Shown here piece by piece: positions 1-53,288 of a stretch of DNA of 53,288 bases; the first letter of the stretch is position 1, and every line of letters starts with the position of its first letter. The notes beneath the pieces were generated by a model that searched no databases, was not told the origin of the DNA, and was given only the letters and a program-made list of their open reading frames with translations. The stretch is from IMG/VR virus record IMGVR_UViG_3300025133_006513, positions 1-53,288 of that record, one strand, 5' to 3'. Source of the stretch: a virus. Position numbers and translations under genes: made by a program.

Positions 1-2
1 GT

Positions 3-3000
3 CATCGCTATTTCCTGGACCCAGAGACTGGCATCTTTAGAGTCCAGTTTGGGCAAGCACGTATGCCGTTGATGCCAGTGCTCAAAGCACTGGGTGCCAC
101 GGACAGTCAGCTCCGTAAGGCGTGGGGCAACGAGTTATTCGTTGCCAACGCCAAGAAGACGGACCCGACTACGCTCAAGAAGCTCTACCGCAAGGTTACC
201 CGGAACAAGTCGCCTGAGAATGACGAAGAGATGCATCAGGCTATCCGGAACGCCTTCGCTGACATGGAGCTCGATCCCGAGGTTACTGCTCGAACCCTCG
301 GTAAACCATACGCCACTGTGAACCCAGAGGTTATCTTGGCTTCGACTGCCAAGCTGCTGCGGGTGCATAAGGGTGAGGAGAAGTCCGACGATCGTGATGC
401 TATGGCGTATCAGCGGGTTATGGGTCCAGAGGATCTATTCGCTGAGCGTATGCGTAAAGCTGGCGGTACCATGCGGAATGCCCTATGGAAAGCCACGCTT
501 CCAGGCAATCTAAAGCGTGTACCCCCTGGCCTGATGGACAAGATTGTCCGCGGGGCTATCATCGAGACAGGCCTGGGTAACCCCCTGGAAGAGATCAACC
601 CTGCGGAACTGTACGATCAACGCGTACGAGTGACACGCATGGGCGAAGGCGGTATCCCTAGTAACGACTCAGTGCCAGACGAGGCACGTAACGTACAGCC
701 AAGCCACTTGGGCTTCGTCGACCCAGTCCACACACCAGAATCAGGCAAGATCGGTATCGACGGACGCTTTGCTGTCAGAACCCTCAAGGGCAACGATGGC
801 CGGCTCTACGCTCGCTTCACCGATCCTAAGAATGGCAAACCAATCTGGAAGTCTCCCCAAGATGTTGCTGACGCGATCGTTGCGTTTCCAGGGGAGTTAG
901 AAAAGGGCGAACCTCATGTTCGTGTGCAGCATAAAGGCAAGCTGAAATTTGTTCCTAGGAACAAAGTTGACTATCAGCTTGGCCATATGACAGAGGCTTT
1001 CGGGCCCCTAGCGTCGATGATCCCGCTGAAGGGTGCAGCCTTCGGGCAGCGTATCTCTATGGGTAGTCGATTTCTTTCGCAGGCGCTACCGTTGGTCAAC
1101 GCAGAGTCCCCGCTCGTGCAATCGGGTGTCCCTGGTATGAAGGACACGTCGTTCGAAGACTTGCTTGGCGCCGATATGGGTGCTGTGAAGAGCGAAGTCG
1201 ACGGGACTGTGCTTGAGGTTACACCCAGTCACGTCAAAATACGAGGGAGGGATCGCCGTGTTCATTACGCCGAGCTCTACGAAAACCATCCGTATAACCG
1301 GAAAACCTTTGTTCACAATCGACCCACCGTTAAGGCGGGTGATGCAGTCAAAGCAGGACAACTGCTCGCTGCTTCCAATTTCACAGATGATGGAGGTACG
1401 ACAGCGCTTGGCAAGAACGCCCGAGTCGCGTACCTGCCCTACAAGGGATACAACTTCGAAGACGCAATCGTCGTCTCTGAGTCCTTCGCCAAGCGGGCTT
1501 CGAGCGAACACATGTACCAACACAGCCTCGATCTTGGCGAGGGCGTTAAAGCTAGCAAAAACGCTTACACCGCCATCCTCCCGGGTGAATACGATCGCAA
1601 ACAGCTAGATCGCTACGATGACGACGGAGTTATCAAGATTGGCGAGACAGTCCAGATGGACGAAGCACTGGTGCTGGCAGTGAAAGAACGACAGACGGGT
1701 CCACGACTTGGGCGACGTAAAGCCTCCTGGGGCGATGCATCGATTAAGTGGGAACACCATGAGGAGGGTATTGTTACCGATGTACACAAAGGCAAAAAAG
1801 GCTATTCGGTCGTCGTTAAATCCGTACACCCAACCAAGGTCGGCGATAAGTTCGCGGGTCGATACGGTGACAAAGGGGTTGTCGCAGCGATCGTACCCGA
1901 CGAAGACATGCCGCACGGGGCGGATAAAAGGCCCTACGAAGTGCTACTCAACCCGCTGGGCGTCATCGGCCGAGGTAATCCATCCCAAATCATCGAAACG
2001 CAGCTCGGTAAGATCGCCGCGATCACGGGCAAACCGTACAAACTGATTGACTTCGATGACTTGCGTGATCTTCGTGAGTTCACCGAGCAAGAGCTGCGTA
2101 AGCACGGGCTCAACGACACAGAGGACCTGATCGATCCTAAGACTGGGCGTACGCTCAAAGGCATCGAAGCAGGGAATCGATTCATGATGAAGCTCCACCA
2201 CACTGCAGAGGTTAAGCTCGGCGGTCGTGGTGCTGCTGGTGGTTATACGGCTGAGGGGGCACCCGCTAAGGGCGGAAAGTCGGGATCTAAGCGAGTTGGT
2301 ATGTTAGAGCTCAACGCTCTTTTGTCTCACGGAGCTTATCAGACTATCCGTGATGCCAACGTGGTACGCGGTCAGCGAAACGAAGATCACTGGCGAATGC
2401 TCATGTCCGGGTATACACCCCCAGAGCCTAAAGTTCCCTTCATGTACCAGAAGTTCATGGCACAGTTGAAGGGTGCTGGTATCAATCCAATCAAGGAGGG
2501 GTCCAAGCTCCAGATTCTGGCTATGACTGGCGAGGGGGCCAAAGAGCTTACTGGTAACAGGGAGATCAGAAGCTCTGAAACCGTCGACTGGCGTGTAAAC
2601 AAGCTCTCACCTATTAAAGGGGGTTTGTTCGACGAGGCCCTTACAGGTGGGCACGGAGGTAATCGCTGGAGTTACATCAAGCTACCAGAGCCTTTACCTA
2701 ACCCAGTGATGGAAGAACCTATCAGACGCATCCTCGGGCTAACGCAGAAACAGTACGCCTCTATCTTAAGTGGCGCAGACCACGTGCCTGGTCAGGAAGG
2801 ATTAACTGGGCCGATCGGTATTCAGACGGCATTAGAGGGGATCAACCTCGATAAGGAGATCGTCAAAGCCCGCGCGGATATCAAGTCAGGACGTAAGACA
2901 TACAGGGATAAAGCAGTTCGACGCTTAGAGTTCCTCAAGTCTGCCCAGAAGAACAAGCAACATCCTCGTGAGTGGATGATGGACAGAATCCCGGTATTAC

Positions 3001-3908
3001 CGCCGATCTTCCGTCCAGTGAGCATGTTCGCTGAGACTAACACGCAACTGGTCGATGACTCGAACTACCTCTACAAGGAGGCGTTCGAAGCCGCCGAGAA
3101 CCTAAAGGCACTCGGGAAGATCAGTGATGATGTGTCTGAGGAGCGATTAGCGGTCTACAAGGCTTTCAAGGCTGTCACCGGCCTGGGCGACCCTTTATCC
3201 CCTGAATTCAAGGAACAAGATGTCAAAGGTATCCTTAAGCACGTCTTCGGAACCAGTCCTAAGCATGGTACAGTGCAGAAGAAGCTGCTTGGTAGCACTG
3301 TCGACCTCGTCGGACGGGCTACTATTACGCCAAACCCTAACCTGGATATGGATCAAGTAGGGTTACCGATCGAGGAAGCGTGGACGCTGTATCAGCCGTT
3401 TGTTATTCGTAGGTTGGTTCGTCGTGGGATGGGAAAAGTCAAAGCAATGGAGGAGGCTAAGGCCCGATCGCCTTTAGCGTTGAAGGAGCTGCAGGGCGAG
3501 ATGAAAGAGCGTCCAGTGGTTATTAACCGTGCACCGGTATTGCACCGCTACGGGGTTATGAGCTTCTGGCCACAGCTTACGTCATCGAGCACGCTGGAGA
3601 TTCCGCCGCTAGTCGTCGGGGGTTTTGGGGCTGACTTCGATGGTGATGCGATGCAGTTTCACATCCCTGCGAGTGAGGGAGCAGTTGAGGAAGCAAAATC
3701 AACGTTGATGCCGTCACGAAACTTACACGCTGCTGGTGACTTCGATGTACACTATAAGCCGAGCCATGAGTATGTAGGCGGGTTATGGGCAGCGTCGACG
3801 AAGGACTCGAAGAAACCACCCAGAGTATTTAAGACAAAGAAGGACGCGATCGCTGCTTACCGCAAAGGATCGATCGATGTTGGACAGCGTGTTGAGATCA
3901 TGGAGTAA
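3..3908 (+). CDS. RNA polymerase beta / beta' N-terminal fusion (5' partial)
   Basis: The reading frame is open to the left edge, so the ATG at 63 is internal and the gene begins upstream. The in-window product is over 1,300 residues. Numbering from that Met, beta landmarks come first: VQPSHLGFVDP (about 211-221, the HPTHYGR region) and GDKFAGRYGDKG (594-605), which keeps both active-site lysines (K596, K604). The beta C-terminus (MLELNALLSHGAY) follows. The frame then passes directly into beta': ETVDWRVNKLSP (about 840), IPVLPPIFRP, VINRAPVLHRYG (about 1155) and the metal-binding ADFDGD (Asp 1191, 1193, 1195). The chain stops soon after, so the rest of beta' must come from the gene at 5011. 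The cysteine-rich zinc module normally near the beta' N-terminus is absent. The role is DNA-directed RNA synthesis with the downstream subunit. Beta/beta' identity is clear; the fusion boundary, near residue 830, is inferred. Confidence 0.93.
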   Translation, partial: HRYFLDPETGIFRVQFGQARMPLMPVLKALGATDSQLRKAWGNELFVANAKKTDPTTLKKLYRKVTRNKSPENDEEMHQAIRNAFADMELDPEVTARTLGKPYATVNPEVILASTAKLLRVHKGEEKSDDRDAMAYQRVMGPEDLFAERMRKAGGTMRNALWKATLPGNLKRVPPGLMDKIVRGAIIETGLGNPLEEINPAELYDQRVRVTRMGEGGIPSNDSVPDEARNVQPSHLGFVDPVHTPESGKIGIDGRFAVRTLKGNDGRLYARFTDPKNGKPIWKSPQDVADAIVAFPGELEKGEPHVRVQHKGKLKFVPRNKVDYQLGHMTEAFGPLASMIPLKGAAFGQRISMGSRFLSQALPLVNAESPLVQSGVPGMKDTSFEDLLGADMGAVKSEVDGTVLEVTPSHVKIRGRDRRVHYAELYENHPYNRKTFVHNRPTVKAGDAVKAGQLLAASNFTDDGGTTALGKNARVAYLPYKGYNFEDAIVVSESFAKRASSEHMYQHSLDLGEGVKASKNAYTAILPGEYDRKQLDRYDDDGVIKIGETVQMDEALVLAVKERQTGPRLGRRKASWGDASIKWEHHEEGIVTDVHKGKKGYSVVVKSVHPTKVGDKFAGRYGDKGVVAAIVPDEDMPHGADKRPYEVLLNPLGVIGRGNPSQIIETQLGKIAAITGKPYKLIDFDDLRDLREFTEQELRKHGLNDTEDLIDPKTGRTLKGIEAGNRFMMKLHHTAEVKLGGRGAAGGYTAEGAPAKGGKSGSKRVGMLELNALLSHGAYQTIRDANVVRGQRNEDHWRMLMSGYTPPEPKVPFMYQKFMAQLKGAGINPIKEGSKLQILAMTGEGAKELTGNREIRSSETVDWRVNKLSPIKGGLFDEALTGGHGGNRWSYIKLPEPLPNPVMEEPIRRILGLTQKQYASILSGADHVPGQEGLTGPIGIQTALEGINLDKEIVKARADIKSGRKTYRDKAVRRLEFLKSAQKNKQHPREWMMDRIPVLPPIFRPVSMFAETNTQLVDDSNYLYKEAFEAAENLKALGKISDDVSEERLAVYKAFKAVTGLGDPLSPEFKEQDVKGILKHVFGTSPKHGTVQKKLLGSTVDLVGRATITPNPNLDMDQVGLPIEEAWTLYQPFVIRRLVRRGMGKVKAMEEAKARSPLALKELQGEMKERPVVINRAPVLHRYGVMSFWPQLTSSSTLEIPPLVVGGFGADFDGDAMQFHIPASEGAVEEAKSTLMPSRNLHAAGDFDVHYKPSHEYVGGLWAASTKDSKKPPRVFKTKKDAIAAYRKGSIDVGQRVEIME

Positions 3909-3955
3909 GCCATGCCAGTAGTGCTGTCAAAATTTTCGTCAAAACCCAATACGGA

Positions 3956-3985
3956 ATTGTGTAAACAATCAGCTACAGATATGCT
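3956..3985 (+). promoter_or_regulatory. Intergenic dyad overlapping a weak sigma70-like promoter
   Basis: The 112-nt gap after the RNA polymerase fusion gene holds a perfect inverted repeat, ATTGT-gtaa-ACAAT (3956-3969). A candidate -35 TTGTGT (3957-3962) lies inside it, 17 nt upstream of TATGCT (3980-3985). The box matches are weak. The dyad resembles the TTGTTC-type palindromes at 9862 and 19387, so it could be an operator over a promoter for the gene at 4021. Confidence 0.3.
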
Positions 3986-4020
3986 GGTAAGATATCACTG
4001 ACCCAAATGGAGTTCGCCTC

Positions 4021-4746
4021 ATGGCTAAACACGAAATGAACATGACGCTTTTTGATGTCGCCGCGTGGCGACTGCAGGGCGAGGCAGAGAAGCAAGCCTT
4101 CGTCCCTCAAGGAGCGACCGACCCCGCCGCTGGCGGTGGAGCACCTCCAATGGACCCAGCAATGGGTGGCGCACCTCCAATGGACCCAGCAATGGGTGGG
4201 ATTCCCCCTGGCATGCCTCCTGGTGCACCTCCAATGGACCCAGCTGCAATGGGCATGCCTCCAGCAGCTCCGCCTGCGGCACCTCCCGCGGCCCCTGGCG
4301 CTCCAGCAGCGGGCGGCAAGCCCAAGATTGACCCAACCTTCATCTACATGGAGCTGAGCCGCGTGCGTAAGCTTCTGACGCACATGATGAAGCACACAGG
4401 CATCGACATGCCACCTGATATCCTCGACGACGGTGCGACGGCGATGATCGCCAACGGCCAGATGCCAGAGAGTCAACCGATCGGGCAGCCGGGTGCCGAG
4501 GGTGCTCCCCCTGAAGGAGGGGGAGCACCGGGTGGCCTACCAAGCATCGGGCAGTCGCCGGCGATCGATCCGATCGCTGCTGCTGGTGGTCCTGGAGGCC
4601 CTGGCGGTCCTGAGAAGGGTGCCGGTGATGTGCTTTCAATGTTCCGTGGGCCAGCACCTGCTGACGATGCTTCGCCAAACTACGCTGCGGCTGAGCAACG
4701 CATCAACGCACTATGTGACCTGTCACGAAGCCTCAACGGAAGCTAA
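4021..4746 (+). CDS. Pro/Gly/Met-rich virion-type protein of unknown function
   Basis: 241 aa, starting at ATG after a weak GGAG. Residues 1-30 are ordinary and contain an AEKQAF motif that recurs in the capsid proteins downstream. Residues 35-105 are low-complexity Pro/Gly/Met/Ala repeats of the type APPMDPAMGG. Residues about 108-150 form a likely helical segment (FIYMELSRVRKLLTHMM). A second Pro/Gly-rich stretch and a short helical tail follow. No catalytic motif is visible. The gene lies between the two parts of the RNA polymerase, so it interrupts what would be rpoC. A flexible scaffold-like virion protein or a polymerase partner are both possible; neither is shown. Confidence 0.75.
   Translation: MAKHEMNMTLFDVAAWRLQGEAEKQAFVPQGATDPAAGGGAPPMDPAMGGAPPMDPAMGGIPPGMPPGAPPMDPAAMGMPPAAPPAAPPAAPGAPAAGGKPKIDPTFIYMELSRVRKLLTHMMKHTGIDMPPDILDDGATAMIANGQMPESQPIGQPGAEGAPPEGGGAPGGLPSIGQSPAIDPIAAAGGPGGPGGPEKGAGDVLSMFRGPAPADDASPNYAAAEQRINALCDLSRSLNGS
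4141..4250 (+). repeat. 30-bp in-frame tandem repeat
   Basis: Positions 4141-4170 and 4171-4200 are identical except for the last base. A diverged partial copy starts at 4223. Each unit encodes about ten residues (APPMDPAMGG). The near identity points to recent slippage expansion, so copy number may vary between relatives. Confidence 0.9.
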
Positions 4747-4749
4747 TTG

Positions 4750-5007
4750 ATGATCGTTGAGTTGCATAATAAGCTAGGACAGCCCCAGCGTATTGAAGCC
4801 ACACGCATCGTAATACGCTCCCCTAACGGGGAAGCGTTATGCGTGGCGGTGGAAGCGGGGCCTGGCCAGTATTTCATCACACACCGTGGTGATGGGGACG
4901 AGGACATGAATCGATCCCTACGCTCGCTGGGTATTAATGAGACCGTCATCAGTGATATGCAAAATATGCCGAAGCCGCCAGGCACGCTGTGGACGCCGGG
5001 GAGTTAA
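4750..5007 (+). CDS. Small protein of unknown function between the RNA polymerase halves
   Basis: 86 aa or fewer. The ATG at 4750 is preferred over an in-frame TTG at 4747, directly behind the TAA of the previous gene. The product starts MIVELHNKLGQPQRIEATRI, predicts as mainly beta strand followed by a short helix, and ends in a Pro-rich tail. It has a single Cys, no membrane segment and no motif I know. It ends 3 nt before the GTG of the beta' C-terminal gene, so the two are almost certainly translated from one message. Confidence 0.65.
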   Translation: MIVELHNKLGQPQRIEATRIVIRSPNGEALCVAVEAGPGQYFITHRGDGDEDMNRSLRSLGINETVISDMQNMPKPPGTLWTPGS

Positions 5008-5010
5008 CCT

Positions 5011-6894
5011 GTGCTGCGTACTACTATCGGACAGTTGATGACTAACGAGGCGTTGCCTCCCGATATGCGCGATTACACCCGGGTCATGGATAAAAAAGGA
5101 ATCACGGAGGTATTACGTGTTCTTGCCGAGAAACACCCAGACAAATACCGCGAAGTGGCTAAGAAGCTTTCAGACGTGGGGCGAGATATTGCTTACACTA
5201 CCGGCGGAAGCTCCTTTGGTCTTAAGCATATGCGTCCTACACCTTCTGTACTGATGTCCCGTCAGCGGTTGAATAGACGCCTCCGCGATATCCTCTCCAA
5301 CCCTCAATGGGATGATGATATCAAAGAGCAGAAGGTTGTTGAGGCCACATCGGTCGAACACGAGCGACTCCAGAAAGAGATCCTGGAAGAGGCTAAGAAG
5401 TCTGGGAACCCTCTGGCAGATCAGGTGGTATCTGGTGCCCGTGGTAACCCCGCTGGACTGAAACGCTTGATCGGTGGTGACATGATGTATGTCGATCACC
5501 ATGAGGATGTAATCCCGTTCCCTGTCCAGCGTAGCTTCGCTGAGGGCCTCGGCCCGGCCGACTTCTGGGCGTCGACGTATGGAGCCCGTAAGGGCTTGAT
5601 CGACGTGAAGTTCGCTACACAGGACGCAGGGTTCTTCTCCAAACAACTCAACCAACTGGCACATCGACTGCTCGTTACCCATCATGACGACGAAAACGAA
5701 GCAGATCCTACGGCACCTGTGCGAGGGATGCCTGTCGATGTAAGTGATGGCGACAGCGAAGGATCGCTGTTAGCCGCACCGGTTGGTGAGTATCCACGAA
5801 ACACCACGCTGACTCCCAAGATCCTCCAGGACCTGGAAAACCAGGGCATTGCGAAGATTTTGGTCAGAAGCCCTATCGTTGGTGGCCCTCCTGGTGGTGG
5901 TGTCTACTCCCGAGACGTTGGCGTGAGAGAACGAGGCGGTATGGCCCCGATAGGGGATATGGTTGGTATCGCCGCAGCACAGACACTGTCTGAGAAGCTA
6001 ACCCAAGGCCAGTTGTCATCCAAGCACTCAGGTGGTGTTAAGGGTGAAGCCAAGAGCGTGACAGGCTTCCAGCACGTCAATCAGCTTGTGCAGGTGCCCA
6101 AGACCTTTAAGGGCGGAGCAGCCCACGCACAGATCGACGGCAAGGTTACAAACGTGGAAGAAGCCCCGGCTGGCGGGCAGTACGTTACCGTTAATGCCAA
6201 ACGTCACTTCGTGGCGCCAGGCTTTGACCTCAAAGTTAAGCGAGGCGACCATGTCGAAGCAGGAGACGTCATCTCCGAGGGAATTCCCAACCCCTCGGAG
6301 ATCGTTAAACACAAAGGCATTGGGGAAGGGCGTCGATACTTCGTTGATACTTTTGCTGATGCTTATCGTGCTGGCGGCATGTATGCCAATCGTCGCAATA
6401 TTGAGCTGGTGGCTCGTGGGTTGATCGATCATGTCGAGATGATGGACGAAGATGACGACCACGTACCCGGCGATGTAGTTGGATACCAGCAGCTGGAAAC
6501 CAACTGGAAGCCCCGCGACGGCTCTCAACGACTACAACCAGATGAAGCGACGGGCAAGTACCTCGAACGCCCCGTGTTGCATTACACGATCGGTACGAAG
6601 GTAAAGCCATCAATGCTGCCACAATTCAAACAGTTCGGTGTTAATGACCTGGAAGTGCATGACGAAGAGCCCCCGTTCAAACCACATATGGTGCGAGCAA
6701 TGGCATCCATCGGACACGACCCTGACTGGATGACCCGGTTCCTGGGTTCCAATCAGAAGAAGAGCTTGTTGAACGCAACGCACAGAGGTGCTACATCTTC
6801 CGCGGAGAATACGAGTTTTGTGCCAGCAATGGCGGAAGGCTTAGATTTCGGGAAGACGTGGCCACAATCGATATTGAAGCCCCCTACCACCTAG
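5011..6894 (+). CDS. RNA polymerase beta' C-terminal subunit
   Basis: 627 aa with a GTG start and a GGGGAG site upstream. It begins at the point where bacterial beta' continues after its catalytic core (TTIGQLM...LP). It then shows SGARGN, the bridge helix beginning YGARKG (190-195), and the trigger loop with GIAAAQTLSEKLTQGQ (319-334) and catalytic-type His339 in SKHSGG. Further on are QLVQVPKTF, RGDHVEAGDVISEG, YRAGG and a C-terminal segment matching the end of beta'. At the second zinc site, usually four Cys, the text reads VRSPIVGGPPGGGVYSRD with no cysteine. The trigger helix lacks the usual Met-Arg pair (Leu-Ser instead). Together with the fusion gene ending at 3908 it should complete a beta' chain. 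Confidence 0.93.
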   Translation: MLRTTIGQLMTNEALPPDMRDYTRVMDKKGITEVLRVLAEKHPDKYREVAKKLSDVGRDIAYTTGGSSFGLKHMRPTPSVLMSRQRLNRRLRDILSNPQWDDDIKEQKVVEATSVEHERLQKEILEEAKKSGNPLADQVVSGARGNPAGLKRLIGGDMMYVDHHEDVIPFPVQRSFAEGLGPADFWASTYGARKGLIDVKFATQDAGFFSKQLNQLAHRLLVTHHDDENEADPTAPVRGMPVDVSDGDSEGSLLAAPVGEYPRNTTLTPKILQDLENQGIAKILVRSPIVGGPPGGGVYSRDVGVRERGGMAPIGDMVGIAAAQTLSEKLTQGQLSSKHSGGVKGEAKSVTGFQHVNQLVQVPKTFKGGAAHAQIDGKVTNVEEAPAGGQYVTVNAKRHFVAPGFDLKVKRGDHVEAGDVISEGIPNPSEIVKHKGIGEGRRYFVDTFADAYRAGGMYANRRNIELVARGLIDHVEMMDEDDDHVPGDVVGYQQLETNWKPRDGSQRLQPDEATGKYLERPVLHYTIGTKVKPSMLPQFKQFGVNDLEVHDEEPPFKPHMVRAMASIGHDPDWMTRFLGSNQKKSLLNATHRGATSSAENTSFVPAMAEGLDFGKTWPQSILKPPTT

Positions 6895-6918
6895 CCGTTG
6901 CCCTGACCTCTGCGGTTC

Positions 6919-6934
6919 TGTTACCATAATAACA
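6919..6934. promoter_or_regulatory. Intergenic palindrome TGTTA-N6-TAACA
   Basis: In the 92-nt gap between the RNA polymerase and capsid modules, TGTTACCATAATAACA is an inverted repeat with perfect 5-bp arms. It has no poly-T tail, so it is more like a protein-binding site than a terminator. No convincing -35/-10 pair is seen nearby. Confidence 0.3.
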
Positions 6935-6986
6935 AGTCGCTTCGGCTAGGCTGGACGCCAAATTTTCCCAAGGACGAGGGTACCCC

Positions 6987-9380
6987 ATGAGCACTACGCA
7001 GCTCTCAAAGCCTGTTGCTCATTGGCAACGTGTTTGTCAATCGCATATTCGCACGCCAAATATTAAGCGTGCTGACCTGGGTGGTGATGGCCAATCCGTG
7101 CCGTTTGAGCAAGCATTTTCCAATCTTGCACACGCCTACCTTAAGGATCGCGCCCCGCAGCTTCTCGACCACGAACTGGGTTTCCAGCTCTTAGAGAAGA
7201 ACGAGGACAATGATCGCGCGGTCGGTATCTTTGGCTTCCGTGTCGGGAGTCAACTGCTCTATGCGCCAGTCTTCTTCCTCAATGGTGAATTGAAGGGTCA
7301 CGAGCTCCTGTATCTGAAGGACTCGGATACCTTTGTGCCGATGAAGGAGAACTGGATCAACTACGTGTTGAACCGCAAACCCAATATCATCGGTGAAGAG
7401 CTGGGCCCCAACCTGGCCAACGCAGGCGTCGATCGACCGAACATGGATGTCTTTCGTGAGTCGCCCGCCAAGTACGCAGCAGATCAGGCAGATCAGGCAG
7501 ACTGGCTGGCGCCGGCACTTCCCGGCCTGATGCACGTACTCGGCAACGCTATCCGCCCAGAGATGCAATGTCACGGGCTGGTCAAAGAGAACGCTGACTG
7601 TGCGCACATGTTCCTGCAGCTCCTGGACAAGCACCCCTCACTGGTATCCCCAGTCACAGAGGTCTACGGGAAGCAGATGATCAAGGACGCTATCGATACA
7701 GCGAAGACGCTGGATACGGTATCGCCCACGGGTGTGCCACGTAAACGCAAGTCTACCCACATCACCGGCAGCATCTTCACAGAGAAGTCTGCTAGCGATC
7801 TGGCTCAAGAACAACTTGCCGGTAAGCTCAAGATCTGGAAGTACGACGACAGCTCGCCAACGCGTGCCCGTCAGTGTGCAGCAGGGCTGACAGAGAAGCA
7901 GGCTCAGAACCTCAAGCGTGATGGTGTCTACGTCTCGGACGAACGCACCGAGGGCGAGGTCAGCAAAGCATACAAAGTCCAAGAGCCACTCAGCCTGATG
8001 AACCCGGACGCGAGCGGCATCTACCAGGTACTTACGAAGCCTGATGACTTCGAAGAGTGCCTGTACATCCATGGCCCCTTCAACGCCCGCGGCACCAAGC
8101 CCAACGGTGTGTTGGTGCGGATCGGCGATGGCGACAAAGCCTGGACAGAAACACACCCAGCTGCGATATACACGTCTGACGAGTATACCGGCGATACGTA
8201 CAGCGACTGGTTCGAGAAGCAACCTGAGGCAAAGAGCCTCTCCGTCGGATCGACTTACGTCCTGGTTGCCCCTAACGGCCAAGGCACAAGTGTGTTTGAG
8301 GTTGAGAGTACGCTACCGGCCGAGGGCGAGGAAAAAAGCTACGAGGTGAGGTGGCGTAACCGATGGGGTGCCCGCCGACCGGATCATCTGCCCCCAATTG
8401 CCGAACGCCGCCATGAGTATGATAGTGATTGTGCGGGTGCCGATACAGTTATGATGAATCGAATCAAGGGCCGCAAGTTCGTGGCTCGTCTTAACTGCCT
8501 GTACGTACCTGAGGGTGCCAAGGCCGTTAAGATCAAAGGTCCGGAGAAGCCCAAGAAGCACGATGGCCTCGCATATGTCGGCGATCACGAGGAATCAAGC
8601 GATCCTCCAGCCTTACGACCTGGCAACCACGTCGATCTCCAGATGGGCATCTACAAGATTTCGGAAGAACTGCAAGTCTTCAACAACGGCACTGAAGCTA
8701 TTGTTGATGGCCGACACATGACTCCGCTTGGTGCATTCGTACACTTGGTGCGCGACTACGGTTTGCGTGAAAAAACAGCCAAGGCATTGCTCACAGAAGC
8801 AGAGCTCAAGCGGGGTGTTAAGTGTCGTGTGAAGATGGCGTCGCCATACCAGGCACTCGGGCATGCCCCGACAGCGCCAGCGTTCCCTGAACCTGATCGT
8901 GGTACGGATATGTTCATGGGCTCAAACGTGCCCACTACGAACAGCTTCCAAGGCGATGAGATGGAGCTACCCGTCCAAGGGATGCAGGGTTCACCTAACC
9001 GACAACTGATGTCGGACCCTGTTGAACCACAGATGGGCCAACAGATACAAGAGGCTGCCCAGACAGGCCAGAAGGAGGTACTCGATACCGCGATGATGTC
9101 GAACCTGTTGAAGGGGACACAGAATGAGACGCTTATCGACAAGCACCTGTCGAACCTGATGAAGGGGCTCGATAGCCTCGGTCGCCTGTTGTTCAACATG
9201 TACTGGCACCACGACAAGTTCGAGGACCGGTATGGCGGCAATAACCTGCCAGAAATGACCGACGCCATGCGGAATGCCTTTGAGTCCTTGGGCGACGTTA
9301 CCCTCGAACTCAAGCAGAAATCTGTCGAGCCTTACCCAGATGAAGGTGTTGACATGGGCTTCGGCGAAGGCGAAATGTAA
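6987..9380 (+). CDS. Large virion structural protein of unknown function
   Basis: 797 aa. The N-terminal about 150 residues are well ordered (LLDHELGFQLLEK, VGSQLLYAPVFFLNGELKG, PMKENWINYVL) and resemble conserved hypothetical proteins I recall from large phage genomes. The middle (about 270-640) is hydrophilic and mixed. The C-terminus has a Met/Gln/Pro-rich linker, then helices (GLDSLGRLLFNMYWHHDKFEDRYG) and an acidic tail. No portal or enzymatic signature is certain. Three EKxA motifs (EKSA, EKQA, EKTA) are shared with neighbouring capsid proteins and may be processing sites. Its place at the head of the capsid module supports a portal-proximal or internal head role; this is inference only. 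Confidence 0.8.
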   Translation: MSTTQLSKPVAHWQRVCQSHIRTPNIKRADLGGDGQSVPFEQAFSNLAHAYLKDRAPQLLDHELGFQLLEKNEDNDRAVGIFGFRVGSQLLYAPVFFLNGELKGHELLYLKDSDTFVPMKENWINYVLNRKPNIIGEELGPNLANAGVDRPNMDVFRESPAKYAADQADQADWLAPALPGLMHVLGNAIRPEMQCHGLVKENADCAHMFLQLLDKHPSLVSPVTEVYGKQMIKDAIDTAKTLDTVSPTGVPRKRKSTHITGSIFTEKSASDLAQEQLAGKLKIWKYDDSSPTRARQCAAGLTEKQAQNLKRDGVYVSDERTEGEVSKAYKVQEPLSLMNPDASGIYQVLTKPDDFEECLYIHGPFNARGTKPNGVLVRIGDGDKAWTETHPAAIYTSDEYTGDTYSDWFEKQPEAKSLSVGSTYVLVAPNGQGTSVFEVESTLPAEGEEKSYEVRWRNRWGARRPDHLPPIAERRHEYDSDCAGADTVMMNRIKGRKFVARLNCLYVPEGAKAVKIKGPEKPKKHDGLAYVGDHEESSDPPALRPGNHVDLQMGIYKISEELQVFNNGTEAIVDGRHMTPLGAFVHLVRDYGLREKTAKALLTEAELKRGVKCRVKMASPYQALGHAPTAPAFPEPDRGTDMFMGSNVPTTNSFQGDEMELPVQGMQGSPNRQLMSDPVEPQMGQQIQEAAQTGQKEVLDTAMMSNLLKGTQNETLIDKHLSNLMKGLDSLGRLLFNMYWHHDKFEDRYGGNNLPEMTDAMRNAFESLGDVTLELKQKSVEPYPDEGVDMGFGEGEM

Positions 9381-9390
9381 AAGGTAAAAC

Positions 9391-9855
9391 ATGCACATTT
9401 ACAAACGCGAATTTGCCGAGTCTGAAGGGACAGAGCTGATTCTACCTAGCGGTACCACTGAGCAGTGTTGGGCCATTGGCTTCCCTCCTGAAGGGAAGAT
9501 CACTCGCTTCATCCTGCAGCAATCAGCTGGTTCAAACGTAGGGGCCACGGTGAATCTGCTTGATAGGCAGGTATGTCAGGCCGGTAGCGGCAGCTCCGCA
9601 AGTCTGTCTGCGGCAGATCCTATGGCTATCGAACTAGCACAGATCTTCCCTGAGCAAACGCTAACCTCCGGCAATACATTGTCGTTGCGTGCGGGCCTGG
9701 ATGACGGCGGGCCGTGGAGTTACCGTAACCGTGAAGGCAGCTTCTCTGTGCCTGTGCGTGCGGTATACCTCTTCCTGAACATCGATGCAGGCAACGCTGA
9801 TGGCAAGCAGTTTGAGTTAGCTATCGAGTGCCAAATGGGTGGTGAACTTAACTAA
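9391..9855 (+). CDS. Small beta-rich virion protein
   Basis: 154 aa, start ATG 10 nt after the previous stop. The sequence is predicted to be almost all beta strand with short loops (WAIGFPPEGKITRFILQQ, GATVNLLDRQ, VPVRAVYLFLNID). It has no Lys/Glu-rich helical part and no membrane segment. It could be a head decoration or small capsid-surface protein. I do not recognise a family. It ends just before the palindrome at 9862, the first sizeable regulatory-looking break in the module. Confidence 0.7.
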   Translation: MHIYKREFAESEGTELILPSGTTEQCWAIGFPPEGKITRFILQQSAGSNVGATVNLLDRQVCQAGSGSSASLSAADPMAIELAQIFPEQTLTSGNTLSLRAGLDDGGPWSYRNREGSFSVPVRAVYLFLNIDAGNADGKQFELAIECQMGGELN

Positions 9856-9861
9856 GCAATC

Positions 9862-9877
9862 TTGTTCAGCTGAACAA
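9862..9877. promoter_or_regulatory. Perfect 16-bp palindrome TTGTTCAGCTGAACAA
   Basis: A perfect dyad in the 27-nt gap, ending 5 nt before the ATG at 9883, where a Shine-Dalgarno sequence would normally be. Near copies occur at 19387 (one mismatch), 29446 and 48456. A DNA- or RNA-binding operator is the simplest reading; with no spacer it is a poor hairpin. Confidence 0.5.
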
Positions 9878-9882
9878 AATCT

Positions 9883-10833
9883 ATGAGCATCCTGGTAAAC
9901 AGACCTGATAACAAAAGGCGTCCAGCAAACTGGCGGTGGATGCGAGCGTGCGAACTTGCAGACGGAGCACGCTTAGTCCGCGGTCGCGATGATGAGATTG
10001 TGCGTTTTGCCAGTAAATTTCGTCGTCTGATGGACCGATGTGAATCGGACGAGGATAAGCTGGAGGCGCTTGACGCACAACCCGCGATGTTCGAAGCATA
10101 CACGATCTACATGGGTGAAGATGATGCGAGCGAGGTTAAGTGGGAGCTGGAAGCACGACTGCTTGGCGGCGAACCTGTAGCCTCGATCGAAGCGAAGCTG
10201 GGAATCGACCCTGCTACGATCTTCACATATGAGCGTGTGTTCTTCGATGTACTGAGCCGACGACACTCTACGAGCTTAATGGTCCATGTGGTGATCGGAC
10301 GGTCTGTACAGACTGGCCTTGCGGAGCGCGAGTACGACTGCCTATGGAAGCTCTTTAGTTATTTCGCCGGTATCCCAGTGCTGGACGCCTATATCTGGAA
10401 GTTTAATGGCGTGAAACACGTTGAAAGTGCAGATGGGGTGCGGACGGCATTCCGAGAAATTGCAAAAGATACCATAATGTCAAAGGCAGCTGTCACTGCG
10501 TTGACGCTACCAGCTAACTGGCAGAACAATGAGTTGATCCTGGGCACATGGCAGCAAATATGTGGGCAGGAGCAGATGGCCGGGCAAGCTAGTGGTGGTA
10601 CTGAAGTGATGATGCAGAACGTCGCTGTTTTGGTTGAAGGGTTCCAGCCGCTACTGCACAAGCACATACACGGCGTGGATCCAACACCAGGCGGTATTAT
10701 CGATGAGATCGAAGACACAGGTGTACGGTTACGCTCTGACGAGCTAGCTGCTATTGCCACAGGCAACGATGTGTCTGGGTTTGAACACTTCATTACCGCT
10801 AAGTTCCCTGATTCCCAAGGTGAGGACAAATGA
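9883..10833 (+). CDS. Conserved phage protein with helix-turn-helix-like segment
   Basis: 316 aa, almost wholly helical and soluble. It opens with a basic N-terminus (NKRRPANWRWMRACELADGA). Residues about 85-115 (EPVASIEAKLGIDPATIFTY) have the spacing of a helix-turn-helix, followed by ERVFFDV. The C-terminal half is Ala/Leu-rich helix. Position in the capsid module and the DNA-binding-like segment allow a small-terminase or head-assembly role, but I see no diagnostic motif. It has no clear ribosome binding site because the palindrome at 9862 takes its place. It overlaps the next gene by 4 nt (ATGA). Confidence 0.7.
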   Translation: MSILVNRPDNKRRPANWRWMRACELADGARLVRGRDDEIVRFASKFRRLMDRCESDEDKLEALDAQPAMFEAYTIYMGEDDASEVKWELEARLLGGEPVASIEAKLGIDPATIFTYERVFFDVLSRRHSTSLMVHVVIGRSVQTGLAEREYDCLWKLFSYFAGIPVLDAYIWKFNGVKHVESADGVRTAFREIAKDTIMSKAAVTALTLPANWQNNELILGTWQQICGQEQMAGQASGGTEVMMQNVAVLVEGFQPLLHKHIHGVDPTPGGIIDEIEDTGVRLRSDELAAIATGNDVSGFEHFITAKFPDSQGEDK

Positions 10834-12557
10834 GCAACATTCCGAGACTAAGCAAACAGAGCGAGGAGTTAATCAGCTCCGCACTGTCTGCTGTAACGGA
10901 GCGCACAAACAGCGGTGAGAGTCCAAACGATGCGATCGTAAAGGTTGCATCTGATAAGGGCATCACAGCTGGACACGTGCGACTCATGGTGCGAGCGTTT
11001 AACAACGGCCGCAGCCTGGGGCATATCCGTGAACACAGCGGACTCCATGAAAAAGCAGCATCGTTTTCCCTGGCAGATGCCGGTGAGATCCTTGAGCGTA
11101 TGTTCCCGTCTAAGATTCCAACGCAAGCTGAGAAGCAGGCGTCGGTCGCTGTCGGGTCAGACTACTCTCGATCGCCGCAAGCCTGGCTGAAGCGACGCGC
11201 AGGCGGTAAGGTTCGCACAGAGATGGTCAAGACAGCCGCGGCGGCAACGCCAAAGCAACGACCAGCCTCTGCGTACGAATACCGCGACGGGCGTAAGGCT
11301 CTCAGCAATCTGGCTGATATCCGCCGGGAGCATGATCGCGTGAAAGACGCCGCGATCAAGGCTGCTTACAAGGTGGCTGCTGACGTCAGCGAGCTTGGCG
11401 AATACTTCCGCCGGCCAGACGCATTGCCCGCTGCAGAGGTGGCTACGAACGCTGCCTACATGTACGGGGAACCTGCGAATAAGCTGGTCACCCACGCTGG
11501 TGCCATGCAGAAAAGTGCACGAGTAGCCAACAGGGCACGACCCGTTGACTGGAATGCTACACCTTACTCGTTGATCAAACAAGCACTCAGCAGCATGACT
11601 GACTTCACAATGAAGCGGGCATCGCTCGATACACATGCGAGTGGCTTGGCTGAAAAGAAAGCGGAGGAACTCCGCCCTTTTGGGTTAGGCCTCGAGAACG
11701 TGATTACCGGCTCGCTATGGGACAATCAATCGCAGATTGAGAAGCAGGCTGTTGGCCTGTTTGGTCTGGGGTTGGTTGGAGCGACCGGTGGTATGGCTCG
11801 AGGCATGGCACAAAAGATGTCACCGAAGACACGTGAAGATCTTGTTCAGGATCGATTGTTTGAGCTATCTAGCCCGCAGCATGAGGATAAGTTGCGGGCT
11901 ATCAGGGTGCGGACTATGCTGCACGAATTGATGAACTCGGATCCAATCATCAGCGGTTATGACCCACAGGAGGTGCTGGAAGCGTATAACCACCTTGCTG
12001 AGGTATCACCGCAGGTAATGCAGCAACGTATTACCGCGCAGGGTTTGCTGCGTAAATACCTGGAACAAGCGTCAGCACTCGACGCATTCGATGCAAACGA
12101 GATGTTGAGTGTAGAGAAGGGCATCACTGAGCGAAACTCACCGAAAGCCTTGTCGAAGACACACCAGACGGGTGCTGCCCGTGAGCTTGGTCCTGCAATC
12201 GGTACCGACACAGCTAAAGGGGCAGATGGCGACCCGCTGGCTAAGGCGTTAAGTGGTTACGAACGTATCACTGAAAAGCCAGCCGCGAACGGCAAGAGTC
12301 TCGCTGAGCAGTACGATAGGTTAGGATGGCGAGAAGCACTCTTTGGTGGTGAGAAGAAGGAACCAGAAGAGGACTCAGGCCCTGGGGTTGTAATTAGTGA
12401 CAAGCGCCCAGAGAAACCAGAAGCAACGGAAGAACCCGAAGCTACGCTACCGCCACCACCTGCACCAATGGATCTCGACGCCTGGTTCGCAGACTCGAAC
12501 GCAGACGCAAGACAACAAGAGAAGTCTGACCTTGAGCAGGGTATTTTCCCCACGTAG
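10830..12557 (+). CDS. Large helical virion or internal head protein
   Basis: 575 aa, translationally coupled to the gene before it (ATGA overlap). It is Ala/Lys/Glu-rich helix with many EKxA-type motifs (HEKAAS, AEKQAS, IEKQAV, AEKKAE, TEKPAA). A central Gly-rich hydrophobic stretch (VGLFGLGLVGATGG, about 308-322) could be membrane-active. A segment ELMNSDPIISGYDPQEV (about 365-382) resembles one I recall from structural proteins of other large phages. The C-terminal 80 residues are acidic and Pro-rich. An internal or ejected head protein cut by the prohead protease is plausible but unproven. Confidence 0.7.
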   Translation: MSNIPRLSKQSEELISSALSAVTERTNSGESPNDAIVKVASDKGITAGHVRLMVRAFNNGRSLGHIREHSGLHEKAASFSLADAGEILERMFPSKIPTQAEKQASVAVGSDYSRSPQAWLKRRAGGKVRTEMVKTAAAATPKQRPASAYEYRDGRKALSNLADIRREHDRVKDAAIKAAYKVAADVSELGEYFRRPDALPAAEVATNAAYMYGEPANKLVTHAGAMQKSARVANRARPVDWNATPYSLIKQALSSMTDFTMKRASLDTHASGLAEKKAEELRPFGLGLENVITGSLWDNQSQIEKQAVGLFGLGLVGATGGMARGMAQKMSPKTREDLVQDRLFELSSPQHEDKLRAIRVRTMLHELMNSDPIISGYDPQEVLEAYNHLAEVSPQVMQQRITAQGLLRKYLEQASALDAFDANEMLSVEKGITERNSPKALSKTHQTGAARELGPAIGTDTAKGADGDPLAKALSGYERITEKPAANGKSLAEQYDRLGWREALFGGEKKEPEEDSGPGVVISDKRPEKPEATEEPEATLPPPPAPMDLDAWFADSNADARQQEKSDLEQGIFPT

Positions 12558-12582
12558 TAAATCAGGTTTAATGGAGTCCGTA

Positions 12583-13854
12583 ATGGATTACGACAATCTC
12601 ACATACGCTGACGCCAAAGGCATGCTCAAGCAAGCTGACGGCGACTGGATGCAAGCTTTAGCCCAGGGGGCTAAAGACTTCGGCAATACGGCTGTGCAAG
12701 GCGCTAAAGACCTTGGCAATATTGCTGTGGAGTCTTTCAACAATCAAGATCACAGGATCCCCTGGCATGCAGGTCTGGGTGCTCTCACAGGGGCAGGACT
12801 TGGTGCCGTCTCATCGAGGTTCCAGCCTAAGAAGCGACGCAACACGCTGGGGCGTATGCTGACTGGCGGTATGCTCGGGTCACTTGGTGGGCTCGGACTC
12901 GCGGCTGCAACTGATACAACGATCGCCGACAACCAGGCGGCTGATACAAAAGCGAAGCAAGATAAGGTGGACATAGCTACGTTCGAAGATTTGAATAATC
13001 CAAGCCCGCCCCTGACGGTGGAGCAGATAGTTATGGACCTAGGTAACGCAGGGCGTGATGCGTACGTAGGGGTGCGCGATCACTCAGACGTCGAAGGTAA
13101 GCTGGGCGATATAACCACCCGCGGCGGGCGGTACCTAGCGAACCTATACACCGGCACGGGTACCGATGAATCTAACAAAGCGTGGGCGAAATCTACGCCT
13201 GTGTTTGGTCAGTTTGCTGACGATGAATGGGCGGGCCCCCTCGCTAACCCATCACCGTACCTAGGTGCGACTATGGGTGCTTATCTTGGCGGCTGGCGGC
13301 ACCGGCCCGGGCGGTTAGCGGCTTATATCCCACGCTTTGGGCAAGAAGCGTTCTACAAGGCGGTGCAGAAGGACTTACAAAAAGCCAATCGAGGGCAAGG
13401 CCACATGTCTGTTCCGGATGGCGCTACGGATGGGAAAGCGACACTGACAGCCCACCAACTGCGTGACGCTCGCACTGCCAAAGTTAACCATGAAAAAGCA
13501 CAGAGGAAACCTAACACAGACGGCACACTGACACCGGCTGGACAGCAGGAAAAAGCATTCCTAAGGCGGATATTCAAAGGCCCCGGCACTGCCGCCGCGT
13601 TGAAGGGGGACTACCCTGGAGCCACGCATACCGACCCTAACTGGGACGATGCGGTGCAGCGGCAACGACGAGTCAAAGCCACCAAGTGGAAACAGATACG
13701 CAAGGCGGGGCTGTACGGATTACTCGCACACTTAGGTATACGGTTCACCCAAGACATGTATGGGGACCGCCCTGACGCGGTGATGCGTGAAGCACTACGC
13801 GCCGCGGCGAGAACTAAAGCAATAGCGGACGCGGCTGCGGCCGCGGAGCAATAA
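12583..13854 (+). CDS. Virion protein with Gly-rich hydrophobic segment
   Basis: 423 aa from ATG 12583, chosen because GGAG lies 7 nt upstream. Longer in-frame extensions overlap the previous gene and are basic and repetitive. Residues about 10-50 are Ala/Gly-rich repeats (AQGAKDFGNTAVQGAKDLGN). Residues about 63-112 have two Gly-zipper hydrophobic segments (AGLGALTGAGLGAV, TGGMLGSLGGLGLAAA) that could insert in a membrane. The rest is hydrophilic, and the C-terminus is Ala-rich helix. With the preceding gene it may form part of the ejected protein set; this is inferred. Confidence 0.65.
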   Translation: MDYDNLTYADAKGMLKQADGDWMQALAQGAKDFGNTAVQGAKDLGNIAVESFNNQDHRIPWHAGLGALTGAGLGAVSSRFQPKKRRNTLGRMLTGGMLGSLGGLGLAAATDTTIADNQAADTKAKQDKVDIATFEDLNNPSPPLTVEQIVMDLGNAGRDAYVGVRDHSDVEGKLGDITTRGGRYLANLYTGTGTDESNKAWAKSTPVFGQFADDEWAGPLANPSPYLGATMGAYLGGWRHRPGRLAAYIPRFGQEAFYKAVQKDLQKANRGQGHMSVPDGATDGKATLTAHQLRDARTAKVNHEKAQRKPNTDGTLTPAGQQEKAFLRRIFKGPGTAAALKGDYPGATHTDPNWDDAVQRQRRVKATKWKQIRKAGLYGLLAHLGIRFTQDMYGDRPDAVMREALRAAARTKAIADAAAAAEQ

Positions 13855-13889
13855 GGAAGGACCATTCCTTAATCGTAAGGTAATAACAC

Positions 13890-15389
13890 ATGGCACATAC
13901 AAAACTCATCACACCTGGATCGCAGAACTTCCACGAGCCTATCGCGCAACGTGTGAAGATCTCCGGCGGCAGGCTGCGCGGTCTTGATCTCCAAGACTTC
14001 GTTAAGCGTGCATCTGTGCAATTCATCGATAAGATTGCATCAGTCAAGCTGCAACCAGGCGAGGTACCTGTACACCTATTGGCTGTCGGTGCTGAGGAAT
14101 ACTACGGGTTCAATCGTAACGGTGATGGCTTCAAAGAGGCTGTATGCAAGGAGTACCATCCTACCTTCGAGAAGTTCGCCCGCTGGTACCGTGACCACCA
14201 GAACAAAGATGTGAGCAAGGGCCGCGGTATCATCAAGGCATCTGCCTACAATGGTGACATGCGACGTATCGAGCTGCTGGTAGCCCTCAACGGCACCAAA
14301 GAGGCTGCTGATCGCAATGGTGGCTTGGTTGCCGACGAAGAGCTGGAGAAGCTCGCCAAAGACGAGGATATCCCTGTATCGATGGCTTGCCGTGTCAGTC
14401 ATGACGTTTGCTCTGGCTGCGGGAACAAAGCTAAGAATCGATCGGAATACTGTGGTCCAGAGATGTGTAAGTACGGCGGTTGCCGCGATAACCTCGCGAA
14501 GACCTTCGACGATGGCACGACCCTGGGCGTCTACAACCCCGATCCCAGGTTCTTCGATATCAGTAAGGTCTTTCGCCCAGCAGACAGAATCGCCTATACT
14601 CTAGGTATGGCAAAGGCAGCAGCCGACTATCAAATGCTTCTCAAGGAAGCAGGTGACATGTACGGTGCCGATCGCAGCTCTGCTGCACTTGCCGACAAGA
14701 TGGGTGTGACACCGCCGCTCTGGTTGCTCTCTGACGGTCCTTGGGCTGACCCCAAGATTGTTGGACAACTCAAGATGGCGAACGCACTCATCAACCTTGA
14801 AGAGGAGCTTAACCAAGATACAACGCCTTCAAGAGCATCCCGGGCGTTTATGTCAGAGGTTCAACCTCTGCGAAACGATGCCCCGGATGTAAGACAGGGA
14901 CCATTCAAACTTGCCCACGTTGTGACAGCATTGGCTGCAGAACGATGCATGCTGCCGGTGGATACTTTCATCGCCATGCTGGCGGGCAACGAGAATGTGA
15001 AAACAGCAGCTGACGCCGTCACAGCACGACTCTCCGGAATCTACAATCGATTGGCGTCGGACCCTACGTTGGAGAACGATCTGCGGAATAACCCTTATTT
15101 ACCGGGTCCCCCAGCTCCTCGCCGCGTAAAACACTGGGTGTTGAAGCACGCCTCTGAGTGGTCGCTCGATAAGAGTAGCGTCGTTCAAAGGCTTCAACTC
15201 TCGACGTTACGACATCCGGCACCCCCTAAGGGTAACCGGGAAATGTTGAAGATTGCGATGGAGGATAGCAGCGAAGCATTGGCCAAACAGTACGCTCTGT
15301 ACCAGCTTGGTTTCCTCACTGCTAACGCTGAACAACCCGAAGCTACGTTCATGCAGGAAATGGCAATACGGTCTAATATCGCCATTTAA
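13890..15389 (+). CDS. Probable prohead maturation protease
   Basis: 499 aa. The N-terminal half carries EYYGFNRNGDGF (about 69-80), a His in YHPTFEKFARWYRDH, and IPVSMACRVSHDVCSGCGN (about 167-185). The last is followed by a Cys cluster (EYCGPEMCKYGGC). Comparable G(F)NxNGDGF and VSMGC-x-V-x-x-DVCSxCG motifs occur, as I recall, in head-maturation protease-like proteins of other large myoviruses. There the Ser of VSM would be the nucleophile and a His upstream its partner. The C-terminal half is helical. Its location just before the scaffold-like and capsid genes is where such a protease sits. The Cys cluster suggests metal binding. Activity is inferred, not shown. Confidence 0.55.
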   Translation: MAHTKLITPGSQNFHEPIAQRVKISGGRLRGLDLQDFVKRASVQFIDKIASVKLQPGEVPVHLLAVGAEEYYGFNRNGDGFKEAVCKEYHPTFEKFARWYRDHQNKDVSKGRGIIKASAYNGDMRRIELLVALNGTKEAADRNGGLVADEELEKLAKDEDIPVSMACRVSHDVCSGCGNKAKNRSEYCGPEMCKYGGCRDNLAKTFDDGTTLGVYNPDPRFFDISKVFRPADRIAYTLGMAKAAADYQMLLKEAGDMYGADRSSAALADKMGVTPPLWLLSDGPWADPKIVGQLKMANALINLEEELNQDTTPSRASRAFMSEVQPLRNDAPDVRQGPFKLAHVVTALAAERCMLPVDTFIAMLAGNENVKTAADAVTARLSGIYNRLASDPTLENDLRNNPYLPGPPAPRRVKHWVLKHASEWSLDKSSVVQRLQLSTLRHPAPPKGNREMLKIAMEDSSEALAKQYALYQLGFLTANAEQPEATFMQEMAIRSNIAI

Positions 15390-15494
15390 CGAACCAGTAG
15401 CAGGTTATGCCTTGACGGCATGACTGCTTTTACGACAAAATAAACCACGACGGGTGCAAATTCAAAAGCCCGAAGTTCACCGGAGGATAACTTA
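15390..15494 (+). promoter_or_regulatory. Intergenic spacer with a small hairpin
   Basis: 105 nt between the protease-like and scaffold-like genes. ATGCC-ttgac-GGCAT (15407-15421) forms a 5-bp hairpin, followed by GACTGCTTTT; this is weak for a terminator. TTGACG (15412-15417) could serve as a -35 box but no good -10 box follows at 17 nt. CCGGAGGATAA upstream of 15495 is a strong ribosome binding site. Confidence 0.3.
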
Positions 15495-16757
15495 ATGCCT
15501 ACCTCATTGTTCGATCGCGTTGCTGGTCTCTGCGACGAGATTGGTGCCGAGAAGACAGCTGCTGCAGCGGAGAAGCGTGCCGAGACCGGCATTCCTGATC
15601 CGGGTGGCGCTGAGGGCGCTACCTCGCATCCGTCCAAAAAGACAGATGATGATTTGCAGCCCGCCTCTGAAGGAGAGCAATCTGCGGATAACACCCGGAT
15701 TGTCAAAGAAACAGTTCCAGACTCTGTCGACTCCAAGTCGGACGAGACGCATGAGGGTGCTCCAAAGGCAACCGACGTGCAACTGGGCAGCGAGACTGCT
15801 AAGCCAACTGGCGACGATCCTTCTGCTGAAGGTGACTACAAAGCCAAGTTGGAAGGCGACAAGCGACAAGGTGACCAAGGTGGGACATCTCACCCAGCCA
15901 CCGGTTCTTATGGCGAAAAGTACTCAGCTGATGCAGTTACGTCGATGTCCGACGAAGCTCTGCTCAAGAGTGCTTGTGATCTCGGCAACGAGCTGACATC
16001 TGATCTCGCCAACGGCTTGCTATCGCCAACGGCAAAAAACTTTAACGGGGCGGGTCGCACCCCTACCACGAAGCAAGCAGCCGCAGCTGGTCAGCGAACT
16101 GCTGCGCAAGCTGGCGCGATGGGCAATCAACTTGAAAAAGTTGCCTCTGGTGTTGTTCAGCAAGTGGTGAAGGAAGCCTACGGTCAGGCTGATCTTGTCA
16201 CTGATCACCTTGCCCGCGAGTTGGCTATCTTGAAAAAGCAAGCCCACGAAGAGGAAACTGAAGGTGAAGATCCAACCGGCGGTGCCGGTGAAGGGGAAGA
16301 CCACGGCACAGAAGAAGCCGGCGGTCCTCCTGTGGCAGGTGGTGGCGAAGAGCTACCTCCGGAAGCTGCTGAAAGCCTGCTTGCCGCAATGGGCGGTGGA
16401 GAGATGGGCGGAGGCGGTGGCCTTGATGGTGGCCTCGGCGGAGACCCAGGAATGGGCGGCATGGGCGGTCCAGAAATGGGCGGTGAACTCGGTGGCGCTC
16501 CTCCAGAAATGGGCGGAATGGGCGACCAAGATGCACTGCAGCAGCTCGCCATGGCACTTATGGAAGCAGGAATCGATCCACAACAGTTGGCTGCATTGGC
16601 CGGCGGTGATGGTCAGAAGATCGCTTCGGCAGTTTACAATTACAAACGAGCGGGCCACTTTGCCTTCAGTGAGGCTAAGCAAGGTTCCGATCAACGCAAA
16701 GTCCGCGACTACATGAAGGGCTTCGTGTTGGAGCTCTACAACCGCAGTCGTAAGTAG
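15495..16757 (+). CDS. Scaffold-like capsid assembly protein
   Basis: 420 aa. The N-terminus starts FDRVAGLCDEIGAEKTAAAAEKRAE. An acidic, low-complexity stretch (about 35-145) rich in Asp, Glu, Lys, Ser and Thr follows. Next is an Ala/Gln helical segment (about 185-250, with LEKVAS), then a long Gly/Met-rich repeat region (GEMGGGGGLDGG, PEMGGELGG; about 295-345). A C-terminal helical domain ends in basic residues (SRK). High acidity, disorder, predicted helices and position between protease and capsid gene fit a scaffolding protein, as do the EKxA motifs if these are cleavage sites. No sequence family is recognised, so the call is positional. Confidence 0.5.
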   Translation: MPTSLFDRVAGLCDEIGAEKTAAAAEKRAETGIPDPGGAEGATSHPSKKTDDDLQPASEGEQSADNTRIVKETVPDSVDSKSDETHEGAPKATDVQLGSETAKPTGDDPSAEGDYKAKLEGDKRQGDQGGTSHPATGSYGEKYSADAVTSMSDEALLKSACDLGNELTSDLANGLLSPTAKNFNGAGRTPTTKQAAAAGQRTAAQAGAMGNQLEKVASGVVQQVVKEAYGQADLVTDHLARELAILKKQAHEEETEGEDPTGGAGEGEDHGTEEAGGPPVAGGGEELPPEAAESLLAAMGGGEMGGGGGLDGGLGGDPGMGGMGGPEMGGELGGAPPEMGGMGDQDALQQLAMALMEAGIDPQQLAALAGGDGQKIASAVYNYKRAGHFAFSEAKQGSDQRKVRDYMKGFVLELYNRSRK

Positions 16758-16777
16758 TTTCACCCAAAACCCTGTTC

Positions 16778-16791
16778 TCACTATCGAGTGA
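16778..16791 (+). promoter_or_regulatory. Short hairpin TCACT-atcg-AGTGA
   Basis: A perfect 5-bp inverted repeat in the 68-nt gap before 16826. No poly-T tract follows. It is one of several small stem-loops in the spacers of the capsid genes and may mark mRNA processing or stability control. Confidence 0.3.
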
Positions 16792-16825
16792 AATAGGTTA
16801 ATCTGAGTGAACATGGAGGATAAAC

Positions 16826-17227
16826 ATGTCCACAAGTTCCGCACCACAGAAGGTATTAGCTCACCTTCGCATGTCTAACGAGATTGCCAAGCGTCACCAG
16901 AATCACCTGGAAAAGACAGCAGCAGTCTCCGCAGCCGCGCGACAGGCAGCTCCTGAAGCTATCGCAGCTTTGGTTGCTAACGAGCGTGTCTTCGAACATC
17001 AACAAGAAGCTGTCTTGGAGAAGATCGCGGGAAGCCACGTGGCTTGCCTCGAGTTGATCCGAGACTTGGCTAAGCATCGGAACGCCGCGGAGCTTGACTC
17101 CATCGGCTCTCCTGCTGGCCAGGAAAAGACAGCCTCAGCCGGTAGCTCCATCACTGGTGCTGCCGTAGCAGACTTCGATGAAACGGAGTCTGGAGACGCT
17201 TTCCGTCGAAAGTTGCTGGGTCAGTAA
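16826..17227 (+). CDS. Small helical capsid-module protein
   Basis: 133 aa, start behind TGGAGGATAAAC. It is nearly all helix and rich in Ala, Glu, His and Lys, probably coiled coil (HLRMSNEIAKRHQNHLEKTA). It contains three EKxA motifs (EKTA, EKIA, EKTA). The C-terminal 35 residues are flexible. It could be a core or small scaffold protein. No family is recognised; the context (scaffold-like gene before, decoration and capsid genes after) supports a head-assembly role. Confidence 0.65.
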   Translation: MSTSSAPQKVLAHLRMSNEIAKRHQNHLEKTAAVSAAARQAAPEAIAALVANERVFEHQQEAVLEKIAGSHVACLELIRDLAKHRNAAELDSIGSPAGQEKTASAGSSITGAAVADFDETESGDAFRRKLLGQ

Positions 17228-17246
17228 CTTTTTGAAACTAAACTTC

Positions 17247-17265
17247 AATCGTGCTTAGCACGATT
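17247..17265 (+). promoter_or_regulatory. Perfect 8-bp stem-loop AATCGTGC-tta-GCACGATT
   Basis: A strong hairpin with a 3-nt loop, 19 nt downstream of one stop codon and 29 nt before the next start. Its 3' flank is TTACTCTGTCTTGACA, not a clean T run, so termination would be partial at best. It may act as an attenuator or an mRNA processing/stability element ahead of the abundant head proteins. Confidence 0.45.
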
Positions 17266-17294
17266 TACTCTGTCTTGACATTGGAGGTCACACG

Positions 17295-17882
17295 ATGCCT
17301 GGTCAAGTCGCACAAATGTTTGAGCAAGCAATGGACCCAATCAAAGGTTGGTTCCACCTGTCTGCCTTGGACAAATCAGCGAAGTTGTCTAGCACGCTTC
17401 TTGGGTCTACGGACGTCCCCGCTGGTCGTGTTGCTGTTATCAATGATTCTGGTGAGTTCGTAACGGACCGTACCAGTATCACGAATACTGAAACAGCAAT
17501 GCCGATCTACTTGTGGAACGGTTCAGATCACCCCGACGTTTATAACGACGGGACAAGCAGCGTCACAAGTACTGTGCACTGGTATGGTATCGCACCAACC
17601 GGTGTCATGTCTGGTCTTGTCGCAACTGGTGGTTACGAATTGCAAACCACTGAGTTCGATGCCACTCAGACATACGTCGCCAATGATTTGCTCACAGCAG
17701 CAACCACTGGTATCATGACGAACGCTTCTGCTGTCCAGTATACAAACTGGATCTGCGGTATCTGTTCGTTCCACGCGCAGGGCGCCCAGGGCGACACTGC
17801 GGCCACAAGTCCCGAAGGTGTCAACGCACACGGCGTTGCTACCCTCACGTTCTGGAGCTACTTCCTACCAGCCGCAGCGTAA
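17295..17882 (+). CDS. Probable capsid decoration or stabilisation protein
   Basis: 195 aa with TTGGAGGT upstream. It is mostly beta-rich (PAGRVAVINDSGEFV, MPIYLWNGSDHPDVY) and ends GVATLTFWSYFLPAAA. The pattern of an early AGRVAV strand followed later by YVANDLLTA resembles small head decoration proteins, and the gene sits directly before the major capsid gene, the usual place for one. It has no membrane segment. The assignment is positional with a weak pattern match; a minor capsid protein is the alternative. Confidence 0.45.
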   Translation: MPGQVAQMFEQAMDPIKGWFHLSALDKSAKLSSTLLGSTDVPAGRVAVINDSGEFVTDRTSITNTETAMPIYLWNGSDHPDVYNDGTSSVTSTVHWYGIAPTGVMSGLVATGGYELQTTEFDATQTYVANDLLTAATTGIMTNASAVQYTNWICGICSFHAQGAQGDTAATSPEGVNAHGVATLTFWSYFLPAAA

Positions 17883-17924
17883 GAATAACGGTGAGCTGTT
17901 AGTTGTCGCATAAACTGTAATCAA

Positions 17925-17948
17925 TCATCCCCAGGGAATTGGGGATGA
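17925..17948 (+). promoter_or_regulatory. 8-bp stem-loop TCATCCCC / GGGGATGA
   Basis: A perfect hairpin with loop AGGGAATT in the 89-nt leader of the capsid gene. It ends 6 nt before a second small stem that carries the ribosome binding site. No T run follows, so it is more likely a 5' mRNA stability or processing element than a terminator. Confidence 0.45.
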
Positions 17949-17954
17949 ACATCA

Positions 17955-17969
17955 ATCAAGGAGGTTGAT
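17955..17969 (+). promoter_or_regulatory. Ribosome binding site presented in a hairpin loop
   Basis: ATCAA-GGAGG-TTGAT: the GGAGG Shine-Dalgarno sequence (17960-17964) is exactly the loop of a perfect 5-bp stem. It lies 7 nt before the ATG of the major capsid gene. Display of the site in a loop could raise or tune initiation. Confidence 0.5.
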
Positions 17970-17971
17970 CG

Positions 17972-18898
17972 ATGTCTTCGCCCTCTAGCGTTCAAGTCCT
18001 GAACGAAGAGCTGTTCGCGCAGCTCGAAACGCCGGGGATGGAGAAGAATGCATTAGACGCGGTGAACGAATTCACCCGCGTTCGCGTTCGTGAGGATGGC
18101 TTCTACCGGAAGATCATCCCGCCAGTTCAAGTCAGCAATGATGACCTCGACCGTCAGGTCGACACGGATAAGCCCGTGATCGTTGTGGACAAGGAGCCTG
18201 GTTCTCCTGCTGCTATCAGCATTCCCTTCGCCACGTTGCCGATCAACGTGTACATTCGTGGTCCTCGTTACCGCGTGATGTTCGATCGAATCGTGACACC
18301 GCGTTTCGTCAAGGATATTGACGAACTACGCACATGGCAGATGGATATCCGCCAAGTGCTTTCCGACAATGCTATCAAGGACATGCTCGCGGAAGAGGAC
18401 AGTAAGTTCCTCACAGCCGTGAACACCGCTCTTGTTGGCGCCAACCAAATTGTGCCTACCTCTGGTGTTATCCAGTGGGAAACCGTTTGGGGTGGTATCA
18501 GCCGCGATACTGTCCAAGAAGCGTTGAAGATCATGCCCAAGACTCCGTCTCACCTCGAGACGAATACTGTGCTGGTCAACAACGTCACCATTCGCGAAAT
18601 CCTAAAGTGGGGTTACGACGAAGCTGGTGGATCGCTGTCTGGCGATTTTCTGAAGAATGGTTGGTCCGAGATCGACCTGATGGGTGTCAAGTGGGTCGTT
18701 ACAATCAAGCGTGACTTGGTTCCTGACGACACCATGTATTTCTTCGGTGACCCTAGGTTCATCGGGAAATCGTATCTTCTCGAAGATACGACGATGCACA
18801 TCAAGAGAGAGGCATTCATGATCGAGTTCTTTGCATATGAAACATGCGGCGGAACAATCGGTCATACGGGTGGCCTCGCTCGTGCTGACTTCGCGTAA
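17972..18898 (+). CDS. Major capsid protein
   Basis: 308 aa. The N-terminus contains an EKNA motif (PGMEKNALDAV, about 20-30), a possible maturation cut. There follow REDGFYRKIIPP, a loop-like DLDRQVDTDKPVIVV, ISIPFATLPINVYIRG, RYRVMFDRIVTPRF and a helical spine (DELRTWQMDIRQVLSDNAI, about 114-132). The C-terminal part ends in TIGHTGGLARADFA. Length and the strand-helix order fit an HK97-fold capsid protein, and I recall very similar sequences labelled major capsid in other large tailed phages. Strong translation signals and flanking hairpins fit high expression. Confidence 0.75.
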   Translation: MSSPSSVQVLNEELFAQLETPGMEKNALDAVNEFTRVRVREDGFYRKIIPPVQVSNDDLDRQVDTDKPVIVVDKEPGSPAAISIPFATLPINVYIRGPRYRVMFDRIVTPRFVKDIDELRTWQMDIRQVLSDNAIKDMLAEEDSKFLTAVNTALVGANQIVPTSGVIQWETVWGGISRDTVQEALKIMPKTPSHLETNTVLVNNVTIREILKWGYDEAGGSLSGDFLKNGWSEIDLMGVKWVVTIKRDLVPDDTMYFFGDPRFIGKSYLLEDTTMHIKREAFMIEFFAYETCGGTIGHTGGLARADFA

Positions 18899-18916
18899 GC
18901 CATAGTTACGGCCAGC

Positions 18917-18943
18917 GGCTTCCCTGGAAGGCCCAGGGAAGCC
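18917..18943 (+). terminator. Strong 11-bp hairpin after the major capsid gene
   Basis: GGCTTCCCTGG / CCAGGGAAGCC with a 5-nt loop is a perfect GC-rich stem 18 nt past the capsid stop codon. The 3' flank (CCGGCTGTTCTGTGATT) has only scattered Ts. It could be a partial terminator or a 3' stability stem for capsid mRNA. Confidence 0.5.
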
Positions 18944-18988
18944 CCGGCTGTTCTGTGATTCATTTTCCTGAAACTGGAATGTATATCC

Positions 18989-19375
18989 ATGACAACTCCA
19001 CTTCCTTCCAGAGAGCAAGCCGACCAGGCTTACTCATTCATGGTCGACAAGGTTCACGTTCCAGCCTTCTTCGAGAAGCTTGCTGCGAATGGACTGGAAC
19101 CACAGACAGAATCAGAAGCACAACAACTCTTGCAGTTGGGTGCTGTTTTGTCTCAGGCATACGCTGAGGGGCAAGTTAAGCAGGCTGAGGCGGGTAACCC
19201 CTTCCTCAACCATGTGATGTCCCGTGCGATTCCTACGCAACAGCCTAACGTCGGCTCGTTGGTTAAGCAAAGTGCTGACCACATGATTGGTAACAGCGCT
19301 ATGGCCCAAACGGCAGCATTGGTTTACGCCCATGCAGTCTCGGGCGGAGAGCTGGCAGAAACTGAACAATCCTAA
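18989..19375 (+). CDS. Small helical virion-module protein
   Basis: 128 aa, Ala/Gln-rich helix throughout (AFFEKLAANGLEPQTESEA) with one EKLA motif and no Cys or membrane segment. No good Shine-Dalgarno sequence is seen; GGAATG lies 9-14 nt upstream. It follows the major capsid gene and precedes a promoter. Unknown function; a head-associated protein by context. Confidence 0.6.
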   Translation: MTTPLPSREQADQAYSFMVDKVHVPAFFEKLAANGLEPQTESEAQQLLQLGAVLSQAYAEGQVKQAEAGNPFLNHVMSRAIPTQQPNVGSLVKQSADHMIGNSAMAQTAALVYAHAVSGGELAETEQS

Positions 19376-19386
19376 GCAGCTGAACT

Positions 19387-19402
19387 TTGTTTAGCTGAAC
19401 AA
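19387..19402. promoter_or_regulatory. Near-palindrome TTGTTTAGCTGAACAA
   Basis: One base from a perfect dyad and 15/16 identical to the palindrome at 9862. A second AGCTGAAC half-site lies 15 nt upstream (19378-19385). The block ends 2 nt before the -35 box of the promoter at 19405, a typical place for an activator or repressor site. Confidence 0.5.
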
Positions 19403-19404
19403 GA

Positions 19405-19433
19405 TTGACACTGAAATGTAACCCTCATATAGG
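19405..19433 (+). promoter_or_regulatory. Sigma70-like promoter TTGACA-N17-TATAGG
   Basis: A perfect -35 box (19405-19410), 17-nt spacer and TATAGG -10 (19428-19433), in the gap before the gene at 19445. This is the best canonical promoter in the window. The predicted start would be close to the ATG, leaving a very short leader, so the -10 assignment is not certain. CCCT-catata-AGGG also makes a small dyad here. Confidence 0.5.
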
Positions 19434-19444
19434 GGATAACCCCG

Positions 19445-19825
19445 ATGACACTTCTCGCAACACCTACGGCCACCGAGTGCCTTTACTCGACTGTCCGTAA
19501 TACTGCATTGACGGAGAAGTTCTTCGGCTTCTTGCCACCACACGGTCGTCGGTTGGCATGTGGCGAAGAAATCACCGTCTGGGGTGATATTCAGCACTGG
19601 CTCACGCGGTTCACACCAAATGACCGTGCCAAACGATCCCTCGAAATCGCCCTGGGTGGCGACGGCACGTACGCCGCTGTTTTGGCCTTGGTCAAGACTC
19701 CTTCGGTACACGTCTTCGACGACACCCTTGACGAAACACGTATCTTTACATTGGTCAACGGCTCGGCTGTTTACGCAGACCCGTGCTGGGGCTCTTATAG
19801 CTCTGAAGCACTGGCTTGTACATAA
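19445..19825 (+). CDS. Small virion-type protein of unknown function
   Basis: 126 aa. Contains FFGFLPPHGRRLACGEEITVWGD (quoted in part: FGFLPPHGRRLACGEE), which I recall from small hypothetical proteins in phage structural clusters. A beta-rich middle follows and the C-terminus has two cysteines. No enzymatic motif. It is isolated as its own transcription unit: a promoter and palindrome lie upstream and a strong terminator 28 nt downstream. That suggests its dosage is set separately from the capsid genes. Confidence 0.6.
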   Translation: MTLLATPTATECLYSTVRNTALTEKFFGFLPPHGRRLACGEEITVWGDIQHWLTRFTPNDRAKRSLEIALGGDGTYAAVLALVKTPSVHVFDDTLDETRIFTLVNGSAVYADPCWGSYSSEALACT

Positions 19826-19853
19826 ACCGGTCCAACTGTGTATTGAACGTCTT

Positions 19854-19887
19854 AAGGCGGTGGCATTACGCCACCGCCTTTTCTTTT
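19854..19887 (+). terminator. Strong intrinsic terminator
   Basis: AAGGCGGTGGC-attac-GCCACCGCCTT, an 11-bp perfect GC-rich stem with a 5-nt loop, runs directly into TTTTCTTTT. It lies 28 nt after the stop at 19825 and separates the capsid operon from the next block. Confidence 0.9.
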
Positions 19888-19895
19888 GGTATACT
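19887..19895 (+). promoter_or_regulatory. Possible extended -10 promoter TTGGTATACT
   Basis: TGGTATACT immediately after the terminator matches an extended -10 element (TGnTATAAT, one mismatch in the hexamer) about 34 nt before the ATG at 19929. No -35 box is recognised because that place is taken by the terminator stem. Confidence 0.35.
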
Positions 19896-19928
19896 GCGGG
19901 AAACACTCCCTAATAAAGGAACAATGAC

Positions 19929-20327
19929 ATGGCTGGACTATTCGATCGATTAAGCCGCACAGGCGAAGGCCCAGGCGGTCTCTGGGCTCACCTGATCTGC
20001 AGTGGCTTCTCTCTCTACGTCAGCGACCTGGGCCCCACAGGGAGCGACGACGTGACTCCCCAGAAGATCATCAACGCGATCAACGAGCACGTGCTGATGA
20101 AAGACCCTACCGAGGAGCTGTACAAGCAGCTGACTGCTGAGGACATCGTAGACCTGACGGCGATGAAGAATAACATCGACGCTATCACCAACGCGAATCC
20201 AGACATACAGTACGGTCGCCGCATGGCCTATGTCGAGAAGATTCGCTCCACATTGGACTTCCTCCAGTCTGGTGCCACCTTCCCTGAGGCTACGTGGCGG
20301 GTGTGGCTGAACATTGTGATCGTATAA
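19929..20327 (+). CDS. Small helical virion-module protein
   Basis: 132 aa behind an AAAGGAACA site. The N-terminus is glycine-rich (RTGEGPGGLWAHLICSG) and the rest is helical (KIINAINEHVLMKD, EDIVDLTAMKNNID, YVEKIRSTLDFLQ). No known motif. First gene after the terminator and a possible promoter, and directly upstream of the paralogous pair. Unknown; a structural role is inferred from position. Confidence 0.6.
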   Translation: MAGLFDRLSRTGEGPGGLWAHLICSGFSLYVSDLGPTGSDDVTPQKIINAINEHVLMKDPTEELYKQLTAEDIVDLTAMKNNIDAITNANPDIQYGRRMAYVEKIRSTLDFLQSGATFPEATWRVWLNIVIV

Positions 20328-20339
20328 CCGGAGTAAACT

Positions 20340-21632
20340 ATGGCTGATAATGGGCTGGACTCCGACGTATACTGGAAGAGTGCTAGTACAACCTCGTATA
20401 ATGTAACGCCCACATTCCAGACCCCAGGCGCGACGACACTACCTCCGCAGTTAGTGCTGTTCAATACGATTATACGCGCCACCATAAACTCACCTAACAG
20501 CAACTTTTGTGCGTGGGGGAATGGCTGTGCGCATGGCGAGAACATTGCGAGATCAGCGTTCTCCTGGCATGAAGATAACCAACCCACTAGCGATGTATCA
20601 CGCACCACCAATTCGAATTCGCCGATTGTCATCTACAACAATGCAGATGTTGAGACGAAATGTCGTGCAGAGACTTGGGGCGGTTATAGCGGCGGACGCG
20701 GCTTCCGTGTAAATATGGTCGATCAGGACGCCACTGCGTATATCTGCCATACGTCACTACGTTTTGGTGACGCACCCTGGATGAGTGGTAGTATAGCCGT
20801 ACCGCAGGCTGATGAGACCACTTTGCAGATAGCCATGCCCTTCGCACCTGATTGGATATGGATATGGTCTAACGTATATGGTGGTGATGAGTGGATATCA
20901 CCATACTATGCAACCAGTGCGACGTGGACGGAATCATTTTCGCACAGAGACGGTACGTACGAGAACTGGGGTATGTGGGATGAAGATAACCAGAACTACA
21001 CCGACTCTGAAACACTATATTCACAATCAGCTTGTGGAAAAATACCAGTCAACGGGGTGGATTACGCCGTACGTATCAAGACATTAACATGGAATGACAA
21101 CGGTGTTGTAGCCGACTGGGAAAACGGCAATAACACCCTCGGCTATAGATACCATTTCATCGCAGGGAAAAATGCGAATAGCAAGGTCGGGAACTTCATA
21201 CTATCGACCTCAGCCCCAGGCGATGATGCCGAGTATCGCGCATCAGACGGTACAATTAAGATCACCACAGGCTTCAAGCCTAAGATGGTGTTCTTCATAG
21301 GTGGGAATCGATCGACTGAGGGTATCTCGAACCATATCACGATGGGGCGGGGGTTTGCGGGCGAGGCCGATGAGTGGGCGATGGCGATGAGCATACAAGA
21401 TAACGACAACACATCTGATGTGTATTGTGGCCAGTGGAACGAGCGATGTTTCGCGAGATTAGCTTACAACTCTACAACCCTAAACGATTACTGCTCACTC
21501 AACGCGATGGAGGATGACGGCTTCAGAGTCAATCTCGACGACGCAGGCTCGTATGCTATATCGTACCTAGCGATGGGCGACCCGCCAGCGAAACTCGTCT
21601 TACCATATCAGCCCTCGATCCTAAGGGTTTAA
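20340..21632 (+). CDS. Virion surface protein, first of a tandem paralogous pair
   Basis: 430 aa, beta-rich, with high Asn, Trp and Tyr content as in phage fibre or appendage proteins. It has three similar blocks, each with a strand after an FxP step (TLPPQLVLFN near 35; FAPDWIWIWS; TTGFKPKMVFFIGG near 310). The first and last blocks end GFRVN...D/Q then YICHTSLRFGD or YAISYLAMGDPP. The GFxPKxVxF type of repeat is familiar from phage tail and prophage surface proteins. No catalytic residues are recognised. It is followed after 3 nt by its paralogue at 21636. Confidence 0.65.
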   Translation: MADNGLDSDVYWKSASTTSYNVTPTFQTPGATTLPPQLVLFNTIIRATINSPNSNFCAWGNGCAHGENIARSAFSWHEDNQPTSDVSRTTNSNSPIVIYNNADVETKCRAETWGGYSGGRGFRVNMVDQDATAYICHTSLRFGDAPWMSGSIAVPQADETTLQIAMPFAPDWIWIWSNVYGGDEWISPYYATSATWTESFSHRDGTYENWGMWDEDNQNYTDSETLYSQSACGKIPVNGVDYAVRIKTLTWNDNGVVADWENGNNTLGYRYHFIAGKNANSKVGNFILSTSAPGDDAEYRASDGTIKITTGFKPKMVFFIGGNRSTEGISNHITMGRGFAGEADEWAMAMSIQDNDNTSDVYCGQWNERCFARLAYNSTTLNDYCSLNAMEDDGFRVNLDDAGSYAISYLAMGDPPAKLVLPYQPSILRV

Positions 21633-21635
21633 TTG

Positions 21636-22925
21636 ATGGCCTTAGACTCAGACGTATATTGGAAGAGCGTGACCGGTACCACTGATTACGGGTTCACGCC
21701 CACCTTCCAGAACGCCGGGGAGACAACCCTGCCGCCTGAGCTGATTCTATGCAATACCGTGCTGCATTCTGGTTACACCTCTGCACAGGGCGACGCGATG
21801 TGGGGGCAGAGTATGGGTTTCACCAATCGGCAGTGGCCTTCAAACTACCAACGTCACGAGGATAATGCCAACTATTCAGATTGTTATCGCAGTAAGTTAT
21901 GTGCGTATCCTTATGCGGCAGTGCGTAGTGCCGCTAATCAGGAAATGACTCGTGTAAACGGTTGGGGCTACCTCAATGACGGGCGGTCCATATATATGGA
22001 TGTGGTCCTTCAAACAAACAACCACCACACGTGTTACACATCTTTACGCTTCAATCCGATGCCTTGGCAGTTGTTGAGCGTCAGCACACCCGCGGCAACT
22101 GATGCAGATTGGAAAGTTGATTTTGGGTTCGCTCCTGACTGGGTTTGGATGTTCACTTCGCAACACCTGGGTGCTGATTCAGAGCATTCTGGTAACTGGA
22201 GTAGGACCCACGCCTATTACGGCGAAAGCTTTGCCCACCGCGACGGTGATGTAGAGAACTGGAACTACTGGTCAGAAGATAACCAAAACACATGTGACAA
22301 CGGCACCGCCTACTACAACGACGGCACCTTCTTCCAGCCTTGGTGGAATGGAGCTGCGTACGCAGAGTCCTTTGACTCGATCACGTGGTATGACTCTGGT
22401 ATCGAATTAGACTTCCAGACCAGTTACACCACCCAGCGATCACTTAACATCCTGGCAGGCAAGAACGCCAACAGCAAGGTAGGCCGGTTCAAGCTCGCAT
22501 CAAGCGACTACGGAGACGGGGTGTACCGCGCGTCAGACAGCACGATCAAAGTCACTACTGGCTTCAAGCCTAAGATGGTGTTCTTCCTGGGTGGGCGTAT
22601 AGGCTCGGAAAACGGGCATACCACCAGCGTACAGAATGGGCGAGGGTTCGCGAGCGAGAACGACCAGTGGGCGCAGTCGATGAGCCTGCGAGATAATATG
22701 ACATACACAGATGTGTTCCGCTCGAACGCTAACGATATGTGCTTCAGACGGCTTAACTACAGCGCTGCCTCCGTATACGACGAGTGTTCCTTAAATGCGA
22801 TGGAGTCTGACGGCTTCCGCGTTAATCTCGACAACGCGGGTAGTTACCCAGTATCCTATCTGGCCTTGGGCGATCCACCTGCAGAATTAGTTCTTCCATA
22901 CCAACAATCAATAGTATCGGTGTAG
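21636..22925 (+). CDS. Virion surface protein, second of the tandem pair
   Basis: About 429 aa from ATG 21636; an in-frame TTG at 21633 is less likely. Co-linear with the preceding gene from DSDVYWKSV to the end (SYLALGDPPAELVLPYQQS). Conserved blocks include AGKNANSKVG, ASDSTIKVTTGFKPKMVFF and LNAMESDGFRVNLDNAGSY. The most conserved stretch is near-identical at DNA level, so duplication is fairly recent or kept by gene conversion. The two may form a hetero-oligomer or offer alternative receptor surfaces; neither is shown. Confidence 0.65.
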   Translation: MALDSDVYWKSVTGTTDYGFTPTFQNAGETTLPPELILCNTVLHSGYTSAQGDAMWGQSMGFTNRQWPSNYQRHEDNANYSDCYRSKLCAYPYAAVRSAANQEMTRVNGWGYLNDGRSIYMDVVLQTNNHHTCYTSLRFNPMPWQLLSVSTPAATDADWKVDFGFAPDWVWMFTSQHLGADSEHSGNWSRTHAYYGESFAHRDGDVENWNYWSEDNQNTCDNGTAYYNDGTFFQPWWNGAAYAESFDSITWYDSGIELDFQTSYTTQRSLNILAGKNANSKVGRFKLASSDYGDGVYRASDSTIKVTTGFKPKMVFFLGGRIGSENGHTTSVQNGRGFASENDQWAQSMSLRDNMTYTDVFRSNANDMCFRRLNYSAASVYDECSLNAMESDGFRVNLDNAGSYPVSYLALGDPPAELVLPYQQSIVSV

Positions 22926-22926
22926 C

Positions 22927-24132
22927 ATGTTTGAGATTCCAGAAGACAAAGTGTTGTGTATCACAGGTGATCCGCGTAGTGGTACGTCCCTAGAGATCAA
23001 AACCGTGAAGTTGTTGGGCATCCCTGTGGCTGGCGATAAGTGGCCCCAGGAGGATCGGCAGCGACGTGAGCATGCAGACCCAGATAGACGAGCAGAGCTC
23101 GACGAGCAACACGCAAAGAGGCTCGAACACGCCAAAGAGATGAATCCCCGGGGCTTCTACGAGGTTCCAGGCACCGTTATGCAGGGGCTCAAGGAAATTG
23201 GCGAACACGGCGGCAAGGCGATCAAGATCGTCAGCGCCAGCAGCTACCCCCACGACAGCAGCAGGCGACTGGGCACAGACCCTGCCCTGATCCACAAATG
23301 GATCTGGATGCTCCGCGACCCCTCGTCGGTGGCTGTTAGTCAAAACGAGCGAACATCTTCTACTGAGGTCAAGGTGGTCAGTGAGGACGGCGAGTGGGAG
23401 CGACCAGCTAAGCCACTGTCGCCACAGCAGTTTGTGCTGAACAACGGCGGGCTGGCTGAGTTCTTCCAGAACAATCCAGACCGCTTTGCAGACTGCCTTG
23501 TTGTCGACTATGACGAGATGACAGCCAACCCAGAGCAAGAGATTGATCGCTTGTGCGAGTTCTTGGGCCACGAGCCGACTGATGAACAGCGACAAGCTGC
23601 GACCGACAACGTCGACACCAAGCTACGCCGTAGTCCTAAGAAGTTCACCGAGTGGGAGGGGCGTAACATCGCTGTGGCCACGCTTGCAGACGATCTACGG
23701 GAGAGTATCGTCTCTCGCCAGCTCACCAAGGCTGTCGTCGCTGTGGATAAGGGGCGAGAGCTGGCGGTCATGGAAGCCAAGGAAGTAACCCGCTATTACG
23801 ACCCTGAGACAGGCTGCTTTGGCCCTTCAGCGTTGCACGAGAAGGTGAAGTGCGATGAAGAGTACTGCAATGAATACTGCACCGGTGCCCGCAAGGAGAT
23901 CATGTGTGGGCTTCACCCGCAGTGCAGCATAGAGTTCGAGCGGCCACCACATGACGTGATGTACGAGATCGACCTAGGCGGGTATGGCGTGCTCACACGG
24001 CCCAAGGTCGTCTACCGTGGTGTGCTGACCACCTGGGAGCTTGCTTTCCAGCAGCATCAGCGATTGTATCCAAGCAAGGTGACGTTGATCCCACTTGCAG
24101 ACCGCAAGGTATTAGCAGAGGCAATTAAGTAA
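22927..24132 (+). CDS. Sulfotransferase-like protein
   Basis: 401 aa. Near the N-terminus VLCITGDPRSGTSL (9-22) is a 5'-phosphosulfate-binding loop of the PRSGTS type. WMLRDPSSVAVSQ (about 127-139) matches the 3'-phosphate-binding motif with Arg130 and a Ser. VVDYDEMTANPEQEIDRLCEFLG (core YDEMTANPE) is a typical C-terminal element. These are the PAPS-dependent sulfotransferase hallmarks; the likely reaction is transfer of sulfate to a sugar or protein. The last about 130 residues add a Cys-rich patch (CDEEYCNEYCTG) not usual for the family. A gene of this type between fibre genes suggests modification of virion glycans or of host surface glycans. Confidence 0.65.
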   Translation: MFEIPEDKVLCITGDPRSGTSLEIKTVKLLGIPVAGDKWPQEDRQRREHADPDRRAELDEQHAKRLEHAKEMNPRGFYEVPGTVMQGLKEIGEHGGKAIKIVSASSYPHDSSRRLGTDPALIHKWIWMLRDPSSVAVSQNERTSSTEVKVVSEDGEWERPAKPLSPQQFVLNNGGLAEFFQNNPDRFADCLVVDYDEMTANPEQEIDRLCEFLGHEPTDEQRQAATDNVDTKLRRSPKKFTEWEGRNIAVATLADDLRESIVSRQLTKAVVAVDKGRELAVMEAKEVTRYYDPETGCFGPSALHEKVKCDEEYCNEYCTGARKEIMCGLHPQCSIEFERPPHDVMYEIDLGGYGVLTRPKVVYRGVLTTWELAFQQHQRLYPSKVTLIPLADRKVLAEAIK

Positions 24133-25808
24133 TGGCACTCGTAGGCTTTCCAGAATATGGCGGTTCGACTGGACTCAAAGCGGTTCTTGGTGCGGCATGG
24201 GCTTCACACAACAACATGACTTTAGGCACTATCCTCGTCTTGCAGCGAGCCGACAACAATAGTGATTCTGCCTACTTCACCGAGGATGGGACCACGACAG
24301 GTGACGTACAATCGAACCGATTACGCGTGTATTTCAGCGGGTCTTCAAACACCATTTACCGTTCATTTTATGCAATAACAACCGGAGCGTCGTCACACTG
24401 GTTGGGTTATGGCTACGGCAACGGTGTTACCAGTCCAGATTATTCCTTTGGGGAACTACAAGCCTGGACGACTGCCGAGTATGGCGGGAATTCCTGGGGT
24501 GGTTGGAGTCCCCATTTAGATAGTTCGTCTATTGATCCAACAACGATGCTGTCTGCCCTAACCATCGCACCTCTCAACACATTCCAAGTCACGCAAGGTG
24601 GAAACATCATCCCGAACGGTGAGCAGTATTGGGGCTACGATCACCCCACCTCGATGTACTCCGGTGACGCCGATATAACCTTCACGTTCGCAGTGGAAAA
24701 TCTTGGCGAAGGTGTGCTTGCTGTTGACTCAGTGACGTTGGGGGATAACGGTAAGGGTAACTTCGCATTAGACGGAACGAACGCTGTAACTACTGGAACA
24801 CTCATTGGTGCGGCAAGCTCCGCTAACCTCGTCATTAAGTGGACGAACGATGACGCGGCTGACCTGCACCAGGATCGTGTGCTAATCACTGTCAGCACTT
24901 CCGCAGGGGATTATGTGTTTCCGGTGCAAATCAATTACTTCGGAACACATACAGGGGGAACAAAAGCATTGAAGGCGGTGTTGACGGGTGCAGCGTGGAA
25001 CGACAACCCACACAGCCAGAGCGACATCATCTACCTGCAACCCTGCCACTATGATTCCTCCTACCACTATTGGTCCGAAAATGGGGAGTACGATGACCCC
25101 GGACCCACCAATCGTATGCAGATTTACTGGGGATTCTCCTACCCCGGTACAGGTAGCTCTTGCTCGAAAGTTATGTCTATCAATCTTCTGAGCACGGGGA
25201 GTGCAGGTTTTGCAGTTGCCAATTGGAACTGCTGGGGTGTCGGTTCAGCACATCCTAACGCACCTACTACCTGGACAAGTGCAGTCTTCGCAGATTGGTT
25301 GCAAACAATGACGTCGGCGCAGAGTGCTTGGGCAAGTTCTTATCTGTCTAGTTGGAACACCTTCTTCACGACGAGCGCTCCGGCTGTTATTAACCAACCC
25401 CTCGATGTATTCACGGTCACGAAAGTCTCAGACCCCGGCACCTTACAAATCACACAAGAGGGTCGCGTGCTTTCGGATGCTGTTGGTTCCTATCACATCG
25501 GTACAAGAGTTTCTGCCGATGTTGCAATTGCCACCAAACGAACGTGGACGTTCACAATTGAAAACACAGACGTGACGGATGGATTGACCATTTCAGGTAT
25601 CGTACCTCCAGCCGGTTTCACGGTAGACTATGATACAGCGTTCCTCGGCCCTGGCGCGACCCTTGATGTGACTGTAGAGATAGCACCTGGAGATCCAGCA
25701 TCGCTTTCCGGGGACATACATATCTTCTCGTCAGATAATGCCGATTTTACCATCCCGATCACCGGTGTCCGGATGATCCAGCCCACATCCTTGCAGGTAG
25801 GCGCATGA
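24132..25808 (+). CDS. Fibre- or adhesin-like protein with duplicated Ig-like modules
   Basis: 558 aa, start overlaps the previous stop (TAATG). It consists of two copies of about 275 residues. Each has an aromatic-rich beta module starting LKAVL(T)GAAW and then a module of the type TFTFAVENLGEGVLAVDSV / TWTFTIENTDVTDGLTISG. The latter matches the Hydin/choice-of-anchor-D style immunoglobulin fold. No signal peptide and no catalytic motif. Probably a tail fibre or head appendage. Overlaps the next gene by 4 nt (ATGA). Confidence 0.6.
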   Translation: MALVGFPEYGGSTGLKAVLGAAWASHNNMTLGTILVLQRADNNSDSAYFTEDGTTTGDVQSNRLRVYFSGSSNTIYRSFYAITTGASSHWLGYGYGNGVTSPDYSFGELQAWTTAEYGGNSWGGWSPHLDSSSIDPTTMLSALTIAPLNTFQVTQGGNIIPNGEQYWGYDHPTSMYSGDADITFTFAVENLGEGVLAVDSVTLGDNGKGNFALDGTNAVTTGTLIGAASSANLVIKWTNDDAADLHQDRVLITVSTSAGDYVFPVQINYFGTHTGGTKALKAVLTGAAWNDNPHSQSDIIYLQPCHYDSSYHYWSENGEYDDPGPTNRMQIYWGFSYPGTGSSCSKVMSINLLSTGSAGFAVANWNCWGVGSAHPNAPTTWTSAVFADWLQTMTSAQSAWASSYLSSWNTFFTTSAPAVINQPLDVFTVTKVSDPGTLQITQEGRVLSDAVGSYHIGTRVSADVAIATKRTWTFTIENTDVTDGLTISGIVPPAGFTVDYDTAFLGPGATLDVTVEIAPGDPASLSGDIHIFSSDNADFTIPITGVRMIQPTSLQVGA

Positions 25809-26386
25809 CCACAGTACGACTGGATGATACGTACAGAAACGGCATCGGTACTCGCGATCCCGCGGGTGGCGGTATGGTTGCAGCAGACTCCACGCCCACA
25901 TGGGCTGTGTATGAGGACGCCAGCGATACAGCCATCCGCACCGGTAACTTCACGGCAAGAGCCGCCGTCACCGGCCGCTACCGCATGTCTGAGTCGATCA
26001 CCGAGGCCAACGGCTATGAGCTCTTCAAATACTACGAGGTCTGGGCCGAGACGACCGTCAACACCATTGACGAGGATGTTCCGATCGATCGGTTCATTGT
26101 GCTGCCTCAGCGACTAAGCTTGATCTGTGAGGTCAACGTGGTCACCGACAATGGTGATTTCACCCTGACAGACGTGGATACCCTGACCGGTACGAACGAT
26201 ATCCACAACGGCCAGTTCTTCGTATTCCTGACTGGCAACAACAGGGGTATTGCACGTAAAATTACGGATTACGTAGGCAGCACGCAGCAGGTCACATTCG
26301 AAGGTGCCGCTGGTGAAGCTGATGAAGAGTTCCCACTGACAGTGACCAGTGGCGACTTCTGCGAAATCATAGGATTGAATCGCTAA
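25805..26386 (+). CDS. Beta-rich virion protein, adhesin-like N-terminus
   Basis: 193 aa. Residues about 20-85 (ADSTPTWAVYEDASDTAI, FTARAAVTGRYRMSESI) look like an N-terminal module I recall from tail-associated phage proteins. The rest is beta sandwich-like with LTGTNDIHNGQFFVFLTG and ends CEIIGLNR. No catalytic motif. Coupled to the gene before by a 4-nt overlap. Confidence 0.55.
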   Translation: MTTVRLDDTYRNGIGTRDPAGGGMVAADSTPTWAVYEDASDTAIRTGNFTARAAVTGRYRMSESITEANGYELFKYYEVWAETTVNTIDEDVPIDRFIVLPQRLSLICEVNVVTDNGDFTLTDVDTLTGTNDIHNGQFFVFLTGNNRGIARKITDYVGSTQQVTFEGAAGEADEEFPLTVTSGDFCEIIGLNR

Positions 26387-26404
26387 TTTAACAAGGAGGT
26401 TATC

Positions 26405-26842
26405 ATGGCCAGTAAGGTCTACCACGAAGCCATTAAGCAAATGATGGAGGCTTACCTTGCATCATCGGACGATATCCGCTGTGCGTTGCTGATGACGAGT
26501 ACAGATGCCAACGTCACCGTCGACGCTGCGTTCCTGGATGATCTGTCGTTGGATGAATGCGATGGTACGAACTACGCTCGTAAGACGTTCAGTTCGGAAG
26601 CTGTAACAGATGACGATACCAACGATCGCGCGGAGTTCGATGCTGAGGATCTGGTTTGGTCCGCCCTCGGCAACGGTGCCCGTGAGATTGAAGGCGCGTT
26701 GATCTACCTGCACGTGACAGACGACACCGACAGCGTTCCCATTTGCTATATTGAGTTCGCCTCTACTATCAACCCTGGTGGTGGTGATCTGACGGTTACT
26801 TGGGATACAGAAGGTATCTTGCAGGGTTCATCTGCAACGTAA
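26405..26842 (+). CDS. Conserved small tail-module protein
   Basis: 145 aa with a perfect AAGGAGG site. The product carries DECDGTNYARKTF (about 54-66), EFDAEDLVWSALGNG and a C-terminal GGGDLTVTWDTEGIL. This set is one I recall from small conserved proteins next to phage tail-fibre genes. Mixed strand, acidic, no Lys-rich part. Function unknown; structural by context. Confidence 0.6.
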   Translation: MASKVYHEAIKQMMEAYLASSDDIRCALLMTSTDANVTVDAAFLDDLSLDECDGTNYARKTFSSEAVTDDDTNDRAEFDAEDLVWSALGNGAREIEGALIYLHVTDDTDSVPICYIEFASTINPGGGDLTVTWDTEGILQGSSAT

Positions 26843-26854
26843 GGTTGGTGATGA

Positions 26855-27508
26855 ATGCTTCAAGAACGCTTCTATTTCTTTGTAGGTGCTGAAGCGGCTG
26901 CGGGTGGTGAAACTGCCACCCCCAGTCCTGCCGTGATTACTTTTACGGCTGTTGCACCTACACTAGACCTGAGCGTTAGCCCGAGTCCTGCTGTGATTGA
27001 CTTCACAGCGGTGGCTCCGGCACCCTCTATCAGCGTCACAGCAACAGCCGCAGCGATCGATTTCACCGCGGTGACGCCAACGGTCAGTGTAAGCGTGTCA
27101 CCGTCGCCAGCAGCTATTACATTCACCGCCGTATCGCCGACGCTTGCCGTCAGCGTGGCGCCCGCAGCTGCAGCAATTGACTTCGCAGCCGTAGTGCCTT
27201 CGTTGGGCCTCAGCGTAAGCCCCAGCCCTGCTGCGATCACGTTTACAGCAGGCACAGGAACCCCAGCACTCGGGGCCATTACGATACCCAGCCCGGCTGT
27301 GATCACGTTTACAGCAGTGACGCCGACCTTAGACCTCAGCGTAGCGACAAGCCCCGCAGTGATCGATTTCACGGCTGTGGCCCCATCTGTGGCGATTAGC
27401 GTTAGCCCGAGCCCCGCCGTGATCGATTTCGTACCGGTGGTTCCCTTAGCTAGCGCGGGCAGTATTGCGTTATACTGGCATCACCTGAACACCATGCACA
27501 CGAGATAA
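26855..27508 (+). CDS. Repeat protein, probable fibre shaft
   Basis: 217 aa. After a short N-terminus it is built from about nine copies of a 20-residue unit of the form PSPAVIDFTAVAPTLDLSV. Each unit gives two short strands divided by Pro. Regular 20-residue repeats with hydrophobic alternation suggest a beta-solenoid or triple-stranded fibre. The C-terminus is a short hydrophobic and His-rich tail (ALYWHHLNTMHTR). The low complexity makes homology unsafe. It stands between two adhesin-like genes. Confidence 0.55.
   Translation: MLQERFYFFVGAEAAAGGETATPSPAVITFTAVAPTLDLSVSPSPAVIDFTAVAPAPSISVTATAAAIDFTAVTPTVSVSVSPSPAAITFTAVSPTLAVSVAPAAAAIDFAAVVPSLGLSVSPSPAAITFTAGTGTPALGAITIPSPAVITFTAVTPTLDLSVATSPAVIDFTAVAPSVAISVSPSPAVIDFVPVVPLASAGSIALYWHHLNTMHTR
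26920..27440 (+). repeat. 60-bp in-frame degenerate tandem repeat, about nine copies
   Basis: The coding strand repeats with a 60-bp period (one unit 63 bp), for example CCTGCTGTGATTGACTTCAC at 26986 and CCCGCCGTGATCGATTTC at 27414. Copies differ mainly at third positions, so the array is old and under protein-level selection. Confidence 0.8.
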
Positions 27509-27510
27509 TT

Positions 27511-28104
27511 ATGGCCACAATCATCAGACAATCCACAGCGGCGGTAGTCCGCGTCGGTCCAGCCGTGAATAGCACGGATGGCGTTACGCCAATCACCACG
27601 CTGGCGTTAGCCGCTGCCGACCAGGCAGAGGTCTTGAAGGCTGCGGGTGCAGCTACTGTTGATATCAGTGGTGGTACTATGGCGGCGGTGGCGGGCGCAG
27701 ACGGGTGGTATGACCTAACCCTCACTGCGGCGTACACGAACACGATAGGCGATCTGTCGATCATTATCCAAGACGCGTCGCTGTGTTTACCAGTATTCGC
27801 TAAGTTCCAGGTTGTTGAAGAGACGGTGTACGACGCGTTGTATGCTGCTGGCGCTGTGGGCTACGGCGGGGTTGGTAGCGGAGCATCTGCCACGACCATC
27901 ATCTGCCAAGTCAGTGGGCTGCCGATCGACGGCGTGGAGGTCTGGATTACCACAGACGCTGCAGGTTTGAATGTTGTAGCGGGTACGCTGGTAAGCGATG
28001 CATTAGGCGAAGCAGACTTCATGTTGGATCCTGGTACGTACTACGCATGGCGACAGAAAAGCGGTTACAACTTCACTAACCCCACATCCATAACGGTGAG
28101 CTAA
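27511..28104 (+). CDS. Adhesin-like protein with C-terminal Ig-like domain
   Basis: 197 aa. The N-terminal domain (about 10-105; VRVGPAVNSTDGVTPIT, GWYDLTLTAAYTNTIG, FAKFQVV) is a beta-rich module I recall from phage structural proteins. After a Gly/Ser linker the C-terminal 65 residues (GLPIDGVEVWITTDAAG, SDALGEADFMLDPGTYYAWR) look like a carboxypeptidase-regulatory or CnaB-type beta sandwich. Probably a receptor-facing part of the tail or head. Confidence 0.6.
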   Translation: MATIIRQSTAAVVRVGPAVNSTDGVTPITTLALAAADQAEVLKAAGAATVDISGGTMAAVAGADGWYDLTLTAAYTNTIGDLSIIIQDASLCLPVFAKFQVVEETVYDALYAAGAVGYGGVGSGASATTIICQVSGLPIDGVEVWITTDAAGLNVVAGTLVSDALGEADFMLDPGTYYAWRQKSGYNFTNPTSITVS

Positions 28105-28105
28105 C

Positions 28106-29062
28106 ATGGCTGACATTACGATCAATGAAGGCGAATTGGCAACAGCTGACCTGTCACAAGCCGCGACAGATCAAAGTATGGATATCTGTGCGCCTGTGGT
28201 TAGTGAAGCGTTTGACGAGCAGCTGCTCTCTAAGAAGCGAGCATGCATGGTTCGCGAGGCTACAGTACCTACGCTGCAGATCACTATGCGGGACAAGGTA
28301 GGCAACGCACTCGACCTGACGCAGTATTCGATCGGCTCTGGGAGCTCAAGCTCTAGCTCGGGCTCGCTCGGCGGTACTGTGCAGATTCGCTTCCGTGAGG
28401 CTTCCCTGGTTGTCTCCACGACATATGCTGTGTCTGCGACCATTGTCGAGGCCACGGCAGGACTAGTCTCCTGCACCGTACCAACACAGGTAATGTCGCG
28501 TCCGGGAATCTGGTTCGCTGAAGCAGGGGCGCTGGACTCTGATGACAACCTGATGTTCACAGAAGAAGTATACCTCTGGGTTGAGCACTCGGCCTGGACA
28601 GCCAGTCCATCCAGTTACGTACACGGCCCGCCGGCGGTCGACGAACTGCGGCTCGCACTACGGGATAACAGCCCGTACGAGAACGAGCTCACAGAGGAGT
28701 ACGACTATGGCATCGTGGAGATGTGCCACGCTGCTATCCGTACGATCAACTACTGGAACGAGCAACCACCGATCATCGCGATCGCCCGGTACTCAACAAT
28801 TACCTTCCCGTTCCGGGAGATCTGGACACGGGGTACCAAGCTGTTCTTGTTCCAGATGGCAGAAGAACACTATCGGCGTAATCACTTCAAGCACAGCTCT
28901 GGCGGTGTGACCTCGGACGACAAGAACCGGCATCGCGAGTATAACGCGGCTGTGCGAGAGGAGTTCGCGCTCTTCCGTCAGTTGGTTATGCACCAGAAGG
29001 CCCGTATCAACGCAGGTCAATGCTTCTCCACCTTGGGCAGTGGTTACGGCTTTCAACAGTAA
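28106..29062 (+). CDS. Two-part virion protein: Ig-like N-terminus and helical C-terminus
   Basis: 318 aa. Residues about 50-170 (TLQITMRDKVGNALDLTQYS) have the pattern of an N-terminal BppU-like beta domain interrupted by a Ser run (GSSSSSSGSLGG). Residues about 180-318 are helical (VDELRLALRDNSPYENEL, REEFALFRQLVMHQKARI), like a head-tail connector or adaptor protein. Its location at the junction of fibre and neck genes fits a connector with an added surface domain. No family assignment is certain. Confidence 0.55.
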   Translation: MADITINEGELATADLSQAATDQSMDICAPVVSEAFDEQLLSKKRACMVREATVPTLQITMRDKVGNALDLTQYSIGSGSSSSSSGSLGGTVQIRFREASLVVSTTYAVSATIVEATAGLVSCTVPTQVMSRPGIWFAEAGALDSDDNLMFTEEVYLWVEHSAWTASPSSYVHGPPAVDELRLALRDNSPYENELTEEYDYGIVEMCHAAIRTINYWNEQPPIIAIARYSTITFPFREIWTRGTKLFLFQMAEEHYRRNHFKHSSGGVTSDDKNRHREYNAAVREEFALFRQLVMHQKARINAGQCFSTLGSGYGFQQ

Positions 29063-29074
29063 TAGGAGCCAATC

Positions 29075-29443
29075 ATGGCCACTAACGTAATTAACGTCAA
29101 TGTTACAGGGTCGGTAGCCAACGGCGTCACTGAGTCATTTTCGCCAGGAGCCGTGAAGATCGATCAAGATGCGATTGGTATGCACGGTACGTTGGTATCC
29201 GTGGGCTTTGCCGCTGAGGAAGATATGCCCGTCGGTGACGTTACCGTCATGGGGTGGCTCTTCCTGCTTAACATCGACGAAACTAACTACGTCACCTGGG
29301 GTCCGAAGTCTGGAACCATGGTGGCCTGTGGTCGTCTTGAGCCTGGAGAGCCTGCGTGCCTCAGAGTCGAGCCTGGCGTAACAATCAGATGGCAGGCTGA
29401 CACCGCTGATGTGCAAGTGAAAATGCTACTGCTCGAAGACTAA
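29075..29443 (+). CDS. Small beta-rich virion protein
   Basis: 122 aa behind AATAGGAGCC. Predicted all-beta (MHGTLVSVGFAAEEDMPVGD, VTVMGWLFLLNI, ACLRVEPGVTIRWQ). Size and fold suggest a small neck, decoration or tail component. No motif recognised. It is followed by the TTGTTC-type dyad at 29446. Confidence 0.55.
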   Translation: MATNVINVNVTGSVANGVTESFSPGAVKIDQDAIGMHGTLVSVGFAAEEDMPVGDVTVMGWLFLLNIDETNYVTWGPKSGTMVACGRLEPGEPACLRVEPGVTIRWQADTADVQVKMLLLED

Positions 29444-29445
29444 TC

Positions 29446-29461
29446 TTGTTCATGAGATCAA
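29446..29461. promoter_or_regulatory. TTGTTC-type dyad upstream of the neck gene
   Basis: TTGTTCATGAGATCAA has imperfect dyad symmetry (TTGnTC-N4-GAnCAA). It sits directly before the ATG at 29466, with AAAATC between. The palindrome at 9862 has the same layout (AAAATCT then ATG). No Shine-Dalgarno sequence is seen, so the element replaces it. Confidence 0.4.
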
Positions 29462-29465
29462 AATC

Positions 29466-30272
29466 ATGCCATTAACTCGCAGCACTGAAGCGTTTGAACG
29501 CATCTATGTCGACTACGCTGTGCCCGGCTCGGCCACGGTGACATGGGAGGTACGTAAGAGCCTTCTGGATACCCAGCCCTGGACATTCCAGTTGCAGGTT
29601 AATCGGGACGGTGGTGGCGAGACATGGTCTAACGTAGGTTCTGCGGTAGTCAACGCCTACACAGCGATTGATGACACGCAGCGGCAGTATGGTAAATCGC
29701 TTCGTCTGGGCTACCGGGTCGTCCTGACGACGCCCGAGGACACGTACACGAGCAATGAGGCCCAGGTGCTTGGCAAGCTGTCCAAGCGTCAGTGGTTACA
29801 GGCACGTGCTATTCGCCGTAGAGCTACCCTAGAGGCACGCGGGCTCACCAGTTTGCCTGGGTATCTGATGAAGCGTAAGTTGTACGGGACGGCCTGTACG
29901 GTCTGCATAGACCCTATCACCAAGGGTATCCTCAACTCCGACTGTACGACATGCAACGGTACAGGCATGACAGACGGGTACTGGACCGCCGTCCAAGATA
30001 CCATGATCGATATTCAGCCCGAGGGTAACGACACCAAGCGTAGCCAGACGGGTACTGTCAATGATATCGGTTTGATGGCTAAGTTCGTCGCACCGCCTAT
30101 GATGCACAGGAACGACATCTGGATCGATGCGAATAGCGATCGTCGTTATGTCGTGCATGCTGTGAAGAGTCTCGCTGAAGTCAACCGTGTACCTGTCGTT
30201 ATCGCCGCCGAGCTACGGCTGGCTGAGTTCAATGACGTCATCTACACTATAGACCCCACTGAGGGCAGCTAA
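29466..30272 (+). CDS. Neck / head-tail connector protein with zinc-ribbon-like cysteines
   Basis: 268 aa. The N-terminal about 90 residues are a beta sandwich (VTWEVRKSLLDTQPWTFQLQ). A helix (KRQWLQARAIRRRATLEARG) leads to ACTVCIDPITKGILNSDC..TCNGTG (about 140-162). This is two CxxC pairs that should bind zinc, and I recall the pattern in neck proteins of other large phages. A C-terminal beta domain ends the chain. It lies just ahead of the tail-completion and sheath genes. The stop overlaps the start of the next gene by 1 nt. Confidence 0.6.
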   Translation: MPLTRSTEAFERIYVDYAVPGSATVTWEVRKSLLDTQPWTFQLQVNRDGGGETWSNVGSAVVNAYTAIDDTQRQYGKSLRLGYRVVLTTPEDTYTSNEAQVLGKLSKRQWLQARAIRRRATLEARGLTSLPGYLMKRKLYGTACTVCIDPITKGILNSDCTTCNGTGMTDGYWTAVQDTMIDIQPEGNDTKRSQTGTVNDIGLMAKFVAPPMMHRNDIWIDANSDRRYVVHAVKSLAEVNRVPVVIAAELRLAEFNDVIYTIDPTEGS

Positions 30273-30445
30273 TGACTGAGCAAAGTAAGTTACAAGAGAA
30301 GAAGCAGGAGGTGGAGCACCCTTTTCTGGAAAAGATCAGTATCCATGAGTGGATACCTGATGTGGAGGTGTTCGAGAGCATCGATCGATTCATGGAGGCT
30401 GTCGGTAAGGATAAGGGTCCAGAACAGTGGCACAAGAAAAAGTAG
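30272..30445 (+). CDS. 57-residue acidic/basic helical protein
   Basis: A short frame that starts in TAATG overlap with the neck gene and ends TAG 9 nt before the next ATG. The product starts MTEQSKLQEKKQEVEHPF, continues EWIPDVEVFESIDRFMEAV and ends WHKKK. It is helical, highly charged and has no Cys. Exact packing between two coupled genes makes it credible despite its size. Function unknown. Confidence 0.55.
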   Translation: MTEQSKLQEKKQEVEHPFLEKISIHEWIPDVEVFESIDRFMEAVGKDKGPEQWHKKK

Positions 30446-30454
30446 GGCTAACTG

Positions 30455-31114
30455 ATGACTGAAGACAGAACATTCCAAGAAAGCAACCTGTGCTCGCTCG
30501 GGCCACGACCCCAGATCATGACTGGGCTGTTTATCACAGAGCTGCGCAAGCACTTCTCCTCAGCAGACAACATTGAGCACGATGTATTTCGTGAGCGATT
30601 GTTCACCCAAACTACAGCTACAGCTACCACAGCGTCGGACACAACAGGCATCCTGATCGAAGACGCTACTGTCTGGACACCCACACGCACCCAGAACCGT
30701 CCGGCCATCGTGGTGAAGCGAAACGCCTGGAAGCACTTGAAACGACTCACAATGGCCAACTCAGGTGTCGACAGCGATGGTAACACCCAGCACGTGAAAT
30801 TCTGGCGTGGAAGTCATACAATGTTCTGTATAGCCCCAAACGGCGGGGAAGCGGAAACATTAGCAGCAGAGACGTACCGCTTCCTGATGCATTGGGGTCC
30901 GTTTATGCGGAAGTACTTCTCGCTGCTGCTGTTCGAGTTAGTCGACGTTGGACCGGTAACTATAGTAAAAGAAGCGTCAAACCATTACGCTGTACCGATC
31001 ACGGTGGCGTATGGTTGGAGTGAGCAGTGGACTATTCGTAAGCACGTTCCTCCGCTTGAGGATCTACGACTATCCCAGCTCTTCCAGACATACAGAGACG
31101 CTGAGGACACTTAA
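30455..31114 (+). CDS. Probable tail completion / terminator protein
   Basis: 219 aa. Mixed alpha/beta. It starts with a charged helix (IMTGLFITELRKHFSSADNI), then strands (RPAIVVKRNAWKHLKRLTM, HVKFWRGSHTMFCIAPNGGE), a helix (TLAAETYRFLMHWGPFMRKYF) and a final strand block (HYAVPITVAYGWSEQWTI). The fold order and the location directly upstream of the sheath gene fit a tail-terminator (gp U/gp15-like) protein. No sequence signature proves it. Confidence 0.45.
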   Translation: MTEDRTFQESNLCSLGPRPQIMTGLFITELRKHFSSADNIEHDVFRERLFTQTTATATTASDTTGILIEDATVWTPTRTQNRPAIVVKRNAWKHLKRLTMANSGVDSDGNTQHVKFWRGSHTMFCIAPNGGEAETLAAETYRFLMHWGPFMRKYFSLLLFELVDVGPVTIVKEASNHYAVPITVAYGWSEQWTIRKHVPPLEDLRLSQLFQTYRDAEDT

Positions 31115-31125
31115 AGGAGAGATAC

Positions 31126-33033
31126 ATGTCTTTTGTCTTCACTCATGAGCAAGTCATGAGAGAGGGGCACACGTTTGGCGTAAACGTACTAGCTTCACAA
31201 CGCGTTGTCATTGTCGGCGAGAATGCCCAAACCTTCAGCCACGAACCTGTCGGTACATATACCGGGGGTGCTGCTGCATATCCGTACCCGCAGCTGCCTG
31301 ATGACGCTATCGTTGACACACGCGGGGCCAGCGTCACAGCAACAAACGTCTTGCTCAGATACGCCCAAGCTGAGGCATCGCCCGTGGCTGCAACCCAGCC
31401 GAACCACCTAGGTGTTAAAACTGAGGTGGCAGGTGCCCGTGGGTTCCGCGTAGGTGATATTGTCAAACTGCCGGGGCGTAGTGCTGAGATCATGGCAGTC
31501 ATGCCTGGCGATGATGGGTTCTCTACGCTGGTGCTGAGTCGCAATATCCCTGTGGATTGCCGGGAAGCCGCTGTGTTTGATGTAGACTTCTGTCTGCTGA
31601 TAAACAATGTGTCGCTACCGCAGGCCTCCTGTACCAAAGAGCGATTCACGATACCTCGCGATCTGCGATTGCTGACATCAGCGTGGGCCCCCGACAATAA
31701 ACCGATCGCTCTGCCTGTTATCGAGGCTGACATCGCGATCACCTACAAAATCTGGTACAGTACCGACGCTGCCGCTGTTAAGACGATCCACTGCGATGAG
31801 GATCTCCAGGCTATCCGCGGAGATGTCGTCAGCGAGAATGATCTGAAAATGGCTACGTCGTTGGCTTTCCTCAACGCTGGCGGACGCCCTGTCTCCTACA
31901 TCGCAGTGCCCGAGCCCTTGGCCACACAATCATGGATTGCCGCTCTCAACCGTATAGATGATGGCTACAGCATTGTGCCGTGCACGACAGACCCCGAGGT
32001 CCTCACTGCAGTCACTGACTTCGTGGATCAACGGTCCAAACCAGAAGTCGGCCGAGAGTGTGTGGCGTGGTTCTCGCTGGCGACCCCCAACAGGCGTGTG
32101 ATTGCAGATGCCAGCAACAGCGTCGATTTCGAGCCGTTGGCTGGGGAATTGGTTAGCACAGGTGGCGGTGCTGTAGTCGAGGTGCCTGCGGGAAATGCCC
32201 GATTCATGTCGCTGGGAGTGGAAAAAGGCGACATATTACACGTACATGGCGCCGACGAGTACGTAATTGAGGAAGTCGTTAACGACGACAGCATACGCCT
32301 ACAGGGCGATCAATTTGACCATACAGGCCCCGTGGCTATCCACATATGGCGAAGATTGGATGCTGACGGTGTAGCCACAGCAATCGCAGATAAGGCAGCC
32401 TCCTACAGGAATAAACGTATCAGAGCAGTATGGCCAAACACGCTGACGGTCAACTATGACGACGACAGGTACGCTGGCGGCTGGTGCTTATGTGCAGCGT
32501 TGGCTGGGCTACGATCGGGCTGCGTGCCCCACCGGGACCTAACGGGTGTTCAATTGCTGGGTATCTCGCATATCCCAGCTTCCCCTCGCCTAGATAGCGA
32601 TCAATTGGATATGATGGCTGAATGCGGGGTGTGGGTCGTGGAACAGCAGGGTGATAACATCATCACACGGCGTGCCATCACTACTGCCGGATTGACCGAT
32701 CCCGGTTCGCGTGCTGAGGCAATTGTCACGAATCTTGACTCGATTAACAGGGGATTACGCGACTCCCTGCGGAAAGCAATGCAAACTGTGGCAATTACGG
32801 GTCGGTTCCAAGCCCGCGTTGCTGGTAAACTACGGAAGACGATGGAGGGATTAATTGGACGCAAGGCTACCTCCATTGGTGCTCAACTGATAGCAGGAGA
32901 TATCGAGGTGATGCGTCGACACGTATTCCTCGAAGGTAGTTTGGTTTTGAATGTAAAACTCACGATCCCGACCGGTTTCGGAAGTGATCGGAGCACCCCC
33001 ACGATAGATGTACATCAGACGGTGATCGCATAA
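31126..33033 (+). CDS. Contractile tail sheath protein
   Basis: 635 aa with AAAGGAGAG upstream. The N-terminal part (VNVLASQRVVIVGENAQ) is the usual strand that enters a sheath core. A large middle domain (about 60-430) is beta-rich. The C-terminal about 150 residues return to the core with helices (INRGLRDSLRKAMQTVAI, LRKTMEGLIGRKA) and end in a strand LVLNVKLTIPTGFG, the typical sheath C-terminal arm. The order sheath then tube (33107) supports it. This is the main evidence for a myovirus. Confidence 0.65.
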   Translation: MSFVFTHEQVMREGHTFGVNVLASQRVVIVGENAQTFSHEPVGTYTGGAAAYPYPQLPDDAIVDTRGASVTATNVLLRYAQAEASPVAATQPNHLGVKTEVAGARGFRVGDIVKLPGRSAEIMAVMPGDDGFSTLVLSRNIPVDCREAAVFDVDFCLLINNVSLPQASCTKERFTIPRDLRLLTSAWAPDNKPIALPVIEADIAITYKIWYSTDAAAVKTIHCDEDLQAIRGDVVSENDLKMATSLAFLNAGGRPVSYIAVPEPLATQSWIAALNRIDDGYSIVPCTTDPEVLTAVTDFVDQRSKPEVGRECVAWFSLATPNRRVIADASNSVDFEPLAGELVSTGGGAVVEVPAGNARFMSLGVEKGDILHVHGADEYVIEEVVNDDSIRLQGDQFDHTGPVAIHIWRRLDADGVATAIADKAASYRNKRIRAVWPNTLTVNYDDDRYAGGWCLCAALAGLRSGCVPHRDLTGVQLLGISHIPASPRLDSDQLDMMAECGVWVVEQQGDNIITRRAITTAGLTDPGSRAEAIVTNLDSINRGLRDSLRKAMQTVAITGRFQARVAGKLRKTMEGLIGRKATSIGAQLIAGDIEVMRRHVFLEGSLVLNVKLTIPTGFGSDRSTPTIDVHQTVIA

Positions 33034-33106
33034 GGTGCCGGCCGGCAACGGTATAAAGCCAAGACCACAGGGAAGTGGCAGTCCTTGTTTTATAAGGAGG
33101 TAGTTC
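33034..33106 (+). promoter_or_regulatory. Spacer before the tail tube gene
   Basis: 73 nt with a perfect palindrome TGCCGGCCGGCA (33036-33047), a TATAAA -10-like box (33052-33057) without a clear -35, and TCCTT-gttttat-AAGGA (33082-33098). The last puts part of the AAGGAGG ribosome binding site in a stem. Could tune tube expression. Confidence 0.3.
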
Positions 33107-33571
33107 ATGGCTACCGACATTTTTTCAAATACCGTAACGTATGGTGGTGCTTTCGCCGCGGATGGTGCCTCCATTACGTTCGACTCCAAGTACACTGGAC
33201 TCCTCGTCCAACAACTACAGTGGGGGTACATGCAGAACATTAGTCGTCTGTATGATGTGACCTCAACTGACATCGTGCTTGTGAGTGGACGAACTCAAGG
33301 CCAAGGAAGTATGGCCCGTGTTATGGGACCGTCAGCACTTACTGCTGCGTTCTTCACGAAATATGGTAATGTCTGTTACGCCGATACCAACACCCTCACC
33401 GTTGACGCTGAGGTTGAGTGTGGTCAGGGCGGAGGCAATGACTCCGTGACCTTGGTTATGAATGGTGTTGTGCTTAACAGCTACGGCGGTGCCATTTCGT
33501 CCCAAGACATGGTCGTTAACGAACAAATTGGCTTCCTCTTCCTGTGGATGACGTACACACTCACCACGTAA
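33107..33571 (+). CDS. Probable tail tube protein
   Basis: 154 aa, strong AAGGAGG site. Beta-rich with one helix region. It starts MATDIFSNTVTYGGAF and contains LQWGYMQNISRLYDVTS, IVLVSGRTQGQGSMARVMG and NDSVTLVMNGVVLNSYG. The size and position directly after the sheath gene are those of a tube subunit. The gene at 40091 encodes a similar-sized protein with a comparable strand pattern, which may be a distal tube paralogue. Confidence 0.6.
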   Translation: MATDIFSNTVTYGGAFAADGASITFDSKYTGLLVQQLQWGYMQNISRLYDVTSTDIVLVSGRTQGQGSMARVMGPSALTAAFFTKYGNVCYADTNTLTVDAEVECGQGGGNDSVTLVMNGVVLNSYGGAISSQDMVVNEQIGFLFLWMTYTLTT

Positions 33572-33636
33572 TGGTGGTGGCGTGGTATTGGAGGCTTGTC
33601 CTCTAGGGCCCTGGAGCCCATAACCGGACCACAAAC

Positions 33637-36465
33637 ATGTCAATTTTAGACTTACTTGCCCAAGGGCTTGAAAATGTAGGGCGGCTTGGCCAGTCCGTGG
33701 ATTGGTTTGCGCGCATGTGCCCAAACCTAGACGGGGATCAGACGCACGTCTCAGATCCTGGCGGGGCTATGCTCAGCGCCCAGACAGACCTGGCCCAGGC
33801 ACCACAGTGGGAGTTCGGCTTTGTTGTCGATGCTCTCCCTCTCGTACGTTGCTATCGCGTACAGCCTGATGGCGGTGGCCCAACCATCGACTGCGCTAAG
33901 AGTGTTAGTGGTGGTGTCAGCCCTATCGGTGTTTACGATGCCGACACGCTGACAGTCGGCTCGGGCGTGTACTTCATCCGCTCGGCCACCGCTGCATCTG
34001 GCGTCATCATTGCGTGCGCACCTGGATTTATGTGGGATCCTGCTAAGTGCCTTGGCGATGCGATCAGCCAAGGCTCGAACACAGGCCTGCATACTGAGAC
34101 AGGTTTCCATGAACCATTTAACCTCGGTGGTACTCAAGGGACCATGAGCCTCAATGGCGGTATCACCGACTGGTCTGGACGCACACCTTTCGACAGTCTC
34201 GAGATCGGGGAGTTCAACCGCTCGAGCGAGCTGGGTACCATGATTCACCTGGACTCGTACATGGGCTTCCTCCGTGCTGACGAGTACACGGGCATCTGGT
34301 GCTTCTACTGGGACGGGTTATGCCGTATCGCCGGGCAGCAGTTCCAGGAGTGGGCTGGGCCTACAGAACGAGAAGTCTACGACGATGAAGGCGAGACGAT
34401 GTACTATCACGGCATCGCAACGTATCCGTGGGAGCACTCGGGTATGCTCACCGGGCCGTACGATGTGCACTCTGAGCAATCAGCTGATTTCAGCCAAAAC
34501 ACCAGTCCGCACTACGGGCGTATCGAGCCGACTTATGATGACCTGCAGCCCTTCCATCGCTTCCGCACGTATGGCGGGTACTTAGGTCAGGCCCAGAAGC
34601 AGATAGTCTGTGCGCCTGTGATAACGCTGAGTGGCGGCGGGCAGATGGAAGACGAGCACCGGTACACAGATACTGATTACAGGCCGATCGGGCTGTATGA
34701 GTCACAGATCAACATGTCAGGGCACTGGGGTATCAGGTCTGCTCTGGGCTTCACTATCGCTAAGCGTCCCATTATCCCTGTACCTAAACGCATCAAACGC
34801 GTACAGGATGCAGACGGGGACACCCCTACTAACTACAAAGCATCTGATCAGTTCGGCAGCGGTTCCTCCCACCTTGTCGACGCGACTCCGGCCATCGGCG
34901 GTACTGTCTCCGATGACGAGAAGGCGTTGTACCGCAACTGCGTGATGCAGGATCTACATGCGCACCTGTTTAACTGGGAGGGTGCAAATGCGTTCCATTA
35001 CCATGAGTATGATTACTACTACCCCGAGGAAAGCCAATACGACCACGTAAGCTACAATCAAGAGATCCCCACTTGGTCAGACCTGAATAGTCAGTACCAA
35101 TGGTACCTGGACGTACCTACAAGCGACACGCTCATGTTTGACCATCGCACAGGCGGTAGCGTCGAGGCGTATCGCAATACCGCATATTTCACCATCACAG
35201 ATGAAGGTGGTGTATGTATTGGCGATGGCTGGGGCTCTGAGATCCGCATGACAGGCGGTAATATCTTCCTAGAGTGTGCTGGCGACGTGTTCGCGGCACC
35301 GGGGCGTAACTTCATCGCCTGGGGTGGTCGTGACATCTGCCTGCGAGCTTGGAACTCTGTGGATATCTCAGCCAGCGAGAAAGATGTTCGCATCAAAGCT
35401 GAGGAAAACCTGAACATGCTCGGCGGTAATGGTGAAGGCCCCTTCGGCGTCTTCATCGAAAGCCGAGGACATGCTGACACGCTCGCCGTTGGTTACGGCG
35501 AAGGTCCCGGTAAATCGAAATACGCGTGGGCGTATGTTGGCGAGGATGCGGAACACACAGGTATCGTATTCAAGGCTAAGAACTCAGAGATTGTTACTTG
35601 GGCTCGTAACATTTACATGATGACTAAGATGGACACGGCGGCACTCGCGCAAGGCCCGCCATCATCAGGCCCAAGCTCATGTTTTGCCACACAACCCAAA
35701 GAAGGAGACATCGTTCTCGACACCAAGGGTAAGGGTGATATTGTCACACGCAGCCAGTACGTTAAGCACTGGGTGCAATGTGCAGTCATGCACGCGTGGC
35801 CTCAAACAGCAAACACGCGACAGGTTAACTTCTTCACCGAGGCAGGGGCTACACTCTGTCGTGACGTCTATGTCGATGGGGATATCCTGAACTACGGGTC
35901 ACACCTGGTCAAAGATAACGTGCTTGTGGGTACTGGGCACTTCTACTCGGGAAGTGGTGGTCTTGTTACCAAGGCTGACCCAACCACAGTAACGGCTGCT
36001 ATCAACAAGGGCCACAATTACGAAGCCACGCTACGCACATGGAGCTCAGGGCGGTGGGCAATCGATCTCCAGGATATGTGGTACGATTCCAACAGACCTG
36101 GAAACCCTGCTGTGGTCGCTAGTGCTTGGTTTGATATGCGGATAGAAGGTGACTACGGGTCGTCAGGATTTACGCTCTGGGAGGCACGCTGGGCACAGAT
36201 GGCCCGGCAAAATGGTGATACAATAAATCAGTGGAGTGAGAATCTAGTAGAGAGCAACAAGGCAGCTTGGGATACCTATCCGTTCCCTGGCAAGGACCCA
36301 TTGGTTACTGCTTCAAGGTTTAAGCGGGTGAACCTGTCGCTTACAAGCACAGCAAGCGATTTGTACGCTACAGACCGCGGGTCGGACTACGAGTCTCCAT
36401 GCACACTGAACGCACAACTAACTGATGTTTCAATTGACGGTAACTATTACCACATTGGCAATTAA
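33637..36465 (+). CDS. Large baseplate spike / central hub protein
   Basis: 942 aa. The N-terminal about 130 residues are beta-rich and could include an OB-fold. The middle (about 150-500) is aromatic- and His-rich (HFNWEGANAFHYHEYDYYYP quoted in part: HYHEYDYYYPEES). Residues about 525-600 (GGNIFLECAGDVFAAPGRNF, VDISASEKDVRIKAEENLNM) have the short alternating strand pattern of a gp5/VgrG-type beta-helical needle. A C-terminal region of about 300 residues follows. The spike-like helix and location between tube and chaperone genes support the call; the terminal domains are unrecognised. Confidence 0.5.
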   Translation: MSILDLLAQGLENVGRLGQSVDWFARMCPNLDGDQTHVSDPGGAMLSAQTDLAQAPQWEFGFVVDALPLVRCYRVQPDGGGPTIDCAKSVSGGVSPIGVYDADTLTVGSGVYFIRSATAASGVIIACAPGFMWDPAKCLGDAISQGSNTGLHTETGFHEPFNLGGTQGTMSLNGGITDWSGRTPFDSLEIGEFNRSSELGTMIHLDSYMGFLRADEYTGIWCFYWDGLCRIAGQQFQEWAGPTEREVYDDEGETMYYHGIATYPWEHSGMLTGPYDVHSEQSADFSQNTSPHYGRIEPTYDDLQPFHRFRTYGGYLGQAQKQIVCAPVITLSGGGQMEDEHRYTDTDYRPIGLYESQINMSGHWGIRSALGFTIAKRPIIPVPKRIKRVQDADGDTPTNYKASDQFGSGSSHLVDATPAIGGTVSDDEKALYRNCVMQDLHAHLFNWEGANAFHYHEYDYYYPEESQYDHVSYNQEIPTWSDLNSQYQWYLDVPTSDTLMFDHRTGGSVEAYRNTAYFTITDEGGVCIGDGWGSEIRMTGGNIFLECAGDVFAAPGRNFIAWGGRDICLRAWNSVDISASEKDVRIKAEENLNMLGGNGEGPFGVFIESRGHADTLAVGYGEGPGKSKYAWAYVGEDAEHTGIVFKAKNSEIVTWARNIYMMTKMDTAALAQGPPSSGPSSCFATQPKEGDIVLDTKGKGDIVTRSQYVKHWVQCAVMHAWPQTANTRQVNFFTEAGATLCRDVYVDGDILNYGSHLVKDNVLVGTGHFYSGSGGLVTKADPTTVTAAINKGHNYEATLRTWSSGRWAIDLQDMWYDSNRPGNPAVVASAWFDMRIEGDYGSSGFTLWEARWAQMARQNGDTINQWSENLVESNKAAWDTYPFPGKDPLVTASRFKRVNLSLTSTASDLYATDRGSDYESPCTLNAQLTDVSIDGNYYHIGN

Positions 36466-36476
36466 GGAGTGAAGTG

Positions 36477-37703
36477 ATGGCTAAATTTCCAGTCCCACCT
36501 CCAGTCGGTACCCCAGCTGCAGGCTTCTTGCCTTCAGCACCCGGTACAGTCATTGGGCGTATCCCTATGGACGACGTAAAGGACACAGAATCCCTGACTG
36601 AGAGTGAACGTGAGTTGGTCGAGCAAGCCGGGTGGAAACCTGGTGACTCTGTGCCCAACCTACGAGGCACACAGGTCGGGCAACAACTCCAAGCAGAAGT
36701 GGATAAGTTCCGCAACAGCGAGGAGGACTATGCAGGGATAGTGCCGATGGACCCAAGTACGCCTCCGCTTGATCCGCCTGAGCCTGTCGACGTCAGTGCG
36801 ATGAGTGCAGAAGAGCTCGCTGCGGCTGAGCAGACATTCGCGGAGATGGATGAACTCCAAGACCGCGTGAACGCTGCACGAAAGCAACGCAAAGATAAGA
36901 AACTAGCACAGGAGCCGTCATTGCCACCCAGTGTGATGGCCACCCCTGGAGCAGCCCAGGCGATTGCTGCTGCCGAGCACGCGGCGGCTGTAGAGGCACA
37001 ACGCAACCCGAGCGTGATGAAACTGATCAATGACCTGCCAGAGTCCACCGGGGATATGCCCGTGCGTGAGGCTACGACACCGTTCAAGATCAAGGCAGAG
37101 GAAACACAGCCACAACCACAGCCTGAAATTAGTTCACCTGAACAAGATTCACCTGATGTCGGTGCAGACCTGACCGGGCATACAACATACTGCCCGCGAT
37201 GCAACTTCGATCTGAATAAGACGGTACCTGAGCCCACAGAGCTGGATATCGCTGGCTACCTGGCTTGCGTATTAGATGGTGGGCGGTTCCGCAAGGAAGT
37301 CTCGCTGTTTGGTGGGCGTATCACCGTGGTGTTCCGCACACTAACCCCCCTAGAGGTGGATGCGGCTATCTCGCAAGCTGACGCTGAAATGGCGGAAGAC
37401 AAGATCACAAATATCCTGCAATACACGCGTATTGTCGAGGGATACAAGCTGGTCGCCGGTATCGAGATGGTTTCACGACCAAATACGGGTCCGATTACCT
37501 TCCCTGAATTAGGTAAAATCGCAGAAGGTGATGTCCCGCCAATCGTGGAGGTATACAACTACTTCAACAACGAGGTGTTCACCACCGACAGTCTTCGCAG
37601 TATCGTTGGCGTGGAGTGGGTGACCTTTAAGAACTTGGTGCAGTTTTTGGAAGCTAAAGCGAGTGACCCTAATTTTTTCGGAAGCGGAGATTATCAGGTC
37701 TAA
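36477..37703 (+). CDS. Tail assembly chaperone, upstream (G-type) product
   Basis: 408 aa from ATG 36477 (AAGGAG 7 nt upstream; GTG at 36474 is an alternative). The N-terminal about 230 residues are Pro/Glu/Ala-rich with helix (MSAEELAAAEQTFAEMDELQ) and an isolated CPRC (about 239-242). The C-terminal about 165 residues (LFGGRITVVFRTLTPLEVDA, ITFPELGKI) look like the folded chaperone domain. It ends 22 nt past a T-TTT-TTC slippery site leading into the -1 frame gene at 37703. This is the classical tail-chaperone layout, and the tape measure-like gene is next. Confidence 0.65.
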   Translation: MAKFPVPPPVGTPAAGFLPSAPGTVIGRIPMDDVKDTESLTESERELVEQAGWKPGDSVPNLRGTQVGQQLQAEVDKFRNSEEDYAGIVPMDPSTPPLDPPEPVDVSAMSAEELAAAEQTFAEMDELQDRVNAARKQRKDKKLAQEPSLPPSVMATPGAAQAIAAAEHAAAVEAQRNPSVMKLINDLPESTGDMPVREATTPFKIKAEETQPQPQPEISSPEQDSPDVGADLTGHTTYCPRCNFDLNKTVPEPTELDIAGYLACVLDGGRFRKEVSLFGGRITVVFRTLTPLEVDAAISQADAEMAEDKITNILQYTRIVEGYKLVAGIEMVSRPNTGPITFPELGKIAEGDVPPIVEVYNYFNNEVFTTDSLRSIVGVEWVTFKNLVQFLEAKASDPNFFGSGDYQV

Positions 37704-37740
37704 TGCTCCACGCCTATTGTACGGGCGTGCTTGATCTCCG
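37673..37740 (+). promoter_or_regulatory. Programmed -1 ribosomal frameshift element
   Basis: T-TTT-TTC (37673-37679) is in the correct register (last two codons Phe-Phe in zero frame). Five nt downstream CGGAGAT (37685-37691) pairs perfectly with ATCTCCG (37734-37740). Between them CACGCC (37709-37714) pairs with GGCGTG (37724-37729). After a -1 slip the frame is open through CGG AAG CGG... to the ATG at 37703, which lies in that -1 frame. The fusion would be about 553 aa. Confidence 0.8.
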
Positions 37741-38137
37741 TGGCGACATATTAGACCTGAAATACTGGCAGAGAATCAGGATGGTTGTCGATCATATCGA
37801 GAGCTCGCTGTGGGTGGAGTATTACAAACATCAGCATGACTTCAATTTGGCGTTGATCGACTACAGCAATGAGGATGACACCTTTAAGCTGCATCATCGC
37901 CAGTTGGAGCAGCTTAGGAGCAGCATGGCCAAAGAACGTATGCCGTGGGAGAAGCTCGGTGATGACACACTGCAAGATACGATTGGAGCACTACGTGAAG
38001 GTTACTTAAAACGGTTCCCTGCTCCGCGTAGCGAGAAGGGCAAGGAAGCCATCGCAAAACAATTAGCCATCTGGAAGGAGCAACGCCGTGGGATCGTTTC
38101 AGGGCCCAAATCAGCCAAGCGGGAGTTATTCCGGTAA
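37703..38137 (+). CDS. Tail assembly chaperone, downstream (T-type) domain
   Basis: 144 aa if started at the ATG in the TAATG overlap. It is more probably made as the C-terminal part of a frameshift fusion with the upstream chaperone gene. Helical and highly charged (KYWQRIRMVVDHIESSLWVE, LHHRQLEQLRSSMAKERMPW), ending KSAKRELFR. Such helical, charged T-domains bind the tape measure in lambda-like systems. It overlaps the tape measure-like gene by 50 nt. Confidence 0.65.
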   Translation: MLHAYCTGVLDLRGDILDLKYWQRIRMVVDHIESSLWVEYYKHQHDFNLALIDYSNEDDTFKLHHRQLEQLRSSMAKERMPWEKLGDDTLQDTIGALREGYLKRFPAPRSEKGKEAIAKQLAIWKEQRRGIVSGPKSAKRELFR

Positions 38138-40076
38138 CGCGATGCTGGACATGATGGTCCAAATGTTTGGATCTAAGCTCCTGCCTCCCGGTATGGTCTT
38201 AGGGCAATGGAACCCTAACCAGCCACTGGGTGACACCTTAGAGGCTCGCGAGTTTGGCCAAGGCCAAATGGGTGCAGCTATGGGTCTCGGCGGGCCTGCA
38301 GCTACACAGCACGTCCAAGAGCTAATCCAAGGCCGCGCCGGCAGTACGAATGGCGGGCTTGTTGGGATGGGTGTGCTCGACGAGAGCATATTTGGTGCCG
38401 GTAACCTGCAGACTGAGGATATTTCTAAGGCTGTCGGCGCTGCCATGCCGTACCTGTCGATGGCGTCTCCACAGCTGTTAGATATGATGGGTCCGGGCGC
38501 AGGGATGAGCGGGATGGGCTCCAACTATGCCTCAATGATGAGAGGCAATGGCTTGAATTCGGGCCAGCTCACAGACCGAGCTGTTACACTTGGGCAGGAC
38601 GTCAGCAGCCAGCTCTACGGCGGGAACAGTGGTGATTTCTCCCAGACCATGGGAATCGGGTACTCCGAAGGTAGTGCCCTGCTTCGCGGTGCCGGCAACA
38701 TGGGTATTGCACCCACAGGTGCACAGTTACTCGGTATGGGCAGGACAGAAGCCCGTGAAGCTGCGTCAAAGGCTACGATGGACCTGTCACACGGTTCTGC
38801 GGCTATTCGTGACCTGGGTGGGCATTATGCTGCAATGAACCCCGAACAACGAATGACGACGCTCGATCAGCTATCGATGGGTAGGTTGTCCGCTGGCGAG
38901 AATGCTGCAGGTCTCGGTATGCAGGTACGCCAATTCAAGCAGACCACCAGGGCGGCAGGGCTCAGTCTCGGGGAAGGCCAGGGCTTGATGCAGATTGCTG
39001 GCGCTCGTTCGGCCGCGCTTGGCGGTAACATGCAGTCAGGGACAGTAGGGGGCTCACACGCTGCCGCTTACGGTGCCTTCTTGAACAGTGATAAAGGTGC
39101 AGGCTATGTCTCGGCGGCTGGCGTTAGTTCGAATACGCTGCTGCAGCAAGATGCTGTGCTTACAGCCCAGGCCGGGCGGAGCAATACAGCGGCAAACGCC
39201 TCAGCACTGATGGAAATGGGTGAGGCAGGTATGCTAGAGGGCGAAGCACTGAAAAAATATGAGTCCTTGAAAGAAGGTAAGTACGAGGCCATGGGTGACG
39301 GTGCCTTCCGTAGCATGCTTAAAAAGAGTGGTATGAATATGAACGTAGCCAGTACGATTATGAGCAACCGCGAGGAGAACCTTGCGAATCACGGGGACTC
39401 TGTAGCTGGTGCTGTCCGCGGCAGCCAATGGAACGCGGATATCGCGCCATCCATGCAGCGTGACGTTGCCAACGCGATGGGTGCAGCCGGAGGTGGAGCA
39501 TTCTCGACCAAGCAGACGATGAACGCTGGGGCTATGGTCGCAGAAACATTGAAAGGCATGGGCGGGAAGTCGCGTAAGGAAATGATAGACGCAGTGGCGG
39601 CTAAGTACCAAGCTGACGGCATGAACGAACAGCAGGCCCAGAACGCCGCACGTGTTAGCGTGAGTGCTGCAGGGATGTCGGTAAGGAAGAAGGGCTATAA
39701 GGGCGGCATTGGCCACGCTGTGTCGCTGCATGGGGATGAAGTCGCAGGCGGTGTTGCCGATCAAGAGGGCAGGGCAGCAACAAAAGCGCAAGAAGAAGCA
39801 GATACCGCAGATCAGGGGCAAAAAGGCCCGTGGGCGCGACTCGCAGACGGTATCAAGGATGGTACTAAAAGTGCCGCAGAGTTCTTTGCCAAAGTGATTG
39901 GTGGCGTTAAGAAACCAGCAAGCGGTAGTGGAGACACAGATGCCAGCGGCAGTGACAGCGACGGCAGTGGCGGTATTCCAAAGGTGAAAATCGATGGTAC
40001 CGTTTCCGTGGTCGTGCACGGTGCAGGTGATGTGCCCGATACAGGGTCGGGAATGGGTTCAACGATGGGGCCATAA
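38088..40076 (+). CDS. Probable tape measure protein
   Basis: 662 aa from GTG 38088, which has AAGGAG 9 nt upstream; ATG 38142 is the alternative. Very rich in Gly, Ala, Met and Ser with long helical stretches and almost no Cys. Examples are ARSAALGGNMQSGTVGGSHA and REEMIDAV-type charged helices near 490. The C-terminal 60 residues are Gly/Ser/Asp repeats (SGSGDTDASGSDSDGSGG). Location after the frameshifted chaperones and before hub genes is the tape measure place. By the usual 1.5 A per residue rule this would give a tail near 100 nm. Confidence 0.6.
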   Translation: MGSFQGPNQPSGSYSGNAMLDMMVQMFGSKLLPPGMVLGQWNPNQPLGDTLEAREFGQGQMGAAMGLGGPAATQHVQELIQGRAGSTNGGLVGMGVLDESIFGAGNLQTEDISKAVGAAMPYLSMASPQLLDMMGPGAGMSGMGSNYASMMRGNGLNSGQLTDRAVTLGQDVSSQLYGGNSGDFSQTMGIGYSEGSALLRGAGNMGIAPTGAQLLGMGRTEAREAASKATMDLSHGSAAIRDLGGHYAAMNPEQRMTTLDQLSMGRLSAGENAAGLGMQVRQFKQTTRAAGLSLGEGQGLMQIAGARSAALGGNMQSGTVGGSHAAAYGAFLNSDKGAGYVSAAGVSSNTLLQQDAVLTAQAGRSNTAANASALMEMGEAGMLEGEALKKYESLKEGKYEAMGDGAFRSMLKKSGMNMNVASTIMSNREENLANHGDSVAGAVRGSQWNADIAPSMQRDVANAMGAAGGGAFSTKQTMNAGAMVAETLKGMGGKSRKEMIDAVAAKYQADGMNEQQAQNAARVSVSAAGMSVRKKGYKGGIGHAVSLHGDEVAGGVADQEGRAATKAQEEADTADQGQKGPWARLADGIKDGTKSAAEFFAKVIGGVKKPASGSGDTDASGSDSDGSGGIPKVKIDGTVSVVVHGAGDVPDTGSGMGSTMGP

Positions 40077-40090
40077 TAGGAGCCAATGGA

Positions 40091-40555
40091 ATGGCATTTA
40101 TATTCGGTGGTGTTGGTGGTGACCCTGGCATCATGCAAGTGTTTACAGGGTCAGGGACGATGGGCACGCTCACCTTCGGGCTAGGCGGCTGGACTAGCGG
40201 TGCGTCTGCACAGAACGCTGTGCTTACAGGTATTAGCGCCAGCACACAAGGTAACTACCAGTTCCTCCTTACAATGCGTAACTACACCTACGTTTACTTG
40301 TTTGGCGAGAAGATGGGTGATATGACTGTTACTGGCATAGGACTTAAGGAATGCCCGACTGGAACAACAAATGGTCTGACAAACGCTATCGCCTACTACA
40401 ACACATACGCAATCTCTGTCACAGGAGCGCCCGTCGGGATCACCTTCGCAGGTTTCACCTTATGGGCATTCCTAGTTGGTGGGTCATTTGCTTACCTGGA
40501 CCCTACAAATCGACTATCCCAATTCCAATTTAAGTTTAAGATTATCTCCCAATGA
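40091..40555 (+). CDS. Tube-like distal tail protein
   Basis: 154 aa, all-beta with glycine turns (MAFIFGGVGGDPGIMQVFTG, MTVTGIGLKECPTG, GITFAGFTLWAFLVGG) and a final strand LSQFQFKFKIIS. Same length and similar strand pattern to the tube-like protein at 33107. Between tape measure and hub genes, it could be a tube-initiator (distal tube) ring protein. Assignment by position. Confidence 0.45.
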   Translation: MAFIFGGVGGDPGIMQVFTGSGTMGTLTFGLGGWTSGASAQNAVLTGISASTQGNYQFLLTMRNYTYVYLFGEKMGDMTVTGIGLKECPTGTTNGLTNAIAYYNTYAISVTGAPVGITFAGFTLWAFLVGGSFAYLDPTNRLSQFQFKFKIISQ

Positions 40556-41013
40556 TCAACCACGTGCGAACGCTGCTGCAGAATAGATCACATAAACACC
40601 CTAGCGACGAATTTGTACCACCTGATTTCACACCGATGGCGTGCCCGCCGGTTGTGCAGAAGATCAAGCGAATCCTCTGGGGTCGCACTCCTGTCAGTCA
40701 GTTACGTATCTGGCAGGTTATGCAGTTACTACATGCGTCAGAGTTAGAAGAGCACGTGCTTGCGACAGACGGCCGTGTAACTTACCTGCCGTTTGATGAT
40801 AAGTACTTCGGGAAGGTGGACATAGATCTGACAGTCTTCATACCTGAGTTACAGACGACACTGACACCTGATGACGACATCGCACTGTTCGACGACCTGT
40901 CGATCGAACCCAATCGCACATTCTACGAGTTGTGGAAGAAACACGATCAAGTTCCATATAAACTAGGCGGGCTTATGCTGGCCGTCGTAGCTGCCACAGA
41001 AAGGGCACGTTAA
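40552..41013 (+). CDS. Small baseplate-module protein
   Basis: 153 aa, overlapping its neighbours by 4 and 1 nt. Starts with a basic region (HVRTLLQNRSHKHPSDEF), then helices (VVQKIKRILWGRTPVSQLR, WQVMQLLHASELEEHVL) and an acidic C-terminal half (DDIALFDDLSIEPN). No known motif. Placed directly before the hub gene, it could be a baseplate or tape-measure-associated protein. Confidence 0.55.
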   Translation: MINHVRTLLQNRSHKHPSDEFVPPDFTPMACPPVVQKIKRILWGRTPVSQLRIWQVMQLLHASELEEHVLATDGRVTYLPFDDKYFGKVDIDLTVFIPELQTTLTPDDDIALFDDLSIEPNRTFYELWKKHDQVPYKLGGLMLAVVAATERAR

Positions 41014-42677
41014 TGTCTTACGCCTCAATTGATTTCAACTTGTGGGCAGATATCGACGGCACTGTTGTCGAGCTGGTGCAGTTCGCTTGCAACTACGAAA
41101 TGAATAACATTCCCAGCTGCACAGCTGTGCTTCCCGTCGGGTATACAGCTGTGTTTCCGCACTTGCCGTCAACCGCGCACGGTGCGACAGCGGGATTGCA
41201 GCTACAGGTCCCACTCACTGTTTGGGTCACATCCACCTTGGCCAGCAGCGACTCCGCAGGTATCTGGCCTGCAGGTACGTACAAACTATTCTGCGGTTGG
41301 GTTACGGGTGTAGGCTACCGCCGTACGCATACCGGCTACGCCATGACGATCGAAGGCACGCACTGGCTCTCAGCCTTATCCTTTGCATCGACACTGAGCT
41401 CTACAAGCCACCCGCATAACCCTGCGGATTTCATCTTCAACAGTCAGATCGAGATGGATGGGAGTGGTGGCTCGTTGACGCATCAAACTGTACGTACTGC
41501 CGCACAATCTGTCTGCACAGGCCCTAATATTCAGAAGGACCTCTGGGGTGACGCATTGAAGCCCTGGTTTGATGAGCTTGCGTGTAAAGATCGCATCAAC
41601 ATCTTGTATTTCCCCGCAGGGGATAAGAACGATAGTACGAAGTTTCAAGCCAAAGCTGCGTTAGACCTGATTAACGCGGGACCGGGTGCCCCTACATTAC
41701 CATTTAATGTAGGCGGTGCTGACGCAAATCATGCTGCTCTGGCGATCGCTGACGATATTGCTGTGTCTACGCTAACGCCGTCCAACGCCGGTAATACCAT
41801 GAACGCGATGGCACACACCACGTTCTGGGATAAGATCGTTGGCGAGCTGTCGGGGAAATACCACTTCAAATTAATACCATTTCCAGATAGGGCGTCGATC
41901 GTACCCTTTGTCCCTGGTCTGCGGGCTGAGTGGAACCCCGGCGGCGGCGCTGCCACGCTTCTCGCTAGAGATATGAGTCATCAAGACCTCAATTGTCACC
42001 TGCCACGCCCTATCCGCGGTGTAGGGTACTTCGCAGGACAAGGCGCGAAATCAGGCGGTAATCTGTCGCACAACGACAGCGTAACTAATGGTGACATGGG
42101 TGGGATGTACATCGGAAGAGATGACGGTATGGTGATCATTAAGCGAGCACCCAAGTATCTCTCTGAATACATGCTCCCCGTCGTATATTCGCGTAATGCA
42201 GCGGGACTCGCGGATGTGCGAGGTAACGCGTTCAACCACCCGGGGGTCGGCACTAAAGACGCTAACCCTAAGGACCCTGATGCTGTTAAGGGTGACCAGA
42301 AGATATTACTCGTTGAGCTCGCACACGCCACGTATGTGAATGAGTTACTCAGGCAGCGGTATGGTGATATTGTAGGAGCCGTGCGGTTCGACATCTCACC
42401 GGGGTCTACAATATCCTTCCAAGGCACAGAAGGTAGCTTACTTCCTACTGGCGGCGAGAAAAGGTACGGTGCGGTGATGCGTGTATCGCATTTCTTCGAT
42501 GCACAGCACCAGCGGTGTCAGACAGGCTTCCGGCTGACCCATGTACGTACAGAAGCTGAGCATTACAGCGACAATTACACAGTTACAGCACATCCGCTAT
42601 ATAGCCAGGCGTTTGACGGTGACTACAATCTGTATCTCGGCGGCGCTTCTTGTCCGTCCATGATAGGTAGTTGTTAA
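41013..42677 (+). CDS. Baseplate hub protein (gpD-like)
   Basis: 554 aa. The N-terminus (ADIDGTVVELVQFACNYEMN, NIPSCTAVLPVGYTA) is the strand pattern of tail-hub/late-control D proteins, where a first beta domain is defined by short self-definitions of coordinate strands. A middle region (about 150-330) includes a helical insert. The C-terminal beta domain (RVSHFFDAQHQRCQTGFRLT) closes the hub. It follows tube-like and tape genes and precedes baseplate genes. Likely forms the trimeric hub that the spike docks to; the fold match is by pattern, not by search. Confidence 0.55.
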   Translation: MSYASIDFNLWADIDGTVVELVQFACNYEMNNIPSCTAVLPVGYTAVFPHLPSTAHGATAGLQLQVPLTVWVTSTLASSDSAGIWPAGTYKLFCGWVTGVGYRRTHTGYAMTIEGTHWLSALSFASTLSSTSHPHNPADFIFNSQIEMDGSGGSLTHQTVRTAAQSVCTGPNIQKDLWGDALKPWFDELACKDRINILYFPAGDKNDSTKFQAKAALDLINAGPGAPTLPFNVGGADANHAALAIADDIAVSTLTPSNAGNTMNAMAHTTFWDKIVGELSGKYHFKLIPFPDRASIVPFVPGLRAEWNPGGGAATLLARDMSHQDLNCHLPRPIRGVGYFAGQGAKSGGNLSHNDSVTNGDMGGMYIGRDDGMVIIKRAPKYLSEYMLPVVYSRNAAGLADVRGNAFNHPGVGTKDANPKDPDAVKGDQKILLVELAHATYVNELLRQRYGDIVGAVRFDISPGSTISFQGTEGSLLPTGGEKRYGAVMRVSHFFDAQHQRCQTGFRLTHVRTEAEHYSDNYTVTAHPLYSQAFDGDYNLYLGGASCPSMIGSC

Positions 42678-42689
42678 CAGGAGAAACCC

Positions 42690-43430
42690 ATGCCAAAGAA
42701 TATGCTAGAGCCTGACTACCAGTTGCCATATGACAATTGGGTAGCTGATCCATCCCCTACGAACACTGGGCAGCTGATTAAAGCTGTCAAACCGGTGCTG
42801 AGTTCAGCGGTGCGAGCGTACGGGGGTACGTCTGCCAGGAGCACGAACATTAAGTCACAGGCCAAGCGTATGGCTGCCGACGCCTTCAGTTCGTATGATC
42901 CAGCACGGGGCACATTGAAATCACACCTCATGTCACGCCTTCAGCGGTTACGCCGAGTGGCAGCCCAGCAGCGGCAGGTCATCCGTGTCCCAGAGCAGGT
43001 AGCTCTCGATCAGATGCGATCGGACGCTGCGACACGTGAATTGGAAGAGAGCCTGGGTTATCCTCCATCAGACCAGCAACTCGCGGATTACACGAATTTG
43101 TCGCTTAAACGCCTCGCATACATCAGAGGGAGTGAGCGCCCACTCGCGGAGAGTACGATTTCGCGTGGTGGCGAGGAGGGCCTTGGTGGCTACGATCCGC
43201 GGGTTCGATCGCTAGCAAAACCCGCAGACGCGTGGGAGGAGCTTATCTACGATGACATCGATGAGACTAACCAGTTCATTATGGAGCGTGTGCTCGGAAT
43301 GCACGGACATCAGCCAACCAAGCCCAGTCAGGTGGCTGTGATGTTGAAAATTAGCCCTGCCGCCGTAAGCCATCGCATGGCCCAGATTCAAGCAAAACTG
43401 GACAAGCGAGAAGACTTGGGGATGATCTAA
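42690..43430 (+). CDS. Sigma70-family-like transcription factor
   Basis: 246 aa. AKRMAADAFSSYDPARGTLK (59-78) resembles sigma region 2 (the AFDPSRG-type turn). RQVIRVPEQV (about 95-104) matches the VRVP start of region 3. LEESLGYPPSDQQLADYTNL (about 118-137) is the (E)LGREPTDEELA helix pair. The C-terminal SQVAVMLKISPAAVSHRMAQ (about 213-232) has region 4 helix-turn-helix spacing. Similar proteins are, as I recall, called sigma factors in other large phages. It would recruit an RNA polymerase, most simply the phage enzyme encoded at 1-6.9 kb, to late promoters. It stands between hub and baseplate genes and is 1 nt overlapped with the next. Confidence 0.7.
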   Translation: MPKNMLEPDYQLPYDNWVADPSPTNTGQLIKAVKPVLSSAVRAYGGTSARSTNIKSQAKRMAADAFSSYDPARGTLKSHLMSRLQRLRRVAAQQRQVIRVPEQVALDQMRSDAATRELEESLGYPPSDQQLADYTNLSLKRLAYIRGSERPLAESTISRGGEEGLGGYDPRVRSLAKPADAWEELIYDDIDETNQFIMERVLGMHGHQPTKPSQVAVMLKISPAAVSHRMAQIQAKLDKREDLGMI

Positions 43431-43858
43431 TGCCACTAGCTGTTGACGCACAATTCACCATCTTAATGACGTCGATGTGCACGTTCTCGGACTCGATCGC
43501 GGATTATTATAAGGATGCCGGCACACAGCGGGTGTGGATGGTACCGACCGCTGTTGGCTGGTCCCTCGACTCCGTCGACCCGTCCGATATGAGCGACCCT
43601 TTCGATCGTATCGGACCTAATGGGCTGTACACGGCAGAGTATGATGGTACCGGTAGTGACGAGGTTCGAGGCATCATGGGATCACACATACAAATTGGTT
43701 ACATGGGCATGATGGAGCGATCGTTTCGCGAGCGGCACAAAACACCTACCCGCGCCATGCTGCATGTCGCTGGCCGACGCATGGCTCACGGCGACACGGT
43801 AGATGGCGTACATAAGGCAGGTGTTGAAAACTACGTTACGGATTTATTCAACGCATGA
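43430..43858 (+). CDS. Small baseplate-module protein
   Basis: 142 aa, coupled on both sides (TAATG upstream, ATGA downstream). Starts MPLAVDAQFTILMTSMCTFS. It contains DEVRGIMGSHIQIGYMGMM and a basic helix with RSFRERHKTPTRAMLHVAGR. Mixed alpha/beta. No motif recognised; baseplate component by position between sigma factor and gp25-like gene. Confidence 0.55.
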   Translation: MPLAVDAQFTILMTSMCTFSDSIADYYKDAGTQRVWMVPTAVGWSLDSVDPSDMSDPFDRIGPNGLYTAEYDGTGSDEVRGIMGSHIQIGYMGMMERSFRERHKTPTRAMLHVAGRRMAHGDTVDGVHKAGVENYVTDLFNA

Positions 43859-44277
43859 GCACCGATATTACAGCATGGCAACTCGTTGATGACTTCATTA
43901 TCCCGCAGTATGATGATGGACAGCTTGCTGAGGGTACTTTCGATGTCCTGCAGCGGGTGCTGATGATCTTGTTGTCCGAGACTGACAGTGCCAGGTATGC
44001 GTTTGATCGCGACGCTCAGCGGGCCTGTGCGTTTATGTCTGCTTGGCGGCAGGGTGACATCAGTAACGAAGCAGATGTGTTACGTATATTCTCACTCTGC
44101 CAGAGCCAAGTCAAAATGGCTATGGACAGCCAAGAGACAGATGAGGACCCACCAGAGAGGCAGTTCAAATCGCTGGAGATACTGCGGATTGTTGTGCAGC
44201 CAGGGACTGTGCAGCTGCGTTGCAAGTTAGAGACACAAGCAGACTCACTGCTATTCACGTTACCGATACCGATCTAG
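43855..44277 (+). CDS. Possible gp25-like baseplate wedge protein
   Basis: 140 aa. An early helix (DVLQRVLMILLSETDSARYA) with S-E-T-x-x-A-R in place of the gp25 TxxGER is followed by helices and a C-terminal two-strand end (SLEILRIVVQPGTVQLRCKL). The T4 gp25 / P2 W family is of this size and always lies directly before the J gene, as here. Sequence similarity is weak, so the call is mainly positional. Confidence 0.4.
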   Translation: MSTDITAWQLVDDFIIPQYDDGQLAEGTFDVLQRVLMILLSETDSARYAFDRDAQRACAFMSAWRQGDISNEADVLRIFSLCQSQVKMAMDSQETDEDPPERQFKSLEILRIVVQPGTVQLRCKLETQADSLLFTLPIPI

Positions 44278-44285
44278 GAGATACG

Positions 44286-45443
44286 ATGTACTGGCCGGGA
44301 CTTGATGAGCTAGATGCAGAGCATGTGGAGTTTGCACACGCGATAATCCTGCAGATGATCGAAGAGAAGTGTCCTTCTTTGAACGCTGACCGCGGTGTCG
44401 TCGGGTCTTTGGTCACGGAGCTGCACGCCATCTTCCAAGGCTGCAGCATGCAAGCGATCGACAAGCTCCAGCACTCACTATGTGCCCGCGATGTTGCGGT
44501 AGACCCCAGCAGTGCACTCCCCGCAGCGGTCGACGCCTTGGCGTCTAACTTCCGGGTACACCGTAAGATTTCCAGAAAAGCCACAGGAACCATCACTGTC
44601 GTGCTTAATCGCGCGTCTGGTGATAGTTTTGGTACGAATACCAAGTTTCGCGCGAACGGGCAGTTCTTTTACGTGACACAGAAGGTTATCGTTAAGCCAC
44701 AGGTCCGCGGACCGCATGATGTCGCGGCGGTACAGCTTGAAGCAGGCACATACAGCGTACAAATCCCAGTAATTGCCAATGAAGTGCACCCAGCCGCCAT
44801 GCTGCATCGTTTTGACAAGCTGGTGCCCTTGATACGCCCGCCGGGCTTCGTCGACGCGTATGCGACAGCTGATTTTGTCGGCGGTGTGACTCCCCAATCA
44901 AATAAGCAACTCGTTGACCAGTTTAGAGTTAGCCTCGCTACCCCTGGATTTTCCAACGTAGATTGCATTAAGGCACTTGTACATCAGAGTGGCGTCGACG
45001 TTTCGGATATTGCGGTTATCGGAGCTCGTGATGACGAGATGACCCGCGACCATAACGCTGATGGCGTGTCTGTCGGTGGTTGCCTGGACATTTACATCCG
45101 GATCGACGGGCCTTGGGCTCGCCACATCGCTGACATCCAGGAATATCTGGATAATCCAGATGTGAGACAGCCCGGGCTAAGTGTGAAAGTCATGGCAGCC
45201 ACTCCCGTGCAGGTCGACGTACAGGTGAAGGCCAAAGGCTTCGCTGACCATGACGCCATTCACGAAAACCTAGCTAAATATGTGAATGGATTACCCATTG
45301 GCACGCCACCCACGCAGTTCCAACTGGTCCGGGCGGTGCAAGACATAGATGGTGTTGAAGATGTGTCATTCGAGATGGCCAACGCCTTCGATAAGACGTG
45401 TGCAGCCTACTTAAACCGTGATATTCTGATCAAATTGCAGTGA
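44286..45443 (+). CDS. Baseplate J-like protein
   Basis: 385 aa from ATG 44286 (AGGAG 6-7 nt upstream), preferred to longer in-frame extensions that overlap the preceding gene. The N-terminal helical region (ADRGVVGSLVTELHAIFQ quoted in part) is the usual J opening, and a beta-rich middle follows (GTITVVLNRASGDSFGTNTK, FYVTQKVIVKP). The C-terminus, KVMAATPVQVDVQVKAKG, DHDAIHENLAKYVNGLPIGT and VRAVQDIDGVEDVSFEM, is the typical J/gp6 end. It makes the baseplate wedge with the gp25-like protein. High confidence by domain order and neighbours. Confidence 0.8.
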   Translation: MYWPGLDELDAEHVEFAHAIILQMIEEKCPSLNADRGVVGSLVTELHAIFQGCSMQAIDKLQHSLCARDVAVDPSSALPAAVDALASNFRVHRKISRKATGTITVVLNRASGDSFGTNTKFRANGQFFYVTQKVIVKPQVRGPHDVAAVQLEAGTYSVQIPVIANEVHPAAMLHRFDKLVPLIRPPGFVDAYATADFVGGVTPQSNKQLVDQFRVSLATPGFSNVDCIKALVHQSGVDVSDIAVIGARDDEMTRDHNADGVSVGGCLDIYIRIDGPWARHIADIQEYLDNPDVRQPGLSVKVMAATPVQVDVQVKAKGFADHDAIHENLAKYVNGLPIGTPPTQFQLVRAVQDIDGVEDVSFEMANAFDKTCAAYLNRDILIKLQ

Positions 45444-45445
45444 CC

Positions 45446-46387
45446 ATGTACAAATACCCTGAACTCACCCGCGATGACCCTGCGCACGTCCTTGGCTTGC
45501 TCGGATCACTCTGGACCCTCTATTATGGGGGGCGCGCCCCCCTTCTTGCGCTCGTGCAGGCTAATTTAGAGTTAATTAAGCAAAGTAAGCAGAACCTGGA
45601 CGAAGCAGCCGCGTGCGCGAGCCGCTTTACAGTCCCCCTTGCACATACCGAGGTTTGGACCCTATTTCAGCTCAAAGGCTCTGAATGCACCGAGAAATCG
45701 TTCCCAGCCCCGCCTGGACTGCTAAGTATGCCTGTGATGATGAATCGGATGACCGACGCCACGCTGATGCTGCAGGAGGGGATCGATTACCGCTTAAACG
45801 CTAATCGTCTAGAGTTCGCTAAAGACCCCTTTGAAGACGACAGAATCCCACAAATGGACGATACAGTGTACCTCTGGGGCTTCCGAGGCCTGTTTAATCG
45901 CAAATACGTCGATCGATCGATCAGTCACGCCATGAACGTCGTTATTTCGGATGCAACGCAGAAGAGATACCGCGATACCACCAACGCTATCACAAATTGT
46001 GCTGTCGGTGGCACCACAATCACTAATTTGACCGCTGTTTTGGCCACATACCTGGATATTCCGCTGGCTGACGGTGAGGAGGTCATAGAGGGCGTCGGAG
46101 AGGACCGCAGGGGGCGTTTCCTGATGACATCGCGGCACATAAGGCGGATGACGCCTGAAACCGTAGTAAGCCTCAAAACAGGCTCTCAGCCGCCCGCAGG
46201 GACGCCATTATTCGATTGTTTCCGTATTTTGGACGATTCTGAGCTCCCAACTACTAATTCGTCACAAATTAGTAGTAAATTAGTAGTTGAGCTCGCATCG
46301 CCACTGGTTACAGACGAATTGCAAGCAATACTGCACCGCGTGGTGCCCCCGCAGATAGGATTGGCGTTCGTATCGCCTGAGGAATAA
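45446..46387 (+). CDS. Baseplate protein next to J
   Basis: About 313 aa from ATG 45446; a GTG at 45440 overlapping the J stop is the alternative. Helical N-terminus (ALVQANLELIKQSKQNLDEA), a middle with DYRLNANRLEFAKDPFED (about 118-135), a beta-type module I recall from baseplate proteins after J, and an acidic C-terminus. It could be the I-/gp53-like wedge component. A run of TTAGTAG-type repeats occurs near 46255-46286 within the frame and encodes TTNSSQISSKLVVEL. Confidence 0.55.
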   Translation: MYKYPELTRDDPAHVLGLLGSLWTLYYGGRAPLLALVQANLELIKQSKQNLDEAAACASRFTVPLAHTEVWTLFQLKGSECTEKSFPAPPGLLSMPVMMNRMTDATLMLQEGIDYRLNANRLEFAKDPFEDDRIPQMDDTVYLWGFRGLFNRKYVDRSISHAMNVVISDATQKRYRDTTNAITNCAVGGTTITNLTAVLATYLDIPLADGEEVIEGVGEDRRGRFLMTSRHIRRMTPETVVSLKTGSQPPAGTPLFDCFRILDDSELPTTNSSQISSKLVVELASPLVTDELQAILHRVVPPQIGLAFVSPEE

Positions 46388-48390
46388 TGGTCAACCTAGA
46401 GTCCTGCTCACACTCAGAATTTTCCTACGACTGGAAAAGCCCCACCCCTGGCGATTCCAGCCTTAGTTTCCCCAATGGCGAGTGCTCATTCTGGAAATGG
46501 TGCCCATGTTGGCCGTACGAGTGGGATATATGCTCACGATCGTCCTCATCCTGTCCGATGGAGGACGTGACGAACGAAGGCTGCGACAGGGACGGTGCGT
46601 GGTACAACGTGTGCGGCGACGCGTGTCTCGGACCTCCGGGCTACGCAGGTACATTCTTTGGCGAAATGTCGATGATATGCCGCTGCCCGAACACGCAGCA
46701 TAACTCTAGCTCGTCATTGGTTCCCGATGACGGCGGAAGTTACTCTTGCCCTGTAGATTTCCCTGTGGGTGCCCCCTTTCCGTGGGATATGCACCGCTAT
46801 CCCACTGTAAACCAAGCAGAACAGGTGCCGCAGTACATTTTTCCGCCAGAACCGTGGGGCGAAGGCTCAAAAGGCTACTGGACGTGGTGTGCGAACGACG
46901 ATAATGACGAGGCGACGTATGTCGGTATGGGGCGATGCTTCCGCGCGTACGACCCCAATCGCGAAGAACCTTGCGACATCATCGACACGTATTGCCGTGA
47001 CGGTATGCTTGGCGGGAAACCAAAATACAGCAGCAGTAACGGTTGCTGGTGCGTGTGGTGGAACGGGTATTACTGGGTACTGTCTGCAGTGTGTAACGTA
47101 GCGTCGGGGGATGTCTGGATACTGGCACCAGAGAACGAAGACTGCCCGCTGGGCGAGTACACGCCACTCTCTGGTGACGCAGAAGGCAATATCCTGCTAA
47201 CACCCGACTGCGAAGATACAGATAAGTCGTTGACAGACTACGGCACAGGTAAATGGGTGTTCCGCGGCGGGCAGGAGCAACTAGGCCCGCCAAGTGATTA
47301 TGGTGTGGATGGCCGCTTTTACGGTGAGACAATCGCAGTAGGTTACTGCTGTGGCTCGTCCAGCTCACTGAAGGATGACTCAGAGTCATTTTCCTCGTCC
47401 AGTTTAAGCACATCCTGCTCGATGCCTGCTTATCCTTGGTTTGGCTGGGACGATAACCTTGAAGTATACCAAGCACCTGATAACGGTATTGTGGGCCTAG
47501 GTACTGGTGGCGAGGGTTGCGAGATACCTTACGGGTGTGCTGCGTGGTTGTGGTGCCAATGTAGCGACGGCCGGGCAAATAACTGTGCCACACACAACAC
47601 GGTGCCCTACACAGACCCAGGACGGTGGAAGCTCAACGAAGATTACGACATCATCGTCGAACCACAACAGCTGGCACACGGCGCCCCGCCAATACTCGGA
47701 CGATTCTTTGGTGAGATCTTGTGGTACTGCCCGTGCGATCACAGCGAGTCATCGCCATCTGTACCAATTAACTCGTCATCTTGTGGTGCTTTTGGCGGCT
47801 GTTCGATCGCCGATACCTTCACTGACGAGGACGATACCAGCATCCTCGACCATACGATGGACTCAGGGCACTCCTGGACAGCCGTCGAAGACCAAGCTGC
47901 GTTTATCGTAGGTAGCCGACTAGATATTGAATCAGGTGCTTTCCCGTCGCTGCATGATCACGGGTACTGGGTAGATTGTGGCAGCACTGTGCATGAGGTT
48001 TCAGGTGAGTTCGTGCTGAATGGCTGGCTGGTTGGGTTGATCGTGCGAGGCACAGGCACTAGGCCTGATTTTATAGCTGTGCACACAGAAGTAACCCAAG
48101 ATGAAATTTGTGTCTCTTCTGTGTCAGATGGCGGTGGTTACCTTGTTTACACCAATATCTACACCTACTCAATGTCGCTGAGTGCTGAACAATCGCTTAG
48201 CCTTCGTTGCCGCGTATGTAAGCATAGAATCAAGGTCTGGGCGGATGGCGACCTGGTGATTAATGAACCCACTACGCCGGCCATGTTCCCAGATACGGGC
48301 ACATGGGTGGGTATAGCCCACGATTGGAGCTCTGGTATTAATTGCTACGCCGACAACTTCTTCTGCAAAATCGGGTGTGAGGATTACTAG
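46387..48390 (+). CDS. Cysteine-rich tail or fibre protein with lectin-like C-terminus
   Basis: 667 aa with 40 cysteines, 33 of them in the first 475 residues. That part is built of three Trp/Cys-rich modules of about 120-150 residues. Each ends in a motif like GTFFGEMSMICRC, GRFYGETIAVGYCC or GRFFGEILWYCPC, then a Ser-rich linker (HNSSSS, GSSSSLKDDSES). From about 475, DTFTDEDDTSILDHT and GTWVGIAHDWSSG have the strand pattern of a LamG/concanavalin-like domain. Disulfide-type knots are unusual in a protein that folds in the cytoplasm; metal binding is the alternative. Probably a tail-tip or receptor-binding protein. Confidence 0.6.
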   Translation: MVNLESCSHSEFSYDWKSPTPGDSSLSFPNGECSFWKWCPCWPYEWDICSRSSSSCPMEDVTNEGCDRDGAWYNVCGDACLGPPGYAGTFFGEMSMICRCPNTQHNSSSSLVPDDGGSYSCPVDFPVGAPFPWDMHRYPTVNQAEQVPQYIFPPEPWGEGSKGYWTWCANDDNDEATYVGMGRCFRAYDPNREEPCDIIDTYCRDGMLGGKPKYSSSNGCWCVWWNGYYWVLSAVCNVASGDVWILAPENEDCPLGEYTPLSGDAEGNILLTPDCEDTDKSLTDYGTGKWVFRGGQEQLGPPSDYGVDGRFYGETIAVGYCCGSSSSLKDDSESFSSSSLSTSCSMPAYPWFGWDDNLEVYQAPDNGIVGLGTGGEGCEIPYGCAAWLWCQCSDGRANNCATHNTVPYTDPGRWKLNEDYDIIVEPQQLAHGAPPILGRFFGEILWYCPCDHSESSPSVPINSSSCGAFGGCSIADTFTDEDDTSILDHTMDSGHSWTAVEDQAAFIVGSRLDIESGAFPSLHDHGYWVDCGSTVHEVSGEFVLNGWLVGLIVRGTGTRPDFIAVHTEVTQDEICVSSVSDGGGYLVYTNIYTYSMSLSAEQSLSLRCRVCKHRIKVWADGDLVINEPTTPAMFPDTGTWVGIAHDWSSGINCYADNFFCKIGCEDY

Positions 48391-48408
48391 CACCGGACCC
48401 TAGCACCC

Positions 48409-48471
48409 AGTAGACTGAGCTCTACGCTCATAGCCTTGCTTATCATGATTGGATTTTGTTCATGGGATCAA
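48409..48471 (+). promoter_or_regulatory. Spacer with a small hairpin and a TTGTTC-type dyad over the start
   Basis: TGAGC-tctac-GCTCA (48416-48430) is a 5-bp hairpin after the Cys-rich gene. TTGTTCATGGGATCAA (48456-48471) matches the dyads at 29446 and 9862, here overlapping the ATG at 48462. A regulatory protein or RNA partner binding here would cover the start codon. Confidence 0.35.
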
Positions 48472-50459
48472 ATTCTCCCACACAGTTGTGCCTCCGTCTA
48501 GGATGTGCTCCTGGCGATATTACCTGCCTGTCTGCTTTGCCACGAGACATTGCCGCCACCTACCCAGGTAAGTATGAAATCCACATGGCGACGAACTGCA
48601 AGACGCTATGGGACCATAACCCGCACGTAGCGAGCAGTCATGCAAGAGATAGTCCGCCGCGGGGTATGCAACAGATCAAAGTGGAGTACGGGAAGTACAT
48701 CGCCCAAGCTAACAAGCTAAAGCTGCACTTCGTCACAGCCTTTCACCGAGAGTTCCAGGCGAAGACAGGCGTGGCGGTCCCAGTGCTACATAGCAAGGGT
48801 GACCTGCACTTACCGCCAGACAAGATGATCAAACCGCCAATCAGCGGACGTTACTGGGTTATTGTCCCAGGCCATAAGTCAGACTTCACAACTAAAGCAT
48901 GGTCAATGACGCGGTGGCAGCAGCTTGTCGACAAACTGCAGGATAAAGGCATACGTGTTGTGCAGGTGGGTGCTGATCACGGCGGGAACACCAACCCCAT
49001 GCTAGATGGCGTCCTGAATCTTGTGGGTAAGACGAACCTGAGAGACGCACTGTGGTTGATTAAACATGCCGAAGGTGTCATTTGCCCAATTACCTTCTTC
49101 ATGCACGCTGCCGCGGCGTTTGATAAGCCATGCATCTGCATCGCCGGCGGACGTGAGCATTGGTGGTGGGAGGCATACGTCAATGTCGAGGGCACTGAGA
49201 TCTTCGGCCCATATGCTCAGCCTGTTGTCATGCCACATCGCTACCTGCACACACAGGGCCAGCTAGATTGCTGTATCGATCGAGGCTGCTGGAAGAACAA
49301 GGTGCTCTCAAGCGAGCCAGACAAAAACAAATCGTATTGTAGATACCCAGAAGGTGACGACTACGGGCAGCAGATCCCCAGATGCCTGAAAATGATCACC
49401 GTTGACCACGTAGTGGAGGCTGTCATGAGCTATTACAAAGGTGGTGACTTACCACCAATCGGAAAACCAGGTGAGATTGTGATTCCCGACACCGCGGCAC
49501 CTCCGCGGCGGGTACTGGCCAACAAAGCAGTAGACCTATTTGCACCGGTCGGTGAGATTCTAGGTGCTGCCGACGACGTACCGACAGAAGCCAGCGTCCC
49601 TGAGCTCATCGAGGCGTTCGAAGGCGAGCAGAAGAAGCAAGCGAGCGGACCCAAACCTATCTCTGAGGATCCCTTTGACCACCCAATCATCGGTGGTTCC
49701 ATGACCATCTGCATCCTTATGTATGGTGACTACCCTGATATGCACCGGGCATGCCTTGGATCGATCCTCAAGACCACATCACCCCAGCGACGCGAGATTC
49801 GTATCGTCACCAACCAACTAGCGCTACCAACACGGGGCTGGCTGGATGGGCTCAAGGCTGAGGGTTCAATCCACACGCTGATCCACAATGATGACAACAT
49901 CAAGAAGTACCCAGCAATGCGACAGTTGTTCTGGGACGAGGAAAACCCAATAACAACCAAATGGATCACGTGGTTCGACGATGACTCGATCGCTAACCGT
50001 GATCCGCAGTGGTATCAGCACTTGGCACAGAAGATCATTGCTGACTACGGTAAGAAAGCCCGTATGGTCGGCGACCTGCGGTTCTGGACGATGAATCAAG
50101 CACAGCTAGCGTGGGCGAGGACACGGCCGTGGTGGACTGACAGGCATCTGCAAACCAAGCAGAAGACAGAGGCAGCCAGTGGCCAGCACATCTTCTTCGC
50201 GGCAGGGGGCTTCTGGGCGATCGAGACAGAGGCTATGCGGGAAGCCCAGATACCTGACCCGCAAATCGGACATAACGGTGGCGACTACATGGTGGCCCTC
50301 CAATTATGGCAGCAAGGCTATCGGACAGCCGCCTGGAACCACAATAAGAAGCACGTATTCACATCCAGTGTGGGCCGTCGCGGCTTAAATGAAATGCACA
50401 CCGGTATGGCTGGTTGGAAACCTGGTGGTGTTCCTAAGAACAAACGCGCTGCTGTATAA
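48462..50459 (+). CDS. Two-domain glycosyltransferase (GT9-like plus GT2-like)
   Basis: About 665 aa from ATG 48462 (in-frame TTG at 48456 also possible). The first domain (about 10-330) has YWVIVPGHKSDFTTKAWSMT, GIRVVQVGAD, LVGKTNLRDALWLIKHAEGV and FMHAAAAFDKPCICIAGG, the heptosyltransferase (GT9) order for a nucleotide-sugar-binding domain. After a charged linker the second domain (about 410-660) starts MTICILMYGDYPDMHRACLG and has TKWITWFDDDSIANRD, a DxD-type metal site of GT2 enzymes, then HIFFAAGGFWAI. The two domains may add successive sugars to a virion protein or host glycan. GT9 in a phage, fused to GT2, is uncommon. Confidence 0.7.
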   Translation: MGSNSPTQLCLRLGCAPGDITCLSALPRDIAATYPGKYEIHMATNCKTLWDHNPHVASSHARDSPPRGMQQIKVEYGKYIAQANKLKLHFVTAFHREFQAKTGVAVPVLHSKGDLHLPPDKMIKPPISGRYWVIVPGHKSDFTTKAWSMTRWQQLVDKLQDKGIRVVQVGADHGGNTNPMLDGVLNLVGKTNLRDALWLIKHAEGVICPITFFMHAAAAFDKPCICIAGGREHWWWEAYVNVEGTEIFGPYAQPVVMPHRYLHTQGQLDCCIDRGCWKNKVLSSEPDKNKSYCRYPEGDDYGQQIPRCLKMITVDHVVEAVMSYYKGGDLPPIGKPGEIVIPDTAAPPRRVLANKAVDLFAPVGEILGAADDVPTEASVPELIEAFEGEQKKQASGPKPISEDPFDHPIIGGSMTICILMYGDYPDMHRACLGSILKTTSPQRREIRIVTNQLALPTRGWLDGLKAEGSIHTLIHNDDNIKKYPAMRQLFWDEENPITTKWITWFDDDSIANRDPQWYQHLAQKIIADYGKKARMVGDLRFWTMNQAQLAWARTRPWWTDRHLQTKQKTEAASGQHIFFAAGGFWAIETEAMREAQIPDPQIGHNGGDYMVALQLWQQGYRTAAWNHNKKHVFTSSVGRRGLNEMHTGMAGWKPGGVPKNKRAAV

Positions 50460-50498
50460 TGTTCGAAACTCCCTAGTTCCTGCCAAGGAGGTCGAGGA

Positions 50499-50936
50499 AT
50501 GCCACTAGTATCATCATCCAGCTTTAGCTGTGCCGACGAAATCTGGTTAAGGATGAAACCTTACTTCCAGCGTGACTACACCGTAGGTACGTCTGTAGGC
50601 TTCCGCCTCAAGATAGTGGTTGAAGACTCCTGCGGTATCGATCGGGAAGTCTTCCGGTACTACCAGAAGCCTTTGAACCTGGAGGGCGTCCTTGAGAGTG
50701 TATTCTCTGGGGTATGCTCCTGGCCCGACCTCGTCGAGCTCCCTATCACCGAGCCTGAGTTCGATACCAGTCCTGCGGGGTTCAGGACCCGCGAGATCGA
50801 CATGATCGTGGATAGTGAGTCCATGGCTAACGCGATCTGGACGCTTATCAAGACACAGACAGACGAACTGGTACAGACGGTGAAGGACGGGCAATTGCTG
50901 GAAGCAGCAGCTGCTTATACTTCAACATCTATCTAG
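50499..50936 (+). CDS. Small tail-module protein
   Basis: 145 aa behind CAAGGAGGTCGAGGA. Mixed fold: beta N-terminus (FQRDYTVGTSVGFRLKIVVE), then RYYQKPLNLEGVLESVFSGV and a C-terminal helix (MANAIWTLIKTQTDELVQTV). A TATAAT at 50455-50460 overlaps the previous stop and could be a -10 box. No family recognised; location suggests a small tail or baseplate component. Confidence 0.55.
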   Translation: MPLVSSSSFSCADEIWLRMKPYFQRDYTVGTSVGFRLKIVVEDSCGIDREVFRYYQKPLNLEGVLESVFSGVCSWPDLVELPITEPEFDTSPAGFRTREIDMIVDSESMANAIWTLIKTQTDELVQTVKDGQLLEAAAAYTSTSI

Positions 50937-50945
50937 AGGTAACCC

Positions 50946-51281
50946 ATGGCACGAATCGTATTACTATCGCACAACGTGATTGATCGTATGGTCAGTGATG
51001 TATCGTTCCATGAGTTCGCTGTGGCTGCTAACCCGCCCAGGCTCAAGAAGGCTATCGTCGTGGCCCGCACAGGCGGGTGCGGCGGTTGTCGGCGTAATAA
51101 GCGTAAGGCTGTGGCAAAGTCGCAGAAAGCGATCGGCGCAGTAGATTACAACGCATTCAAGCAGCAAGTCATAGCGTTACCGCCAGACCAGCTCGCAGCA
51201 CTCAAAGACAAGCTACAATGCACAGGCATCAAAGTGCAGGTCAGCGACCAACGCAAGACTATCCAGCGTAGCGTTATCTAG
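50946..51281 (+). CDS. Small basic protein with a CGGC motif
   Basis: 111 aa. Residues about 39-51 carry TGGCGGCRRNKRKAV, a CxxC next to a basic patch, followed by helices (VDYNAFKQQVIALPPDQLAA). It may bind nucleic acid, but one CxxC alone cannot make a zinc site. The last gene before the promoter block at 51293; unknown function. Confidence 0.55.
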   Translation: MARIVLLSHNVIDRMVSDVSFHEFAVAANPPRLKKAIVVARTGGCGGCRRNKRKAVAKSQKAIGAVDYNAFKQQVIALPPDQLAALKDKLQCTGIKVQVSDQRKTIQRSVI

Positions 51282-51292
51282 CCTCCGCCATC

Positions 51293-51368
51293 GTGAAGAA
51301 TGGCGTCTTTTCGGGCATTATAATATGAGCGTCGTTTAGTTCACGACGCGTGGTCTTAAGTTAGACCA
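51293..51368 (+). promoter_or_regulatory. Promoter with tandem hairpins in the leader
   Basis: GTGAAG (51293-51298) lies 17 nt before CATTAT (51316-51321), or 20 nt before TATAAT (51319-51324). The same 31-nt arrangement recurs at 51910. Directly downstream are two perfect stems: GCGTCGT/ACGACGC (51329-51349) and TGGTCT/AGACCA (51351-51368). A leader with two 5' hairpins before the gene at 51399 may protect or regulate that message. Confidence 0.6.
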
Positions 51369-51398
51369 TAAGGAGCCCGACCCCCATGGAGGTATGCT

Positions 51399-51710
51399 AT
51401 GTCGTCGGAAAATCCAGAAAGTCTGGGATCCATGTACGGACTTCACCTCGAACCCCACCCGCAAGTTTCGCGAGAGTGTGAAGCGTTCGAAGTTCAAACC
51501 GATCGTGCGAAGTGCCTTATGTGCAACGCATTGGTGTCTAAGGGACTATACCCAGGACACGACGATCTGATTGAACAACCTGCCGTACAGGGATTAATCA
51601 CGGAGTTATTCTTAGAGTTGAGCACGGAGCTCGACAACACTGTTGCTATCGCATGTCCATTTCCGAAGGAGGAAATATGCACATTACTGAAAATACAGCC
51701 GCGGCTGTAA
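51399..51710 (+). CDS. Small protein of unknown function
   Basis: 103 aa from ATG 51399 (ATGGAGGTATGCT upstream). It has CLMCNALVSKGLYPGHDDLI (38-57) with one CxxC and a helical C-terminal half (VQGLITELFLELSTELDNTV). Its 3' end overlaps the start of the next gene by 34 nt. First gene of the transcription unit led by the promoter at 51293. Not a recognised family. Confidence 0.55.
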   Translation: MSSENPESLGSMYGLHLEPHPQVSRECEAFEVQTDRAKCLMCNALVSKGLYPGHDDLIEQPAVQGLITELFLELSTELDNTVAIACPFPKEEICTLLKIQPRL

Positions 51711-51883
51711 CGCTCTGCCGGGCTTGTCGTACTGAGACTACTCCCGGGTCTCCATCCATCCAATCACCTGACGGTGCGGGATGGGCGTGTAGTCAAGAAT
51801 GCTCGAATAAATTAGAGGATGAGCACCTTGACGCACAGAATGCTGTCAAAGCAGTATTCGATGGTATCATTGACGGGATGTAA
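51677..51883 (+). CDS. Small Cys-rich (zinc-ribbon-like) protein
   Basis: 68 aa from ATG 51677, chosen because GAAGGAGG sits 6-7 nt upstream; an ATG at 51653 is poorer. Residues CRACRTETTPGSP then WACSQECSNK give CxxC-x17-CxxxC, a possible zinc knuckle. A C-terminal helix (AQNAVKAVFDGIIDGM) follows. Coupled to the preceding gene. Possibly a small regulatory or host-take-over protein. Confidence 0.55.
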   Translation: MHITENTAAAVTLCRACRTETTPGSPSIQSPDGAGWACSQECSNKLEDEHLDAQNAVKAVFDGIIDGM

Positions 51884-51909
51884 ACTCGTCGCTACCGGGT
51901 GATTTATCG

Positions 51910-51941
51910 TTGAAAAACGACACATTATCCGGCATTATAAA
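51910..51941 (+). promoter_or_regulatory. Sigma70-like promoter for the structured non-coding region
   Basis: TTGAAA (51910-51915) is 17 nt before CATTAT (51933-51938), or 20 nt before TATAAA (51936-51941). Aligned without gaps to the promoter at 51293, about 21 of 31 positions agree, including GGCATTATAA. The match of two separate sites argues for a real promoter class. Transcription would begin near 51948. Confidence 0.6.
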
Positions 51942-52338
51942 GTGGTCGGACTTACTGCTGGTAAGTTGTGACATAGCCCCACGATACCCCTGTGTTTTTC
52001 TCCTTTATCACAGGGGTAGAGTGGGCATTTGGGAGTGTGGACCACACACGCTTCATACCAAGTTGTGTGGGGATCCTGGGTTCAAACCAGCACTCCCGCC
52101 TATTCCGCGGCATCGTATCAATTGCTCGGAATCATGGGATGGCGGTAACGTCGTAGTCTGTGTCAACTACATTGATGCGGATATCCCATCGGGACCTAAC
52201 GGACCCATGCTTACGTCGATGGGAACGTCGACGTAAGTCTTTAGGTGCGCTCGTAGTAACTCTTCAATACGCCGTGCATTGATACGGAGATCCAGGTGGA
52301 AGTCCTGGGCGCACAGCTTTAACCAACCCCTGAAGGAA

Positions 52339-52370
52339 AGGAGACCACCTGTCAGTAGTCTCTTTTTTTA
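52339..52370 (+). terminator. Terminator 1 of RNA A
   Basis: GAGAC / GTCTC pairs across CACCTGTCAGTA, with CTG/CAG able to pair inside, and runs into seven Ts. A modest stem but a good T tract. Confidence 0.6.
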
Positions 52371-52371
52371 G

Positions 52372-52414
52372 AGCGTCACCCAGCTTGTAGTTGGGTGACG
52401 CTTGTTCTTTTCTC
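52372..52414 (+). terminator. Terminator 2, strong 11-bp hairpin
   Basis: AGCGTCACCCA (52372-52382) pairs perfectly with TGGGTGACGCT (52392-52402) over a 9-nt loop, followed by TGTTCTTTTCTC. It begins only 2 nt after terminator 1, so together they should stop transcription well. Confidence 0.75.
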
Positions 52415-52735
52415 AATACCTGGCCGGCCGGTCCGGCACCCGCGAGGGTACTCGTCATGAGTGGGGTTCGTTACTCCGGACTCCGGGGAGGGTCGCAGGC
52501 GCCGCCCGTAGCGACATAGACAGGATCAACACCTGTAATGGAGTAACACTTTTCTACAAGCGTGTCCCGTTCGGGGTTCGTGGGGTTCGGTCCCCAGCAC
52601 GTTTCTGAGATGCCGTCGTGACAACGTCCAGTCAACTGCCGCTTGCGTGCGGTTGTTTGCCTTGAGACTGCAAGCCAGCCTAGCTCGCTTGCTCATGATC
52701 TCGCCGGGCGACGGCGTCTCTTTTTGTTTTTCAGG
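52415..52735 (+). ncRNA. Candidate structured non-coding RNA B
   Basis: About 320 nt, GC-rich, with no credible gene. Helices seen: GCCGG/CCGGC; ACCC-gcga-GGGT (a GNRA tetraloop); ACTC/GAGT; TCCGG-act-CCGG; GTCGC/GCGAC enclosing GGC/GCC; ACAGG-atcaaca-CCTGT; CGTG/CACG closing CCCG-tt-CGGG and TGGGG-ttcggt-CCCCA; CCGC/GCGG; CTTG-agactg-CAAG. It ends in CGCCG-ggcga-CGGCG then TCTCTTTTTGTTTTT (52691-52729), a terminator. No promoter is recognised, so it could be made by readthrough or be part of one larger RNA with A. Confidence 0.45.
52691..52729 (+). terminator. Terminator after candidate RNA B
   Basis: CGCCG-ggcga-CGGCG, then GTCTC-type bases and TTTTTGTTTTT. A second small stem, AGCCCT-cgaa-AGGGCT (about 52736-52751), follows at once. 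Confidence 0.6.
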
Positions 52736-52784
52736 AGCCCTCGAAAGGGCTTTAGGTTCTCTCTTACGATATTGGAGGTATGCC

Positions 52785-53288
52785 ATGTATCGTCGAAGTT
52801 GGATGGTCCCCCTATTAGTGGGACTCGCATTCACTGCACAAGCTGCAGTGGTAAGTTACGTACCAGACGTTGGTACGCGGTTTTGGTCGGTCTTCACACC
52901 TGGGCTGGTCTGTGCAGTTTCTGTTTGGTTCGTCTGGGGGCGAGGCTACCAGAAAGAGCTGAAAAAGATTAGCCCTAGGGACCTGCCTGCTCCTGGTGAG
53001 AAAGCAGGCCCCAAGGAGAAGATGACAATCAGCGTTATCGCCACAGGCACACCGGGTGCTGCAGATGGCGGTATCAATGATTTTCTTCAGCGCATGGCAG
53101 TGCTGGACCAGATGCTGTTGATGCTCAACAGATATGGCCCAGGGACTCCTGCGAACTATGGCGGCATGGTAGCCGCACTCGAGCTGGAGAAGAACAGGAC
53201 TGGCGTTCTGGAGACAGAACGCGATCAGCTTCGCGGGCAACTTACCACGTTAAAGGCCCTGGCCGAGAAACGTGTAGAAGTCAAAGCC
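52785..53288 (+). CDS. Membrane-anchored coiled-coil protein (3' partial)
   Basis: ATG 52785 follows TTGGAGGTATGCC; the frame is open for 168 codons to the right edge. The N-terminus MYRRSWMVPLLVGLAFTAQA (1-20) is a signal-anchor-like segment. FWSVFTPGLVCAVSVWFVWG (about 33-52) is a second membrane segment followed by basic KELKK. The rest is soluble: a Pro/Gly-rich stretch, then helices (QRMAVLDQMLLMLNRY) and a coiled coil (ELEKNRTGVLETERDQLRGQ). The arrangement suggests a holin, spanin-like or other envelope protein, or a virion membrane protein. The missing C-terminus prevents a decision. Confidence 0.7.
   Translation, partial: MYRRSWMVPLLVGLAFTAQAAVVSYVPDVGTRFWSVFTPGLVCAVSVWFVWGRGYQKELKKISPRDLPAPGEKAGPKEKMTISVIATGTPGAADGGINDFLQRMAVLDQMLLMLNRYGPGTPANYGGMVAALELEKNRTGVLETERDQLRGQLTTLKALAEKRVEVKA

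Follow-up and report, generated by a model that had tools for sequence, protein, structure and literature searches.

The closest described systems are the RNA polymerases of Salmonella phage Arash (OQ632216) and Vibrio phages D69, D148 and D181. As in the locus analyzed here, beta and the N-terminal part of beta' (beta'N) form one ORF (1525 aa in Arash, 1527 aa in D69), the remainder of beta' (beta'C, 606-609 aa) is a separate gene, and a divergent sigma factor is encoded. Arash grows on Salmonella ATCC 14028. The mReC enzymes of tailed phages (Weinheimer and Aylward 2020) are similar in that, as described in the available text of that paper, their beta and beta' can be read by cellular profiles and stand apart from those of cells; its main text applies "fused" and "fusion" to crAss-like phages only and contains neither "split" nor "sigma". 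The tree analyzed below was built without any sequence named in that paper, so the likeness to mReC is one of description.

The phiKZ-like and AR9-like enzymes, according to the available portion of PMC7598289, are similar in the absence of alpha and omega and in the cut of beta' after the catalytic barrel. In contrast to the ORF described here, beta of these enzymes is separate from beta' and consists of more than one chain; each phage has two enzymes and no recognizable initiation factor (same source). In the present family, a single enzyme was detected, and a sigma is encoded. The crAss-like and YonO-type polymerases have both catalytic halves in one protein (PMC7481178, PMC7824862, available parts) but are reportedly too divergent for cellular beta/beta' profiles (PMC7481178), whereas the present one is found with an E-value of 1e-54. 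Cobetia phage Carin-5 (PV155638) possesses polymerase subunit genes with an adjoining sigma-factor gene, but these are two separate ORFs with no fusion annotated, and the sigma profile of the present family finds no match there. Fused and split phage polymerases are already known, but separately; a literature search identified no report of the fusion-plus-split combination, nor of this sigma.

Gene layout and polymerase subunits

The window (the whole 53,288-base stretch analyzed) comprises bases 1-53288 of the 153,465-base virus record IMGVR_UViG_3300025133_006513. A fused-then-split polymerase layout is confirmed in the window: in one ORF, beta runs on in frame into the catalytic part of beta', a downstream gene encodes the remaining beta', and the gap between them (3909-5010) contains two small genes.

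3-3908, plus strand: fused beta + beta'N subunit, 1301 codons present (Pfam matches; end-to-end alignment with Arash gp206 and D69)
1848-1874, plus strand: beta catalytic lysines K616 and K624 (E. coli K1065 and K1073; alignment)
2520-2612, plus strand: beta/beta' junction region, approximate (alignment to isolates and Salmonella RpoC)
3633-3647, plus strand: beta' catalytic DFDGD, residues 1211-1215, in the context GADFDGD, not NADFDGD (alignment)
4021-4746, plus strand: Pro/Gly/Met-rich 241-aa gene with PPMDP repeats, conserved in the sub-lineage of the window
4747-5007, plus strand: 86-aa gene from TTG, with an in-frame ATG at 4750, conserved in the sub-lineage
5011-6894, plus strand: beta'C subunit (bridge helix, trigger loop, C-terminus), GTG start, 627 aa
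5554-5661, plus strand: bridge-helix region (predicted helix 182-217; alignment)
6013-6027, plus strand: trigger-loop tip LSSKH (E. coli MRTFH, 932-936; alignment)
42690-43430, plus strand: divergent sigma-70-type factor, 246 aa, candidate initiation factor (family profile E-value 2.7e-98)

The fused ORF matches Rpb2 domain 6 (PF00562, E-value 1.4e-54), Rpb2 domain 3 (PF04565, 5.7e-7) and Rpb1 domain 2 (PF00623, 2.1e-23), with Rpb1 domain 1 (PF04997, 4.2e-4) and Rpb2 domain 2 below the Pfam cut-offs. The fusion is direct and in frame, and alignment to the isolates and Salmonella RpoC reveals deletion of the beta' N-terminal zinc ribbon just after the junction. Both hallmarks of the double-psi barrels, the beta lysine pair and the beta' DxDGD motif, are present. 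In the two isolates aligned, both lysines and DFDGD are identical to those in the window, except for F/Y within DFDGD, and 119 of the 120 sequences compared have lysine at both sites (the remaining one, of the three-piece type described below, has a gap). The frame extends 86 codons beyond DFDGD. The published mReC screen relied on NADxDGD and, for each of the two subunits, a minimum score of 80 and 800 aa, as stated in the available text, and would therefore miss the GADFDGD of the window; NADFDGD accounts for 83 of the 147 motif matches in non-deduplicated loci.

The contig starts within the fused ORF, which therefore lacks its 5' end. The sequence-only reading proposed an upstream extension: joining the contig ends was rejected because the far end contains unrelated small ORFs and does not continue beta; comparison with the related locus L006 (stop-to-stop ORF from 9527, match from 10001) bounds the missing beta N-terminus at 158 codons at most.

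The beta'C protein matches Rpb1 domain 5 (PF04998, 2.4e-21), and a phmmer search retrieves beta' chains of solved structures (e.g., 8i23_D, 8.7e-38). Given the E-values of the domain matches, the polymerase assignments are not due to chance. The AlphaFold2 model of beta'C (pLDDT 80.8, pTM 0.67) matches bacterial beta' chains (best E-value 1.4e-28, TMq about 0.7), and the alignment and model identify the bridge helix and trigger loop, hallmarks of multisubunit RNA polymerases. At the trigger-loop tip, H936 is retained, whereas R933 is replaced by S and F935 by K. The second zinc site of beta'C, kept in the Arash/Vibrio isolates, is lost in the window. The gene begins 3 bases past the 86-aa gene and hence is probably translationally coupled to it. 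These results agree with the sequence-only reading, which had described one frame running from beta with both lysines into beta' up to DFDGD, a separate downstream gene for the rest of beta', and a Pro/Gly/Met-rich gene plus an 86-aa gene between them. Its identification of a phage multisubunit polymerase is corroborated by window matches to tail sheath and baseplate wedge, the virus being a tailed phage of bacteria, and by the tree.

Its description of beta' as split by two foreign genes does not stand: the genes between the halves are conserved lineage genes. Homologs of the 241-aa gene occupy the same gap in 11 other loci, plus L006, and five loci (L006, L007, L087, L088 and L094) show the succession of the window: fused ORF, 241-aa gene, 86-aa gene, then beta'C. 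L088 is nearly identical to L087. In every comparison of these same-order loci, most differences fall at third codon positions; this pattern, the order recurring in five other loci and the agreement of the isolates lead us to reject misassembly, which the sequence-only reading had named as a possible refutation. Other sub-lineages have different genes between the halves, and in the Arash/Vibrio isolates, which share about 31% (fused) and 25-30% (beta'C) tblastn identity with the window, the intervening genes (0.6 to 4.8 kb) also differ. Insertion of foreign genes was accordingly rejected as the cause of the split. An intron or intein at the split site was rejected as well: 230 gap ORFs show no match to 11 inteins and 2 homing endonucleases of relatives (blastp, E-value 1e-3), and Rfam at the gathering threshold finds nothing in 12 whole split-type loci, nor in the window. 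The group I intron in beta of D181 has no counterpart in the window.

The sequence-only reading proposed looking for alpha and omega genes; profile searches detect neither of these cellular core-enzyme components in any of 50 records, this contig included (two alpha models, each detecting alpha in 13 of 14 control genomes; one omega model, detecting omega in 14 of 14), although such profiles would miss unrecognizable replacements. With regard to the two-polymerase trait of phiKZ-like phages, a single beta barrel match per record was found in 12 family members, namely this contig (incomplete) and 11 relatives, by a search of limited sensitivity, given that it yields two matches in AR9 but just one in phiKZ.

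Relatives and the history of the beta' cut

The same plan is common to Arash, D69, D148, D181 and metagenomic contigs. The rarity of fusion combined with a split that the sequence-only reading implied is thus contradicted by four isolated phages and many contigs, whereas the likeness to the deep-branching polymerases of tailed phages that it mentioned is supported. A single-sequence scan of viral contigs finds no relatives; alignment scans did find them. The scan relatives are the best 80 of 295, so that the layout counts represent a sample. Among the matches listed (150 distinct loci, outgroups included), 73 encode a single beta-beta' ORF of ~2,100 aa (F), 29 are in two pieces like the window (S), and 15 are labeled as three-piece (T), about 14 if the doubtful L159 is discounted. 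The fully fused form is the commonest among the relatives found.

A FastTree tree was built from 123 of the 150 distinct loci (both beta and beta' required, more than 900 aa), nine T-labeled and ten beta'C-only loci being absent from it, and an IQ-TREE tree from 48 taxa picked by hand (1576 columns). The family branches apart from 11 cellular records in the former and from 6 of them in the latter. A single clade unites the 29 S loci, 6 T loci and the incomplete L084 (local support of 1.00 with FastTree on 123 sequences; UFBoot 100 with IQ-TREE on 48 taxa), and the split character takes one Fitch change on 120 tips (L158, L024 and L084 left out), compared to a mean of 30.4 and a minimum of 24 for shuffled labels. 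The root of the phages is on a long branch, and support within the F-type is weak at several nodes (UFBoot 21-75); L158 is the sole phiKZ-type enzyme in the tree, on a branch too long to read. Trigger-loop position 935 is K or R in all 35 S/T sequences but F in 68 of 73 F-type sequences and 10 of 11 cellular records. In the 35 split sequences, the cut falls at Salmonella beta' positions of about 552-567 (552-553 in 29). Relative to the window beta'C, the start of the cyanobacterial RpoC2 chain lies about 17 residues in, i.e., in the same stretch but at a different residue. Given the single clade and the single Fitch change, the fusion is a shared feature of the phage family, and a single derived event is the simplest explanation for the beta' cut.

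A divergent sigma-70-type protein

The sigma-like protein of the window was detected solely via its relatives: taken alone, it scores 21.4 bits against sigma70_r3, under the Pfam cut-off of 25.3. A search of the PDB with a 13-member family profile identifies SigB (1.2e-12, positions 35-235 of 239), so that sigma-70 regions 2 to 4 are covered in sequence and fold. In Pfam, sigma70_r3 is recognized in 12 of the 13 members and sigma70_r4 in 3, region 2 being unseen. The predicted structure matches sigma chains, and its pTM of 0.41 makes the parts credible but not their arrangement. The profile has matches in 43 of the 50 polymerase records, this contig among them (5 of the 43 supplied the profile). 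The other seven polymerase records have no match to it, and 3 of 16 sigma contigs are without the polymerase; IMG/VR records may be fragments, which bears on such missing partners. The profile also matches the ordinary sigma G040 (7.3e-14), and hence ordinary sigmas may underlie the weakest matches (G046, 7.5e-11; G044, 5.0e-16, with an in-frame stop).

The sigma and polymerase genes of the window are 36 kb apart, and their candidate pairing rests on co-occurrence. The contig has no match to canonical sigma-70 region 2 or to the ordinary sigma profile A3. Core binding and promoter opening are the predicted role of this candidate factor. A search of 16 intergenic regions yielded no promoter motif: a 10-base motif run returned the Shine-Dalgarno sequence, and a 16-base run scored 150.9, compared to at most 148.2 in four shuffles.

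Proposed enzyme, alternatives and implications

We consider it probable that the locus encodes a two-chain core free of alpha and omega, with its own sigma, derived from a single-chain ancestor by one cut of beta'. In such an enzyme, the beta-beta'N fusion would contribute the lysines and aspartates of both double-psi barrels, and beta'C, docking non-covalently, the bridge helix and trigger loop; covalent joining of beta to beta' might stand in for the assembly platform of alpha and omega. The sigma-like protein would complete a holoenzyme that transcribes phage genes from phage promoters. The ancestral enzyme would have been a single beta-beta' chain of ~2,100 aa. In the ancestor of the Arash/D69/window clade, a first cut would then have severed beta' behind the catalytic barrel, and a sub-branch would have acquired a second cut. 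On a broader scale, we lean, with less confidence, toward a widespread but little-described class of tailed phages with a giant alpha/omega-free beta-beta' chain and a dedicated sigma, one branch of which was re-cut, splits being recurrent and derived.

T4 gp55 redirects the host RNA polymerase, and the sigma-like protein might do likewise, the phage enzyme being real but using another factor or none. We regard this as unlikely, although half of the records (25 of 50) also carry a more ordinary sigma (PF04542), and Arash gp10 has ten partial matches, nine in Synechococcus phages (seven annotated as sigma) and one in an unannotated record. Furthermore, phages without a polymerase encode sigmas thought to recruit the host core (PMC7824862, available part). 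Against such a role, among 50,697 phage records only the four isolates with a fused polymerase carry relatives of gp10 at coverage of at least 80%; the family profile is empty in 10 control phages, with nothing in T4, SPO1, phage G, P1 or N4; and the family accompanies intact (14 of 17 records) and split (29 of 33) polymerases alike. A role in the virion, with a packaged polymerase starting early transcription after injection, is compatible with the two-chain enzyme and concerns timing; we rate it as possible, if somewhat doubtful. The Arash fused gene lies two genes after the portal gene, the window sigma gene is near a baseplate wedge gene, and virions of phiKZ-type phages contain one of the two enzymes (PMC7598289, available part), but the label "structural protein", the origin of which is unstated, is attached to several Arash genes and not to gp206 (the fused subunit), gp216 (beta'C) or gp10 in the stretches read.

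An ancestral split state, with single-ORF forms as secondary fusions, would accord with the pre-LUCA origin proposed for phiKZ-type enzymes (PMC7824862, available part), and the long root branch and the loosely resolved F-type nodes leave some room for it. It is nevertheless quite improbable: the cellular outgroups carry intact beta', one Fitch change suffices, the split clade has full support, and K/R at position 935 departs from the F of cellular records and intact phages alike. An assembly error or a decayed, inactive polymerase is scarcely credible; the window does start inside a gene at the contig edge, but the recurrent order, with its third-position-rich differences, the agreement of the isolates and the conserved catalytic residues all argue against it.

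The break-up of phage polymerase genes has been used as a clue to origin, with reference to the cut site shared by phiKZ-like enzymes and cyanobacteria (PMC7598289) or to a pre-LUCA relic state (PMC7824862), in the parts available. The family of the window places intact fused and cut versions on one tree, with the cut most simply placed once and in that same stretch. This suggests that, in viruses, the splitting of polymerase genes can have occurred late and need not be a relic. If so, split phage polymerases would be recurrent derived products, neither relics nor proof of cyanobacterial origin, and a functional holoenzyme could consist of just two or three polypeptides. This apparently alpha-free enzyme resembles bacterial RNA polymerase closely enough in sequence to be modeled and comes with a candidate sigma; given that the same combination is found in the cultivable phage Arash, assembly without alpha and promoter choice are directly testable.

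Polymerase genes of the window and of its relatives

The viral contig is 153,465 bases long, and the window covers its first third. Its polymerase locus includes the following genes:

3-3908, + strand: fused beta and N-terminal beta' ORF, already open at base 3, with Pfam domains of beta and beta' in one frame
4021-4746, + strand: Pro/Gly/Met-rich 241-aa gene between the fused ORF and the beta'C gene
4747-5007, + strand: 86-aa gene with a stop 3 bases ahead of the beta'C GTG
5011-6894, + strand: beta'C gene with a GTG start, encoding the bridge helix, trigger loop and C-terminus according to Pfam and structure-chain matches

Three domains of the fused ORF pass the Pfam cut-off (Rpb2 domains 6 and 3, Rpb1 domain 2), and two others, Rpb2 domain 2 and Rpb1 domain 1, score under it. 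As indicated by alignment to the isolated relatives, the catalytic residues are intact, namely beta lysines K616/K624 and the beta' DFDGD motif (1211-1215); the reading frame continues for 86 codons after DFDGD and ends at 3908. An AlphaFold2 model of the window beta'C (pLDDT 80.8, pTM 0.67) resembles beta' chains of bacteria, with a best E of 1.4e-28 and a TMq of 0.64-0.72 among the 50 matches listed. On the grounds of homology and conservation, the polymerase genes are predicted to encode parts of the polymerase core. A PHROGs scan of 20 other window proteins yields one tail sheath match and one baseplate wedge match, so that the phage is contractile-tailed.

The sequence-only reading holds in part: the in-frame joining of beta to catalytic beta', with the remaining beta' in a separate gene, is confirmed by Pfam, motifs and relatives, but neither the implied rarity of this combination nor the foreign nature of the two middle genes stands. 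The same two-gene plan is found in metagenomic relatives and in four isolated phages, Salmonella phage Arash and Vibrio phages D69, D148 (from match tables only) and D181 (where an intron breaks the fused gene), with about 31% identity between the fused chains of the window and the isolates. Both middle genes are conserved in order in five metagenomic loci (L006, L007, L087, the nearly identical L088, and L094), and a sixth, L012, has the same genes spaced farther apart. In every comparison of the window with these six loci, the differences are concentrated at third codon positions, which account for more than half of them with one exception, 140 of 298 in the 241-aa gene of L094. The recurring gene order and the third-position-rich differences rule out misassembly of the window locus. 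Homologs of the 241-aa gene sit in the gap between the fused ORF and the beta'C gene in 12 loci, the window included; given this conservation of order and homologs, the middle genes are native to the window's sub-lineage. Other sub-lineages have different genes in the gap, which is shortest in L124 (0) and longest in L117 (about 9.6 kb). The 241-aa protein contains PPMDPxMMGG-like repeat units, the number of which differs between relatives.

Distribution, site and history of the cut

An IMG/VR profile scan, from which the best 80 of 295 relatives were kept, and a beta'C scan (75 loci, partly on contigs already found) yielded 150 distinct loci, outgroups included, after removal of duplicates by catalytic peptide. 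Within this set, beta and beta' form a single ORF in 73 loci (mostly 2,010-2,200 codons stop to stop, with several longer ones containing inteins); 29 share the two-piece layout of the window; 15 are labelled three-piece (L159 doubtfully); 15, of which 11 are cellular, have a separate beta, or only beta' is seen; and 18 are partial. Six three-piece loci (L106, L120, L124, L135, L149, L155) encode beta with the start of beta' (1115-1185 codons where complete), catalytic beta' (about 380-440 codons) and beta'C, with the first cut near Salmonella beta' 164-175.

A tree of 123 sequences was obtained; placement failed for nine three-piece-labelled loci and for ten loci with beta'C only. In this tree, 29 two-piece and 6 three-piece sequences group with the incomplete L084 in a single clade (local support 1.00), outside all single-ORF sequences. 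In an IQ-TREE analysis of 48 sequences, the split clade has UFBoot support of 100, and the branching order within the single-ORF type is weak. On 120 labelled tips, the cut of beta' requires one change (shuffled labels: mean 30.4, minimum 24) and the beta-beta' fusion requires two, the second of which is most simply assigned to L074. In that locus of the intact branch, a stop separates adjacent beta and beta' ORFs, either a secondary un-fusion or a sequence error. Thus, the cut appears to be a single event in a lineage that otherwise consists of intact, fused forms.

The trigger-loop pattern tells the same story as the single-cut tree, as judged from the aligned sequences: position 935 is F in most cellular records (10 of 11) and single-ORF sequences (68 of 73) but K or R in 35/35 split sequences, where R933 is replaced by S, G or N; H936 is retained wherever the residue aligns. 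The beta' N-terminal zinc ribbon is deleted in 12 of the 12 phage sequences inspected, and five sequences of the window's sub-lineage have lost the second zinc site.

In the 35 split sequences of the tree, the cut falls at about Salmonella beta' 552-567 (552-553 in 29), between the catalytic barrel and the bridge helix. On Streptomyces beta' (8k60_D), the fused chain extends to about 629 and beta'C begins at about 658, and the cyanobacterial RpoC2 chain (8h3v_B) starts about 17 residues inside the window beta'C. The phiKZ-like and cyanobacterial enzymes resemble the window family in having beta' cut in the same stretch; according to the accessible portion of a review (PMC7598289), phiKZ-like enzymes are cut after the barrel, as in cyanobacteria, which is offered there as a possible sign of descent from cyanobacteria, though the cut may also have appeared independently. 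In the accessible portion of PMC7824862, such phage enzymes are held to be pre-LUCA relics rather than products of splitting.

Intron mobility is a further proposal, made for the phiKZ splits (PMC7598289, same portion), and the polymerase genes of the present family are clearly targets of intein-like inserts and introns. Intein-like inserts are present in the polymerase ORFs of 13 loci (L094, L007, L014, L019, L145, L148, L152, L154, L071, L075, L097, L104, L103), at highly conserved motifs. L071 and L075 have one insert each, in DFDGD, whereas four are present in L094: one at beta 565, one at beta 1066 (separating the catalytic lysines), one in the bridge helix and one in the trigger loop. 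LAGLIDADG domains were detected in 4/4 of the proteins scanned, in L007 below the Pfam cut-off. In D181, a group I intron (RF00028, 2.1e-26, at 10074-10354 of locus L005 and onwards), with an annotated homing endonuclease in the same stretch, interrupts the beta part; the D69 fused gene is uninterrupted. At the split site itself, blastp (E 1e-3) of 230 gap ORFs against 11 inteins and 2 homing endonucleases of relatives found none, and Rfam at the gathering threshold detected nothing in 12 whole split-type loci or the window. A similar interruption to that of D181 is seen in L140.

Several records are unusual. L161 has a phage-type beta-beta' gene in a single ORF of 2167 codons, but its contig was assigned to a Deltaproteobacteria MAG; it is probably a mis-binned phage. 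The large phage record G057 (L158, 275 kb), whose branch is very long, has beta and beta' pieces in two sets. OR844998, OR846602 and CAKLQH020000005 are filed as phages, yet have bacterial-type rpoB-rpoC, which in CAKLQH020000005 lie behind ribosomal-protein genes, so that host contamination is likely.

The single-ORF enzymes are likely the mReC of PMC7481178, the accessible text of which uses "fused" or "fusion" for crAss-like enzymes only and does not contain "sigma"; the available part of a 2023 paper (PMC10159854) mentions, as basal in the mReC clade, a viral gene named "RNAP beta and beta prime". Among the open-access matches listed, with most subscription journals outside coverage, neither fused-and-split phage polymerases nor the divergent sigma family described below are reported, and the phrase "Salmonella phage Arash" is absent from the open-access literature searched, under the same coverage.

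Polymerase partners and a divergent sigma family

The sequence-only reading proposed looking for alpha and omega genes. A search of 50 genome records, 33 from the split type or its branch and 17 single-ORF, detected none: alpha in 0/50 with each of two models (control genomes 13/14 and 13/14) and omega in 0/50 (control genomes 14/14). Canonical sigma-70 region 2 is found in 25 of the 50 (20/33 and 5/17, respectively), with no match in the window's contig. Each of 12 family members checked has a single beta barrel, a count of limited sensitivity given that the same search finds two in AR9 and one in phiKZ although two enzymes are reported for the latter.

Following weak matches in relatives led to a divergent sigma family, for which a profile, A4, was built from five of the 50 records. 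The match in the window's contig is:

42678-43427, + strand: divergent sigma, A4 E 2.7e-98

A4 matches 43 of the 50 records (29/33 and 14/17) and 0/10 controls (T4, phiKZ, SPO1, AR9, G, P1, N4, RHph_Y65, Carin-5 and the record of L158). An ordinary sigma in genome record G040 is matched as well (7.3e-14), which casts doubt on the faintest matches (G046, 7.5e-11; G044, 5.0e-16, the latter containing an in-frame stop). A 13-member profile aligns with SigB/SigA structures across some 200 of its 239 positions (about 1e-12 to 1e-10), and sigma-70 region 3 is detected in 12 of the 13 members. The sigma model (pLDDT 77.8, pTM 0.41) retrieves sigma chains, by title and chain, among the 50 matches listed, with poor global superposition (TMq <= 0.33 among these matches).

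We infer assembly without alpha and omega and a role for the phage sigma. The beta-beta' fusion would keep both barrels in one chain, thereby standing in for alpha and omega; beta'C would dock, closing the active site; and the sigma would supply promoter choice. No promoter motif was found in 16 intergenic regions.

Among 50,697 phage records, Arash gp10, the divergent sigma of that phage, is matched with at least 80% coverage only in Arash, D69, D148 and D181 and over 32-58% of its length in ten others; the window sigma as a single-sequence query has no match there. A second, more ordinary sigma-70 family, comprising Arash gp196 (L190) and L183-L185, L191 and L192, coexists with the divergent sigma in the Arash/three-piece branch. 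In a sigma scan, 13 of the 16 contigs found also have the polymerase. The sigma protein of one 57,853-base contig (L214) is identical to that of the window over 246 aa, so that this contig probably comes from the same phage, or one very close to it, in a different sample.
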